A stretch of DNA of 64,000 nucleotides from Zoogloea sp. GTDB lineage: Bacteria > Pseudomonadota > Gammaproteobacteria > Burkholderiales > Rhodocyclaceae. The notes beneath the pieces are model-generated. The model worked only from the letters and a program-made list of their open reading frames with translations, was not told the DNA's origin and searched no databases. The translations under genes and the position numbers were made by a program. Below are positions 1-64,000 of this stretch, piece after piece. The stretch's first letter is position 1, and every line of letters starts with the position of its first letter. The DNA is taken from assembly GCF_028693495.1 (NCBI RefSeq), contig NZ_JAQUVG010000004.1:1-64000 (forward strand). The letters are read 5' to 3'.

Positions 1-80
1 TGCCTTCAGGCGGAAACGCGTTGCCATCTTAGGGGCACACCTGGCCCACCGCCAGTTTTTTAAGGACAGGCTCCGTTGTT

Positions 81-989
81 TCAGGGCAAGCCCTCGTCCC
101 AGTAGGGAACGGGACCGATCCGCCCGGCCAGATAGTCCGCCAGCGCCCGCACACGGGTCGGCAGATAGCGGTTGCTCGGGAAAACCGCATAGATTCCCAG
201 CTCAGGGCTCGGATAGTCCACCAGCAGCACTTCCAGCACGCCTTCCCGAATCGCCGGAGCAGCCAGAAAACTGGGCTGACGGGCAATCCCCAAGCCCCGC
301 TGGCAGGCATCCATAAGCGCATCCCCACTATTGGCGTGGAGACGGCCCTGCACCGGAACCCACTGCACCTCCCCTTCTACCCGGTAGGGCCAGGCCGACC
401 GGGCGGTACCGGTATAGCCCAGGCAGTGATGCCCCGTCAGATCCGCCGGCACCTGGGGCCGGCCGTGGAGCGCCAGATAATCAGGAGAGGCCAGGGTCAG
501 CAGGCGGGACGAACAGATGCGCCGGGCCACCTGAGTCGGATCCAGCTGGGAGGTGATCCGGATCGCCATGTCCAGGCCATTTTCGATCAGGCTCACCTGA
601 CGGTCGTTGTAATCCACGTCCAGGCTGACCTCCGGCCAGGCCCGCACGAACTCGGCCACCAGGGGCGCCAGGTGGCGTATGCCGAAGCTCACCGGCACGC
701 TCAGGCGGATCGAGCCGCGCGGGATCCGGTCTCCGCCGGACAAATCCCCTTCGGCTGCACTGACCAGATCCAGAATTTCCCGGCAGCGCTCCAGGTACAC
801 CTCCCCTTCCGCAGTCAGCCGCAGACTGCGGGTACTGCGGGCGATCAGCTTCACTCCAAGATGCGCTTCCAGACTGGCAATCATCCGCGTCACGGCGGAA
901 CGGGCCACCCCCAGATGATCCGCAACCGCGGCAAAGCTCCCTGCCTCAGCCACGCGAATGAAGACCTCCATCCCTTGCAAGCGATCCAT
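81..989 (-). CDS. LysR family transcriptional regulator
   Basis: ORF with N-terminal LysR HTH (MDRLQGMEVFIRVAEAGSFAAVADHLGVARSAVTRMIASLEAHLGVKL) and substrate-binding domain. Confidence 0.93.
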   Translation of the reverse strand: MDRLQGMEVFIRVAEAGSFAAVADHLGVARSAVTRMIASLEAHLGVKLIARSTRSLRLTAEGEVYLERCREILDLVSAAEGDLSGGDRIPRGSIRLSVPVSFGIRHLAPLVAEFVRAWPEVSLDVDYNDRQVSLIENGLDMAIRITSQLDPTQVARRICSSRLLTLASPDYLALHGRPQVPADLTGHHCLGYTGTARSAWPYRVEGEVQWVPVQGRLHANSGDALMDACQRGLGIARQPSFLAAPAIREGVLEVLLVDYPSPELGIYAVFPSNRYLPTRVRALADYLAGRIGPVPYWDEGLP

Positions 990-1084
990 TGTTTCAATTT
1001 CCGCAACAAAAAGTTTTCAATTTAAGGGTTTTTCCACCCAAATGAAAAGCCTACAGTGTGGCCAATTCCAGTAAGGAAACCGGC

Positions 1085-1900
1085 ATGTCCCTCCGACACC
1101 CTGTACTCTTCCTCTCCCACGGCGCCCCCGACATCCTTCTCAAGGGGGGCGCCAGCGTTGCTCTCTGGAAACAGCTGGGCGCAGCGCTGCCGCGCCCCCG
1201 AGCCATTCTGGTCATTTCGGCCCACTGGGCAGCCCGGATGCCCCTGGTCAGCACCGCGGCCACTCCGGAAACCATCCACGATTTCGGCGGTTTCCCCCCT
1301 GCCCTCTACAGCATGCACTATCCTGCCCCCGGCGCCCCCACGCTGGCAGCCCGGGTAGCGGATCTGCTGCACTCTGCCGGTCTTCCCTGCGAGGAAAGCC
1401 CGCACCGGGGGCTGGACCATGGCGCCTGGATTCCCCTCAAGGCCATGTTCCCGGATGCAGACATCCCGGTCCTGCAACTGGCCCTCCAGCCCTTTGCGGG
1501 CCCCGGGTGGCATTTCAGGATCGGACAGGCCCTGCGCGCCCTTCGGGAAGAAGGCATCCTGATCCTCGCTTCCGGTGCCATCACCCACAACTTTGCCTGG
1601 CTGACCTGGGGCGAGGACAGCGCGCCCCTCCCACAGGCCAGGATGTTCTCCGACTGGACTGGGGCAACACTGGCCCGGGGCGACCGGGAGATCCTCCTGG
1701 ACTATCGCCACCAGGCCCCCCACGGCGCCGCCGCCCACCCCAGCGAGGAACACCTGCTGCCCCTCTTCGTCGCCCTCGGCGCCGCGGATCCGGAAGAAAC
1801 CCCCCTGCGCCTGGAACCCGAATTCATCCAGGGTGGTCTGGCAATGGACGCCTATCTCTGGCAGGACGCCAGCCCAACCCCCTTTCACCCGGAACACTGA
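1085..1900 (+). CDS. Class III extradiol dioxygenase, DODA/YgiD family
   Basis: LFLSHGAPDI...LVISAHW...GLDHGAWIPLKAMFPDADIPVLQL motifs typical of the DODA-type family; start at MSLRHPV is an estimate. Confidence 0.88.
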   Translation: MSLRHPVLFLSHGAPDILLKGGASVALWKQLGAALPRPRAILVISAHWAARMPLVSTAATPETIHDFGGFPPALYSMHYPAPGAPTLAARVADLLHSAGLPCEESPHRGLDHGAWIPLKAMFPDADIPVLQLALQPFAGPGWHFRIGQALRALREEGILILASGAITHNFAWLTWGEDSAPLPQARMFSDWTGATLARGDREILLDYRHQAPHGAAAHPSEEHLLPLFVALGAADPEETPLRLEPEFIQGGLAMDAYLWQDASPTPFHPEH

Positions 1901-1902
1901 CC

Positions 1903-2442
1903 ATGCCTGCACCCTCACCCCGCTACACCGGCCCGGCCATGGCCGCCCACTGGATCATGGCCGTCCTGATCCTGGTGGCTTTTCCCCTGGGCGTTTACAT
2001 GCAGGACCTGCCCCTGTCCCCCGACAAGCTCAAACTCTACTCGTACCACAAATGGATCGGCATGACCGTGCTGCTGCTGTTCCTGCCGCGCCTCCTGTGG
2101 CGCATCACCCATCGCCCGCCCGCACCCCTGCCGATGCCCGCCTGGCAGCACCGGATCGCCGAGAGCACCCACCACCTGCTCTACCTGCTGATGGTACTGG
2201 TGCCCTTGAGCGGCTGGCTGATGAGCTCGGCCAAAGGCTTCCAGGTGGTGTATTTTGGTGTCCTGCCCATTCCCGACCTGATGGGCAAGGATCAAGGCCT
2301 GGGTGACTTCTTCCTGCAAGCCCACAAGCTGCTCAACTTCGCCCTGCTGGCCCTGGTCGGCCTGCATGTGGCTGGCGCCCTCAAACACCAGATCCTTGAC
2401 AAGGACGGCACCCTGCGCCGCATGCTGCCCTTCGGTCAATAA
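1903..2442 (+). CDS. Cytochrome b561 family protein
   Basis: MPAPSPRYTGPAMAAHWIMAVLILVAFPLGVYM, four hydrophobic segments with His pairs; ATG 3 nt after the upstream stop. Confidence 0.88.
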   Translation: MPAPSPRYTGPAMAAHWIMAVLILVAFPLGVYMQDLPLSPDKLKLYSYHKWIGMTVLLLFLPRLLWRITHRPPAPLPMPAWQHRIAESTHHLLYLLMVLVPLSGWLMSSAKGFQVVYFGVLPIPDLMGKDQGLGDFFLQAHKLLNFALLALVGLHVAGALKHQILDKDGTLRRMLPFGQ

Positions 2443-2460
2443 ACCCTTCAGGAGAAACCC

Positions 2461-3039
2461 ATGCCCTTCCGTACCGCTTCCCTCGCCCTGGCCGCCAGCG
2501 GTCTGCTGCTGACCGGCACCGCCCAGGCCATCGAATACAACCAGGTGGATGCCACCCGGAGCAGCCTCGCCTTCACGTCCAAGCAGATGGGCGTCCCGGT
2601 GCCCGGCAGTTTCAAGCGCTTCAATGCCAGCATCGCCTTTGATCCCGCCAGGCCGACGGCTGCCAGCACCACCCTCGAAATCGATCTGGCCAGCATCGAT
2701 GCGGGCTCCAGGGAGGCCAACGATGAAGTAGTCGGCAAGCAGTGGTTCAACGTCAAGGCCCATCCCACGGCCCGGTTCGTCTCCACCGGTGTCCGCGCCC
2801 TGGGCAACAACCGCTTCGAAGCTCTGGGCAAGATGACCGTCAAGGGCCAGACCCGGGACGTGGTCGCCCCCTTCACCTTCAAGCAGGAAGGCAGCGGCGG
2901 CGTCTTTGACGGCGGATTCGTGCTCAAGCGCATGGACTACGGCATCGGTGAAGGCCCCTGGGCCGATGTGTCAGCCGTCGCCAACGAAATCGAAATCAAA
3001 TTCCGGGTCGTCGCCAACGCCGGCCCGGCCAAGAAGTGA
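2461..3039 (+). CDS. YceI family periplasmic protein
   Basis: Signal peptide; SSLAFTSKQMGVPVPGSFKRFNASIAFDP YceI lipocalin-like pattern. Confidence 0.9.
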   Translation: MPFRTASLALAASGLLLTGTAQAIEYNQVDATRSSLAFTSKQMGVPVPGSFKRFNASIAFDPARPTAASTTLEIDLASIDAGSREANDEVVGKQWFNVKAHPTARFVSTGVRALGNNRFEALGKMTVKGQTRDVVAPFTFKQEGSGGVFDGGFVLKRMDYGIGEGPWADVSAVANEIEIKFRVVANAGPAKK

Positions 3040-3091
3040 GCTCACAGTTCACCCCCAACCCCCAGTCTCATGATCAAAACGGAGTAAACCC

Positions 3092-3658
3092 ATGAAGAAG
3101 CTCATCGCCCTCGCCCTCACCGCCGGCCTGTCCACCGCAGCCTTCGCCGCGCCGGAAACCTACAGCCTGGACAACAGCCACACCTTCCCCCGCTTCGAAT
3201 ACAACCACTTCGGCTACTCCCTGCAGCAGTCCGGCTTCGACAAGACCACCGGCGCCATCACCCTCGACCGGGCCGCCAAGACCGGCTCCGTGGATGTGAC
3301 CATCGACGCCACCTCCGTGAATACCGGTTCCAGCCTATTTAACCAGCACATTCAGGGTGAGGACTTCTTCGACACCGCCAAGTACAAGACCATCACCTAC
3401 AAATCCACCAAGGTGAATTTCGATGGCGACAAGCCGAGCACCATTGAAGGCAACCTGACGATCAAGGGCATCACCAAGCCGGTCACCCTGACCGTCACCC
3501 ACTTCCACTGCATGCCCCACCCGATGCACAAGAAGGACGCCTGCGGTGCCAACGCCACGGCCACCATCAAGCGCAGCGAGTTCAATGCAGGCAAATACGC
3601 CCCCTATGTGGGCGACGAGGTGAAGCTGTCCATCGTCGTCGAAGCCGTCAAGAGCTGA
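3092..3658 (+). CDS. YceI family periplasmic protein (second copy)
   Basis: Signal peptide; ETYSLDNSHTFPRFEYNHFGYSLQQSGFDKTTGAITLD; GNLTIKGITKPVTL. Confidence 0.93.
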   Translation: MKKLIALALTAGLSTAAFAAPETYSLDNSHTFPRFEYNHFGYSLQQSGFDKTTGAITLDRAAKTGSVDVTIDATSVNTGSSLFNQHIQGEDFFDTAKYKTITYKSTKVNFDGDKPSTIEGNLTIKGITKPVTLTVTHFHCMPHPMHKKDACGANATATIKRSEFNAGKYAPYVGDEVKLSIVVEAVKS

Positions 3659-3676
3659 CCTTCCCCGCTTCCCCCG

Positions 3677-3713
3677 ACGCCCTGCCGCCCGTCCCGGGTC
3701 GCAGGGCGTTTTT
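3677..3713 (+). terminator. Rho-independent terminator after yceI pair
   Basis: ACGCCCTGC...GCAGGGCGT stem followed by a T run. Confidence 0.85.
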
Positions 3714-3822
3714 GCATTTTCTTTTGGCTGCGTGTCATCCGTCCGGGCGTCTCTGGCGTTAGAACACGGTCCTCGCCGGCCGGCTCCGCACCACCGGCGA
3801 CCTTCTTTGTCCCGAGCCGCCC

Positions 3823-4947
3823 ATGCCCCCCGACGCTTCCCGAATGCCCCTGGTGGACGCCCTCAAAGCCTTCGCCTGCCTTTCCATCGTCCTCCATCAC
3901 CTGGCCTTCTATGGCCCGATGACCGACATCGCCGCGCCCCTGATGCCCGGCCTCATCGCCTGGTTCAACGACTACGGCCGGATGGCGGTCCAGGTCTTCC
4001 TGGTGGTTTCCGGCTTTCTGTTCGGCGCCAGGTACCTGGGCAAGGAGGCCCACGCCCGGCAGACGATCCAGCCCATGGCGGCCCTGCTCCAGCGTTATAC
4101 CCGGCTCGTGGTGCCCTACTCGGCGGCCCTGCTCCTGGCGATCGCCTGCAATGGCCTCGCCAGCCTGGGCATGGAACACCGCAGCCTCTCCGCGCCCCCC
4201 GCGCCTGGCCAGTTGCTGGCCCATGTGCTGCTACTGCACAACCTGCTGGATGAAGAAGCCCTGTCCGCCGGCGTCTGGTACGTGGCCATCGACTTCCAGC
4301 TGTTTACCCTGGCCACGCTGCTGATCTGGCTCCCGGGCCGCATCGCCCCCCTGCGCGCCCACGCCAGGCCCCTGGCCCTGGCCCTTCTGGGGATCATGAC
4401 CGGAGCCTCCCTGTTCGGCTTCAACCGGGATGCCTGGTGGGACGAATCCGCCTTCTACTTCTTTGGCGCCTTCGGCCTCGGCATACTGGCCTGGTGGGCT
4501 GCCGGCCAGCGCCACGCACAGCTCTGGCTCCTCGGGCTGACCCTGCTGGCGCTCTCGGCCCTGGTCCTCGACTTCCGCCTCCGCCTCGCCATCGCCCTGG
4601 GCGTGATGCTGATCCTGGGTCTCGGCCGGCACACAGGGCTGCTCCACCGGCTGCCCATCCCGAAGCCCCTGACCGGACTGAGCCGGATCTCCTATTCCGT
4701 GTTCCTGGTGCACTTCCCCCTCTGCCTGCTGGTCAATGCGGTTTTTGTCAGCCTCTTCCCGAGCAGTCCGACCCTCAATGCATTCGGGATCATGCTGGCC
4801 ATCCTGCTCAGCCTGCTGGGCGGATGGGCATTCCACAGGAGGGTGGAGTGCCGTGCCTATGGCCTGCGTACACGGCTGCTCTTTCCGGCGGGCCTGGTGG
4901 CCTCGGGCTGGCTCGGCAGCCTGATGATCAGCGGCCTGGCCGGCTGA
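3823..4947 (+). CDS. Acyltransferase 3 family membrane protein
   Basis: LVDALKAFACLSIVLHHLAFYG and multiple hydrophobic segments. Confidence 0.88.
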   Translation: MPPDASRMPLVDALKAFACLSIVLHHLAFYGPMTDIAAPLMPGLIAWFNDYGRMAVQVFLVVSGFLFGARYLGKEAHARQTIQPMAALLQRYTRLVVPYSAALLLAIACNGLASLGMEHRSLSAPPAPGQLLAHVLLLHNLLDEEALSAGVWYVAIDFQLFTLATLLIWLPGRIAPLRAHARPLALALLGIMTGASLFGFNRDAWWDESAFYFFGAFGLGILAWWAAGQRHAQLWLLGLTLLALSALVLDFRLRLAIALGVMLILGLGRHTGLLHRLPIPKPLTGLSRISYSVFLVHFPLCLLVNAVFVSLFPSSPTLNAFGIMLAILLSLLGGWAFHRRVECRAYGLRTRLLFPAGLVASGWLGSLMISGLAG

Positions 4948-4956
4948 GCGGAACGC

Positions 4957-7857
4957 TCAAGCCAGGCCCAGCGCCGCGAGGTCCACTTCATCCACCGCCG
5001 CCGGATCCATGAAACGCTCGGCGTAAGCCCGGCAGACCCCGGAGCGCACAAAGAGCGCAAACAAATCCGGGTCGATGTGACCGTTGTCGCGCATCCGGGC
5101 CATGATCCCCACCGCCTCCGACAGGGTCTTGCCCCGCTTGTAGGGCCGATCCACCGCGGTCAGGGCCTCGAAGACATCGGCAATCGCCATCATTCGCGCC
5201 AGAGGACTCATCTGGGCCGCCCCCAGCCCCCGGGGATAACCGCCCCCGTCCATCCGCTCGTGGTGCCCTCCAGCTATCTCAGGAACGGCCCTCAGGTGAC
5301 GGGGAAAGGGCAACTCGTCCAGCATCCGGATGGTCTGGATGATGTGCTCGTTGATCTTGAAGCGCTCCTCTTCCCCCAGGGTGCCCCGGGGAATGGTCAG
5401 GTTGCGCAACTCCCCCCGGTGATACAGGAGTTCGGGCACAGGCATCCGGAACCCCCAGGGGTTGTCCGGAAGGATCCGATCCCCCTCTTCACGGGCAATC
5501 CGGTGCTCCGGCTTATCCGCCAGCACCGTCTCCAGCACCGGCAAGGACGGGGCATCGCCCTTCCGGAGGCGCTCCTCCGGTGACACCCCCAACCGGTCGT
5601 CCAGCGTCCGCAGCCAGGTACGCGCTGCGATCCGGCGCAGGCGGGCCTCGGCGGCAGGGTCCATCTGCTCGCTGCCCAGGTTGCAGGCCGCCACGAAGGC
5701 AAACTCCTCATCCAGGACACGCCACTCCTGCGCCAGGGCGGCCAGCGCCTCCTCCCGGACAGCCCCTTCCGCGATCCGGCGCCAACACGCCACTTCCGCA
5801 TCCCGCTTGAGGACTTCGAAGCGGGTCCGGATCTCGTGGATCCGGTCGTACAGGGTCTCCAGCTTGGTGGCCTTGTCCACCACGAACTCCGGTGTCGTCA
5901 CCTTGCCACAATCATGCAGCCAGGAGGCCAGATGGAGCGCCTCCCGGTCATCCTCACTCATCTGAAACCCCGTGTAAGGCCCCTCCGTGGCGGCGCACGC
6001 CGCCTCGGCCAGCAACTGGGCCAGCACCGGCACCCGGGCACAATGGCCGCCGGTATAGCGGCTCTTGGCATCAATCGCTCCTGCAATCAGGCGCACAAAA
6101 CTCTCGAAGAGCTCCTTGCGGGCCTCGATCAGGGCACGGGTCTCCAGGGACACCGCGGCCGAGCCCGACAAGGCTTCGGCAAAACGGATCTTGTCCTCCT
6201 CCGGGGGACTCTCGAACCACAGCACCAGCATCCCCAGCCGCATGCCTTCACGATCCTGCAGCGGCAACGCCAGGCAGGCCATCCGGTCGCTCTCCAGGGC
6301 ACCCAACAGCGAACGCCAGGGCGAGCCTTCCCCGGAGATCTGGACGACACCGGAACGCTGGCCAGGTGCCACCAGGCTACCCACCGCCCCCCCTGCAGGT
6401 AGCCCCTCCAGGGGCAGGCTTTCCCCATGAGCATTACGCAAGGCCATCGCCTCCAGCCCCTCCTCCCCGTCCCGGGTCAGGAAGAGGACACCGGCCCGGG
6501 CACCCAGCACGCCCACGGTTTCATCCACCACCCGGGCCAGCAGACGCCCGAAATCGGTTTCCGCCGCCATCACCGAGGCAATGTCGAGAAAACGCCGGAT
6601 CGCCCCCTTCATGGACGCAAGATCCTCGGCCAGATCGTCCACTTCCCGCACCACCGAACGGGTGGACACCGAACTGGAAAAATCGAAACGGCGGATCGCC
6701 GCAGCCGCCCCGGCCAGCTCACGGATGGGACGGGACACCAGGCGCGCCGCCAGATAGCTCAAGGGCAGCGCCAGCAGGATCACCGCCAGGGTGATCAGGA
6801 TGGAGCGGTCCCGGATCGCCCTTGCCTCCACGAGGAACTCCGCGTCGGGCACCGCCACCCCCAGATGGATGGGACCGTTACCGAGCACGGGCAGGGGCAC
6901 AACCGCCCCCCGCCACGCCCGGCCAGCCCCAGTGAAGGCGTACAGTCCCTCTCCCGACTTCACCCCTGGGCGCAGCAACCCCGCCAGCAGGCCTGCCTCC
7001 AGCGCATCCACCCGGGGGCGGGACACCCGGTCGTTCTCATCCCCGTGCAACCAGCCCCTCTCCGAATAGGCAATGACCTGCTGCGCCCCATCGAACAGCA
7101 CCAGCCGGGAGCCCGGGGTGATGCGCTGGGCATCCAGGGTCTCGTCCAGGGTCGCCAGGCGGATGTCGGCCCCTACCACCGCATGCCCTCCCGACGCCTG
7201 CCGGGCAATCGTCACCCCGGGCTTGCGGGTGGCCGCAAACAGATAAGGGGCCGTCTGGACCGCCCCCGCCTGCGCCTGCGCAAGCCGGTACCAGTCCCGC
7301 TGCCGCGGATCATAGTTCCGGGCATAGTCCGCACGCCGGTCCGTGGCGAGCACCTCCAGTGCAGCGTCCAGAAAAACGAAGCGACCATCCTCCCCCGCAA
7401 TGCTCTGGACCACATAGGCGGAATCTGCAGGCGCCCCCAGCTGGCGACGGTCCTCGTCGCTGACGAAGCGCATCAGCAGGAAGAAGTCCCCGTTGTCGTA
7501 GCCCACGTAGCACGAGCTGACGGAGGGTGACCCCGCCAGCACCTCCCGCAGCAGGGGCAGACTGGTCCAGCGCGCCTCCAGGGTGCCGGCCCGGGTCAGG
7601 GGCTGCAGGGCCAGCAGCCCCATCGCCGACCCCACCGGCTGAAGCAGGGCCTCGGTCTCCGCGGCCGTCTGGCGGACGATGCGCACCATCAGGTCGCCCG
7701 CCGCCCGCTCCAGCATGTCCGCACTGCGGGCATAGGACAGCCAGGCGATGCTGCCACCCGCGACCAGCAGCAACAGGAAAAACAAGGACGAGATATGCAG
7801 GTGCAGCGGAAAGCGCCGGCGGTGAAGCGGGGTATCCTGAAGGCTATCGGCTGCCAT
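4957..7857 (-). CDS. Membrane sensor HD-GYP phosphohydrolase (periplasmic sensor domain, HAMP-like, GAF-like, HD-GYP)
   Basis: Two TM segments, LASWLHDCGK and HHERMDGGGYPRGL motifs; start placed at MAADSLQDTPLHRR. Confidence 0.85.
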   Translation of the reverse strand: MAADSLQDTPLHRRRFPLHLHISSLFFLLLLVAGGSIAWLSYARSADMLERAAGDLMVRIVRQTAAETEALLQPVGSAMGLLALQPLTRAGTLEARWTSLPLLREVLAGSPSVSSCYVGYDNGDFFLLMRFVSDEDRRQLGAPADSAYVVQSIAGEDGRFVFLDAALEVLATDRRADYARNYDPRQRDWYRLAQAQAGAVQTAPYLFAATRKPGVTIARQASGGHAVVGADIRLATLDETLDAQRITPGSRLVLFDGAQQVIAYSERGWLHGDENDRVSRPRVDALEAGLLAGLLRPGVKSGEGLYAFTGAGRAWRGAVVPLPVLGNGPIHLGVAVPDAEFLVEARAIRDRSILITLAVILLALPLSYLAARLVSRPIRELAGAAAAIRRFDFSSSVSTRSVVREVDDLAEDLASMKGAIRRFLDIASVMAAETDFGRLLARVVDETVGVLGARAGVLFLTRDGEEGLEAMALRNAHGESLPLEGLPAGGAVGSLVAPGQRSGVVQISGEGSPWRSLLGALESDRMACLALPLQDREGMRLGMLVLWFESPPEEDKIRFAEALSGSAAVSLETRALIEARKELFESFVRLIAGAIDAKSRYTGGHCARVPVLAQLLAEAACAATEGPYTGFQMSEDDREALHLASWLHDCGKVTTPEFVVDKATKLETLYDRIHEIRTRFEVLKRDAEVACWRRIAEGAVREEALAALAQEWRVLDEEFAFVAACNLGSEQMDPAAEARLRRIAARTWLRTLDDRLGVSPEERLRKGDAPSLPVLETVLADKPEHRIAREEGDRILPDNPWGFRMPVPELLYHRGELRNLTIPRGTLGEEERFKINEHIIQTIRMLDELPFPRHLRAVPEIAGGHHERMDGGGYPRGLGAAQMSPLARMMAIADVFEALTAVDRPYKRGKTLSEAVGIMARMRDNGHIDPDLFALFVRSGVCRAYAERFMDPAAVDEVDLAALGLA

Positions 7858-7880
7858 GACGGTCTCCGCGCAGGTGGGCG

Positions 7881-8924
7881 TTATTGCCCGCCCAGAGCCC
7901 GCCGGTACTCTCCCGGTCGGGCTCCAGTCCATTTCTTGAAAGCCCGGTGAAAGGCACTCGCTTCGGCGAACCCCAGATCCAGCGCAATATCGAGCACGGA
8001 CTTGTCCGAGTGGCTGAGCTGGCTGATGGCCAGGTCCAGACGCAGCGCATCCTTGATGGTCTGGTAAGACTGTCCCTCGTCTGTCAGATGCCGGCGCAAG
8101 GTGGACGGGGAAAAATGCAGCTGCTGCGCCAGGGTTTCGAAAGCGGGCCAGGTATCAGGCGGGATATCCCGCAACTGACGGCGGATGCGCGCCACCAGGC
8201 CATCGCTGTTGCGGTACTTGACCAGGAAATTGGCCGGCGCACTGCGCAGGAAGACCTTCATCGTGCGCTCGTTCTGGACATTGGCCATGTCCAGGTACTC
8301 CGCCGGGAAGGCGATCTCGGTTTCCATCTGGTCAAAGCGCAGATCCGGCGAAAACAACACCCGCCATTCAGCGCTGTAGTCCGGCTCGGCACAACGGAAG
8401 GTCGCATGGTGCAAGGGAATCCGCCGGCTGATCAGCCAGCAGGCGAGCCCGTGAAGAATGATCAGGAAGGTGCCGTAGGCGAAGGCCCGCCGCGGACCGG
8501 GCAGCCGCTCCGCGAGCACCACCCGGGCCATTTCCCCTTCCCGCAGCAGCACCCCTTCGAAATCGTCCAGGACCAGCCGAAAGAAACGCAGGGCCCGCCG
8601 CAGGGCCCGCTCCAGGGTGTCGCAATGAATCACGCTGTGGCACAGCAGGGTGAAGCTGCCGGCCTTCATCCGATGGCTGTCCATGCCGAAGAACTCGTCG
8701 TCCATGGTCTGGGCAATGGCATGCCACAAGGTGCCGTAATGGGTCGACGAGACCCGGGCCTGGGGCGCCTGGAGCAGCTCCGGCGAGATGCCCGCCTGGG
8801 CCAGCAGCGCATCCCCGTCGATCCCCTGCGCACGCACACCGGCAAGGGCTTCCTGGACGAAGGCCATCGCAATGGTACCCTTGTCAGTGGCGGCACCGGG
8901 GTGGAAGCGGGAGGACGGAGGCAT
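7881..8924 (-). CDS. AraC family transcriptional regulator with arabinose-binding-like N-terminal domain
   Basis: C-terminal FSPSTLRRHLTDEGQSYQTIKDALRLDLAISQL...DIALDLGFAEASAFHRAFKKWTGARPGEYR. Confidence 0.93.
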   Translation of the reverse strand: MPPSSRFHPGAATDKGTIAMAFVQEALAGVRAQGIDGDALLAQAGISPELLQAPQARVSSTHYGTLWHAIAQTMDDEFFGMDSHRMKAGSFTLLCHSVIHCDTLERALRRALRFFRLVLDDFEGVLLREGEMARVVLAERLPGPRRAFAYGTFLIILHGLACWLISRRIPLHHATFRCAEPDYSAEWRVLFSPDLRFDQMETEIAFPAEYLDMANVQNERTMKVFLRSAPANFLVKYRNSDGLVARIRRQLRDIPPDTWPAFETLAQQLHFSPSTLRRHLTDEGQSYQTIKDALRLDLAISQLSHSDKSVLDIALDLGFAEASAFHRAFKKWTGARPGEYRRALGGQ

Positions 8925-9080
8925 GAGGGAGAGGGCTGCAGCAGGACCAGGCAGTTATGGCAAATTCTACCACCCAGATTGAGCGATTTAGACATGGAGC
9001 CGCGCCACCGGCTTGCCTAAACTTGATAGCACAGTGCGCCCACCCGGGCGCATCAAGGACAACAAAGAGGAGAGCACCTG

Positions 9081-9845
9081 ATGGACATCAGCAACAATGT
9101 TTTCGTGGTCACCGGAGGAGGCTCCGGCCTGGGTGCAGCAACCGCCCGCATGATCGTCGCCAAGGGCGGCAAGGTCGTTCTTGCCGACGTCAACAAGGAA
9201 GCCGGCGAAGCTTTGGCAGCCGAACTGGGTGCCAATGCCCGTTTCGTTGCCACCGACGTGACCAGTGAAGACAGCGCCCAGGCCGCCTTTGCCGCCGCCA
9301 CCGAACTGGGCACCCTGCGCGGCCTGGTCAACTGTGCCGGCGTGGCCCCCGCCGAAAAGGTGGTCGGCAGGGAAGGCCCGCACAAGCTCGAGTCCTTCGC
9401 CCGCACCATCAACATCAACCTGGTGGGCAGCTTCAACATGATCCGCCTGGCTGCGGCCATCATGAGCAAGAACGAGCCCAATGCCGGCGGTGAGCGCGGC
9501 GTGATCGTCAGCACCGCCTCGGTGGCAGCCTTCGACGGCCAGCTCGGCCAGGCCGGCTATGCCGCATCGAAGGGTGGTGTGGTCGCCATGACCCTGCCCA
9601 TCGCCCGCGAACTGAGCCGCTCCGGCATCCGCGTGATGACCATCGCCCCGGGCATCATGGAAACCCCGATGCTGCTGGGCATGCCCGCCGAAGTGCAGGA
9701 TGCCCTGGGCAAGACCGTGCCCTTCCCCGCCCGCATGGGCAAGCCGGCCGAGTTCGCCGCGCTGGTCGAGCACATCTTCGGCAACGCCTACCTGAACGGC
9801 GAAGTGATCCGCCTCGACGGCGCCATCCGCATGGCCGCCAAGTAA
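9081..9845 (+). CDS. SDR family 3-hydroxyacyl-CoA dehydrogenase (HSD17B10-like)
   Basis: [57 protein letters not shown]. Confidence 0.9.
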
Positions 9846-9974
9846 TTGATCCGGTAAGGAGTGAGGGGAGAGGAGCAAGGAGGCCGCGCGGGACGCGTGT
9901 CGCCCTTTACGCCCGCTCCGGCCCCTCCTCACTCCTCACACCTCACTCTTCACCGACCTTAAAGGATTTGCCGA

Positions 9975-11165
9975 ATGACCCACACCAACGACCCGATCGT
10001 CATCGTTTCCGCTGTCCGCACCCCGATGGGTGGCTTCCAGGGTGATTTCAACAGCCTCACCGCGGCCCAGCTCGGCGCCGTCGCCATCAAGGCCGCCGTC
10101 GAGCGCGCCGGCATCTCCGCCGAGACCGTCGAGGAAATCATCTTCGGCTGCGTGCTGCCCGCTGGCCAGGGCCAGGCCCCGGCCCGCCAGGCGGCCCTGG
10201 GCGGCGGCCTGCCCCTGTCCGCCGGCTGTACCACCGTCAACAAGATGTGCGGCTCCGGCATGAAGGCCACCATGCTGGCCAATGACCTGCTGCTGGCCGG
10301 CACCAACGACGTGATGATCGCCGGCGGCATGGAGTCCATGTCCAACGCCCCCTACCTGCTGCCCAAGGCCCGCGGCGGCTACCGCCTGGGCCATGGCCAG
10401 GTGATGGACCACATGTTCCTCGACGGCCTCGAGGATGCCTACGAGAAGGGTCGCCTGATGGGCACCTTCGCCGAGGACTGCGCCGGCCTCTACAACTTCA
10501 CCCGCGAGCAGCAGGACGCCTACGCCATCGCCTCCCTGACCCGCGCCCAGGCCGCCATCAAGGACGGCTCCTTCGAGTGGGAAATCACCCCCGTGACCGT
10601 CGCCGGCCGCAAGGGTGACGTGACGATCGCCAGCGACGAGCAGCCGCCCAAAGCCAACCTCGACAAGATCCCCACCCTCAAGCCGGCCTTCCGCAAGGAT
10701 GGCACCGTGACCCCGGCCAACTCCAGCTCCATCTCCGATGGCGCCGCCGCGCTGGTGCTGATGCGCGCCTCCACCGCCGCCACCAAGGGCCTCACGCCGA
10801 TCGCCAAGATCGTCGGCCACACCACCCACGCCCACCAGCCCAACCTGTTTGCCACTGCCCCGGTCGGCGCCATGCAGAAGCTGCTCGCCAAGACCGGCTG
10901 GACCACCGCCGACGTGGACCTGTGGGAAATCAACGAAGCCTTCGCCGTCGTCACCATGGCCGCCATCCATGATCTGAAGCTCGACCACGCCAAGGTGAAC
11001 ATCCACGGCGGGGCCTGCGCGCTGGGCCACCCCATCGGCGCCTCCGGCGCCCGCATCCTCGTCACCCTGCTCGGCGCCCTGAAGAAAACCGGCGGCAAGC
11101 GCGGCATCGCCAGCCTGTGCATCGGCGGCGGCGAAGCCACGGCCCTCGCCGTGGAAATGCTCTAA
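9975..11165 (+). CDS. Acetyl-CoA acyltransferase (thiolase)
   Basis: TVNKMCGSGMKATM; NIHGGACALGHPIGASGARI; CIGGGEATA. Confidence 0.95.
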   Translation: MTHTNDPIVIVSAVRTPMGGFQGDFNSLTAAQLGAVAIKAAVERAGISAETVEEIIFGCVLPAGQGQAPARQAALGGGLPLSAGCTTVNKMCGSGMKATMLANDLLLAGTNDVMIAGGMESMSNAPYLLPKARGGYRLGHGQVMDHMFLDGLEDAYEKGRLMGTFAEDCAGLYNFTREQQDAYAIASLTRAQAAIKDGSFEWEITPVTVAGRKGDVTIASDEQPPKANLDKIPTLKPAFRKDGTVTPANSSSISDGAAALVLMRASTAATKGLTPIAKIVGHTTHAHQPNLFATAPVGAMQKLLAKTGWTTADVDLWEINEAFAVVTMAAIHDLKLDHAKVNIHGGACALGHPIGASGARILVTLLGALKKTGGKRGIASLCIGGGEATALAVEML

Positions 11166-11178
11166 GGAAACCCACACC

Positions 11179-12312
11179 ATGATCCTCACCCAAGAACAGG
11201 AAATGATCCGCGACTCCCTCCGCGCCTTCGCCCAGGAGCGCCTCGCGCCCTTCGCTGCGGAATGGGACCGCAACAGCACCTTCCCGGCCCAGGCCCTCAA
11301 GGAGCTCGGCGAGCTCGGCGCCCTGGGCATGTGCGTGCCCGAAGAATGGGGCGGCGCTGGCATGGACTACATGAGCCTCGTGCTGGCCCTGGAAGAGATC
11401 GCCGCCGGCGACGGTGCCACCTCCACCATCGTCAGCGTGCAAAACTCACTGCCCTGCGGCATCACCAACAAGTACGGCACCGACGCCCAGAAGGAAGAAT
11501 GGCTCAAGCCCCTCGCCCGTGGCGAAAAGCTCGGCTGCTTCTGCCTGACCGAGCCCCACACCGGCTCCGACGCGGCGGCCATCACCACCCGCGCCGACCG
11601 CGACGGTGACCACTACGTCATCAACGGCGTCAAGCACTACATCACCACCGGCAAGTACGCCGACGTGGCCATCGTCTTCGCCGTCACCGACAAGGCCGCC
11701 GGCAAGAAGGGCATCTCCTGCTTCCTGGTGCCCACCAGCACCCCCGGCTACACCGTCGCCCGCATCGAGCAGAAGATGGGGCAGCACGCCTCCGACACCT
11801 GCCAGATCGTTTTCGACAACTGCCGCGTTCCCGCCACCGCCCTCTTGGGCAAGGAAGGCGAAGGCTACAAGATCGCCCTCTCCAACCTGGAAGCCGGCCG
11901 CATCGGCATCGCCGCCCAATCCGTGGGCATGGCCCGCGCCGCCTACGAGGCCGCCGTGGCCTACGCCAAGGACCGGGTGACCTTCGGCGTGCCCATCATC
12001 GAGCACCAGGCGGTCAACTTCCGCCTCGCCGACATGGCCACCCAGCTGGACGCCGCCCGCCTGATGGTGTGGCGTGCGGCCACCCTCAAGGATGCGGGCA
12101 AGCCCTGCCTCGTCGAAGCCTCGATGGCCAAGATGTTCGCTTCCGAAATGGCCGAGAAGGTCTGCTCCGCCGCCATCCAGATCCACGGCGGCTGCGGCTA
12201 CACCGATGAGACCCCGGTGGAACGCATCTTCCGCGACGTCCGCATCACCCAGATCTACGAAGGTGCCAACGACATCCAGCGGCTGGTGATCGGCCGCAGC
12301 ATCGCCGCCTGA
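11179..12312 (+). CDS. Acyl-CoA dehydrogenase
   Basis: CLTEPHTGSDAAAITTRA; QIHGGCGYTDETPVERIFRDVRITQIYEGANDIQRLVIGR. Confidence 0.96.
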   Translation: MILTQEQEMIRDSLRAFAQERLAPFAAEWDRNSTFPAQALKELGELGALGMCVPEEWGGAGMDYMSLVLALEEIAAGDGATSTIVSVQNSLPCGITNKYGTDAQKEEWLKPLARGEKLGCFCLTEPHTGSDAAAITTRADRDGDHYVINGVKHYITTGKYADVAIVFAVTDKAAGKKGISCFLVPTSTPGYTVARIEQKMGQHASDTCQIVFDNCRVPATALLGKEGEGYKIALSNLEAGRIGIAAQSVGMARAAYEAAVAYAKDRVTFGVPIIEHQAVNFRLADMATQLDAARLMVWRAATLKDAGKPCLVEASMAKMFASEMAEKVCSAAIQIHGGCGYTDETPVERIFRDVRITQIYEGANDIQRLVIGRSIAA

Positions 12313-12329
12313 CCCAGCGGTCAGACAAC

Positions 12330-12384
12330 CAGGCAGGCCGATGACGCGACGCAGGGCTTCCCCGTCGCGCCATCGGCCTGCCTG
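12330..12384 (+). other. Near-perfect 22-bp stem-loop between acyl-CoA dehydrogenase and CoA transferase/racemase genes
   Basis: CAGGCAGGCCGATGACGCGACG / CGTCGCGCCATCGGCCTGCCTG, one mismatch, 11-nt loop. Confidence 0.85.
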
Positions 12385-12422
12385 CCTTTACAGCCTGGAA
12401 AACAACAACGGAAGGAAACCGC

Positions 12423-13571
12423 GTGGGACCCCTGCATGGCGTGAAAATCATTGAATTTGCCGCCCTCGGCCCCTGCCCGATGGCGGCCATGATCCTGGCC
12501 GACCTGGGCGCCGAGGTGGTGCGCATCGAGCGCAAGCTCGCCCCGGGCGCCAAGCCCGGCGCCGAACTCTTCGATCCGCAGATCGACATCCTCAATCGCA
12601 GCCGCCGGGTGGTCAGCCTCGACCTCAAGAAGCCCGAAGGCCTCGACACCGCCCGCCGCCTGGTGGCCGGTGCCGACATCCTCCTGGAGGGCTTTCGCCC
12701 CGGCGTCATGGAGCGCCTTGGCCTCGGCCCCGACGAAGGCCTCGCCGCCAACCCCCGCCTCGTCTACGGCCGCATGACCGGCTGGGGCCAACACGGCCCC
12801 CTGGCCCAGTCTGCCGGCCACGACATCAACTACCTGTCCCTCTCCGGGGCCCTCCACGCGATCGGCGAGCCCGGCCGCAAGCCCGTGGTGCCCCTCAACC
12901 TGGTGGCCGACTGCGGTGGTGGCGCCATGCTGCTGGTAGTGGGAGTGCTGGCCGCCCTCACCGAGGCCCGTCACTCCGGCCAGGGCCAAGTGGTGGACGC
13001 TGCCATGACCGACGGCTCGGCCCTGCTCATGACCATGATGTACACCCTCAAGGCCATGGGCCAGTGGCAGCAGGCACGGGGTAGCAACCTGCTGGACGGC
13101 GGCGCCCACTTCTACGATACCTACCGCTGCGCCGACGGCAGATACATTTCCATCGGCCCCATCGAACCCCAGTTCTACGCCCTGTTCCTGGAAAAGGCAG
13201 GCATCACGGATCCGGATTTCCAGGCCCAGTGGAACAGATCCCAGTGGCCCGAACTGCGGAGCCGCCTGGCCCTGCATCTGGAAACCCGTACCCGGGATGA
13301 GTGGTGCGCCCTGCTGGAAGGAACGGATGCCTGCGTCGCCCCCGTACTGGACATGGACGAAGCGCCGAAACATCCGCACAATCAGGCCCGCGGCACTTTC
13401 ATCGAGGTGGGCGGCATCGTCCAGCCCGCCCCGGCCCCCCGCTTCAGCCGCAGCACGCCAGACACGCCCCGCCCGCCGACCCCCGGCGCCAGCGGAGCCG
13501 ACGTCCTCGCCGACTGGGGCTTCAGCCCCACCGAAGTGGACGCCCTGCGCCGTGCCGGGGCCATTCAATAA
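12423..13571 (+). CDS. CaiB/BaiF CoA transferase family (alpha-methylacyl-CoA racemase-like)
   Basis: [38 protein letters not shown] start. Confidence 0.92.
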
Positions 13572-13591
13572 CAAGCGCAACAGGAGAACGC

Positions 13592-14368
13592 ATGGACTAC
13601 AAGAACATCCTCGTCGAGACCCGCGGCAAGGTCGGCCTCGTCACCCTCAACCGCCCCAAGGCCCTCAACGCCCTCAATGACGAACTGATCGATGAGCTGG
13701 GCGCCGCCCTCGATGTCTTCGAGGCCGACGAGAACATCGGCTGCGTCGTCATCACGGGCTCCGAGAAAGCCTTCGCGGCCGGCGCCGACATTGGTGCAAT
13801 GGCCACCTTCAGCTACATGGACGCCTACAAGGGCGACTACATCACCCGCAACTGGGAACGGGTCAAGACCTGTCGCAAGCCCATCATCGCCGCCGTGGCC
13901 GGCTTTGCCCTGGGCGGCGGCTGCGAACTGGCCATGAGCTGCGACATGATCTTCGCCGCCGACACCGCCAAGTTCGGCCAGCCCGAAGTCAAGCTGGGCA
14001 TCCTGCCCGGCGCCGGCGGCACCCAGCGCCTGCCCCGTGCCGTGGGCAAGGCCAAGGCCATGGACCTGTGCCTCACTGCCCGCATGATGGACGCCGCCGA
14101 AGCCGAGAAATCCGGCCTCGTGGCCCGGGTGATCCCCGCCGACCAACTCCTCGACGAAGCCCTCAAGGCCGCCGGGACCATTGCCGGCTTCTCCCTGCCC
14201 GTCGTCATGATGATCAAGGAGTCGGTCAACCGCGCCTACGAATCCAGCCTCCAGGAAGGCCTGCTCTTCGAGCGCCGCGTCTTCCACTCGGCCTTCGCCC
14301 TTGAAGACCAGAAGGAAGGCATGGCCGCCTTCGTCGAAAAGCGCAAACCGGACTTCAAGAACCGCTGA
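13592..14368 (+). CDS. Enoyl-CoA hydratase
   Basis: [65 protein letters not shown]. Confidence 0.95.
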
Positions 14369-14403
14369 CCGTCACGCTCGCGTCCCACCAGGACGATGCG
14401 CTG

Positions 14404-14425
14404 CAAGGGGGCTCCGGCCCCCTTG
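14404..14425. terminator. Hairpin terminator between convergent genes
   Basis: CAAGGGGGC-TCCG-GCCCCCTTG perfect 9-bp stem with a UNCG-type tetraloop. Confidence 0.65.
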
Positions 14426-14509
14426 TCCGTTCATGACCCGGCGGATGCCCGGATCTGTCCGGGGGAGGCCCGCCTCCAGCAGACGGCCACCCCGGCGGAT
14501 CACTGGGCC

Positions 14510-16150
<1,641 letters not shown>

Positions 16151-16278
16151 GATCGGTTCCTGAAGGAAGGATTTGGTGTCGGCACAACGGGGCCAAGCCC
16201 GTCAGCCATCCAGCGGGTCCGTTATTTTCCGCCAAATCGGCCCTCAGGTCACAGCAAGCTCACGATCCCCCTTGCCGA

Positions 16279-17064
16279 TCACCGTCGGGGACGAAACTGG
16301 CGGGTGTCCCGGTAGTAGGCAGGGTCCTCGCTGTCCGGCGTCACCCCCGGCACGCCAAGCAGGGGCAGCGGCGCCAGATCGGTCTTGCCGAAGGGCTGAC
16401 TGGTGAGGCGGCGGGCCAGCCAGGCATCGGCCTCAGCCAGTTGCTCCGCCACGGACAGTTGCAGCCAGGCAGGCTCCACCACCCGGTACAAGGCCTTGGC
16501 GCACAGCCCGACGAAGGGGGTGCGGAGCTGATCCCAGCTGGCGTGGCCGAAGATGAGGAAGCGGGTGCTGTCCAGGAGGCGTTGGCGTTGGCGCCAGAAG
16601 ACCTCCTCCCAGGCATGGGCGACCAGCAGGGCGGGGAGGTCGGGGTCGGCGGAGACGACCAGCACACCGCATTCGTCGAACTGGGTGAGGGCGTCCCGCA
16701 GCGGCCCCCGGCCAGACAGGCCAGCCGCCCTCCGGCGGGCGATTTCCTGGAGGTGCAGAGCATTGCAGGCGGCCTTGGTCCGGGGCCAGCAGCACCAGGC
16801 CAGGGCGTTGAAGAAGTCGTGCCAGTCGCCGGGGCGGGTGGGCACCTCCCCGGTGGCGTCGATGTGGTCCTCGTAACCCTCCAGGTCCGCTGGCGGCAGG
16901 ACGAAACCCAGGGGATGGCCGGAGCCGCTGACGGCCTGGGGTGCAACGCTCCGCAGCAGGGCGGTCAGCGCCCCGGCGTCCGGAATCCCGGACGGACACC
17001 GGGCGAGCAAGGTGGCAAGAGGCTCGAAGAGGGGACGCTGGGCGTAGGCGGCGGGTGGCAGCAT
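16279..17064 (-). CDS. DUF3025 family protein
   Basis: PTRPGDWHDFFNALAWCCWPRTKAACNALH...; family recalled from motif. Confidence 0.75.
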   Translation of the reverse strand: MLPPAAYAQRPLFEPLATLLARCPSGIPDAGALTALLRSVAPQAVSGSGHPLGFVLPPADLEGYEDHIDATGEVPTRPGDWHDFFNALAWCCWPRTKAACNALHLQEIARRRAAGLSGRGPLRDALTQFDECGVLVVSADPDLPALLVAHAWEEVFWRQRQRLLDSTRFLIFGHASWDQLRTPFVGLCAKALYRVVEPAWLQLSVAEQLAEADAWLARRLTSQPFGKTDLAPLPLLGVPGVTPDSEDPAYYRDTRQFRPRR

Positions 17065-17103
17065 GGGGGGAAACGGCCCCCAAAAGGGGGCGCCGGGCAG
17101 GGC

Positions 17104-17559
17104 TTACTCCCCGGAATCCCGAATCCGGCGGGCGGGGCTTCCCTCCTCCGCCGGCAGGAACTCCAGCAGGTCGTTCTTGCGGCTGAAGGTCCCCACCAGG
17201 GCACCGGGAGGCTCCTCGGGAGGATCGGGCCAGCGCTGGAACTGGCACGCCTCGGTACTGGCCAGATACCAGTGCCTGCCCTGCTTGAGGGCCCACAGAC
17301 GGGTGCCGGCCTCGAAGACCTCCATCTTCACGCTCCCCGCCGTACCGGGACGGATCTCGTGGCGGCGCTGGCATTCGGGCAGGCGGGCCACCACGATGGC
17401 CTGCTCCACCTCGCTGCTCCAGAACCAGCGCTGTTCCCGGATGAGGCTGATGTTCTCGTCCTTGTTGCCATTGACGATGTAGGCCGCACCTTCATATTCG
17501 CAGGCAGCCAGCAGGGGAACGGCCAGGATCAGGACAGTTTTACGGAAAATGGGGTGCAT
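17104..17559 (-). CDS. Hypothetical lipoprotein
   Basis: N-terminal lipobox-like MHPIFRKTVLILAVPLLAACEYEG. Confidence 0.65.
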   Translation of the reverse strand: MHPIFRKTVLILAVPLLAACEYEGAAYIVNGNKDENISLIREQRWFWSSEVEQAIVVARLPECQRRHEIRPGTAGSVKMEVFEAGTRLWALKQGRHWYLASTEACQFQRWPDPPEEPPGALVGTFSRKNDLLEFLPAEEGSPARRIRDSGE

Positions 17560-17582
17560 CGTTCAACGGAGGGCAGAAGACA

Positions 17583-18614
17583 TCAGGCCAGCTTCCAGGC
17601 GATGGTCTCGCCAGCCCGCAGGGGAACCAGGGGATCGCCAGGCAGGTAATCGATGCCCGCGGGAACCTGCCAGTCTTCCTTGACCAGGGTGATGGTGTCG
17701 GGATTGCGGGGCAGGCGGTAGAAATCGGGGCCGTTGAAGCTGGCAAAGGCCTCCAGCTTGTCCAGGGCACCTGCCTGCTCGAAGGCTTCCGCATACAGCT
17801 CGATCCCCGCATGGGCGGTGTAGCAGCCGGCACAGCCGCAGGCGGCTTCCTTGGTGGTCTTGGCGTGGGGCGCCGAATCGGTGCCCAGGAAGAACTTCGG
17901 GTTGCCCGAGGTGGCCACCTTGACCAGGGCTTCCCGATGGGTTTCGCGCTTGAGCACGGGCAGACAGTAGTGGTGGGGACGGATGCCGCCGGCGAAGATG
18001 GCGTTGCGGTTGAGGAGCAGGTGGTGGGCGGTGATGGTGGCACCCACGTTCGGCCCGGCCTCCGTCACGAACTGCGCTGCCTCGGCGGTGGTGATGTGCT
18101 CGAAGACGATGCGCAGGCTTGGGTAGCGCGCGGCAAGCGGGGCCAGCACGTGATCGATGAAGACACGCTCGCGGTCAAAGATATCCACCTCAGCGTGGGT
18201 CACTTCTCCATGAACACACAGGGTCAGGCCCTTCTCGGCCATCCGTTCGAGGACAGGATGAATCCGGGCGATGTCGGTGACGCCCGCGTCCGAGTTGGTT
18301 GTCGCGCCGGCGGGATAGAGCTTGGCGGCAACGACGAAGCCGCTGGCAGCGGCCACATCGATCTCCTCGGGGCTGAGGCTGTCGGTCAGGTAAAGCGACA
18401 TCAACGGATCGAACTTGAGACCGTCCGGCACCGCCGCCAGGATGCGCGCCCGATAGGCTTCTGCCTGGGCCACCGTGGTGACCGGCGGCTTGAGGTTGGG
18501 CATGATCAGCGCCCGGCCGAAGCGTCGGGCCGTGTCAGGCACCACGGCCGCCAGGGCGGCGCCATCGCGCACGTGCAGGTGCCAGTCGTCGGGGCGGGTG
18601 AGGGTCAGGTTCAT
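17583..18614 (-). CDS. pyrC: Dihydroorotase
   Basis: [52 protein letters not shown]. Confidence 0.96.
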
Positions 18615-18869
18615 GGCGGGCATTCCGTAGCGAAAGGCAGATGTCGTCATTTTACCAGCCCGGCTGGCCAAGCACGACGACAAGTACGACGGGATGACGG
18701 CCCATGGCATGAAGCTCCGGAAGGCCCGTATCCTTGCATCCGTTAACCTGATCCGGGCCGCCAGCAGGACAGGAGCCCAGCGGATGTGCATGAACTGTCG
18801 TGCGGCAGGAGCGGACATGCCTGTCCTCGCGGCGTCCGCCCGCCGATTCACCCTTCGCAAGGAACAACC

Positions 18870-19613
18870 ATGAGTTACCAATGGAACTGGGGGGTCTTCC
18901 TCACACCTGCCGCCGCCGGTGACGGCAGCACCTACCTGGGCTGGATGCTGTCCGGCCTGCAGGTGACGGTAGCCCTGTCCCTGTCGGCCTGGGTCATGGC
19001 CCTCGCCCTGGGCAGCCTGATCGGCGTGCTGCGCACCGTGCCCAACAGATGGCTCTCCGCCATCGCCGCCGGCTATGTGGAGCTCTTCCGTAACATCCCG
19101 CTGCTGGTCCAGCTCTTCATCTGGTACTTCGTGCTGCCCGAGTTGCTGCCGGTAAAGCTCGGCACCTGGTTCAAGCAGGATCTCGACCCGGTCACCCAGC
19201 AGTTCCTGTCGGCAATGGTCTGTCTCGGCTTCTTCACCAGCGCCCGGGTCTGCGAGCAGGTCCGCTCGGGTATCAACGCACTGCCCCAGGGCCAGAAAAA
19301 TGCCGGCCTCGCCCTCGGCTTCACCCTGCCCCAGACCTATCGCCACGTGCTGCTGCCCATGGCCTTCCGGCTGGTGGTGCCACCGCTGACCTCGGAGTTC
19401 CTGAACATTTTCAAGAACTCGGCGGTCTGCTCCACCATCGGTCTGCTGGAACTGGCGGCCCAGGGCCGGCAGCTGGTGGACTACACCGCCCAGCCCTACG
19501 AATCCTTCATCGCCGTCACGGTGTTCTATCTGCTGATCAACGTGGTCGTGATGAGCCTGATGCGCGTCGTCGAGAACCGGACCCGGGTGCCGGGCTACCT
19601 GGGAGGCAAGTGA
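18870..19613 (+). CDS. gltJ: Glutamate/aspartate-type amino acid ABC transporter permease
   Basis: HAAT permease pattern; [26 protein letters not shown]; adjacent to gltK/gltL. Confidence 0.9.
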
Positions 19614-19614
19614 A

Positions 19615-20304
19615 ATGTACGAATTCGACTGGTCATCCATCCCCGGCGCCCTGCCCTTCCTGTGGGAAGGCATGAAGGTGTCGCTGGAGATCACCCTCAC
19701 CGCCGTGATCTTCGGCATCGCCTGGGGGACCGCCCTGGCGATGATGCGCCTGTCGCCGCTCAAGCCCCTGTCCTGGTTTGCCGCTGGCTACGTCAACCTG
19801 TTCCGGGCCATCCCGCTGGTGATGGTGCTGCTGTGGTTCTTCCTGATCGTGCCGCAGCTGCTGCGCAGCGTCTTCGCTCTGGATCCGAACACCGACGTGC
19901 GCCTGACCTCGGCGATGATCGGCTTCGCCCTGTTCGAGTCAGCCTACTACTCGGAGATTATCCGCGCCGGCATCCAGTCGGTGCCTGCGGGTCAGGTGGC
20001 CGCGGCCTCTGCCCTCGGCATGACCTACGCCCAGAGCATGCGTCTGGTGGTGCTGCCCCAGGCCTTCCGCAACATGGTGCCCCTGCTGCTGACCCAGGCC
20101 ATCGTGCTGTTCCAGGACACCTCCCTGGTCTATGTGTCCGCGCTGGCCGATTTCTTCGGTACCGCCTACAAGGTGGGCGACCGGGACGGCCGCCTGGTGG
20201 AACTGCTGCTGTTTGCCGGCGCCGTCTATTTCGTCCTGTGCCTTGCGGCCTCCCAGCTGGTCCGCCGCTACCAGAAAAAACTCAACGCCCACGTGGCCCA
20301 TTAA
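19615..20304 (+). CDS. gltK: Glutamate/aspartate-type amino acid ABC transporter permease
   Basis: [25 protein letters not shown]; second permease subunit. Confidence 0.9.
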
Positions 20305-20319
20305 CCCCCAGAACGCAAC

Positions 20320-21048
20320 ATGATCTCCATCGACAAGGTTTCCAAACACTACGGCAGCTTCCAGGTCCTCACCGACTGCACCACCCAGGTCAGGAAGGGC
20401 GAAGTGATCGTCGTCTGCGGCCCCTCGGGCAGCGGCAAGTCCACTCTCATCAAGTGCGTCAATGGTCTGGAGCCTTTCCAGTCCGGCACCATCACGGTGG
20501 ACGGCATTTCGGTGGGCGACCCGAAGACCAATCTCTCCCGCTTGCGCAGCCGGGTGGGCATGGTGTTCCAGCACTTCGAGCTGTTCCCCCACATGAGCAT
20601 CACCGACAACCTGACCATCGCCCAGGTCAAGGTCCTCGGCCGCAGCAAGGAGGAGGCCACCGACAAGGGCCTCAGGCTCCTCGACCGGGTTGGTCTCAAG
20701 GCCCACGCCCACAAGTTCCCAGGCCAGCTGTCCGGCGGCCAGCAGCAGCGCGTCGCCATCGCCCGCGCCCTGGCGATGGACCCGATCTGCATGCTCTTCG
20801 ACGAACCCACTTCAGCCCTCGACCCGGAGATGATCAACGAGGTGCTGGACGTGATGGTCGAACTGGCCCAGGAAGGCATGACCATGATGTGCGTGACCCA
20901 CGAGATGGGCTTTGCCCGCAAGGTGGCCAGCCGGGTGATCTTCATGGACCAGGGCCGGATCGTCGAGGATAACGCCACAGACGCCTTCTTCGGGGCCCCC
21001 CGCTCCGAGCGGGCCCGCCAGTTCCTGGCCAAGATCCTCTCCCACTGA
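20320..21048 (+). CDS. gltL: Amino acid ABC transporter ATP-binding protein
   Basis: Walker [38 protein letters not shown]. Confidence 0.95.
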   Translation: MISIDKVSKHYGSFQVLTDCTTQVRKGEVIVVCGPSGSGKSTLIKCVNGLEPFQSGTITVDGISVGDPKTNLSRLRSRVGMVFQHFELFPHMSITDNLTIAQVKVLGRSKEEATDKGLRLLDRVGLKAHAHKFPGQLSGGQQQRVAIARALAMDPICMLFDEPTSALDPEMINEVLDVMVELAQEGMTMMCVTHEMGFARKVASRVIFMDQGRIVEDNATDAFFGAPRSERARQFLAKILSH

Positions 21049-21089
21049 GGACCCCGCACCGGTCTGGAACCCGCCCGCAACAGAGCAAA

Positions 21090-21968
21090 TCAGCCCGCCC
21101 GGAGTGCCAGCGCCCGTTCGTACAGGGCGTTTTTCGACGCGCCGGTAATGGCGGCGGCCAGCTTCGCCGCCTGCTTCACCGGCAGCTCTGCCAGCAGCAG
21201 GCCGAGCACCCGCTCGGTCTCGGGAGACAGGCCCTCCAGCGGTGGCGCTGCCGATATCAGCACCACGAATTCGCCCCTCGCCCGGTTCGGATCGGCCGCG
21301 AGCCAGGCCGGCGCATCGCCCAGCGGCATGCGGACGATCTGCTCGAACATCTTGGTCAGTTCCCGGGCCACCACGATCTGGCGGGTCGGCTCCAGCACCG
21401 CAACCAGGTCGTCGAGGGTTTCGGCGATCCGGTGGGGCGCCTCATAGAACGCCAGGGTGCCGGGCACGCTGCGCAGGCTCTCCAGGGTTGCCCGCCGGGC
21501 CGTGCTCCTGGTGGGCAGGAAGCCATGGAAGTGGAAGGCGCCATCCGCCAGACCGGAGGCAGACAGCGCCGTCACGACGGCACTGGCCCCCGGCACCGGC
21601 ACCACCGGAAAGCCGGCATCCTGAACCCGCGCCACCGCCCGGGCACCCGGATCGGACACGGCCGGGGTTCCCGCGTCGGTGATCAGGGCCACCTGTCGGC
21701 CCTCCTCCAGCATCCGGATCACCTGCCCTGCGGCCTCCTGCTCGTTGTGCTCATGAAGGGCAACCAGCCGGGTCTTGATCCCGAAGGCATCCAGCAGGCG
21801 CTGACTGTGACGGGTGTCCTCGCAGGCAACCGCGTCCACTGCCTTGAGTATCGCCAGCGCCCGCAGGCTCATGTCCTGCAGGTTACCCAGCGGCGTTGCC
21901 ACCACATACAATGACGGTGTCTTGGCAAGGGGAGACGGTGATGACGGTTCGGAAAGGGCGGAATGCAT
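21090..21968 (-). CDS. rsmI: 16S rRNA (cytidine(1402)-2'-O)-methyltransferase
   Basis: LYVVATPLGNLQDMSLRALAILKAVDAVACEDTRHS. Confidence 0.95.
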   Translation of the reverse strand: MHSALSEPSSPSPLAKTPSLYVVATPLGNLQDMSLRALAILKAVDAVACEDTRHSQRLLDAFGIKTRLVALHEHNEQEAAGQVIRMLEEGRQVALITDAGTPAVSDPGARAVARVQDAGFPVVPVPGASAVVTALSASGLADGAFHFHGFLPTRSTARRATLESLRSVPGTLAFYEAPHRIAETLDDLVAVLEPTRQIVVARELTKMFEQIVRMPLGDAPAWLAADPNRARGEFVVLISAAPPLEGLSPETERVLGLLLAELPVKQAAKLAAAITGASKNALYERALALRAG

Positions 21969-21985
21969 GGCAGCGGAGCCGGGAA

Positions 21986-22382
21986 ATGGCGGGGGAGCCC
22001 GATTGTGGCGACGACGCCCCCCCGGCGCAAGCCGAACACCTGCGCCGGGGAGCTGCCGCCGAGGCCCTGGCCGCCGAATATCTGGTCCGCCACGGCCTGA
22101 CCCTCCTGGCCCGCAACGTCAGGTGCCGCGGCGGCGAGGTGGACCTGATTGCCGGCGACCGGGGCAGCCTGGTCTTCGTGGAGGTTCGGCTGCGCAGCAA
22201 CCGTGACTTCGGGGGTGCCGCCGCCAGCATCACCGTCGCCAAGCAGCGCCGGATCATCCTCGCCGCCCAGTACTGGCTCCTCGGCCCGGGCCGCCGCTTC
22301 GCCCAGGCGCCGTGCCGCTTCGACGCAGTGCTGCTGGACCGCCTGGAGCAGGACCGCATTGAATGGATCCGCGGGGCCTTCG

Positions 22383-22393
<11 letters not shown>
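21986..22393 (+). CDS. YraN/UPF0102 family endonuclease-like protein
   Basis: [50 protein letters not shown]; start at MAGEPD is an estimate. Confidence 0.92.
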
Positions 22394-24082
<1,689 letters not shown>

Positions 24083-24086
<4 letters not shown>

Positions 24087-24517
24087 ACAGACGTGACGCC
24101 CTTTTCGCCACTGGCGCCCTGATGATGGCGAGCACGGCCAAGGCCGCAGCCGACCACGCGCACCACCATCACCACGAAGGCACCCATCCCTGGCAGGCCG
24201 TACTCGACACCGCCGGCATCTGCATCGAGAAGGGTGAAATCTGCCTGACCCACTGCATCATGCTACTTGGCGAGGGAGACAAGGCGATGGCTGCCTGTGC
24301 AACCAGCGTCCGGGAAATGCTGGCCTCCTGCCGTGCCCTGATCACCCTGGCCGGTGCGGAATCCCGTTTTGCGCCCCAGCTGGCCGCCCTGTGCGTGGAT
24401 GTGTGCAAGGCCTGTGAAGCTGAATGCAAAAAGCATGCGGACAAGCACAAGGCCTGCCGTGAGTGCATGGAAAGCTGTGCTGAATGTGCCAAGGCCTGCA
24501 AGGCCAGACTGGCCTGA
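24083..24517 (+). CDS. Csp-like cysteine-rich four-helix copper-binding protein with Tat-like signal
   Basis: MNRRDALFATGALMM; HHHHHEG; CIEKGEICLTHC; CVDVCKACEAECKKHADKHKACRECMESCAECAKAC; ATGA overlap with dolP. Confidence 0.88.
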
Positions 24518-24539
24518 GCACTGCCTCCGCCGCATGCCC

Positions 24540-24564
24540 GGGGCCGTCATGACGGCCCCTTTTT
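24540..24564. terminator. Rho-independent terminator
   Basis: GGGGCCGTCATGACGGCCCC palindrome followed by TTTTT. Confidence 0.85.
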
Positions 24565-24998
24565 CATGAACGCCGGCGGACCACCAGTTCGGCGTGGCCC
24601 GTACCCGGATCCGTCGCCCGCCGGAAATCCCAGTCAGGCAGCAGGGCCAGCAGTACCTCCGCCGTGGTGCGGACGATGCAGCCGTAGCCCAGATGTCCTC
24701 CGCTGACCTGTCCCATATCGTCCGCCACGCTGCCGTGGAGATGGGCCCCGTCAGCGGAAAGGGAGCCCGCCAGGCCAAGCAGTTCCAGCTTGCCGGACAG
24801 GATCGTGGCTTCGGACGCTCCGGCGAAGCGCAGACTCACGGCCTGCAGGCTGCCCAGGCCCGATAGCACAAAGGCCGCCGACAGGCCTTCGGCAAACACG
24901 GCACACTCCAGGGCCCGACGCAGATCCTGGCCCGGGGTCAGGCGCAGGGGCCGCAGCATCAGCCCACCGTCCAGGGGCACTCCAGTCAAGGTCGCCAT
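24564..24998 (-). CDS. PPC/DUF296 domain protein
   Basis: LMLRPLRLTPGQDLRRALECAVFAEGLSAAFVLSGLGSLQAVSLRFAG...LHGSVADDMGQVSGGHL. Confidence 0.85.
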   Translation of the reverse strand: MATLTGVPLDGGLMLRPLRLTPGQDLRRALECAVFAEGLSAAFVLSGLGSLQAVSLRFAGASEATILSGKLELLGLAGSLSADGAHLHGSVADDMGQVSGGHLGYGCIVRTTAEVLLALLPDWDFRRATDPGTGHAELVVRRRS

Positions 24999-25453
24999 TC
25001 TTCCCTCCACAGCCGATCCAGTTCGGCCTGTTCCGCTCCGTCCGGATCGCCAATGAAATAGGGCGGGCGTTCACTCTGGAGCACCTTGCCCAGAAGCCGT
25101 CCGCTGGCGGGCGCAAACACCACCACCAGGTTGTTCTCGTAACAGTCATGGGCCTTGCAGGCCGCCACCAGGCGATACTCCCCGCCCCCGATCCTGACCG
25201 GACGGACAGGCACTCCAGGCCCCTCCAGCCGGGCCAGCCAGCGCTCGCGGCGTGACTCTCCCAAGGCCCGGTGATAGGCCTTGCGAAATGCCTTGTCCGC
25301 GAGCATCTGGGGAGGATAGACGTCCTTGCCGGCGAAGGACGCAGCTGCGGCCTCTGCTGGCCTGCCCGCCTGGCGGAGTTCATGCGCCGGGAAGTCAGCA
25401 GCCACGGCGCCCTTCGCAAGCAGCAGCACGAACACGGAACACAGCAGTTTCAT
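24986..25453 (-). CDS. Ivy-family C-type lysozyme inhibitor
   Basis: Signal peptide; FRKAYHRALG...LVAACKAHDCYENNLVVVFAP. Confidence 0.85.
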   Translation of the reverse strand: MKLLCSVFVLLLAKGAVAADFPAHELRQAGRPAEAAAASFAGKDVYPPQMLADKAFRKAYHRALGESRRERWLARLEGPGVPVRPVRIGGGEYRLVAACKAHDCYENNLVVVFAPASGRLLGKVLQSERPPYFIGDPDGAEQAELDRLWREEWRP

Positions 25454-25616
25454 GGGAGAGCCTCCGCTGAGCTGGATTCCATGAGCCTGACATCCGGAAG
25501 ATCGAAAATCAAGACATCTCTCCGGCCTCACCCAGGACCCGGCGCCGTTCGGGCTTCCTGGTCCGGGTGACGGTCAGGCGCACGCGTGCGTCATGGCCTC
25601 GCCACCCTGCAGCCCC

Positions 25617-26063
25617 TCACGAAGCGGAGAGCCTGCGCTGGAGCCAGCGCATCAGGCGTCCCAGCAAGGGCAGCTTGGCATACAGCTCTTCCCCTGTATC
25701 CCAGTAATCCCGGTGGACCTGCACCCGGCCGTCACCCGCAAAGACCAGATGGGTGGCGCCCCGGACCCGCTGGGTTTCTCCCTCCCTCCAGCCCTTGAAG
25801 CGGAAGCGGAACTCCCAGGCCAGCCAGGCTTCCTGCCCCTGAGCCATCTGACCCGTGACACGGAAGCGGGGCTCATGGACCTGCTCATACATGTGGCGGA
25901 ACACCCCCTCGATGGCCGGCAGGCCCTGTACTTCATTGAAGGGATCCTTGAAGGCGGCATCCGGTGCATACACCTCGGCAATCCGGCCCAGGCCGTCAGG
26001 GGACAGGTTCTCGTAGAAGGACACCACCCGTGCCACCGGGGCCGGATCAGCGAAGGCGCTCAC
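25617..26063 (-). CDS. Nuclear transport factor 2-like (SnoaL-like) protein
   Basis: VVSFYENLSPDGLGRIAEVYAPDAAFKDPFNEVQG. Confidence 0.87.
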   Translation of the reverse strand: MSAFADPAPVARVVSFYENLSPDGLGRIAEVYAPDAAFKDPFNEVQGLPAIEGVFRHMYEQVHEPRFRVTGQMAQGQEAWLAWEFRFRFKGWREGETQRVRGATHLVFAGDGRVQVHRDYWDTGEELYAKLPLLGRLMRWLQRRLSAS

Positions 26064-26845
26064 AACCCGGTCCCCCGGCTGATCAGACGGAAATACCAGC
26101 GTGCGGGGAGCAGACGCATCAGCTTGAGGACACCCGTGAAACGCTTCGGAAAATGGATCTCGAAGCCCCCCCGGGCAAAACCCTTGACGATGCGCTGCGC
26201 AGCATCGGCCGCCGTGAGCAGGGCCGGCATCTCGAAGTCGTTCTGGGCGGTGAGCGGTGTGGCGACGAAGCCCGGGTTGATCAGGAAGACCGACACCCCC
26301 TTGGGGGCCAGATCCAGGTAGAGGGTTTCAGCAAAATTGATCAGCGCCGCCTTGCTCGGCCCATAGGCCAGGGCCCGGGGCAAGCCCCGGTAGCCGGCCA
26401 CGCTGCCCACGATGGCCAGCGCGCCGTGCCCCTGGAGCAGCAGTTGGGGGAGTACCGCCGCCGCCCCGTCCATCACGCCGAGCAGGTTGGTGTGCACCGT
26501 ATGGCGTGCGTTGTCGGTGGTGAGCTCCCAGGCCCGCAGGGGTTCATAGGTACCGGCGTTGAAGATCACCAGGTCCACCCCACCCCAGGCATCGAGGATT
26601 TCCATCAGGGCCGGAGTGAACGCCCCCGCGTCGGTGACATCCATGGGAAGCGCCAGGGCATCCCGCAGGTCGGCGCACAGGTGACGGAGGCGCTCCCCAT
26701 TGCGGGCCGACAGGGCCAGACGTGCGCCCCGGCTGTTGAGCTCCACAGCGAGGGCGGCTCCGATGCCGGTGGACGCACCCACGATCCAGACCCGGCGGTC
26801 CTGCCAGTCAGTGATCGGCGTGTTGAGGGGGGCAAACCAGGACAT
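26060..26845 (-). CDS. SDR family oxidoreductase
   Basis: VWIVGASTGIGAALAVELN...AYGPSKAALINFAETLYLDL; 4-nt overlap with downstream gene. Confidence 0.92.
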   Translation of the reverse strand: MSWFAPLNTPITDWQDRRVWIVGASTGIGAALAVELNSRGARLALSARNGERLRHLCADLRDALALPMDVTDAGAFTPALMEILDAWGGVDLVIFNAGTYEPLRAWELTTDNARHTVHTNLLGVMDGAAAVLPQLLLQGHGALAIVGSVAGYRGLPRALAYGPSKAALINFAETLYLDLAPKGVSVFLINPGFVATPLTAQNDFEMPALLTAADAAQRIVKGFARGGFEIHFPKRFTGVLKLMRLLPARWYFRLISRGTGL

Positions 26846-26847
26846 GC

Positions 26848-27375
26848 CTACTCCCGTTTGGTGAAGCTCAGACTGACTTCGCCCAGCCGGAAGCCAAACT
26901 TGCTCATCACCGAGCGGTTGAGCATCACCTTGTCGTCCATCAGGAACATCCAGTCGTCGAAGTCCACGTTGTAAACCTTGCCGTCCACCGGCAGGGCCAG
27001 CACGTACTTCCAGCGTAGCGCATTGCCATGGGCTTCGCCCTGGGCCTCGCCGACCACATCGTCCGCCCGGCCGGTGTAGCGATGGGCATCGTGCTTGGTC
27101 ACGGTCCACACCCGCCGCTGGGTGGTGCCGTCGGAGTAGGTGAAACGCTCGTCCAGGGTACCGACATTGCCTTCCCAGCGGGCCGCGATCTCCACATGGA
27201 AGCGCTTGACCACCTTGCCCGAACGATCCTGGAACATCCCGTGGGCATCCAGTGTGCCGTTGAAATAGCGGGCCAGATCCAGCTCGGGTTTTTCGGCGGC
27301 ATAGTCAGTGGTGTTGACTGACGCACAGCCTCCCAGGCCAATGACACCAGCCAGCAACAGTGCGATCTTGCTCAT
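26848..27375 (-). CDS. DUF3833 family lipoprotein
   Basis: Lipobox GLGGCAS; LDLARYFNGTLDAHGMFQDRSGKVVKRFHVEI. Confidence 0.88.
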   Translation of the reverse strand: MSKIALLLAGVIGLGGCASVNTTDYAAEKPELDLARYFNGTLDAHGMFQDRSGKVVKRFHVEIAARWEGNVGTLDERFTYSDGTTQRRVWTVTKHDAHRYTGRADDVVGEAQGEAHGNALRWKYVLALPVDGKVYNVDFDDWMFLMDDKVMLNRSVMSKFGFRLGEVSLSFTKRE

Positions 27376-27401
27376 GAAGGGTTCTCCGGGGAATCAGGGT
27401 T

Positions 27402-28640
27402 CTAGATGGATTTCCTCAGGCGCCACAGGGCCACCCCTGCCACAAGCTTGAGGATCAGCGGCAATACGGCATAAACACCAGCCAGAGCACTCAGGGCCGC
27501 CGGATCCCGGCTGCCCGGCACGTAGCCCAGGCTCCCCAGGAGGGGAAGCGCAAGACCGGCAGCGAGCGCCAGATTGGCCTTGGTCACGAAAGTCCACCAG
27601 CCGAAGCACGCCCCTGCCCTGCCCGCCTCACGGACGGCCAGCTGATCTGCCAGCAGGGCCGGCGGGAGCGCCAGATCCGCACCCAGGGCAAGGCCAGACA
27701 GGACACAGAGCACCAGATAAGGCTTCACATCCCCCGGCCCGAGGGTCCAGGCCCAGGCAAAGACCACCACCGCCAGCCCCATGCCCGCCAGCCACGCCAG
27801 GGGTTTGCCGAGACGCCGGGCCAGGCGCACCCACAGGGGAAGTCCGGCGGCCCCCGCGGTGAAGTAAGCCGCGAGAAAGAGACCGGCGAGATCCTCCCGC
27901 TGAATCACGTCGGCCACGAAGAACAGGACCGTGGACGCCGGGACTGCCGCCGCAATCCCATTGAGGGCAAAGACACCCAGCAAGGCCGCGAAGGAGCGAT
28001 CAGTCAGCGCCCGCCGCAGGGCCGGCCAGGCGGCCTCGGCCGAGGCTGGGTGCCGCTCCCCTACCGGCAGGGGTGGAAGGCAGACCAGGGCGAGCAGGAC
28101 CGCGCCGGCCGCAAAGAGCCACCCGGTCCACGCCAGCCCCTCCCTCAGCGTGTCGCCGAGCAGACCCGGCAAGGCCGCAGCCAGCACCACACCCATCAGC
28201 CCAAAGCCTTCCCGGCTGGCCACGAGGCGCGTACGGCCATCGGAATCCCCGCCCAGCTCAGCCCCCCAGGCAGAGTGGTTGATGGCAGCGACCGAGTACG
28301 CCAGGGTCACCAGCACCAGCAGGCTCGCCAGCCACACCGGCCCCGCCCCCGCCGGCGGCGCCAGCAGTCCTGTCATGCCCAGGGCCAGCAGGGGCAAAGC
28401 CACGAGCACCAGGATCTTGCGGGACAGCCAGCGATCCGATGCCCAGCCGATGAAAGGATCCGCCAGGGCATCCACGCTGCGCGTGGCCAGGAGGATGCCC
28501 CCCACCAGGCCCAGACTCAGTCCAGGCTGATCGGCATACAGCTTGGGGACATGCACATAGACCGGCAGAGCGGCAAAAGCCAGCGGCAACCCAAGCAGCC
28601 CATAACGCAGTGTCGGCGGAGCCGGTCGCTCGTCCCTCAC
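27402..28640 (-). CDS. MFS transporter
   Basis: 12-TM-like protein; RSVDALADPFIGWASDRW. Confidence 0.9.
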   Translation of the reverse strand: MRDERPAPPTLRYGLLGLPLAFAALPVYVHVPKLYADQPGLSLGLVGGILLATRSVDALADPFIGWASDRWLSRKILVLVALPLLALGMTGLLAPPAGAGPVWLASLLVLVTLAYSVAAINHSAWGAELGGDSDGRTRLVASREGFGLMGVVLAAALPGLLGDTLREGLAWTGWLFAAGAVLLALVCLPPLPVGERHPASAEAAWPALRRALTDRSFAALLGVFALNGIAAAVPASTVLFFVADVIQREDLAGLFLAAYFTAGAAGLPLWVRLARRLGKPLAWLAGMGLAVVVFAWAWTLGPGDVKPYLVLCVLSGLALGADLALPPALLADQLAVREAGRAGACFGWWTFVTKANLALAAGLALPLLGSLGYVPGSRDPAALSALAGVYAVLPLILKLVAGVALWRLRKSI

Positions 28641-29176
28641 GCTGGCAGGCCCAGGAGACGGCTGCGCAAGGCCGGCACGCGCGTCCGGACATCCAGCCAG
28701 ATGGCAAAGAAGGCCCGGGCGAAGGCCGGATCAAGCACTTCACCGGACAGGCGGCCCTGATGGTAAAACACCGCCCCCCGGCCCGGCAGATGAACCCCCA
28801 CGATGGTTTCGCCCGCCGCCACATCGGGGAAAACCCGCTCCAGCTCGACCTTCCAGCGGCTCAGGCGGGCTTCGTCCGCGCCGCCCAGGCGGCGCATTTC
28901 GTCCAGGCTGGTAGCCACCAGGGTCGCCCGGGAAAATCCCCGGGCGTAGTTCAAGGCCAGCGCATAGGGCTGATCGTCCCGGTAATCGCTGCCAGCCACC
29001 CAGAGCGTCGCATCGTAGAGCCGCAGCCCCAGGAAACTGGTCTCTCCCTTGCCCAGGGGCTTCCAGCCGGCGGACAGCGCCCGGACGGGCTCGGGCAGGC
29101 TGGCCGACGCGGCCCCTCCAAAGGCCAGGCAGGCCACCCCCAGCAGGCAAAGCAGGGCTCTACGCAGGGTTTTCAT
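28637..29176 (-). CDS. Chalcone isomerase-like family protein
   Basis: Signal peptide; LGLRLYDATLWVAG; LNYARGFSRATLVATSLDEMRRLG. Confidence 0.82.
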   Translation of the reverse strand: MKTLRRALLCLLGVACLAFGGAASASLPEPVRALSAGWKPLGKGETSFLGLRLYDATLWVAGSDYRDDQPYALALNYARGFSRATLVATSLDEMRRLGGADEARLSRWKVELERVFPDVAAGETIVGVHLPGRGAVFYHQGRLSGEVLDPAFARAFFAIWLDVRTRVPALRSRLLGLPA

Positions 29177-30389
29177 GATGCAGCTGGAACTGATGGACAT
29201 CCACGCTGCCCGCCCGGAACCCGGCCTCGCAATACGCCAGGTAGAAACGCCACAGACGGACGAAACGCTCGTCATACCCCAGGCTGCGGGTCTGGATCAG
29301 GGTTGCTTCAAACCCCTCCCGCCAGCGGACCAGGGTTTCTGCATAATCCAGCCCGAAGGCCCGATCCCCGGCCACTGCCAGACCGGCCCTGCGGGCGTGG
29401 CGCACGAATACGGCGGGGCTCGGCAGCATGCCGCCGGGAAAGACATAGCGCTGGATGAAGTCAGTGCCCTTGCGGTAGCTGGCAAACAGTTCGTTGGCGA
29501 TCGTGATGACCTGGATCACTGCCCGGCCCCCCGGCTTGAGCCGCTCCCGGATCTGACGGAAATAGCCCGGCCAGAAACGTTCGCCCACGGCCTCCAGCAT
29601 CTCGATGGAGACGATGTGGTCGTACTGGCCGCGCACGTCCCGGTAGTCGCATAGCTCGAAGTCCGCCCGGTCGGCCCAGCCCCCCTCCTCGGCCCGCTGG
29701 CGGGCCCAGGCCAGCTGCTCCCTTGACAGGGTCAGCCCCAGCACCCGGCAGCCATATTCGGTGGTCGCCACCTCGGCAAAGCCTCCCCAGCCACACCCGA
29801 TCTCGAGGATCGTCTGACCTGGCGTCGGGGCCAGCTGATCGAGGATATGGCGATACTTGCGCAGCTGAGCCGACTCCAGATCATCCCGGGGGCCCAGCTC
29901 CAGGGCGCTGGAGTAGGTCATCGTCCGGTCCAGCCAGAGGCGGTAGAAATCATTGCCCAGATCATAATGGGCTTCGATGTTGCGCTTCGAGCCGGCCCGG
30001 GTATTGGCCCGCAGCAGGTGGGTCAGGCGATGCCCCAGCAGGCGCCAGACCTTGCCATGAATGGCATTGGCCAGGGGCGCCCGGTTGCGGGCGAGGAGCG
30101 TGAGCAACGCGGGCAGGTTGTCGGTGTGCCAGTCACCCGCCATCCAGGCTTCGGCAAAACCGATGTCCCCCTTGGCCAGGATGTCGTCAAAGACCTCCTC
30201 GTCGGCCACGGACATGTGGGCAACGCAGGGACCCTGCCCGACCTTCCTCGACATTCCGTTGGGCAGGGTTACGTCCAGGCTGCCTCCCTGGATGCTGTCG
30301 AGCAGTCCCAGGACCAGCCGGGTGCCCCGGCGGAGGTGGGCGACAGTGTCGGCGGTTGCTCCGACGATGTTTTCATCGAGCCTGTTCAT
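29160..30389 (-). CDS. Cyclopropane-fatty-acyl-phospholipid synthase family SAM methyltransferase
   Basis: NIEAHYDLGNDFYRLWLDRTMTYSSA; ILEIGCGWGGFAEVA; SIEMLEAVGERFWPGYF. Confidence 0.95.
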   Translation of the reverse strand: MNRLDENIVGATADTVAHLRRGTRLVLGLLDSIQGGSLDVTLPNGMSRKVGQGPCVAHMSVADEEVFDDILAKGDIGFAEAWMAGDWHTDNLPALLTLLARNRAPLANAIHGKVWRLLGHRLTHLLRANTRAGSKRNIEAHYDLGNDFYRLWLDRTMTYSSALELGPRDDLESAQLRKYRHILDQLAPTPGQTILEIGCGWGGFAEVATTEYGCRVLGLTLSREQLAWARQRAEEGGWADRADFELCDYRDVRGQYDHIVSIEMLEAVGERFWPGYFRQIRERLKPGGRAVIQVITIANELFASYRKGTDFIQRYVFPGGMLPSPAVFVRHARRAGLAVAGDRAFGLDYAETLVRWREGFEATLIQTRSLGYDERFVRLWRFYLAYCEAGFRAGSVDVHQFQLHHENPA

Positions 30390-31159
30390 GAAGAGATCTC
30401 CTCGGCCGGGGGCAAGGGTTTGCGGAAGAAGGGAACACGCTTGAGGGCCAGGCGCAAGGCCTGCCAGTGGATGCGGAACATCACGCCGAATGTCATCAGG
30501 GGAAGACGGGCCAGCCAGCGCAGGAGGACCGCGCCCGCCAGGGGCTCCTCCCGACCGGACAGGCGGGTGGCCAGCTGGCAGTGATCCCCCTCCCAGTAAT
30601 CGATGGCAGTATTCACCACCCCCCCCTGCCGGTCAAAACGGAAGCGGTACTCGCCCCTGACCGGAAAAAAGGGCGATACGTGAAAGATCTTGCAGGCCCG
30701 CAGCTCATCTCCGGCCGTGATGGGCCGCCGGTCCGGATGGGCCACCAGGTAGTTGTGGCGCTCGCCAAAGGTGTTGCTCACCTCCGCCAGCACGGCGCGG
30801 AGACGCCCCGAGCGGTCGTGACAGAACCAGAAACTGACCGGGTTGAACAGGTAGCCGAACATCCTCGGCATGGTCTGCAGAACCACCTCACCATCCGCCT
30901 CATGGACCCCCTGCCCCGCCAGCAGATCGCGGATCCAGGGCAGCAGCGGCGAACCATCCCGGGCACCATGGTCCCGGTTGTGGAGTCCGAACACATGGGC
31001 ACGGTTGACCCCGAGCAGCGGAACCCGGAGCGTGTCCAGCTGGCTCAGTGGCACCCGCAGCGTGGCCAGGGGATAAGTGAAGCGGTTGTGTGCCGGCCGG
31101 GTCCGTTCGTGCATCACCGCACCGAAACAGACCACCGGAGTGAAGGCGCCGCCGCTCAT
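30386..31159 (-). CDS. DUF1365 family protein
   Basis: VMHERTRPAHNRFTYPLATLRV; GYLFNPVSFWFCHDRSG; EVSNTFGERHNYLV. Confidence 0.93.
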   Translation of the reverse strand: MSGGAFTPVVCFGAVMHERTRPAHNRFTYPLATLRVPLSQLDTLRVPLLGVNRAHVFGLHNRDHGARDGSPLLPWIRDLLAGQGVHEADGEVVLQTMPRMFGYLFNPVSFWFCHDRSGRLRAVLAEVSNTFGERHNYLVAHPDRRPITAGDELRACKIFHVSPFFPVRGEYRFRFDRQGGVVNTAIDYWEGDHCQLATRLSGREEPLAGAVLLRWLARLPLMTFGVMFRIHWQALRLALKRVPFFRKPLPPAEEISS

Positions 31160-32499
31160 CCCGCCTGTGCCACCGGACAGGCCTGGCCACCCTGCCAGGG
31201 GGCCCGTACGCCCATGGCATTGACTACGGCCAGCGCAGACTTGAGACCATCCTCGTGGAAGCCATAGCCGGTCCAGGCGCCTGCAAACCAGGTATTGCGT
31301 GCGCCTTGCAGGGAAGGCAGGCGGCCCTGGGCATCGATGGCCGCCTGGTCGAACACCGGATGGGCGTAACTGAAACGCCCATGCACATGTTCGGGGCGGG
31401 GCTCCACCAGGGGATTGAGGGACACCACCACGGGGGTTTCGACCGGCAGGGGCTGCAGGCGGTTGAGCAGGTAGGAAACGGACACCGGGCGCTCCCCGGG
31501 AGCGCCATGGCCGGACAGGTAGTTCCAGGCAGACCACACGCTCCTGCGCCGGGGCAGCAGGCGTGGATCAGTGTGCAGCCAGGCGTCATTGGACTGATAT
31601 TTCACGGCTCCCAGCAGGCGACGCTCCTCCGGGGCAGTGCCCTTGCCGAGGATCGCCAGGGTCTGGTCCGAGTGACAGGCAAAGACGATCTCGTCGAAGC
31701 GCTCCCGGCCATCACGGGACTCGACCCAGACGCCCCCCCCGTCCTCCCTCAGAACCCCCGTCACCGGCCTGGCAACACGGACATCACCAATCCCGTCCAG
31801 CAGCTTGCGCACATAGGTGCGGGCACCATTCCTGACCGTGTACCAGGTCGGACGGTCAAAGATCTGCAGCAGCCCGTGGTTATGGCAGAAGCGCACGAAG
31901 GTGGCCAGCGGATACGCCATCATGGTCCGGGTCGAGCAGCTCCAGATCGCGGCCGCCATCGGGATCAGGTACCAGTCCCGGAAAGCCTGGCCATAGTCGT
32001 GGACTGTCAGGTAGTCACCCAGAGCAATGTCCGGACAAGTCCCTTCCCGTGCCATCCGGGTGGTTTCGCGGTTGAAGCGGCGGATATCGCCAAGCATGCC
32101 CCAGAAGGCCGGACGGGCCAGATTGCTGCGCTGGGCAAACAGGCTGGCCAGATCGCTTCCGGCCCACTCCAGCTCCGGCGTGCTGAGGCTCACGCCAAAG
32201 GACATCTCGCTCTCGACGGACTCCACCTCCAGCAGGCTGAACAGGGCACACAGGTTGGGGTAAGTACGCCGGTTGAATACCAGGAATCCCGTATCCACTG
32301 GAAAACACTGACCGTCCACCTCCACATCCACGGTGTTGGTGTGGCCACCCACGTAGCTTCCGGCCTCATAGAGCACGACTTCATGCTCCCGGCTGAGGAG
32401 CCAGGCCGCGGCCAGGCCGGAGATTCCCCCTCCCACCACGGCGATGCGGCGGGCTTTCGAGCCCCGTGCTTTCAGTCGATCCGGGTTTCCACGATCCAT
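31156..32499 (-). CDS. NAD(P)/FAD-dependent oxidoreductase (amine oxidase-like)
   Basis: IAVVGGGISGLAAAWLLSREHEVVLYEAGSYVGGHTNTVDVEVDGQCFPVDTGFLVFNRRTYPNL. Confidence 0.94.
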   Translation of the reverse strand: MDRGNPDRLKARGSKARRIAVVGGGISGLAAAWLLSREHEVVLYEAGSYVGGHTNTVDVEVDGQCFPVDTGFLVFNRRTYPNLCALFSLLEVESVESEMSFGVSLSTPELEWAGSDLASLFAQRSNLARPAFWGMLGDIRRFNRETTRMAREGTCPDIALGDYLTVHDYGQAFRDWYLIPMAAAIWSCSTRTMMAYPLATFVRFCHNHGLLQIFDRPTWYTVRNGARTYVRKLLDGIGDVRVARPVTGVLREDGGGVWVESRDGRERFDEIVFACHSDQTLAILGKGTAPEERRLLGAVKYQSNDAWLHTDPRLLPRRRSVWSAWNYLSGHGAPGERPVSVSYLLNRLQPLPVETPVVVSLNPLVEPRPEHVHGRFSYAHPVFDQAAIDAQGRLPSLQGARNTWFAGAWTGYGFHEDGLKSALAVVNAMGVRAPWQGGQACPVAQAG

Positions 32500-32520
32500 A
32501 TCAGGCTCCCTGTAGGCGGC

Positions 32521-33321
32521 TCAGCCGTTGCTGCCTTCGATGAAGGCGTAAGCAGAATGATTGTGGATGGATTCAAAGTTCTCCGACTCGATGGTCCAGC
32601 GGGCAATGCACGGCTCAGCCTTCAGGCGCAAGGCCACATCGCGGACCAGATCCTCCACGAACTTGGGGTTGTCGTAAGCGCGCTCGGTCACCCATTTCTC
32701 ATCCGGGCGCTTGAGCAGGCCGAAGACCTCGCAGGAAGCCTCCTCCTCGGCAATCCGGACCAGCCTCTCCAGACTCATCTGATCCCGCAGCACAGCGGTC
32801 AGGGTCAGATGGGAGCGCTGGTTGTGGGCACCATACTCGGAAATCTTCTTGGAGCAGGGGCACAGGCTGGTCACCGGAACCACCACCTGCAGGCTGACTT
32901 CGGCCTCCCGGCCAAAGGCTTTCTCGATGGTGATGGATGCGTCCATGTCGAGCAGGCTTTCCACACCGGAGACCGGCGCCTGCTTGCGGACGAAGAAGGG
33001 AAAACGCATGTGGATGCGTCCCGCCGGGGCGCCCAGATGGACCAGGGTATCGTTCATCATCACCTGCAGCTCGGTCAGATCGAGCGGGCCCCGTTCGGTC
33101 TCCAGGATTTCCACGAACCGGGACATGTGCGTGCCTTTCACCTCCGGCGGAAGGAAGACCGTCATTTCCAGGGTGGCGACGGTGGGCTGGACACGGCCCT
33201 GACCGTCGCGCAGGCTGATGGGATAACGCAAGCCACGCACGCCGACTCGCTGGATCGCCAGCTGGCGCAGATCTTCGGAAGCCTGAATGTCGGGGAGGTG
33301 GAATTTCTCGGGCGCGTTCAT
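32521..33321 (-). CDS. folE2: GTP cyclohydrolase FolE2
   Basis: VTSLCPCSKKISEYGAHNQRSHLTL motif. Confidence 0.94.
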   Translation of the reverse strand: MNAPEKFHLPDIQASEDLRQLAIQRVGVRGLRYPISLRDGQGRVQPTVATLEMTVFLPPEVKGTHMSRFVEILETERGPLDLTELQVMMNDTLVHLGAPAGRIHMRFPFFVRKQAPVSGVESLLDMDASITIEKAFGREAEVSLQVVVPVTSLCPCSKKISEYGAHNQRSHLTLTAVLRDQMSLERLVRIAEEEASCEVFGLLKRPDEKWVTERAYDNPKFVEDLVRDVALRLKAEPCIARWTIESENFESIHNHSAYAFIEGSNG

Positions 33322-33381
33322 GGGCGTCTCTCCTGTCGGAAGCGGGGCTGGGGCAATGGGAAGGGGGAGGTAATCTGCAAC

Positions 33382-33951
33382 TTACTGGGGGCGCTCGGCC
33401 AGAGCCTTCTCGACGGCATTCACCAGGGTCCGGCTGTCTGGCGCCGTTGTGCTGGGAAAACTCATGACCTTCTGACCGCTCCGGTCAATCAGGTATTTGT
33501 GAAAATTCCAGCGCGGGCGTTCCCCCGTGATGGAGGCCAGCTGCCGGTAAAACGGGTTGGCTGCGGATCCGCCCACCTCCGTCTTGGCCATCATGGGAAA
33601 CTTGACCCCATAAGTGAGGCGGCAGAAATCAGCGATCTCCTTGCTGCTGCCAGGCTCCTGGTTGCCGAAGTCGTTGGACGGAAAACCCACCACCACCAGA
33701 CCCTTGTCCTTGTACCTGGCATACATCTTTTCCAGTCCATCATACTGGCTGGTGAAGCCACAGTAACTCGCGGTATTGACCACCAGCAGCACCTTGCCCT
33801 GGTAATCGCACAGATTTTGGGTCTTGTCGTCCTGAAGACGCGGGAAGCTGTGGTTGAGCAGGCCAGGGCATGCCGCCTGCACGCTCCCAGCCCCCAGAAA
33901 CAGGAGAAGCAGGAGGGTCTGGAAGATCCCGGACGCAGAAGATGGGCTCAT
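33382..33951 (-). CDS. Glutathione peroxidase family protein with signal peptide (Cys type)
   Basis: LLVVNTASYCGFTSQYDGLEKMYARYKDKGLVVVGFPSNDFGNQEPGS; RWNFHKYLIDRSG. Confidence 0.93.
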   Translation of the reverse strand: MSPSSASGIFQTLLLLLFLGAGSVQAACPGLLNHSFPRLQDDKTQNLCDYQGKVLLVVNTASYCGFTSQYDGLEKMYARYKDKGLVVVGFPSNDFGNQEPGSSKEIADFCRLTYGVKFPMMAKTEVGGSAANPFYRQLASITGERPRWNFHKYLIDRSGQKVMSFPSTTAPDSRTLVNAVEKALAERPQ

Positions 33952-33955
33952 GGTG

Positions 33956-34165
33956 TCAAGCACCACTGTTCTGATGGACAAACCACAGTACGTCAATGTC
34001 TTCGTCCTGGACAGCAGGACGATCAGAATCTGCTTGGAGGACGCTCTCGACTCCCGTGAAGCTTACTGGGGAACGGGCCATCTGCTGGACACCGAAAGCG
34101 ATCCCAGCGAGAGCCAGCACCGTCATGAAGAGCGCCCTGGGTGTTTCCATCGACTGGGTATTCAT
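33956..34165 (-). CDS. Small membrane-anchored protein of unknown function
   Basis: 69 aa MNTQSMETPRALFMTVLALAGIAFGVQQMARSPVSFTGVESVLQADSDRPAVQDEDIDVLWFVHQNSGA; AGGA 8 nt before ATG; ends 4 nt before the GPx start. Confidence 0.7.
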   Translation of the reverse strand: MNTQSMETPRALFMTVLALAGIAFGVQQMARSPVSFTGVESVLQADSDRPAVQDEDIDVLWFVHQNSGA

Positions 34166-34170
34166 GATGT

Positions 34171-34183
34171 TTGTCCTAGACAA
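34171..34183. promoter_or_regulatory. Palindromic putative operator 1
   Basis: TTGTCCTAGACAA, arms TTGTC/GACAA. Confidence 0.65.
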
Positions 34184-34200
34184 GAACTGTTGATGTTTCT

Positions 34201-34229
34201 ACACTAGAAGCAATTCACGCTGATGTCAA
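34201..34229 (-). promoter_or_regulatory. Putative sigma70-type promoter for minus-strand operon
   Basis: Minus strand TTGACA-17nt-TAGTGT. Confidence 0.6.
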
Positions 34230-34233
34230 CTTT

Positions 34234-34246
34234 TTGTCCAGGACAA
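34234..34246. promoter_or_regulatory. Palindromic putative operator 2
   Basis: TTGTCCAGGACAA, perfect palindrome, containing the AGGA Shine-Dalgarno of the MerR gene. Confidence 0.7.
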
Positions 34247-34249
34247 TCA

Positions 34250-35185
34250 ATGAACAATCCTCTCCTTCCTGCTGGCCTTCCCATCGCTGCGGTGGAGCGT
34301 GACACGGGCCTGGCCAAGGACACCCTGCGGGTTTGGGAACGACGTTACGGATTCCCCCTGCCGGCCCGGGACACCCATGGAGAACGGGTTTATCCCCCCG
34401 AGCAAGTGGACAAGTTGCGACTGATCCGCCGGCTGACTGATCTGGGACATCGCCCAGCGAAGATCATCGGCCTCGACCTGAGCACCCTCACCCGGATGCT
34501 GGAGGACATGGGGAGTCCCAAGGATCCGGCCGATCCGGAACGAAGTGCCCAGTTTGCAGCGATCCTCAAGTTCGTCCGGCTGCACCTCCACGAAGATCTC
34601 CGCCGCAGCCTTCAGCAGCAACTGATGAAGCTCGGCCTGCAGCAGTTCGTGAGCAGTGTGGTCGCTCCCCTCAGCAGCCTGATCGGTGATGCCTGGCTGC
34701 GGGGAGAGCTGGAGATTGCGGAAGAGCACTTGTTTACCGAGCAGATCCAGAACATCCTGCGGGCAGCCATCAGCACCCAGCCGATGGCCCAGGGAGGACG
34801 GCCCGTGGTGCTGCTCACCACCTTTCCGGAAGAACAGCATGCCCTCGGGCTGCTGATGGTGGAGGCCATGATCGCCCCGGAAGGGGCCAGCTGCATCTCC
34901 CTGGGGACCCAGACACCTCTGGAGGACATCCGCGCCGCCACCGACGCCGCCAGCTTTGACATCGTTGCCGTCTCCTTCAGCGCCGCCTATCCGGCCCGCC
35001 AGGCAGTGGAGGGGCTGCGCAGCCTGCGGCAAAGCCTGCCGGAACAGGTCGCCCTCTGGGCCGGCGGGGCCGGAATCAGGGGCTGTGCCCGAAAACTGAC
35101 CGGCGTGCACCTGTTCGAATCTCTCGACGCAATCCCGGTGGCCATCGAAGCCTGGCGGCACCAGCGCGCCTCGGATCAGGCATAA
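34250..35185 (+). CDS. MerR family regulator with B12-binding domain (CarH/LitR-like putative light sensor)
   Basis: MerR HTH AVERDTGLAKDTLRVWERRYGFP; W-x9-EH (WLRGELEIAEEH) and ExHxxG (EQHALG) motifs; SLG and GGAG segments of B12 Rossmann fold. Confidence 0.9.
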   Translation: MNNPLLPAGLPIAAVERDTGLAKDTLRVWERRYGFPLPARDTHGERVYPPEQVDKLRLIRRLTDLGHRPAKIIGLDLSTLTRMLEDMGSPKDPADPERSAQFAAILKFVRLHLHEDLRRSLQQQLMKLGLQQFVSSVVAPLSSLIGDAWLRGELEIAEEHLFTEQIQNILRAAISTQPMAQGGRPVVLLTTFPEEQHALGLLMVEAMIAPEGASCISLGTQTPLEDIRAATDAASFDIVAVSFSAAYPARQAVEGLRSLRQSLPEQVALWAGGAGIRGCARKLTGVHLFESLDAIPVAIEAWRHQRASDQA

Positions 35186-36105
35186 GCGGGCGCGGGTACC
35201 GCACGGCAGCGGGGCACCCTGTCCAGGCACCAATGGGTCCGTGCCCAGCTCCAGACCGCTGCCAGACTATCCACCGCGAGGTCCGCCGGAGGTGCCTGCC
35301 CCAGGAAAGCCAGCGCATCCACCAGGACCTGGGCTGGAGCCGCGGCTTCGATTGCCCGGGCAAGGGTCTGCTTGGAGAGTTTTTCTCCCGCCAGATTGCA
35401 CGCCACCGGCAGATGGGCATAGGCCGGAGCCGGATACCCCAGCAGGCGCTGGAGCAGGATCTGGCGTGCGGTGGAGTCCAGCAGATCGGCGCCCCGCACC
35501 ACCTCCGTCACCCCGGCTTCGGCATCGTCCACCACCACCGCCAACTGGTAGGCAAACAGGCCGTCGGCCCGTAACAACACAAAGTCTCCCACCTCGCAGG
35601 CCACCTCCTCCCGGATCGCTCCCTGGACGCCATCCTCAAAGTGGATGGGCCCCGCAGGCACGGCCAGGCGCCAGGCCCGGGCTACCCGTCCAGCCGGGAG
35701 GCCCAAACGGCAGGTTCCCGGATAACGACGGGTGCCATCCCGGGACAGCGCGGAGTCCGCCATTTCCTTGCGGGTGCAGGCACAGCCAAAGACCTGGCCA
35801 GCCTCCCGCAGACGCTCGAAGGCGCTCCGGTAGGCCCCAGTGCGGCTGCTTTGCCAGACCACTTCCCCGTCCCACTCAAAACCGAAACGCTCGAGGGTGC
35901 GGAGGATGCCATCGGCGGCACCGGGGACGCTGCGGGGGGTATCCACATCCTCGATCCGGACCCGCCAGTCACCTCCCTGAGCCCGCGCCGACAGGCAACT
36001 GCCCAAGGCCGCCACCATCGAGCCAAAATGCAGCGGGCCCGTTGGCGACGGGGCAAAACGCCCCACCACCCGGCCAGCCCCCCGGGACGCTTGGAGAATA
36101 TTCAT
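35176..36105 (-). CDS. gluQ: Glutamyl-Q tRNA(Asp) synthetase
   Basis: GRFAPSPTGPLHFGSMVAALGSCLSAR; Class I aaRS HIGH-like; shortened GltX-like protein. Confidence 0.92.
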   Translation of the reverse strand: MNILQASRGAGRVVGRFAPSPTGPLHFGSMVAALGSCLSARAQGGDWRVRIEDVDTPRSVPGAADGILRTLERFGFEWDGEVVWQSSRTGAYRSAFERLREAGQVFGCACTRKEMADSALSRDGTRRYPGTCRLGLPAGRVARAWRLAVPAGPIHFEDGVQGAIREEVACEVGDFVLLRADGLFAYQLAVVVDDAEAGVTEVVRGADLLDSTARQILLQRLLGYPAPAYAHLPVACNLAGEKLSKQTLARAIEAAAPAQVLVDALAFLGQAPPADLAVDSLAAVWSWARTHWCLDRVPRCRAVPAPAYA

Positions 36106-36172
36106 CAAGGGATCTCTTTTTTCATGGAAAGCGGCCACCAGACCGGACGCCCGGACAGCGGTCACAAGCCCC

Positions 36173-37045
36173 TCACCAGCAGGCCAGCCGGCGGCTGCGC
36201 TCCAGGCGTTCGACAAATTTCGGGAAATCCAGCCCGGTCCGAACCCGCAGGGCACGGGCCTGGCTCGCCACTTCCCGCCAGCGGGGCGTGAAACCCGGGG
36301 ACCGGAAGGCCAGCACGATATCGTTGCCGTCAGAAAGGGAGATCATCATCAGGCGGTCGTCAAAGACCTCGGCAATCATCGCCAGGTGATCCTCCCGGTC
36401 GGCCTTCTCCCCAGCCAGGTTGGCCACCATCAACCCCTTGCCCGTCAGGGCATCGCACACATCCTGATAAAAGCCCCTGGAACTCACCGAGTCCGCCAGG
36501 CCATGCCGATCGAAGGCATCCATCATGATCACATCGGGACGCGCCTCCCAGTCACGGCTGCGGCGCACCCCATCCGCACCGTCTCCCTCCAGCACCTGCA
36601 GCCGGTCGTCGTCCGGCGGCAGTTCGAACTCGTCGGAGAGCGCAATCACCCGGGGGTCGATCTCGACCACGGTGATCCGTGCCGACCCCACATGCCGGTG
36701 GCAGAACTTGGCCAGGGAGCCCCCGCCCAGGCCCAGCATGAGGATCTGCCGGGGCTTGGGCACGAAGAGAAGGAAGCTCATCATCGCCTGGGTGTAGTCC
36801 AGCGCCAGGGCGAAAGGATCCTTCAGGCTCATGGTGCTCTGGATCAGGGACAGGGAAAAATGCAGGCTGCGGGTGGTACCGTCGTCGATCACAAAGGGTT
36901 TGTCGTAGGATCCCGCGAGGATCTGGCGCAGGACAGCCTCCCGGTCACACTCCGGCGGCTCCAGCAGGAGAAGGGTATCGGTCTCCGGAGCAAACGGACT
37001 GGGAAGGACAAGAACTGGCACAGAACCGGCAGGAGAACGGGGCAT
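36173..37045 (-). CDS. Spermidine synthase-like methyltransferase fold protein
   Basis: ILMLGLGGGSLAKFCHRHVGSARITVVEIDPRVIALS. Confidence 0.85.
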   Translation of the reverse strand: MPRSPAGSVPVLVLPSPFAPETDTLLLLEPPECDREAVLRQILAGSYDKPFVIDDGTTRSLHFSLSLIQSTMSLKDPFALALDYTQAMMSFLLFVPKPRQILMLGLGGGSLAKFCHRHVGSARITVVEIDPRVIALSDEFELPPDDDRLQVLEGDGADGVRRSRDWEARPDVIMMDAFDRHGLADSVSSRGFYQDVCDALTGKGLMVANLAGEKADREDHLAMIAEVFDDRLMMISLSDGNDIVLAFRSPGFTPRWREVASQARALRVRTGLDFPKFVERLERSRRLACW

Positions 37046-37238
37046 GGAACAAGAAAGCGCAAAGAGCGGATTTTAACGCACCCCGCCGACACTCCCCCGG
37101 GACAGCGAGCCCCTTCCCGCTCCGCCTCCTCAAGATTTTCTGCAAGAAGCCGTACAGCCGGTTCAGACTCCTGCCCATGGCCCACCGGCCCGCCGCCGGC
37201 ACTGACCGGGAAAACGCCACAAAAAGAAAGACATTGCC

Positions 37239-38849
37239 ATGACCATCAAACAACGCCTGATCCTGCTGGCGGCAACCGCCATGACCGGCATGCTGATCCT
37301 CGCCGGAACAAATTATTTCCAGACCCGGCAGGTCTTCGAGAGAACCAACTTCGCCAACATCAACGGTGTCCCCAGCCTGCTGGCCCTGAACCACATCGCC
37401 ACCAACTTTGGCCTGGCCCGGGAATACATCTATCGGCATCTGGTCGCCACCACACCGGAAGACATGGATCAGGCCAGCACACGCATCCAGGCCTCCCGGC
37501 AAGGTGTGGATGAGGGCTTCACCACTTACGACGCCCTGCTGGCCAACGACGAGGACCGCCGCCTGATCAACACCCTGCGCGCCAGCTTCAAGGAATATCG
37601 GCCGCAAATCGACGAGGTCATCCGCCTGTCCCGGGAAAACCGCAAGGAGGAAGCCCGGCAGAAACTGACCGAGCTGATCCCTCTGGCTGACAGGATCACC
37701 CAGAACATCGGCGCCCTGCTCGTCCTGAACGAAAAGCTGGGCAAGGAATCCGCCGACGATGCTGCGCGAACCATGAGCAGCGCCAGCACCCTCGCCCTGA
37801 TCCTGCTTCTGGCGACGGCGGGGGTCAGCGCCTTCAACAGCCTGCAGACCATCCGCACGATCCAGGTGCGTCTCGCCGAAGCCAATCGCTGTGCCAGCCG
37901 CATCGCCGGCGGAGATCTGACCCCGGGTCAGACGCGCCCCCGTGGAGGCGACGAAATCGGCCAGGTGCTCCAGTCCCTTGAGGCGATGCGCGCCGACCTG
38001 GCCCACACCATCGGCGACATCATGACCCACTCGGGCCGGGTGACCGACTCCGCCGACATCCTGTCCACCGCAGCCCGCCAGGTGTCGATCAGCAGCGAGC
38101 ATCAGGCCAGCGCCACGGCGGCGGCGGCCGCCGCCGTGGAGGAGCTGACCGTCAGCATCGATCACGTGAGCGGCAATGCCGGCGAGGCCACCAGCCAGGC
38201 CCGGGAAGCCGGGCACCTGGCCAGCAACAGCGCCCGTGATGTGGATGCTGCGACCCGCAGCAGCATCCAGGTTTCCGAACAGGTGGAGTCCACCGCGGGT
38301 CAGATCCAGACACTCTCGGAGCAGGTCCAGCAAATCGACAAGATCACCGTGGTGATCCGGGAGGTCGCCGATCAGACCAACCTGCTGGCCCTCAACGCCG
38401 CCATCGAGGCGGCCCGGGCGGGTGAACAGGGCCGCGGCTTCGCGGTGGTTGCCGACGAAGTGCGCAAGCTGGCCGAACGCACGACCAGCTCGGTCCAGGA
38501 AATCAGCACGGTGATCAGTACCATCCAGCAGGGCGCCACCGGCGCGGTGAGCAGCATGCAATCCAGCCGTACGCTGGTGGGTGAAGTGGTGGCAACGGCC
38601 TCCCAGGCCAGTGCCTCCATGGACAGCATTCGCCAGTCTGCCAGCACCGTACAGCAGGCCATCGGCAGCATCAGTGATGCCCTCGGCGAACAGCGGGGAG
38701 CCGCCACCGAACTGGCCCGCAGCGTGGAGTCCATCGCCCAGATGTCGGAGGAAAACTCCGCCGCGGTTCATTCCGTGGCAGGAACCGCCGAACGCCTGGT
38801 CGAGGTGGCCGGCAGCCTGCGGACCAGCGTCTCCCGCTTCCGCATCTGA
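37239..38849 (+). CDS. Methyl-accepting chemotaxis protein
   Basis: C-terminal [39 protein letters not shown]-terminal 4HB-like sensor. Confidence 0.96.
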
Positions 38850-38965
38850 GCCGCCCTGCGACACTATGCCGCACCGTTTTGGTGCGGTAAATTGCCGCGC
38901 ATCAAGCCTGCGCAGCCGCTCACCCATTAATGTGCGCCCCATCATCTCTAAGGGAGCCACACTCA

Positions 38966-40957
38966 ATGAACCGGAACACCGGCCGCTGCCGCCTCATTCC
39001 TCTCACCGTCCCCCTCGCCCTGGCCTGCGCCTTTCCGGCACAGGCCGCGCCCACCCTGGCAGAAGTGGTCGTGACCGCACCGACCATGGACGCCCCTCTC
39101 ACCGTCACCACCGACCCCCGTGCGCCCCGGCAACCGGTACCCGCCCACGACGGGGCTGATTACCTGAAGAACATCGCCGGCTTCTCGGTGATCCGCAAGG
39201 GCGGCACCGACGGGGACCCGGTGTTCCGGGGTATGGCGGCCTCCCGGCTGGGGATCCTGCTGGACGGCGAGATGATCCTGGGCGGCTGCGGCAACCGGAT
39301 GGACCCCCCCACCGCCTACGTCTTCCCGGAAGCCTTCGACCGGATCACCGTGCTGAAGGGGCCTCAAACGGTAAAGTACGGGCCGGGCAACAGTGCCGGC
39401 GTGGTCCTCTTCGAGCGCAGCGCGAAAGTGCGCAAGGGCTTTGAAAGCAAGGTGGAAGCCAGCCTGCTGGGCGGCAGCTTCGGCCGCAACGACCAGGTTC
39501 TCCGCGCCGAACTCGGCAACGAGCGTTACTACGGGGAGCTCACCGGCACCCACTCCCACAGCCAGGACTACAAGGATGGATCCGGCCGCCGGGTGCATTC
39601 CTACTACGACCGCTGGAGCATCAGCGGCGCCGTCGGCCTGACCCCAGACCAGGACACCCGGATCGAACTGAGCTTCGCCAAGAGCGACGGGCAGGCTGCC
39701 TATGCCGACCGCAGCATGGACGGTACCCAGTTCGACCGGACCAACGTGGGCCTCAAGTTCGAGAAGAAGAATCTGAGCCCCCTGGTCGCCAAGGTGGAGG
39801 CACAGGTCTATCGCAACTACGTGGACCACGTGATGGACAACTACAGCCTGCGTCCGCTGAGCGGCATGCGGATGCTGAGCAATCCGGATCGGGAAACCAG
39901 GGGGGGCCGGATCGCCACCACCCTCGACCTCTCCCCCCGCAGCAGCCTGGAAACCGGTATCGACTTCCAGGAAAACGATCACACCCTGCGCCGTACCCTG
40001 ACGGCATCCCGGGTCGCCGACATGCGCTTTCAGCAATGGGGGATGTTCGGCGAACTGTCCCACGAGCTCAATGCCGCCCACCGCCTGATCGGGGGCGCCC
40101 GGATCGACTGGACTGAGGCAAAGGACGAGCGCAGTGGCCGGAGCACGTCGGGAGTGAGCGACAAGGACACCCTGAAAGCCGCCTTCCTGCGCTGGGAAAA
40201 TGCCTGGAATGCCGCGACCACCCTGTATGCGGGCGTCGGCCATAGCGAGCGGGCACCAGACTACTGGGAGCGCAGCAAATCCCCGGCGGCCACCTCCAGC
40301 ATGATGACCGGCAGTGCCAGCACCTTTCTGATCAAACCCGAAAAAACCAACCAGCTGGACACCGGGGTGATCTACGCTGCGGGCCCGGTGAAGGCCTCCC
40401 TGTCAGCCTTCTACGCCAAGCACCAGGATTTCATCCAGATCAACACGATCCGGAACGGCAGCTACCTGACCACCGGCGCCCTTAACATCGACGCCACCAC
40501 CTACGGCCTGGAAGCAGACGCCAGCTACCAGCTCACCCCCTTCTGGAAGACCTGGGGTACCCTGGCCTGGACCCACGGCGACAACGATACCAGCGGCAGG
40601 CCCCTGTCCCAGATCGCCCCGCTCGAAGGCCGCGTCGGCGCCGGCTACGACGACAAGACCTGGAGCGCCGGCGCCCTGCTCCGCCTCGTCCAGGGCCAGA
40701 AGCGGCTCGACCCGGGCAACGGGAACATCGTCGGCCAGGACATCGGCGCCTCCAGCGGCTTTGCCATCGTATCCCTCAATGCAGGCTACCGGCCCCGCAA
40801 GGGCACCCTTTTGACCGCGGGCGTGGACAACCTCTTCGACAAGACCTACGCCGAATTCATCAGCCGCAGCGGCGCAATGGTGGGCGGATTCACCCAGACC
40901 ACCCGGGTGAACGAACCAGGCCGGACCTTCTGGCTCAAGGCCAACCTGGCGTTCTGA
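38966..40957 (+). CDS. TonB-dependent copper receptor
   Basis: VFRGMAASRLGILLDGEMILGGCGNRMDPPTAYVFPEAFDRITVLKGPQTVKYGPGNSAGVVLFER. Confidence 0.9.
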   Translation: MNRNTGRCRLIPLTVPLALACAFPAQAAPTLAEVVVTAPTMDAPLTVTTDPRAPRQPVPAHDGADYLKNIAGFSVIRKGGTDGDPVFRGMAASRLGILLDGEMILGGCGNRMDPPTAYVFPEAFDRITVLKGPQTVKYGPGNSAGVVLFERSAKVRKGFESKVEASLLGGSFGRNDQVLRAELGNERYYGELTGTHSHSQDYKDGSGRRVHSYYDRWSISGAVGLTPDQDTRIELSFAKSDGQAAYADRSMDGTQFDRTNVGLKFEKKNLSPLVAKVEAQVYRNYVDHVMDNYSLRPLSGMRMLSNPDRETRGGRIATTLDLSPRSSLETGIDFQENDHTLRRTLTASRVADMRFQQWGMFGELSHELNAAHRLIGGARIDWTEAKDERSGRSTSGVSDKDTLKAAFLRWENAWNAATTLYAGVGHSERAPDYWERSKSPAATSSMMTGSASTFLIKPEKTNQLDTGVIYAAGPVKASLSAFYAKHQDFIQINTIRNGSYLTTGALNIDATTYGLEADASYQLTPFWKTWGTLAWTHGDNDTSGRPLSQIAPLEGRVGAGYDDKTWSAGALLRLVQGQKRLDPGNGNIVGQDIGASSGFAIVSLNAGYRPRKGTLLTAGVDNLFDKTYAEFISRSGAMVGGFTQTTRVNEPGRTFWLKANLAF

Positions 40958-40984
40958 GGCCGTCAATCCAGCGGCAGCCTGACC

Positions 40985-42061
40985 TCATGCGAGCAGGGCG
41001 ACCGCCTTGACCTGAACCACTACCGCCATCCCGGGTATCAGCCCCAGCTGATCCCGGGATTTCCTGGTGATGCGGGCAAGCAGGAGGCAGCCCCCCACGT
41101 CGAGGGTCACCAGGCAGTGGGCCGGATGGGCCGCCTCGGCGAAACCGCTGACCGTCCCGGCGAGACGGTTGAGAATGCTCGATGGCCCACCTCCCTCCAG
41201 CGCCAGACTCACGTCTCGCGCCGGAATCCGCACCAGCAGCATTTCACCGGGGGCACGCTGCTGGTGATTCACCCACAGGCAGCCGCCGGAAAAGGCCAGA
41301 CGGGTCAGGTGGTGAATTTCGTCGTGAGCCTCGACCCGCGTCTCCAGGAGCACCCCGGCATCTTCATCCCGGGTCAGGGACAGGTCGGTCCGGGCCAGGA
41401 TCTCCGCCACGGCGCCGCTGGCCGTCACCAGCCCCCGATCCAGCAACACCAGGTGGTCGGCCAGCCTGGCCACCTCCTCGCGGGAGTGGCTCACGTACAG
41501 CACGGGGATCTCCAGCTCCCGGTGCAGCCCCTCCAGGTAGGGCAGGATTTCCTGCTTGCGGGCCGCATCCAGGGCCGCCAGGGGCTCATCCATCAGCAAC
41601 AGGCGGGGACTCGTCAGCAGGGCGCGGGCAATCGCCACCCTTTGCCGCTCCCCACCCGACAGGCGCTCCGGTCCCCGTTCAAGAAGATGCCCGATGCCCA
41701 GTAGGCTCATGGCCACATCCCAGCCCACCCGCCGCTCGGCAGGCGGGATCCGGCGGAGTCCGAATTCCAGATTCGCCCTCACGGAGAGGTGGGGAAACAG
41801 GCTCGGCTCCTGGAAGACATAGCCCAGGGGCCGGCGATGCACCGGAAGGAAGACCCGGCGGGCATCGTCCTGCCAGCACTCTCCGTTCACCTCCACCCGC
41901 CCCTGGCCGCGGGCCAGTCCTGCCACGCAGCGCAGCAGCGTGGTCTTGCCAGAACCCGATGGGCCGAACAGCGCCGTCACACCCCGCCCGGGCAGGGTCA
42001 GGTCCGCATGAAGGTTGAAATCGGTCAGCGGCAAGTCCAGAGCCAGGCGCAGCACGCTCAT
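40985..42061 (-). CDS. modC: Molybdenum ABC transporter ATP-binding protein
   Basis: [34 protein letters not shown]-terminal TOBE/MOP-like domain. Confidence 0.94.
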
Positions 42062-42747
42062 CGGGGGCCGCCCCCCCAGAAGCTGCGGGCACCGCCCACG
42101 CTGTACAACATCAGCAGCACCAGAAAGGAAAACACCAGGAGCACCCCTGCCAGGCCATGGGCGCTGGCGTAGTCCATGGCCTCCACGTGATTGTAGATCT
42201 GCATGGACACCACCCGGGTCTCACCCGGCACGTTGCCGCCGATCATCAGCACCACCCCGAACTCGCCGACCGTATGGGCAAAGCCCAGGATGGCAGCCGT
42301 GACGAAGCCCGGTCGCGCCAGCGGCAGGGTCACATGAACGAAACGATCCCAGGGAGAAGCCCTCAGGGTGGCAGCCACTTCCAGCGGCCGCTCCCCGATT
42401 GCCATGAAGGCATTCTGCAGGGGCTGAACGACGAAGGGCAGGGAATACACCACCGATGCCAGCACCAGCCCCGGAAAGGTGAAGGGCAGGCGTGCCAGGC
42501 CCATCGCCTCGACGAACTGCCCCACCGGTCCCTGCGGCCCCAGAAGCACCAGCAGGTAGAACCCCAGCACGGTGGGAGGCAGCACGATGGGCAAGGCCAC
42601 CACTGCCCCGACCACGCCCCGCAGCGGCGAGCGCGTGCGGGCCAGCCACAGGGCAATGGGCGTCCCCACCACCAGTAACAGGCCGGTGACGGTACTCGCC
42701 AGCTCCAGGGTCAGGCGGATCGCCGCCCAGTCTTCAGCGCTCAGCAT
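42058..42747 (-). CDS. modB: Molybdate ABC transporter permease
   Basis: Permease signature; [30 protein letters not shown]. Confidence 0.95.
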
Positions 42748-42751
42748 GCCC

Positions 42752-43507
42752 TCAGATCTCGTAGCCGTAGCTGCGGATCACCGTGACCGCGCTCCGGGAT
42801 CTGAGATAGGCCGCCAGCGCTTCCACGGCGGGGACGCCCTGCCCTTTCTTCAGGATGACTGCATCCTGGCGGATCGGGGTGTAGTGGCGGGACGGCACCA
42901 GCCAGTAGGACCCCTCGATCCGCTGACCGTCCTTGTGCACCTGGGAGTAGGCCACGAAGCCCAGCTCCGCATTGCCCGAGGCTACGAACTGAAAAGCCTG
43001 GGTGATGCTCTCGCCCATCACGATCCGGGCCTGCAGGGCATCGGATAGACCGAGGGCCTTCAGGGTCTCGCTGGCCGCAAGACCGTAAGGGGCCAGACGC
43101 GGGTTGGCCATGGACAGGCGCTCGAACCGGCCGCTCCTGAGGACGGCGCCGGCGTCATCCACATAGCCCGGTTTGGGCGACCACAGGACCAGCTTGCCGA
43201 TGGCGTAGGTAAACGAGCTCCCGGGGACACCCTCCCCTTCCCTCAGGAGCCTGGCCGGGGTTTCATCGTCGGCCGCCAGCAGCAGCAGGAACGGGGCACC
43301 CGCCTTGATCTGGGCGTAAAACTTGCCGGTGGAACCGAAGATCAGCTGGACCTTGTGACCGCTGGCCTTCTCGAAATCGGCAGCAATCTTCTGCATGGGG
43401 GCGGTGAAGTTGGCCGCAACCGCAACTGAAATCTCGTCTGCACGGGCCGGGAAGACAGCCCCCATGCACGAGACCAGGATGGCAAGGCGGTGAAAGCTAG
43501 CAGTCAT
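42752..43507 (-). CDS. modA: Molybdate ABC transporter substrate-binding protein
   Basis: SVAVAANFTAPMQKIAADFEKASGHKVQLIFGSTGKFYAQIKAGAPFLLLLAADDETP. Confidence 0.95.
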   Translation of the reverse strand: MTASFHRLAILVSCMGAVFPARADEISVAVAANFTAPMQKIAADFEKASGHKVQLIFGSTGKFYAQIKAGAPFLLLLAADDETPARLLREGEGVPGSSFTYAIGKLVLWSPKPGYVDDAGAVLRSGRFERLSMANPRLAPYGLAASETLKALGLSDALQARIVMGESITQAFQFVASGNAELGFVAYSQVHKDGQRIEGSYWLVPSRHYTPIRQDAVILKKGQGVPAVEALAAYLRSRSAVTVIRSYGYEI

Positions 43508-43977
43508 GGGGAAACTCCGGACAAGGAGGAATTCAATCGAAGACAGCGAGGATCACCGCGCTGGCCCGGGCGCCAATGACGAGCCCAAGGCCTCCGATGT
43601 TCTCGAGGGTCTCCACCGCGGTCAGGCGCGACTACCGGGAAGCAGGAGGGTCACTTCCAGGGACTCCGGCCCCGGATGGATGGCCGCAAGCTGCCCCCAG
43701 TCATGGACAACCTGTAGACAGCAATATATAACGCCAGGCACTGTACGCCATCCGCTTTACCGTCACCACGCCCTCGGGCGTCCCCTTTGGCAGGGCCAAA
43801 AAAGTCAACGCAAATCGCCATAAGTCCGTAGAATCATGCAACCGTACGCAAGCCAATCAGCGTACCGGTCTCTAATCCATCTAGTTTCGATCTCGCTGAT
43901 CGACAACTAATCGTTGCGTCCGCCCCGATTGGTGCCGCTTTCCCAGCGGTCAGGCCGTCGCAGGAGCATCACTGCCC

Positions 43978-45795
43978 ATGAGTCAAGACAATTCCGCAGC
44001 CCAGGCTGCGGTCGCGATCACTTTTGCCGACCTTGCCCTCGGCGAGCCCATCCAGAAAGCCATCGCCGAAACCGGCTACACCCGCCCCACCCCGATCCAG
44101 GCCCAGGCCATTCCCCTCGTGCTGGCGGGTGGCGACCTGATGGCCGCAGCCCAGACCGGTACCGGCAAAACGGCAGGCTTCACCCTGCCGATCCTGCATA
44201 TCCTCTCTGAAGAGCACGCCCACAACCAGAAGCCTGGCCGGCCCCGCTGCCTGATCCTGACCCCCACCCGGGAACTCGCCGCCCAGGTGGAAGAGTCGGT
44301 GCAGACCTATGGAAAACATCTGCCCCTGACCTCGATGGTCATGTTCGGTGGCGTGGCCCTCAACCCCCAGATCACCAAGCTCAAGAAGAAGCTTGACATC
44401 CTCGTGGCCACCCCTGGCCGCCTGCTGGATCACTGCAACCAGGGCAATGTGGACCTCTCCGGTGTCGAAATCCTGGTGCTGGACGAAGCCGACCGCATGC
44501 TGGACATGGGCTTCATCCGCGACATCAAGAAAATCCTCGCCCTGCTGCCCAAGGCCCGGCAGAACCTGCTGTTCTCGGCGACCTTCTCCGACGAGATCAA
44601 GACCCTGGCCGACGGCCTGCTGCACAACCCGGGCTACGTGGAAGTGGCCAAGCGCAATACCGCATCCGAGCTGGTCCAGCAGTCGGTCCATCTCTGTCCG
44701 CAGAAACAGAAACGCGAACTGCTGGCCTTCCTGATCCAGAAACACCAATGGTTCCAGGTCCTGGTGTTCACCCGCACCAAGCATGGCGCCAACAAGCTCT
44801 CGGAGTACCTGGGCAAGCAGGGGATTCCCTCCGCGGCCATCCATGGCAACAAGAGCCAGTCGGCGCGCACCCGCGCCCTCGCCGACTTCAAGGATGCCAA
44901 GCTGCAGGTACTGGTGGCCACCGATATCGCCGCGCGCGGTCTGGATATCGATCAGCTGCCCCAGGTGGTCAACTTCGAATTGCCGAATGTCTCCGAAGAC
45001 TACGTACACCGCATTGGCCGTACCGGCCGGGCCGGCGCCACAGGTGCTGCAGTATCCCTGGTAGACAAGGATGAACTCCCCCTGTTGAAGGACATCGAGC
45101 GCCTGATGAAGCGGCTCATCGACAAGGTGGATGTCCCTGATTTCGTGCCCTCCGCAACCCCTCCCGAATCCGACGAGCGCCCTCCGCGGGAAGCCCGTGG
45201 CTCCCATGACGGCCAGCGCGGCCGCCACGGCGAGCGCCGCAACAAGGGCCAGGGTGACCATCAGAAACAGGATGCCAAACCCGCCCAGAGGCAGGGTGGT
45301 CCGCGTAACGAAGCGGGCCAGGCTCAGCAGCCCGGTCAGGGGCGCAGGCCCCAAGGCGGCGACCGGCCCCAGGGTGGCCAGGGCCCGCAGCAGCCCCGTC
45401 CGCCGCGCGGAGAGGGCCCTCGCCAGGAGGGTGCCCGCCGCGACGGACAACGTCCGGGACGTCCGGGCGGCGGACAACGTCAGGAACTCCCTCCCCGGGG
45501 TAACCGCCAAGCCGAATCCCGTCCGGTGGACGACGATTTCGGCAACCGGGTGGACTACAAGCCCAAGACCCGTTCCGAATACCGGGACCCGGAGGCCGCC
45601 TTCAACCGCGTCCGCTATGGCGAAGGCCGGGACCGGGGCAACGTGGCACCCCGGGGCAATCCGAACCGGGGCGCCCCAGCCCTGCTCGAAGAAAGCACCC
45701 GTTCCGCAGTCACACTGACGGGTCGCAAACCCGGCGATGCGAAGCCTCCAGTCCCAGCAGCAGGCACCCCTCGCCGGGGCGACAGCAACCGTTGA
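43978..45795 (+). CDS. rhlE: DEAD-box RNA helicase RhlE-like
   Basis: [49 protein letters not shown]; long RGQ-rich tail. Confidence 0.95.
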
Positions 45796-46265
45796 TCAAT
45801 CTTGGGCTGCAGGGCTTCAGCCGGAATGCCCTGTTGAAAATCGGTGTCTGGATTGGCCAGGGGCGGTCAGCACACTGTCTTTTCCTGCTCCTTGGCCTGA
45901 GCCTGACGCAGCTCCTCCAGGCGGAAGAATCTGCCACCGGGGAGCACGTCTATCAGGAGGTGTGCAGCACCTGCCATGGCCAGAACGTGCCCAGGGCACC
46001 CCAGTTGAACAACCGGAAACACTGGGCGCCCCTGCTGCGGGAAGGTCAGGCAGTGCTCACCTCCCACGGGTGGGTTGGCGTCAGGGGGATGCCGGCCCGG
46101 GGCGGGAAGCCCGATCTGAGCCTGGTCGCCTTTTCCAGAGCCGTGGCCTACATGGCCCGCTCCGCGGGGGGGCACTGGCCGGATCCGGATGCCGCCATGC
46201 TCGCGCAGATCGAGAAGGAAGTCGCAAAACGGGAAGCGGCTCGCCGAAAACGGATGGCGCGCTGA
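45792..46265 (+). CDS. Class I c-type cytochrome (start uncertain)
   Basis: CSTCH haem-binding motif, hydrophobic N-terminus, distal Met (GMPARGG); the listed start is TTG. Confidence 0.82.
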
Positions 46266-46274
46266 ATCCCACAC

Positions 46275-46299
46275 ACGGCACCCAGGCGGTGCCGTTTTT
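46275..46299 (+). terminator. Rho-independent terminator
   Basis: ACGGCACC-caggc-GGTGCCGT followed by TTTT. Confidence 0.85.
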
Positions 46300-46541
46300 C
46301 ATGGGCGATCGCAGCGGTGGCGTACTCCAGGGCCCAGAAAAGAGGCTCCAGCCCGGTGAGGTCGAGGACCTTGCGCTTGCAGACAGCACGACTGCGGTCC
46401 CCTCACCACACCCCAGGAGGATGGGCGCCAGGCACTCGCGCCCCCTGGCTTCCCCGCCCGGCGCCGAAGAAAGGCACAATGCTAGGACAGGGTCCGTGCA
46501 ACGCACCCCACGACGATTTGACCTTCTCCGGAGGAAAGCCC

Positions 46542-47444
46542 ATGCCCATGCGTCCCCAATTGTTTATCGCAGCATTGACCGCCGCCGGCCTGCTCACCGT
46601 TCAGCCCACCTGCGCCCAGGAATCCCCGACCCTGGCCAAGATCAAGTCCTCCGGGACCATCTCGCTGGGCCACCGGGAATCCTCCATCCCCTTCTCCTAC
46701 TACGACGACAAGCAACAGGTCATTGGCTACAGCCAGGAGCTCATGCTCAAGGTGGTGGACGCGGTCAAGGCCGAACTCAAGCTCCCCACCCTTGCCGTCA
46801 GGCTCACCCCCGTCACCTCCCAGAACCGGGTTCCCCTGATCCAGAACGGCACCGTCGACATCGAGTGTGGCTCCACCACCCACAACGCCGAGCGGGCCCG
46901 CCAGGCAGCTTTCTCCAACACCCTCTTTATCATCGGGACACGCCTGATGACCCGCAAGGATTCCGGCATCAAGGACTTCTCCGACCTGGCCGGCAAAAAC
47001 GTCGTCACCACTGCCGGTACCACTTCCGAACGGCTGATCCGCAAGATGAACGAGGACAAGAATCTCGGCATGCGCATCATCTCCGCCAAGGACCACGGGG
47101 AGTCCTTCCTGACCCTGGAAACCGGACGGGCCGTTGCCTTCATGATGGATGACGCGCTCCTTTACGGCGAACTGGCCAAGGCCAAACGCCCGGCAGACTG
47201 GGCCATCACCGGCACCCCCCAGAGCTACGAAGCCTACGGCTGCATGATGCGCAAGGATGACCCCGGCTTCAAGAAACTGGTGGACTCCGCCCTCGCCAGA
47301 GCCATGACCTCCGGCGAGGCCGAAGCCATCTACAAAAAGTGGTTCACCCAGCCCATCCCCCCCAAGGGCCTCAACCTCAACTTTCCTCTCTCTGAAGCCA
47401 TGCAGAAGCTCTACAAGGCTCCCAACGACAAACCCCTGGATTGA
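46542..47444 (+). CDS. gltI: Glutamate/aspartate-type ABC transporter substrate-binding protein
   Basis: Signal peptide; LAKIKSSGTISLGHRESSIPFSYYDDKQQVIGYSQELM; FNVDIECGSTTHN-type segment (TVDIECGSTTHNAERARQ). Confidence 0.9.
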   Translation: MPMRPQLFIAALTAAGLLTVQPTCAQESPTLAKIKSSGTISLGHRESSIPFSYYDDKQQVIGYSQELMLKVVDAVKAELKLPTLAVRLTPVTSQNRVPLIQNGTVDIECGSTTHNAERARQAAFSNTLFIIGTRLMTRKDSGIKDFSDLAGKNVVTTAGTTSERLIRKMNEDKNLGMRIISAKDHGESFLTLETGRAVAFMMDDALLYGELAKAKRPADWAITGTPQSYEAYGCMMRKDDPGFKKLVDSALARAMTSGEAEAIYKKWFTQPIPPKGLNLNFPLSEAMQKLYKAPNDKPLD

Positions 47445-47462
47445 CCCTGGCACACCTCCTCC

Positions 47463-48392
47463 ATGCTCCAGATCCTGGCCACCGGCGGAACGATCGCCGG
47501 GGAAACTGACCTTGCCAGCGGCAGTCGTCGTTACCAGGCGGGCGTGCGCACGGTAGAGCGCCTCCTGGACAACGTGCCGGAGCTGACCCGGGTGGCGTCG
47601 ATACGCGCCGAACAGGTCATGGCCCTCGACAGCAAGGACATGCACCCCTCCGACTGGATCCGCCTGCGCGGGGCGATCCGCCGGGCCGAGGCAGATCCGG
47701 CAATCAGCGGCATCGTGGTCCTCCACGGTACCGACACGCTGGAGGAAACCGCCTGGTATCTCCACCTCACCACCTCAGGACGCACTCCCCTGGTCCTTAC
47801 CGGTGCCATGCATCCGGCAGATCACCCGGAGGCGGACGGCCCCGCCAACCTGCTCGCGGCCGCTCAGCTGGCTGCGGCCACGGCGGCGCAAGGCAAAGGG
47901 GTACTGATTGTCCTGCATGGTCAAATTCACGGGGCCCGCATGCTGAGCAAGGTCCGGACGACGGGCCTGGACGCTTTCGGGTCTTCCGGAGCCTGGCAAC
48001 AGGCCCGGCCGGCCGGGCAGTTCGCCCATCTGGATACGCCGGCACTCCCCCCGGTGGCCATTCTGCCCGGCTACGCCGGGGCCCCTCCGGAACTGATCGA
48101 AAGCTGTCTGGCAACCGGGCATCGCGGCCTGGTACTGGCCCTCACCGGCCACGGCAGCGTACCCGCGACCTGGCTGCCGGCCTTGCGTCAAGCCCGCCAT
48201 CAGGGCGTTGCAATCCTGCGGGCCAGCCGCTGCACCGGGCCGGTCATCCGCAACGCGAACGCGGACGATGACGGCGAAGGCTGGCTGACAGCGGGAGACC
48301 TGCCTCCGCCCAAGGCCCGGATCGCGCTGATGCTCGCCCTGGCCGCCGGCTGGTCCCACGACCGGATGGCCCTCGAGCTCCCCACCCTGTAA
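47463..48392 (+). CDS. Asparaginase
   Basis: ILATGGTIAG; VVLHGTDTLEETAWYLHLT; no signal peptide. Confidence 0.93.
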   Translation: MLQILATGGTIAGETDLASGSRRYQAGVRTVERLLDNVPELTRVASIRAEQVMALDSKDMHPSDWIRLRGAIRRAEADPAISGIVVLHGTDTLEETAWYLHLTTSGRTPLVLTGAMHPADHPEADGPANLLAAAQLAAATAAQGKGVLIVLHGQIHGARMLSKVRTTGLDAFGSSGAWQQARPAGQFAHLDTPALPPVAILPGYAGAPPELIESCLATGHRGLVLALTGHGSVPATWLPALRQARHQGVAILRASRCTGPVIRNANADDDGEGWLTAGDLPPPKARIALMLALAAGWSHDRMALELPTL

Positions 48393-48395
48393 GGC

Positions 48396-50174
48396 TCAGG
48401 CGCCACGCCCCTTGCGGGTGAACGCCAGCCGGGCTTCCTCCAGTACCTGGGCCAGCTCGTCCCGGGCCTCGGTGGACGACTGGATCATCTGTCCCTCATC
48501 GTGAATGATCGCCTGCTGACGGGCCAGCACCTCGTCATCATGGTGGGCAAAGCGGCGGACCAGCTGTTCGGCCAGGGCAGGAGGCTCGTTGAGGAACTCC
48601 AGGGTCCAGCGGGACATCTCCAGACTGGCCGGCAGGGTCTCCCGGATCTGCCGCTCTATGCCCAGGTCCATCAGACGGCTGGCATGGAACCGGTTGCGCG
48701 CCCGGGCAACCACACGCACATGGGGAAAGTGCCGGCGCACCAGCTCCGCGGTCCTGAGGGAGGCCTCCACCTCATCGATGGCCAGCACCAGCACCTTGGC
48801 CTGCTCCAGCTGGGCCGCATGCAGCAGATCCAGCTGGGAGGCATCTCCATAGAACACCTTCAGGCCAAAGCGGCGCACCGTATCCACCTGCCCCGCATCT
48901 GCATCCAGAGCAGTGAAGCGGATGCCCCTGGCCAGCAGGAGACGACCGATCACCTGGCCGACCCGGCCAAAGCCGGCAATCACCACCTCACTCCCCTCCG
49001 CGGGCATCGCATCGAAGGCCCGCGGTGGCTGCCGGGCTTCCTGACGCCGGCTCAGCCAATCCCCCACCATCAACAGGAGCGGGGCTGCCGCCATCGACAG
49101 GGCCACCACCAGGGTCAGACGATCCGCCTGGACCTCCCCCAGCACCCGGAAGGACTGGGCCGTATCGAACAGCACGAAAGCGAACTCACCGCCCTGGGCC
49201 AGCACCAGGGACAACATGCGGGCATCGGTGGCGCCCCCCCGGAAAATACGCCGCAAAAGATAAAGCACCACAAACTTGACCAGGATCAGCCCCGCCGTCA
49301 GCCCAAGTATCTGCAGCGGCTGCTTGATCAGCAGGCCCAGATTGGTCGCCATGCCGACGGCCATGAAGAACAGCCCCAGCAGCAGCCCCTGGAACGGCGC
49401 GATGGCGGCCTCCAGTTCGTGGCGGAATTCCGAATCGGCCAGTAGCACCCCCGCCACGAAGGCTCCCAGGGACATGGACAGGCCGCCGGCCTGCATCAGC
49501 AGGGCCAGCCCCAGCACCGTCACCAGGGCGGCCGAAGTGAACATCTCGCGGCTGTTGACCCGCGCCACGTGACGGAACAGGGCATCCAGCAACGGGCGCC
49601 CCAGCAGCACCACAGCCAGCAGTACGGCCAGCCCCACCCCCGGGTGGGTCAGGGCGGTGGACTTGCCGGTGCCGAACAAGGGGATCAGGGCCAGCAACGG
49701 AATGACCGAAAGATCCTGAAACAGCAAAATCGCAAAGGCATCCCGTCCATGACGGGTGGAGAGTTCCTTCCGCTCGGCCAGGGTCGGCAGGACAAAGGCG
49801 GTCGATGAGAGCGCCAGGATGATGCCCACCACCGTGGCGGCAGGCCAGGACAGCCCCAGATAGCGCCCCGCCACGGCCAGGGCTGCCGAAACCCCCACCA
49901 GCTGCACAGCGCCCAGCCCGAACACGGCCCGCCTCAGGGCCCAGAGGCGGGACGGCTTCAACTCGAGACCAATCACGAACAACAGCAGGATCACCCCCAG
50001 CTCCGCCGTATGCATCAGGTTGTCCGGGTCACGGACCAGACTCAGGCCTGACGGGCCGATAAGCATGCCCACGGCCAGATAGCCCAGTACGGTTCCCAAC
50101 CCTGCCCGCTTGAAAAACGGCACGAGCAGGACGGAGGCCAGCAACAGTGCGGCAAAGGTGGCGAGGGACTGCAT
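48396..50174 (-). CDS. Monovalent cation:proton antiporter-2 family (KefB/KefC-like) with TrkA-N domain
   Basis: Multiple TM; EVVIAGFGRVGQVIGRLLLARGIRFTALDADAGQVDTVRRFGLKVFYGDAS. Confidence 0.92.
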   Translation of the reverse strand: MQSLATFAALLLASVLLVPFFKRAGLGTVLGYLAVGMLIGPSGLSLVRDPDNLMHTAELGVILLLFVIGLELKPSRLWALRRAVFGLGAVQLVGVSAALAVAGRYLGLSWPAATVVGIILALSSTAFVLPTLAERKELSTRHGRDAFAILLFQDLSVIPLLALIPLFGTGKSTALTHPGVGLAVLLAVVLLGRPLLDALFRHVARVNSREMFTSAALVTVLGLALLMQAGGLSMSLGAFVAGVLLADSEFRHELEAAIAPFQGLLLGLFFMAVGMATNLGLLIKQPLQILGLTAGLILVKFVVLYLLRRIFRGGATDARMLSLVLAQGGEFAFVLFDTAQSFRVLGEVQADRLTLVVALSMAAAPLLLMVGDWLSRRQEARQPPRAFDAMPAEGSEVVIAGFGRVGQVIGRLLLARGIRFTALDADAGQVDTVRRFGLKVFYGDASQLDLLHAAQLEQAKVLVLAIDEVEASLRTAELVRRHFPHVRVVARARNRFHASRLMDLGIERQIRETLPASLEMSRWTLEFLNEPPALAEQLVRRFAHHDDEVLARQQAIIHDEGQMIQSSTEARDELAQVLEEARLAFTRKGRGA

Positions 50175-50333
50175 GGGAGCGGGCGAGCCAGGAGAAAAGG
50201 GCTTGAAGTCTCTCACAAAGGCATCAAACCCACCCCCCTGGGAAGGATCTGGAAACACTCTTGCTGGAAACAGCAAAAACAGAACTTTGGAACAGCCGCC
50301 GCCCACAACACCCACGATGTCGATTTTTTTTAC

Positions 50334-50431
50334 AAAAAATACGCATCCGAAAAATCCGCAGGAACACCTTAAAAATCATAAAAATCCGCTAGTTAAAGTA
50401 AATAATTCGCAGCTTTCACAAAAAAATACGC
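50334..50431. repeat. Iterated A-tract/ATNCGC direct repeats in AT-rich intergenic DNA
   Basis: aaaaaatacgc, aaaaatccgc, aaaaatccgc, aataattcgc, aaaaaatacgc with CGC at 50342, 50357, 50387, 50408, 50429. Confidence 0.6.
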
Positions 50432-50562
50432 CATTTTTCGACGGTTTTTTTATCGCGCCCCTTTACAACACCCGGATTTCAAAAAGATTAAAGCATCAGC
50501 CAAGACCTCCAACGCCACCAAAACCCGCGCCGATACGTGATCTATGACAAATTCAACTTTAA

Positions 50563-50578
50563 TGGCACAAATCATGCA
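50563..50578 (+). promoter_or_regulatory. Putative sigma54 (-24/-12) promoter of PEP-CTERM gene
   Basis: TGGCACA-AATC-ATGCA; GG and GC exactly 12 nt apart; ATG about 55 nt downstream of the GC. Confidence 0.6.
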
Positions 50579-50632
50579 TTTGAGCAGATGGAGACGTATC
50601 ACCCCTAGCCCCTGAACTTGATGAGGTGTCCC

Positions 50633-51856
50633 ATGAAAACCAAAACACACACACTGGCCGCGTCCGTCCTCGCGCTTGCAGCCACAGGCCTGTGCAGCCT
50701 TGCAACGGCAGCACCGGCCCCCTTCCTGGCCCTGCCGACACCGGAAAACAATCCCAACGCGATCTACAGCCTGTATCCGGACGGACAAGGGGCGCTGCGC
50801 GAGGCCATCCTGCTGAATGGCATTCCCATTGCGTTCAAGTACGACGACTTCTGGTCCTACTCGGCCAAGGTGCTGGATGCCATTCAGGGACAAACTGCGC
50901 AGACAGATTTCCTGCCAACCGCGATCTATGGGGTGTATGACTTCTCGGTAGGCACCGGAAACATTGCCGTCAACATCACATCCAACGCCGGCGGCGCCAC
51001 CAACGTGAACCCCAACGGCAGCGGTGTGACCATGCAGGATCCCGCCGACCTGAACAGCAGCAGCTCTATCTATGGCTGGACCTGCAACTGGGGCGGACTC
51101 ACCCAAAGCTGCACGAATTTCCCGACGGACCCCCTCTATTCCAAGCCTGCCGCGGGTGTAAACGGGACGACCACCGTCGGTGAATTGCTGACCTACCTGC
51201 AGAGCCTCAACCCGCTGGCCAGCGTCCCCGTGCTGTACGCCGACTACAATCAGACCGGCGTCGGTGACTCCCTGTGGTTTGGTGCCAAGGTGCAGATCTT
51301 CGACGCCACCGGCACCACGCTGAAGGCAGAATGGCAACTGGACCGCGTGGCCAACAACACCTGGGACCAGGCGGCCCCCACCTTCAACTATGGCAATATT
51401 GCCTTCTATGGTGATCAAGCGTCCTGTGAGGCCAACCCCTACGACCTGTTCGAGCAGAGAGGATGCGCAGGATGGACCGCCAATGGTGACGAATACCTCA
51501 ATATCGATCACAACACCGGCTCAGGTAAGCCCGACATGCTGGCCTACGCGCCGGACATGGATCTGAAGAAATTCCTGGCCAGCGACCTGTTCGTGGTCAC
51601 GGGCAATCTGGGGTGCATCCAGAACGCCGACAACTCCTGGCTGGTGGCACCGTTGCGGAAAGACGGCCAGATCACCGACCCGGCCAACAAGAACGATCTG
51701 GGCTGCAACACGAACGGCGGGGAAGAGTTCGGGATTGTGGGCGCCCTGGCTCCGGAAGACCGGAAGATCCCCGAGCCATCCACCCTGCTGCTGACCAGCC
51801 TCGGCCTGCTCGGTTTCCTGCGGCTACGCCGGACAAGCCGCCTGCCAAGCGCCTGA
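50633..51856 (+). CDS. PEP-CTERM sorting domain-containing secreted protein
   Basis: Signal peptide MKTKTHTLAASVLALAATGLCSLATAAPAP and C-terminal IPEPSTLLLTSLGLLGFLRLRRTSR. Confidence 0.92.
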   Translation: MKTKTHTLAASVLALAATGLCSLATAAPAPFLALPTPENNPNAIYSLYPDGQGALREAILLNGIPIAFKYDDFWSYSAKVLDAIQGQTAQTDFLPTAIYGVYDFSVGTGNIAVNITSNAGGATNVNPNGSGVTMQDPADLNSSSSIYGWTCNWGGLTQSCTNFPTDPLYSKPAAGVNGTTTVGELLTYLQSLNPLASVPVLYADYNQTGVGDSLWFGAKVQIFDATGTTLKAEWQLDRVANNTWDQAAPTFNYGNIAFYGDQASCEANPYDLFEQRGCAGWTANGDEYLNIDHNTGSGKPDMLAYAPDMDLKKFLASDLFVVTGNLGCIQNADNSWLVAPLRKDGQITDPANKNDLGCNTNGGEEFGIVGALAPEDRKIPEPSTLLLTSLGLLGFLRLRRTSRLPSA

Positions 51857-51864
51857 GCGGGGGG

Positions 51865-52806
51865 TCACAACCCCGGATCTTCCCCACCCCCTGCCAGGGC
51901 CGCATCGACCACCTTGCGGCTCAGATGGGGGGCGAAGAGTTCCATGAAGGCATAGACGTATCCCCGCAGCCAGGCATTTCGGCGCACCCCGATCCGCGTG
52001 GTGCTGGACTCGAAAAGGTGCGCTGCATCCACCATGCCCAGAGCCCGGTCGGCAAGCGGATCGTAGGCCATACGGGCCAGGATTCCGACACCCAGCCCCA
52101 TCGCCACGTAGGTCTTGATGATGTCCGAATCGATGGCGGTCAACACCACGTTGGGCTTGAGCCCCCGCCCGACGAAGGCCTTGTTGATCTGGTTACGCCC
52201 GGTAAAGGCAAAATCATAGGTAATGATGGGATGGCGGGCGATGGCCTCCAACGTGAGGGGCTGCTCAGCCAGGATGGGATGACGCTGGGGGGCGATCACG
52301 CAGCGGTTCCACTGGTAACACGGCAGCATGATCAGTTCGTGCTCGTCGGCGATCGCCTCGGTCGCGATCGCGATGTCTGCCTCCCCTGACAGCACATAAT
52401 CGCAGACCTGACGTGGATTGCCCTGGTGAAGGGAAAGGCGCACGTTGGGGTAGCGGCTCATGAAGGCCTGAACCACCCTGGGCAAGGCGTAGCGGGCCTG
52501 GGTATGGGTGGTGGCGATGGAAAGACTGCCCGTGGCCTCGTTGCTGAACTCGGCCCCCACCTGGCGCAGGTTTTCCACATCCAGCAACATCCGCTCGGCA
52601 ATCCCGAGCACCTGCCGTCCCGGCGCCGTAATGGCCACCAGGCGCTTGCCGTGGCGGACGAAGATTTCGACGCCCAGCTCCTCCTCCAGCAAGCGGATCT
52701 GCTTGGAAACGCCCGGCTGGGACGTGAACAAGGCCTCCGCTGCCTCGGATATATTGAGACGGCGGCGAGCGACTTCGTACACATAACGGAGTTGCTGAAT
52801 ATTCAC
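51865..52806 (-). CDS. cysB: CysB family LysR-type regulator
   Basis: MNIQQLRYVYEVARRRLNISEAAEALFTSQPGVSKQIRLLEEELGVEIFVRHGKRL; adjacent to sulfate assimilation genes. Confidence 0.93.
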   Translation of the reverse strand: MNIQQLRYVYEVARRRLNISEAAEALFTSQPGVSKQIRLLEEELGVEIFVRHGKRLVAITAPGRQVLGIAERMLLDVENLRQVGAEFSNEATGSLSIATTHTQARYALPRVVQAFMSRYPNVRLSLHQGNPRQVCDYVLSGEADIAIATEAIADEHELIMLPCYQWNRCVIAPQRHPILAEQPLTLEAIARHPIITYDFAFTGRNQINKAFVGRGLKPNVVLTAIDSDIIKTYVAMGLGVGILARMAYDPLADRALGMVDAAHLFESSTTRIGVRRNAWLRGYVYAFMELFAPHLSRKVVDAALAGGGEDPGL

Positions 52807-52911
52807 AAGCCACCTCTTTATAACAATTTCTTCTTAGAGTTTAACCCAGGCGAGCTTCTTCAATCTATCTGCTCGGTTTACGATGCGCAGCACACGTCAT
52901 CAGGATCCTCC

Positions 52912-53691
52912 ATGGACATCGCGTATACCGTTGCAGGCTTTTCCGTCGGCGCCATCGTCGGCCTCACTGGCGTTGGAGGCGGATCGCTGATGACACCCTT
53001 GCTGGTACTGATGTTTGGCATCAGCCCTTCCGTCGCGGTGGGAACAGATCTGCTCTACGCCGCAATCACCAAAGCCGGGGGCACCCTGGCCCACGGCCTC
53101 AAGGGCACCGTCGACTGGGCCGTGACCCGCCGCCTCGCCTCGGGTAGTATCCCGGCCGCGGCATTGACCCTTGTGGTACTCGGACAATTCGCCCCTGGGG
53201 GAATCGACGGGGCAACCGGCCTGATCAAGTTTTCACTCGGCATTGCACTGCTGCTGACAGCGGTGGCAATCATCTTCCGCAGGCAGATTCAGGACTTTGC
53301 CCTGAAACGCAGCGGTGGAGTGGAAAACCCCCGACGTACCGCGTTGCTGACCGTTGCCACGGGAGCCATCCTGGGCGTGCTGGTGACGATATCGTCAGTG
53401 GGTGCTGGCGCCCTGGGGGTGAGTGCCTTGTTCTTCCTGTACCCCCGTCTGCCCACCCTGCGTATCGTTGGCAGTGACATTGCCCACGCGGTGCCCCTGA
53501 CCCTGGTGGCTGGCATTGGCCACTGGTTCCTCGGCAGCGTGGATTGGTCCCTGCTGGGCAGCCTGCTCATCGGCTCCCTTCCCGGGATCTGGCTGGGCAG
53601 CCATATTTCCACCCGGGTCCCCGACCGGGTGCTGCGTCCGATTCTGGCAACCATGCTGGTGTTGGTAGGCAGCAAGCTGATCGCGGCCTGA
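52912..53691 (+). CDS. TauE/SafE family sulfite exporter/anion permease
   Basis: VGAIVGLTGVGGGSLMTPLLVLMFGISPSVAVGTDLLYAAITK. Confidence 0.92.
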   Translation: MDIAYTVAGFSVGAIVGLTGVGGGSLMTPLLVLMFGISPSVAVGTDLLYAAITKAGGTLAHGLKGTVDWAVTRRLASGSIPAAALTLVVLGQFAPGGIDGATGLIKFSLGIALLLTAVAIIFRRQIQDFALKRSGGVENPRRTALLTVATGAILGVLVTISSVGAGALGVSALFFLYPRLPTLRIVGSDIAHAVPLTLVAGIGHWFLGSVDWSLLGSLLIGSLPGIWLGSHISTRVPDRVLRPILATMLVLVGSKLIAA

Positions 53692-53721
53692 CCGGCCCCT
53701 GAGAACTACCAGGAAAGACCC

Positions 53722-55404
53722 ATGTACCGTTACGACTCCTACGACCAGAAAATTGTCGACGAACGCGTCGCCCAGTTCCGGGACCAGACCCGCCGCTACC
53801 TGGCCGGTGAGCTGACCGACGACGAATTCCGCCCACTGCGCCTGCAAAATGGCCTGTACATCCAGCGCCATGCACCCATGCTGCGGGTCGCCGTGCCTTA
53901 CGGCCTGCTGTCCACCCGTCAGGTACGGAAACTGGCCCACATTGCCCGTAGCTACGACAAGGGCTACACCCACATCACCACGCGCCAGAATTTCCAGTTC
54001 AACTGGCCATCCCTGGAGGCAGTTCCGGAGATCCTGGCTGAACTGGCCAGCGTGGAGATGCATGCCATTCAGACTTCCGGTGCGTGCATCCGCAATATCA
54101 CCTCCGATCCCTTCGCCGGGGTTGCGGGGGATGAATACATCGATCCCCGGCCCTGGTGCGAGGTGCTCCGGCAGTGGAGCACCTTCCACCCGGAATTCGC
54201 CTTCCTGCCCCGCAAGTTCAAGATTGCCGTGAATGGCGCCCGTCAGGATCGCGCCGTCATCCAGTGCCACGACATCGGTCTGGAACTGAAGCGCAACGAG
54301 GCCGGCGAAATCGGCTTCCGGGTGCTGGTGGGCGGCGGCATGGGCCGCACCCCGATCATCGGCGAGGAGATTTCCGACTTCGTGCCCTGGCAGCACATCA
54401 TCACCTACAACGAAGCCATCCTGCGGGTCTACAACCGCCACGGACGACGGGACAACCTGTACAAAGCGCGGATCAAGATCCTGGTCAAGGCACTCGGCAT
54501 CGCCGAGTTCAAGCGGCAGGTGGAGGCGGAATGGGCCTTTACCCGCGGCGGCCCCAGCACCCTGACCGAGGCAGAAGTCACACGGGTGGGAGCCCACTTC
54601 ACCACACCCGCTTACGCCTCCCTGCCTTCAGAGGATGCCGGCTACGCCCAACAGCGGGCAGCCAACGCCGCCTTTGCCGCCTGGACCAAACGCAACGTAC
54701 TGGCCCACAAGGTGCCGGGCTATGCCATCGTGGTGGTGTCCCTCAAGGATCCCAAGCGCGCCCCCGGCGACGTGACCGACAGCCAGCTGGAACGGGTGGC
54801 CGACCTGGCCGACGCCTACAGCTTTGGCGAAATCCGTGCCACCCATGAGCAGAACCTGGTGCTGGCCGACGTGAAGCAGTCGGACCTCTTCGCGGTCTGG
54901 GAACAGCTCCGCAGCGCCAACCTGGCCACCCCCACCTTTGGCCTGCTGACCGACATCATCTGCTGCCCCGGCGGCGATTTCTGCTCCCTGGCCAACGCCA
55001 AGTCCATCCCCATCGCCAACGCCATCCAGGCCCGCTTCGAGGATCTGGACTACCTCTACGACATCGGGGACATCGAGCTCAACATCTCCGGCTGCATGAA
55101 CTCCTGCGGCCACCACCATGTAGGCCACATCGGCATCCTGGGTGTGGATAAGAACGGAGAGGAGTGGTATCAGGTCAGCCTCGGCGGCAGCCAGGGCAAC
55201 CAGACCAGCATCGGCAAGGTCATCGGTCGCTCATTCGCGGCCCACGAAATGCCTGACGTCATCAGCAAGATCATCACCGTCTACCAGGCTGAACGCCAGG
55301 AAGGCGAGCGCTTCATCGAAACTGTCCGCCGGACTGGCCTGGATCCCTTCAAGCTCGGCGTATACGGAGAAGCTGCAGTCAAGGAAAGGAAGCAGAATGC
55401 CTAA
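53722..55404 (+). CDS. cysI: Nitrite/sulfite reductase hemoprotein
   Basis: HITTRQNFQFNWPSLE; CCPGGDFCSLANAKS; ISGCMNSCGHHHVGHIG. Confidence 0.95.
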   Translation: MYRYDSYDQKIVDERVAQFRDQTRRYLAGELTDDEFRPLRLQNGLYIQRHAPMLRVAVPYGLLSTRQVRKLAHIARSYDKGYTHITTRQNFQFNWPSLEAVPEILAELASVEMHAIQTSGACIRNITSDPFAGVAGDEYIDPRPWCEVLRQWSTFHPEFAFLPRKFKIAVNGARQDRAVIQCHDIGLELKRNEAGEIGFRVLVGGGMGRTPIIGEEISDFVPWQHIITYNEAILRVYNRHGRRDNLYKARIKILVKALGIAEFKRQVEAEWAFTRGGPSTLTEAEVTRVGAHFTTPAYASLPSEDAGYAQQRAANAAFAAWTKRNVLAHKVPGYAIVVVSLKDPKRAPGDVTDSQLERVADLADAYSFGEIRATHEQNLVLADVKQSDLFAVWEQLRSANLATPTFGLLTDIICCPGGDFCSLANAKSIPIANAIQARFEDLDYLYDIGDIELNISGCMNSCGHHHVGHIGILGVDKNGEEWYQVSLGGSQGNQTSIGKVIGRSFAAHEMPDVISKIITVYQAERQEGERFIETVRRTGLDPFKLGVYGEAAVKERKQNA

Positions 55405-55921
55405 GCTCATCAAGAACGGCCAGCTGGTCGACGACAACGCCCAGGTCCTCATCCTGGACGAGACCCAGGCACCCGAGGAGCTTTCGCTGCCGGAAGGTCC
55501 GGTGTTCGTTCCCTTCGCCGTCTGGCAAGCCCACAAGGGTCAGCTCTCGGGCCGCCCTGGCCTGGGCGTATGGCTGGACAGCCATGAGGATGTGGCCGAG
55601 CTGGCAGAGGATCTGGGCGAGATCTCCGGTGTCGCCCTCAACTTCCCCAAGTTCACCGATGGCCGGTCTTACTCCGCAGCAGCCCTGCTGCGCACGCGCT
55701 ACGGCTTCAAGGGCGAAATCCGCGCCATCGGCGATGTGCTGCGTGATCAGTTCTTCTTTATGCAGCGCTGCGGTTTCGACACCATTCAACCCAAGGCTGG
55801 CAAGTATTCGGACGCGCAGCTGGAAGCGGCACTGGCGAGCCTGCAGGATTTTTCCACCCCCTACCAGGCCGCGGTGGACCAGCCCGCCCCCCTGTTCCGG
55901 CGCGCCCAGCGCGCGGCCTGA
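55397..55921 (+). CDS. DUF934 domain-containing protein
   Basis: VALNFPKFTDGRSYSAAALLRTRYGFKGEIRAIGDVLRDQFFFMQRCGFD; overlaps cysI stop. Confidence 0.92.
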   Translation: MPKLIKNGQLVDDNAQVLILDETQAPEELSLPEGPVFVPFAVWQAHKGQLSGRPGLGVWLDSHEDVAELAEDLGEISGVALNFPKFTDGRSYSAAALLRTRYGFKGEIRAIGDVLRDQFFFMQRCGFDTIQPKAGKYSDAQLEAALASLQDFSTPYQAAVDQPAPLFRRAQRAA

Positions 55922-55937
55922 CAAGGAGCGCTGATCC

Positions 55938-56663
55938 ATGCATCCCAGCCAGAATCCCAAGCTAGACGACCCGACGCTGATTGCCAGCCTGGAAGCCAAA
56001 GTCGCCCAGCTCAAGGCCGATCTTGCCGCCTGGGCCGCCGAGCTGCCGGCCATCACCATGGCCAACAGCCTCGGCGCCGAGGACATGGTCCTCACCGACG
56101 TGATCTGCACCAGCCGCCTGCCCATCGAGGTCTTCTCCCTCGACACCGGCCGCCTGCCCCTGGAAACCTATGACCTGATGGCCAGGGTCCAGCAGCACTA
56201 CGGCCTCAAGCTCAAGTTCTACTACCCCAAGCATGAGGCCATAGAGCGCTTTACCCGGGAAAACGGCATCAACGCGTTCTACGACAGCGTCGAGCTCCGC
56301 AAGGCGTGCTGCCACGCCCGCAAGGTGGAACCCCTGGGACGGGCACTGCAGGGCAAGCAGGCCTGGATCACCGGTTTGCGTGCCCAGCAATCCACCACCC
56401 GCACAGACCTGCCCAAGCGCGAGCTCGACCAGGGCAACGGCCTCGTCAAGTTCAACCCCCTGGCGGACTGGACGGAAAAGGAAGTCTGGGCCTACATCCG
56501 TCTTCACCAGATACCCTACAACGCCCTGCACGACAAGTTTTACCCCAGCATCGGCTGCGCCCCCTGCACCCGTCCGGTTTCCATCGGCGAGGACGTACGC
56601 GCCGGACGCTGGTGGTGGGAAAATCCCGAGACCAAGGAATGCGGCCTGCACGTCAAGAAGTGA
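55938..56663 (+). CDS. cysH: Phosphoadenylyl/adenylyl-sulfate reductase
   Basis: SLGAEDMVLTDVI; KACCHARKVEPL; YPSIGCAPCTRPV (Fe-S type Cys pairs). Confidence 0.94.
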   Translation: MHPSQNPKLDDPTLIASLEAKVAQLKADLAAWAAELPAITMANSLGAEDMVLTDVICTSRLPIEVFSLDTGRLPLETYDLMARVQQHYGLKLKFYYPKHEAIERFTRENGINAFYDSVELRKACCHARKVEPLGRALQGKQAWITGLRAQQSTTRTDLPKRELDQGNGLVKFNPLADWTEKEVWAYIRLHQIPYNALHDKFYPSIGCAPCTRPVSIGEDVRAGRWWWENPETKECGLHVKK

Positions 56664-56696
56664 CGGGCGCCCAGAACAACGAAAACGAGTAAAGCA

Positions 56697-57632
56697 ATGT
56701 CGACGCTCACCAAGCAAACCCTGAGCCACCTGGACTGGCTCGAATCGGAAGCCATCCACATCATGCGTGAAGTGGCCGGCCAGTGCAGCAATCCAGTGCT
56801 GCTGTTCTCCGGCGGCAAGGATTCCATCTGCATGCTGCGGATCGCTGAAAAAGCCTTCCGCCCAGGCAAGTTTCCGTTTCCCCTGATGCACATCGACACC
56901 GGTCACAACTACAAGGAAGTGGTCGAGTTCCGTGACAAGCGCGCAACGGAGCTGGGTGAACGCCTGATCGTCCGCTCGGTGGAAGATTCCATGAAGCGCG
57001 GCACCGTGGTGCTCAAGCATGAGAACGAGTCCCGCAACAAGCACCAGTCGGTGACCCTGCTGGAAGCCATCGAGGAATTCGGTTTCGATGCCTGTATCGG
57101 CGGCGCCCGCCGGGACGAAGAAAAAGCCCGCGCCAAGGAGCGGATCATGAGCTTCCGCGACGAGTTCGGCCAATGGGACCCGAAGAACCAGCGCCCTGAG
57201 CTGTGGAACCTCTACAACGCCCGCAGCCACAAGGGTGAAAACATCCGCGCCTTCCCGATCAGCAACTGGACCGAGATGGACGTGTGGCAGTACATCGAGC
57301 GTGAAGGCCTTGAGCTGCCCTCCATCTACTTCGCCCACACCCGTCCGGTGGTCATGCGGCAAGGCGCCATCGTGCCAGTCAATGTGCCCTTGATGAGCGG
57401 CGAGCTGACCAACCTGCCGAAGGCCGGCGAGGAGATCATCGACCTGCAGGTCCGTTTCCGGACCGTGGGCGACATCTCATGCACCGCGCCCGTCGAGTCG
57501 GACGCCGACACCGTGGAGAAGATCGTCATAGAGACAGCGACCACCACCATCACCGAGCGCGGCGCGACTCGTCTGGATGACCAGACCAGCGACGCCTCCA
57601 TGGAACAACGCAAGAAAGAAGGTTACTTCTGA
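56697..57632 (+). CDS. cysD: Sulfate adenylyltransferase subunit 2
   Basis: VLLFSGGKDSICMLRIAEKAFRPGKFPFPLMHIDTGHNY. Confidence 0.96.
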   Translation: MSTLTKQTLSHLDWLESEAIHIMREVAGQCSNPVLLFSGGKDSICMLRIAEKAFRPGKFPFPLMHIDTGHNYKEVVEFRDKRATELGERLIVRSVEDSMKRGTVVLKHENESRNKHQSVTLLEAIEEFGFDACIGGARRDEEKARAKERIMSFRDEFGQWDPKNQRPELWNLYNARSHKGENIRAFPISNWTEMDVWQYIEREGLELPSIYFAHTRPVVMRQGAIVPVNVPLMSGELTNLPKAGEEIIDLQVRFRTVGDISCTAPVESDADTVEKIVIETATTTITERGATRLDDQTSDASMEQRKKEGYF

Positions 57633-58903
57633 TGACCGCCCAAGTTGAAGACCACGGCCTGCTGCGCTTCCTCACCTGCGGCTCCGTGGATGACGGCAAG
57701 AGCACCCTGATCGGCCGCCTGCTGTTCGACACCAAGACCATCCTGGCCGACACCCTGACGGCCATTGAACGCACCTCCAGCAAGCGCGGCCTGACCGCCG
57801 TGGATCTGTCCCTGCTCACGGATGGCCTGCAGGCGGAGCGCGAGCAGGGCATCACCATTGACGTGGCCTATCGCTATTTCTCGACCGGCACCCGCAAGTA
57901 CATCATCGCCGACGCACCGGGCCACGAGCAGTACACCCGCAACATGGTCACTGCGGCCTCCACCGCCAACCTCGCCATCATCCTGATTGACGCACGCAAG
58001 GGCGTGCTCACCCAGACCCGCCGCCACAGCTATCTGGCCAAGCTGGTGGGCATTCCCCACGTGGTGGTCGCTGTCAACAAGATGGACCTCGTCGATTACG
58101 ATCAGGCCACCTACGAACGGATCGTGGCCGAATACCAGGCTTTTGCCGAGCAGATCGGCCTCGACGACGTACGCTTCATTCCCTTGTCGGCCCTCGTCGG
58201 CGACATGATTGTGGATCGGGGCGAGCGCCTGGACTGGTACCAGGGCCCAACCCTGATCGACATCCTCGAAGCAGCCCCCGCCGCCCACACCGAGAAGGCT
58301 GAAAGCTTCCGCTTTCCGGTTCAGTATGTGTGCCGCCCACAGGCCTCCGACAACCCCGAACTGCATGATTACCGCGGCTTCATGGGGCGAGTCGAGTCCG
58401 GCGAGATCAAGGTGGGGGACAGCGTCACCGTGCTGCCCAACGGGCGCACCAGCAAGATCAAGGACATCCAGCTCTACGGACAGTCCATCGGCAAGGCCAT
58501 CCACGAACAGTCTGTGACGGTGCTTCTGGAAGACGAAATCGACATCTCCCGGGGTGACATGATCGTCAACAGCGATGAGGTGCCCGTGCAGTCCAAGCAG
58601 GTAGACGCCATGGTCTGCTGGCTGTCCGAAACCCCGCTATCGCCGGCCCGGACCTACTGGCTGCGCCACACAACCCGGGAAGTGAAGGCCAAAGTGGCAA
58701 GCATTTCCCACCGGGTGGACATCAATTCCCTGGCCAATGAGAGCGCTGCCACCCTGGCGATGAACGACATCGCCAGAGTCACCCTCAAGCTGGCCCAACC
58801 TATTTTTGCCGACAACTACGAGGCTTCACGCGCCACTGGCGCCTTCATCCTGATCGACGAATCCACCAACAACACGGTGGGCGCTGGCATGATCGCCAGC
58901 TGA
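57632..58903 (+). CDS. cysN: Sulfate adenylyltransferase subunit 1
   Basis: LTCGSVDDGKSTLIGRLLFD; DAPGHEQYTRNM; NKMDLVD; ends without a CysC kinase domain. Confidence 0.96.
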   Translation: MTAQVEDHGLLRFLTCGSVDDGKSTLIGRLLFDTKTILADTLTAIERTSSKRGLTAVDLSLLTDGLQAEREQGITIDVAYRYFSTGTRKYIIADAPGHEQYTRNMVTAASTANLAIILIDARKGVLTQTRRHSYLAKLVGIPHVVVAVNKMDLVDYDQATYERIVAEYQAFAEQIGLDDVRFIPLSALVGDMIVDRGERLDWYQGPTLIDILEAAPAAHTEKAESFRFPVQYVCRPQASDNPELHDYRGFMGRVESGEIKVGDSVTVLPNGRTSKIKDIQLYGQSIGKAIHEQSVTVLLEDEIDISRGDMIVNSDEVPVQSKQVDAMVCWLSETPLSPARTYWLRHTTREVKAKVASISHRVDINSLANESAATLAMNDIARVTLKLAQPIFADNYEASRATGAFILIDESTNNTVGAGMIAS

Positions 58904-58912
58904 AAAGGGCCT

Positions 58913-58949
58913 GCAGCAAGGCACGGTCAAGGTCATCGAGCCTTGCTGC
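58913..58949. terminator. Stem-loop after cysN
   Basis: GCAGCAAGGC / GCCTTGCTGC perfect 10-bp stem, 17-nt loop, no T tract. Confidence 0.45.
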
Positions 58950-59019
58950 GGATCACCCTGACACCGGGCATTTCAAACACATTCGTGAGGCTGCTCGAGC
59001 CGTTCAAGCGCTCACGACC

Positions 59020-59420
59020 CTCCGCTCAATCGGGATAAGAGCAGTCAGATTATCTGACCACCCCCTCCCGCCCCCCCATGCGGGTCCGTACCGGGCGCTT
59101 GGAATGGTTGAGGCAGTCCGCAGGCAAATCCTAGGGCACACCCCTGGTTACGCCAGTTCCAGTTGGGCAAGGTTGATTGCCTGGCTCCCGGAGCATTGAG
59201 GGTGGATACATGCGAGCTTTGGGTTAATGAACATCTGAGACTCCCCGCTCTCGACAACTCGGGTGCTCCACCTCCCATTCCTTCAGCCCTTCACCCCAAG
59301 ATGGCCACCCACCACTGTGGCCTCTGCATGAGTTCTCTATCCACTTCACTTCGTCGCTGTGACCAACCTGCAGCCGGCCTTACACCCGGAGGAAGGCGCC
59401 CATACTGGGCGCGCACCAAA
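59020..59420 (-). mobile_element. Possible degraded group II intron or other non-coding mobile remnant
   Basis: Minus strand contains CCCGGTACGGACCCGCATGGGGGGG and GGGAGGGGGTGGTCAGATAATCTGACTGCTCTTATCCCGATT, resembling intron 3' end structure; no coding sequence. Confidence 0.3.
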
Positions 59421-59422
59421 GC

Positions 59423-59448
59423 AAGAAGCCGGCTTACGCCGGCTTCTT
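59423..59448. terminator. Terminator of the rplQ operon
   Basis: AAGAAGCCGGC-TTAC-GCCGGCTTCTT perfect 11-bp stem. Confidence 0.85.
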
Positions 59449-59473
59449 GAAATACATTTTCAGTACCACTCGA

Positions 59474-59875
59474 TCAGGCAGCGACCTGCTCGGTATCCTG
59501 GGCAGCTACTTCACCTTCGGGGCGATCCAGAAGTTCAACGAACGCCATCGGAGCATTGTCGCCATCACGGAAACCGCACTTCAGGATGCGCAGGTATCCA
59601 CCGTTGCGGGTGGAGAAACGCTGACCCAGCTCGTCAAAAATCTTGACGACCATCTCGCGATCGCGGAGACGGTCAAAGGCAAGACGACGATTCGCCAGGC
59701 TCGGCTTCTTGCCGAGGGTGATCAAGGGCTCAACCACTTTGCGAAGCTCCTTGGCTTTGGGCAGCGTGGTCTTGATGACCTCGTGCCTCAGCAGGGAGTT
59801 CGCCATGTTGCGCAACATCGCCTGACGGTGCGCGCTGGTGCGGTTGAGCTTGCGAAGACCATTACGGTGACGCAT
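59474..59875 (-). CDS. rplQ: 50S ribosomal protein L17
   Basis: [54 protein letters not shown]. Confidence 0.99.
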
Positions 59876-59901
59876 TTGTTATTACCTCTTCTTCGTTACG
59901 C

Positions 59902-60888
59902 TCAACCGAGCTTTTCCAGCCCGGCCGGCGGCCAGTTTTCAAGTTTCATGCCCAGCGTGAGACCACGCGAGGCGAGGACTTCCTTGATCTCGTTCAGCGA
60001 CTTCCGGCCCAGATTCGGGGTCTTGAGCAATTCGGTCTCGGTGCGCTGGATCAGATCACCGATGTAATAGATGTTCTCGGCCTTGAGACAATTCGCAGAA
60101 CGAACAGTCAGCTCGAGATCATCAACCGGACGCAGCAGGATCGGATCAATTGCCGGGGCCTTGGGCGCTTCAACCGCCGTAGGCGTACCTTCCAGATCGG
60201 CAAACACGGACAACTGGTCCATCAGAACCCGTGCCGCAAAACGGACTGCTTCCTCAGGATCCACTGCACCGTTGGTCTCGATGTCGAGAACCAGCCTGTC
60301 CAGATCAGTACGCTGCTCCACACGGGCGCTCTCAACAGCATAGCTGACGCGACGAACCGGACTGAACGAAGCATCCAGTACAACGCGGCCAATGGTCTTG
60401 GTTTCGCCAGCAGCAGGACGCTGGTTGCCAGGAACGTAACCACGTCCCTGCTCAACCTTCACCTGCAGGTCAAGCTTACCGCCAGGCGCGAGGTGAGCAA
60501 TCACATGGTCCGGATTGATCACTTCAACGTCGTGAGGCACCTCGATGTCGGCTGCAGTGACCACACCCTCACCGGACTTGGCAAGGGACAGCGTGACTTC
60601 GTTGCGACCATGCACCTTGAGGACGACGCCCTTCAGGTTCAGCAGCAGGTCGACAACGTCTTCCCGCACACCATCCAGCGTCGAGTACTCATGCAGTACG
60701 CCCTCGATCGACACCTCGGTCGGCGCGTAGCCCGGCAGCGACGACAGCAGAATCCGGCGGAGTGCATTGCCAAGGGTATGACCGAAGCCGCGTTCAAACG
60801 GCTCCATGGTCACACGGGCATGCACCGGCGAAACGTTCTGCACCTCGATGATGCGCGGTTTCAGCAGAGCATTACTTTGCATCGACAA
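59902..60888 (-). CDS. rpoA: DNA-directed RNA polymerase subunit alpha
   Basis: [28 protein letters not shown]; alpha-CTD present. Confidence 0.99.
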
Positions 60889-60924
60889 TCCTTCTATAGA
60901 GCCGCGCCAGAGGCGCGACCGCCA

Positions 60925-61554
60925 TTAACGCGAATACAGTTCGACGACCAGACCTTCATTCAGGGTCGGGGGCAGTTCCGCGCGCTGCGGATAAGCCTTG
61001 AACGTACCCTTGCCGGACTTGATATCCACCGCCAGCCACTCGGGGAAGCCCCGGGCCTCGGCAGCCTCAAGGGCAGCCTTGACACGCAGCTGGTTGCGAG
61101 CGGTATCGGTCAGGGTGATCTCATCACCCGGACGAACGGTATAGGAAGGGATGTTCACGCGCTTGCCGTTAACCAGTACGCCGTTGTGACGGACAACCTG
61201 GCGAGCTTCGGCACGGGAAGCACCAAAACCCATACGGTAAGCAACTGCATCCAGACGGCCTTCGAGGAGCTGGAGCAGGTTTTCACCCGTCTGGCCCTTG
61301 CGGCGATCAGCTTCAGCGTAAGTCTTGCGGAACTGACGCTCGAGAACACCATAGACACGACGGATCTTCTGCTTTTCACGCAGCTGAACGCCATAACCGG
61401 ACAAACGCTGGCCAGACTTCTGGCCGTGCTGACCAGGAGCGTAAGACCGGCGCTCAATCGCGCACTTGTCAGTAAAGCATTTTTCGCCCTTCAGAAAGAG
61501 CTTCTCACCCTCGCGGCGGCACTGACGGCACTTGGGGTCAAGATTACGAGCCAC
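60925..61554 (-). CDS. rpsD: 30S ribosomal protein S4
   Basis: [12 protein letters not shown]4 RNA-binding domain. Confidence 0.99.
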
Positions 61555-61568
61555 TGTTCAACTCCTTG

Positions 61569-61958
61569 TCAGATACGACGCTTCTTCGGCGGACGGCAGC
61601 CGTTGTGCGGAATCGGGGTGATATCGGTGATCGTGGTGATCTTGATACCCAGCGCGTTCAGCGCCCGAACACTGGACTCACGACCAGGACCAGGGCCCTT
61701 GACGCGAACTTCCAGATTCTTGATGCCGCACTCGACGGCCACCTTGCCAGCCGCTTCAGCAGCGACCTGGGCAGCAAACGGGGTGCTCTTGCGGGAGCCC
61801 TTGAAGCCGGCGCCACCGGAGGTAGCCCACGACAGCGCGTTGCCCTGGCGATCGGTGATCGTGATGATCGTGTTATTGAAGGAAGCATGAACGTGAGCGA
61901 TGCCCTCGGCCACGTTCTTCTTGATCTTCTTGCGAACCTTCGCAGCAGTCTTTGCCAT
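61569..61958 (-). CDS. rpsK: 30S ribosomal protein S11
   Basis: [46 protein letters not shown]. Confidence 0.99.
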
Positions 61959-61971
61959 GTTTTATCCCTGA

Positions 61972-62334
61972 TTACTTCTTGCCGGCGATCGCCTTGCGCG
62001 GCCCCTTGCGGGTGCGGGCGTTCGTACGAGTACGCTGGCCACGAAGGGGCAAACCACGGCGATGGCGGACCCCGCGATAGCACCCCAGATCCATGAGGCG
62101 CTTGATACTCATCGTCACTTCACGACGCAGATCACCTTCAACGGTGAACTTCGCGACTTCGTCGCGCAGTCGTTCCATGTCGGATTCGGTCAGATCCTTG
62201 ATCTTTGTAGAGCGGGCCACAGTGGCCGCATCACAGATCTGTTGCGCACGAGTGCGTCCGATACCGAAAATCGCAGTAAGAGCGATTTCCGTGTGCTTAT
62301 GATTGGGAATGTTTACCCCTGCAATGCGGGCCAT
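61972..62334 (-). CDS. rpsM: 30S ribosomal protein S13
   Basis: [34 protein letters not shown]. Confidence 0.99.
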
Positions 62335-62387
62335 GCGTTCACCCCAGAATGCTAAACATTAAATTATAAAGAATGCGGGTGACCGCA

Positions 62388-62501
62388 TCAACCCTGGCGC
62401 TGCTTATGACGCGGATCGGTACAGATCACACGCACAACACCCTTGCGACGGACAATTTTGCAGTTCCTGCAAAGCCGCTTGACCGATGCTTGAACTCTCA
62501 T
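62388..62501 (-). CDS. rpmJ: 50S ribosomal protein L36
   Basis: Manual translation [37 protein letters not shown] (37 aa), missing from the ORF track because of size. Confidence 0.97.
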
Positions 62502-62525
62502 TTCTTGCTCCTAACAACTATTCTG

Positions 62526-62649
62526 TTATTTCGCTCGGAAAACGATCCGGGCTCCACTCAAATTCCACGGCGTCACAACCTTCAAGCTTGTTACCAGGAA
62601 GATTCTCGGTGACCTGAACCAGCATCACGACGCCACCTTCCTTCGACAG
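62526..62649 (-). pseudogene. infA: Truncated, frameshifted translation initiation factor IF-1 remnant
   Basis: Minus strand CTG TCG AAG GAA... gives (L)SKEGGVVMLVQVTENLPGNKLEG in one frame and KVVTPWNLSGARIVFRAK* in the next, matching IF-1 N-terminus (MSKE...VTENLPN) and C-terminus (TPYDL..ARIVFRAK*). Confidence 0.85.
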
Positions 62650-62653
62650 GAGC

Positions 62654-63979
62654 TTATTTGAGCGGAACCCGCGAGCCCTTGAAGTTAGCCTTCTTCAACA
62701 GGCTTTCGTACTGGTGGGACATGATGTAGGCCTGAACCTGGGACATGAAGTCCATCGTCACCACCACGATGATCAACAAGGATGTCCCGCCGAAATAGAA
62801 CGGCACGTTCCATTTCAGGATCAGAAACTCAGGAAGCAGGCAGACCAGGGTGATATACACCGCACCCGCCAGCGTAAGGCGCATCAAAATCTTGTCGATG
62901 TAACGCGCCGTCTGCTCGCCAGGCCGTATGCCCGGCACGAAAGCACCACTCTTCTTCAGATTGTCAGCGGTCTCCTTGGCATTGAAGACAAGGGCCGTAT
63001 AGAAGAAGCAGAAGAAAACAATCGCTGCAGCATAGAGAATCACGTAAATCGGCTGCCCCGGCGCGAGCGTCGATCCAAGATCCTTGAGCCAGGTCATGCT
63101 CTCCGATGAACCAAACCACTGGGCCAGGGTCGCCGGAAAAAGAATGATGCTGGACGCAAAAATCGGAGGAATCACTCCAGCCATGTTGAGCTTCAGCGGC
63201 AAATGAGAACTCTGTCCGCCAAAGATCTTGTTGCCGACCTGACGCTTCGCATAGTTGACCAGGATCTTGCGCTGACCACGTTCGACAAAAACCACTACAG
63301 CCGTAACCGCCACCACCAGAATGCAGATTACCAGTGAAGTGAAGGGGTGCATTGCGCCCGTCCTCACCAGCTCGAACAAGCCACCGAGTGAACTCGGAAG
63401 ACCCGCAGCAATACCTGCAAAGATGATGATCGAGATCCCGTTGCCGAGTCCCCGTTCAGTAATCTGCTCACCCAGCCACATCAAAAACATTGTGCCGGTG
63501 ACCAGAGTAGAAACAGTGACAAAGCGGAACATCAGCCCCGGATCAAGCACCAGACCTTGCTGCGACTCCAGTGCCACAGCGATCCCGAGGCCCTGGAAAA
63601 GGGCCAGAGCGAGCGTGCCATAACGGGTGTACTGCGTGATCTTGCGACGTCCGGCCTCGCCCTCCTTCTTCAATGCTTCTAGTTGCGGTGAAGCAACTGT
63701 CAGCAACTGCATGATGATCGATGCCGAAATGTACGGCATGATCCCCAACGCGAAGATGGTGAAACGAGACAGCGCACCACCCGAGAAAAGGTTGAACACC
63801 CCGAGGATGCCGCCCTTCTGGCTCTTGAACAGATCCGCAAGGGCTACAGGGTCGATACCCGGCACCGGGATGTGAGCACCAATTCGATAAACAATCAGTG
63901 CTCCCAGCAGGAACATCAAGCGACGCTTGAGATCCCCAAACTTCCCAGGTGCCGCCAGCGCGGACGGTTGATTGGCCAC
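62654..63979 (-). CDS. secY: Protein translocase subunit SecY
   Basis: [50 protein letters not shown]; 10 TM. Confidence 0.99.
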
Positions 63980-64000
63980 GCTGAACCTTACTCGGCAGAG

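Follow-up and report, generated by a model that had tools for sequence, protein, structure and literature searches.

CarH, which also serves in optogenetics, is the model photoreceptor of the B12 type; its residues W131, E141, H142 and H177 hold adenosylcobalamin (AdoCbl). The published operators of CarH, the class I LitR known from Thermus thermophilus, Myxococcus and Bacillus megaterium, consist of tandem 11-bp direct repeats of the form nAnnTnnACAn and overlap the -35 box of the promoter (PMC8156234, PMC9304148). The sites of the class II LitR proteins (PplR1 and PmlR2 of Pseudomonas) have the form TGTACA-N12-TGTACA and occur twice per promoter, once at the -35 box and once between the transcription start and the ATG; these proteins have no second B12 domain and have a LOV partner (PMC9758184). 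In Sorangium cellulosum, a single CarH regulator has been suggested to act on a pair of overlapping divergent promoters simultaneously (PMC9304148). Looping repressors of the LacI type, which belong to an unrelated protein family, use operator pairs placed whole helical turns apart around promoters, and overlapping divergent promoters with looping have been described on plasmid pLS20 (PMC4207663).

The window, meaning the whole stretch of 64,000 nucleotides of Zoogloea sp. analysed here, contains a 76-bp element between a regulator gene, litR, and a divergent operon. The features of the element and the regulator gene are as follows.

34171-34183, no strand assigned: TTGTCCTAGACAA, operon-side (litR-distal) palindrome, which holds the litR -35 box TAGACA and the Shine-Dalgarno sequence of the small ORF
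34177-34205, plus strand: predicted litR promoter, TAGACA (34177-34182), 17 bp, TACACT (34200-34205)
34201-34229, minus strand: predicted operon promoter, TTGACA (34229-34224), 17 bp, TAGTGT (34206-34201)
34234-34246, no strand assigned: TTGTCCAGGACAA, litR-proximal palindrome, 4 bp upstream of the operon -35 box and overlapping the litR Shine-Dalgarno sequence
34250-35185, plus strand: litR/carH-type regulator gene, 311 aa, with MerR HTH, B12-binding_2 and B12-binding domains, all above the Pfam cut-offs

The original prediction had described two palindromes with centres 63 bp apart. Both 13-mers were recovered exactly at these coordinates, with centres at 34177 and 34240, and TTGACA-17-TAGTGT on the minus strand and TAGACA-17-TACACT on the plus strand were confirmed between the palindrome sites, with overlapping -10 boxes and with the litR -35 box falling within the left palindrome. 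The plus-strand promoter had also been called the weaker of the two. Since each promoter scores 9/12 against the consensus, it is not clearly weaker, and an automatic promoter scan returned only the plus-strand promoter. The operator proposed here overlaps a -35 box like those of CarH, whereas it takes the form of two 13-bp inverted repeats standing whole turns apart around two promoters. As a predicted operator, this inverted-repeat pair differs in form from both the published CarH sites and the class II LitR sites. In S. cellulosum, a single tandem-repeat operator covers both promoters, whereas here a phased pair brackets them.

For comparison, 78 orthologous litR loci were taken from GTDB genomes. 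A run of three nAnnTnnACAn repeats was found in 0/78 loci, while the litR side has two half-sites 11 bp apart in 19/78 loci as well as in the window. Assignment of the regulator to class II LitR was rejected: the second B12 domain is present, and TGTACA-N12-TGTACA occurs in 0/78 loci. The reading that we prefer, with a probability of about 0.62, is that the 76-bp element is a double operator at which the neighbouring LitR/CarH-type regulator would repress both promoters in the dark.

Pairs of palindromes were collected both from the 78 loci (45 pairs) and by a protein-blind scan for two copies of the motif TGTCNNNGACA at a distance d of 30-121 bp, covering 399 genomes of the order, with one hit (G206) added from a scan of the class. 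When loci are compared across the 76 bp, conservation is confined to the two palindromes and the promoter boxes, and the litR -35 box in the form T[GA]GACA is retained in 14/15 scan pairs and in 35/45 pairs from the 78 loci. In the window, AGGA lies 8 nt ahead of the ATG of the small ORF (34165, minus strand) and 6 nt ahead of the ATG of litR (34250). The claim that the palindromes supply both Shine-Dalgarno sites holds for the window, but it applies only partly to the relatives: AGGA is present in the operon-side palindrome of 38/45 pairs from the 78 loci and 13/15 scan pairs, and in the litR-side palindrome of 20/45 and 4/15, respectively. As only a minority of the relatives have AGGA on the litR side, this overlap was rejected as a general cause of palindrome conservation. 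The overlap of both palindromes with Shine-Dalgarno sequences in the window would also suit a model in which they act in RNA, as hairpins that hide these sequences. That model is hardly conceivable and was rejected, because the leaders fold no better than shuffled sequences (z = 0.7 and 0.5); moreover, many relatives keep the litR-side palindrome without AGGA. The partial AGGA overlap and the leader folding taken together, conservation of the palindromes is best explained at the level of DNA.

The genes on the minus strand and a further palindrome are listed below in the order in which they are read from the element.

33956-34165, minus strand: small first ORF, 69 aa, with one hydrophobic segment, conserved among relatives
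34002-34014, no strand assigned: third palindrome, degenerate: TCGTCCTGGACAG, within the small ORF and 169 bp away from the operon-side one
33382-33951, minus strand: glutathione peroxidase gene
32521-33321, minus strand: GTP cyclohydrolase FolE2 gene (folE2)
31156-32499, minus strand: FAD/NAD(P) amine-oxidase-like oxidoreductase gene (Pfam)
30386-31369, minus strand: DUF1365 gene (Pfam), start uncertain
29160-30389, minus strand: cyclopropane/furan fatty acid synthase-like gene (CMAS family)
28637-29275, minus strand: chalcone-isomerase-like gene (Pfam)
27402-28640, minus strand: MFS transporter gene (Pfam)
26848-27375, minus strand: DUF3833 gene (Pfam)

The nine genes from the 69-aa ORF to the DUF3833 gene apparently form one operon, which would serve in light defence. 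The small ORF gave no match in Pfam or NCBIfam; it heads the operon in many relatives, and its product shows a conserved C-terminal motif resembling DxDVxxFxHxN. Further TGTCNNNGACA sites are found in many relatives at 149-175 bp beyond the operon-side palindrome, often at 158-163 bp, with a spacing less regular than that of the main pair. A third palindrome of the TGTCNNNGACA type was seen in the small ORF of loci L024, L028, L030, L032, L035, L039 and others. At this palindrome, the dyad persists through variation of the codons that separate V from D (Q, M, L), which suggests that the site may serve as an auxiliary operator within a coding sequence.

The link between the motif and the regulator gene is close. 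TGTCNNNGACA was found at most 350 bp upstream of litR in 77 of the 78 orthologous loci. These upstream stretches hold 136 sites in 27.7 kb and the remainder of the loci 24 in 826 kb, so that the density is about 170-fold higher before litR. Comparison of the loci thus supports the palindromes as operator-like elements tied to the MerR/B12 gene. In the Thauera-type loci, where litR is not next to the operon, a pair is retained at the operon promoter (at 63, 63, 63, 63 and 61 bp) and one palindrome remains at litR. In one further locus (L089, genome G087), a 61-bp pair lies away from litR between ORFs that by eye look like DUF393-type and CIA30-type genes, with LitR encoded elsewhere in the genome. 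That some other transcription factor binds the palindromes is highly improbable. The 13-bp inverted repeat does differ from the published form of the CarH operator (PMC8156234, PMC9304148), but all 15 promoter-like scan pairs adjoin a LitR gene, the two genomes with the pair elsewhere (G087 and G434) encode LitR too, and each arm bears a CarH-like ACA, with TnnACA on one strand. None of the motif strings searched for occurs in the open library covered; an earlier description elsewhere is possible.

A genome search had been proposed as a check of the original prediction. Five exact TTGTCNNNGACAA sites were found in 3.5 Mb, two of them in the window, where the observed pair is far above chance. 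Two others are intergenic: one directly precedes a DUF3429 gene (C71:6046-6058, locus L003), with a one-mismatch site 141 bp upstream, and another directly precedes an FAD oxidoreductase gene (C168:12028-12040, locus L004). The exact match at C14:68393 was rejected as an operator since it sits within ribosomal protein genes, and the four one-mismatch sites examined (on C66, C84, C86 and C15) were likewise set aside, as they fall within reading frames and are probably chance matches. The light-inducible genes linked to LitR in Pseudomonas include those for an FAD oxidoreductase, FolE, UfaM and an SDR (PMC9758184), and the gene set repressed by class II LitR is similar to the one found here. This suggests a regulon matching that of Pseudomonas LitR; a one-to-one equivalence with the Pseudomonas light-inducible genes would be presumptive.

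Among named relatives, the regulator is closest to proteins from Zoogloea, at 73-75% identity, and its sequence matches CarH with an E-value of about 1e-26. The predicted model has a mean pLDDT of 88.6 and its best PDB matches are Thermus CarH, with a TM-score of about 0.83-0.86 by target length and an rmsd of about 2.6 A for the B12 domains, at about 27% identity in the structural alignment. The regulator shares with CarH the MerR HTH, the two B12-binding domains, the Wx9EH motif, the lower axial His and the fold. Residues W149, E159, H160 and H197, which correspond to CarH W131, E141, H142 and H177, are invariant in 93/93 homologues. In the NCBIfam equivalog model for CarH (NF052513), it scores 128 bits, far under the cut-off of 400; judged by its sequence, the protein is therefore a B12-type LitR/CarH homologue, and not CarH in the narrow NCBIfam sense. 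A corrinoid adenosyltransferase (PF02572) is encoded in the same genome.

One difference from CarH within the protein is the missing H132, the light-state ligand of the Thermus protein. At this position, none of the 93 homologues has His, and the window has Leu150. Residue 150 (about 34697-34699) is Leu, Met or Ala throughout this LitR branch. As the residues that hold AdoCbl are nevertheless invariant, the light-state chemistry of this branch must, on the evidence of the alignment, differ from that of Thermus CarH. The published light-response signature comprises GxxW, EH, GxxH and GxxxP (PMC11796333). The regulator of the window has GxxW, EH and GxxxP, and in GxxH it has the His but Glu for Gly; among the homologues, the His is invariant and the Gly is missing in most. 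These two departures, the absence of H132 and that of the Gly, are what would be expected if LitR did bind the operator pair but responded to B12 status, redox or another cue than light. The tetramer of the H132A variant of Thermus CarH mostly persists in the light (PMC10442372). However, CtMerR carries Arg at the H132 position and still changes from a dark tetramer to a light monomer (PMC11796333), and there is overlap between the gene set of the operon (folate, FAD oxidoreductase, CMAS/UfaM-like, SDR) and the LitR regulon that light induces in Pseudomonas (PMC9758184). A cue other than light is therefore considered quite unlikely, and light is kept as the signal in the preferred reading.

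The original prediction had further argued from the phasing of the two sites, 63 bp being six helical turns. In the scan, the 15 litR-adjacent pairs besides the window are spaced by 52, 53, 62 (2), 63 (5), 64 (4), 74 and 76 bp, i.e. by 52-53, 62-64 or 74-76 bp, corresponding to 5, 6 and 7 helical turns; no litR-adjacent pair was found in the scans at 30-51, 54-61, 65-73 or 77-121 bp. Where no LitR gene is nearby, the pairs are scattered over 30-120 bp as chance would give, and those with d = 91-121 bp, all away from litR, were discarded as looking like chance or repeats. At a period of 10.5 bp, the phase concentration of the litR-adjacent pairs is R = 0.87, a value reached by 0 of 1,000,000 uniform draws over 45-85 bp, against R = 0.23 for the 16 pairs remote from litR; with a period of 11 bp, the fit to the spacings is equally good. 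Since 63 bp may be plain inheritance, stricter tests were run. Restricted to the lineages that left 63 bp by at least 3 bp, the test gave P = 0.002, the scan genomes sharing ancestry and the lineages being counted by hand from the loci; on the distinct spacing values other than 62-64 bp, where the test loses power, it gave P = 0.16.

The history of the spacing was also reconstructed by parsimony, using a LitR tree built from 69 loci. One-turn changes number about seven: the 7-turn class was entered about five times and the 5-turn class two or three times. A single change is off-phase, a non-integral shift to 58 bp in two near-identical loci (L033 and L034). Here two litR genes share one locus, with a 62-bp pair at one and the 58-bp pair, the only clear off-phase spacing, at the other. 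Measured from the start of the litR-side palindrome, the operon -35 box lies at 16-18 bp in the 63-bp class (17 bp in 33 loci), at 28-31 bp where the spacing is 74-76 bp, and at 6 bp, hence inside the palindrome, in the 52-53 bp class. These offsets step by one turn, so the litR-side palindrome shifts by whole turns relative to the promoters, whereas the operon-side palindrome stays fixed because it carries the litR -35 box. The whole-turn evolution of the spacing thus upholds the phasing argument, and selection on the helical phase of the two sites is supported by the comparison, with all 15 scan pairs at whole turns and mostly one-turn shifts on the tree; the 58-bp spacing stands as an exception.

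The phase does not by itself specify how the two sites are held. LitR might occupy both palindromes without a loop, either by spreading side by side on one face of the DNA in an 11-bp register or because the proximal site has to face RNA polymerase, and the whole-turn rule would then reflect register with the promoter rather than bridging. The offsets from palindrome to operon -35 box do step by 11 bp (6, 17, 28), and TGGACA, the inner half-site of the litR-side palindrome, forms with the operon -35 box TTGACA two TnnACA half-sites 11 bp apart; a lateral CarH-like binding without a loop would thus equally give whole-turn spacing. The PmlR2 footprint, in addition, is continuous over two sites at the same promoter positions (PMC9758184). 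As the litR -35 box lies inside the distal palindrome, which is fixed to the promoters, its partner's phase relative to the promoter is inseparable from the phase between the two palindromes. On the other hand, no tandem run of three TnnACA repeats occurs in any of the 78 loci, and only promoter boxes are conserved between the palindromes. Binding in register with the promoter, like side-by-side contact in place of bridging, is held to be less likely, though a serious alternative; bridging by one oligomer is preferred, although it is the least certain step of the model and its odds fall slightly below even.

In the preferred reading of the element as a double operator, oligomers of AdoCbl-bound LitR would occupy both 13-bp palindromes in the dark. 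Relative to the predicted operon start, the operon-side site lies about 11-24 bp downstream, and it falls within the litR -35 box; the litR-side site lies just upstream of the operon -35 box and downstream of the litR start. With each promoter bracketed by sites in this way and covered or trapped by the protein, regulator and operon would be shut off together, combining autorepression of litR with repression of the operon. Coupled repression, as originally predicted, fits this arrangement because both promoters sit between the sites. The whole-turn spacing places both sites on one face of the DNA, where a single oligomer could hold both of them; the simplest candidate is a tetramer that puts two DNA-binding domains on each palindrome. 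The oligomer would come apart when light photolyses AdoCbl or when AdoCbl is lost, and both promoters would be freed. From the arrangement and its conservation, we infer that LitR is the binder, that it represses, that it does so cooperatively and that light is the signal. The two sites lie in helical phase, as is characteristic of the operators of looping repressors, and looping is put forward here as a proposal. Its fullest form, in which a tetramer closes a short DNA loop of about 63 bp round the two divergent promoters in the dark and light opens the loop without a His132 switch, is offered tentatively, at odds well short of even. If true, it would represent a repression loop that light can break and a mode of DNA binding not described for CarH.

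In a large proteobacterial branch as yet unstudied, inverted repeats appear to be used in pairs that keep to a helical register; this would couple the regulator to its operon, and cooperative or looped repression by a photoreceptor thereby becomes directly testable. The element itself is a compact, predicted light-controlled divergent promoter, and its motif may be used for mapping LitR regulons.
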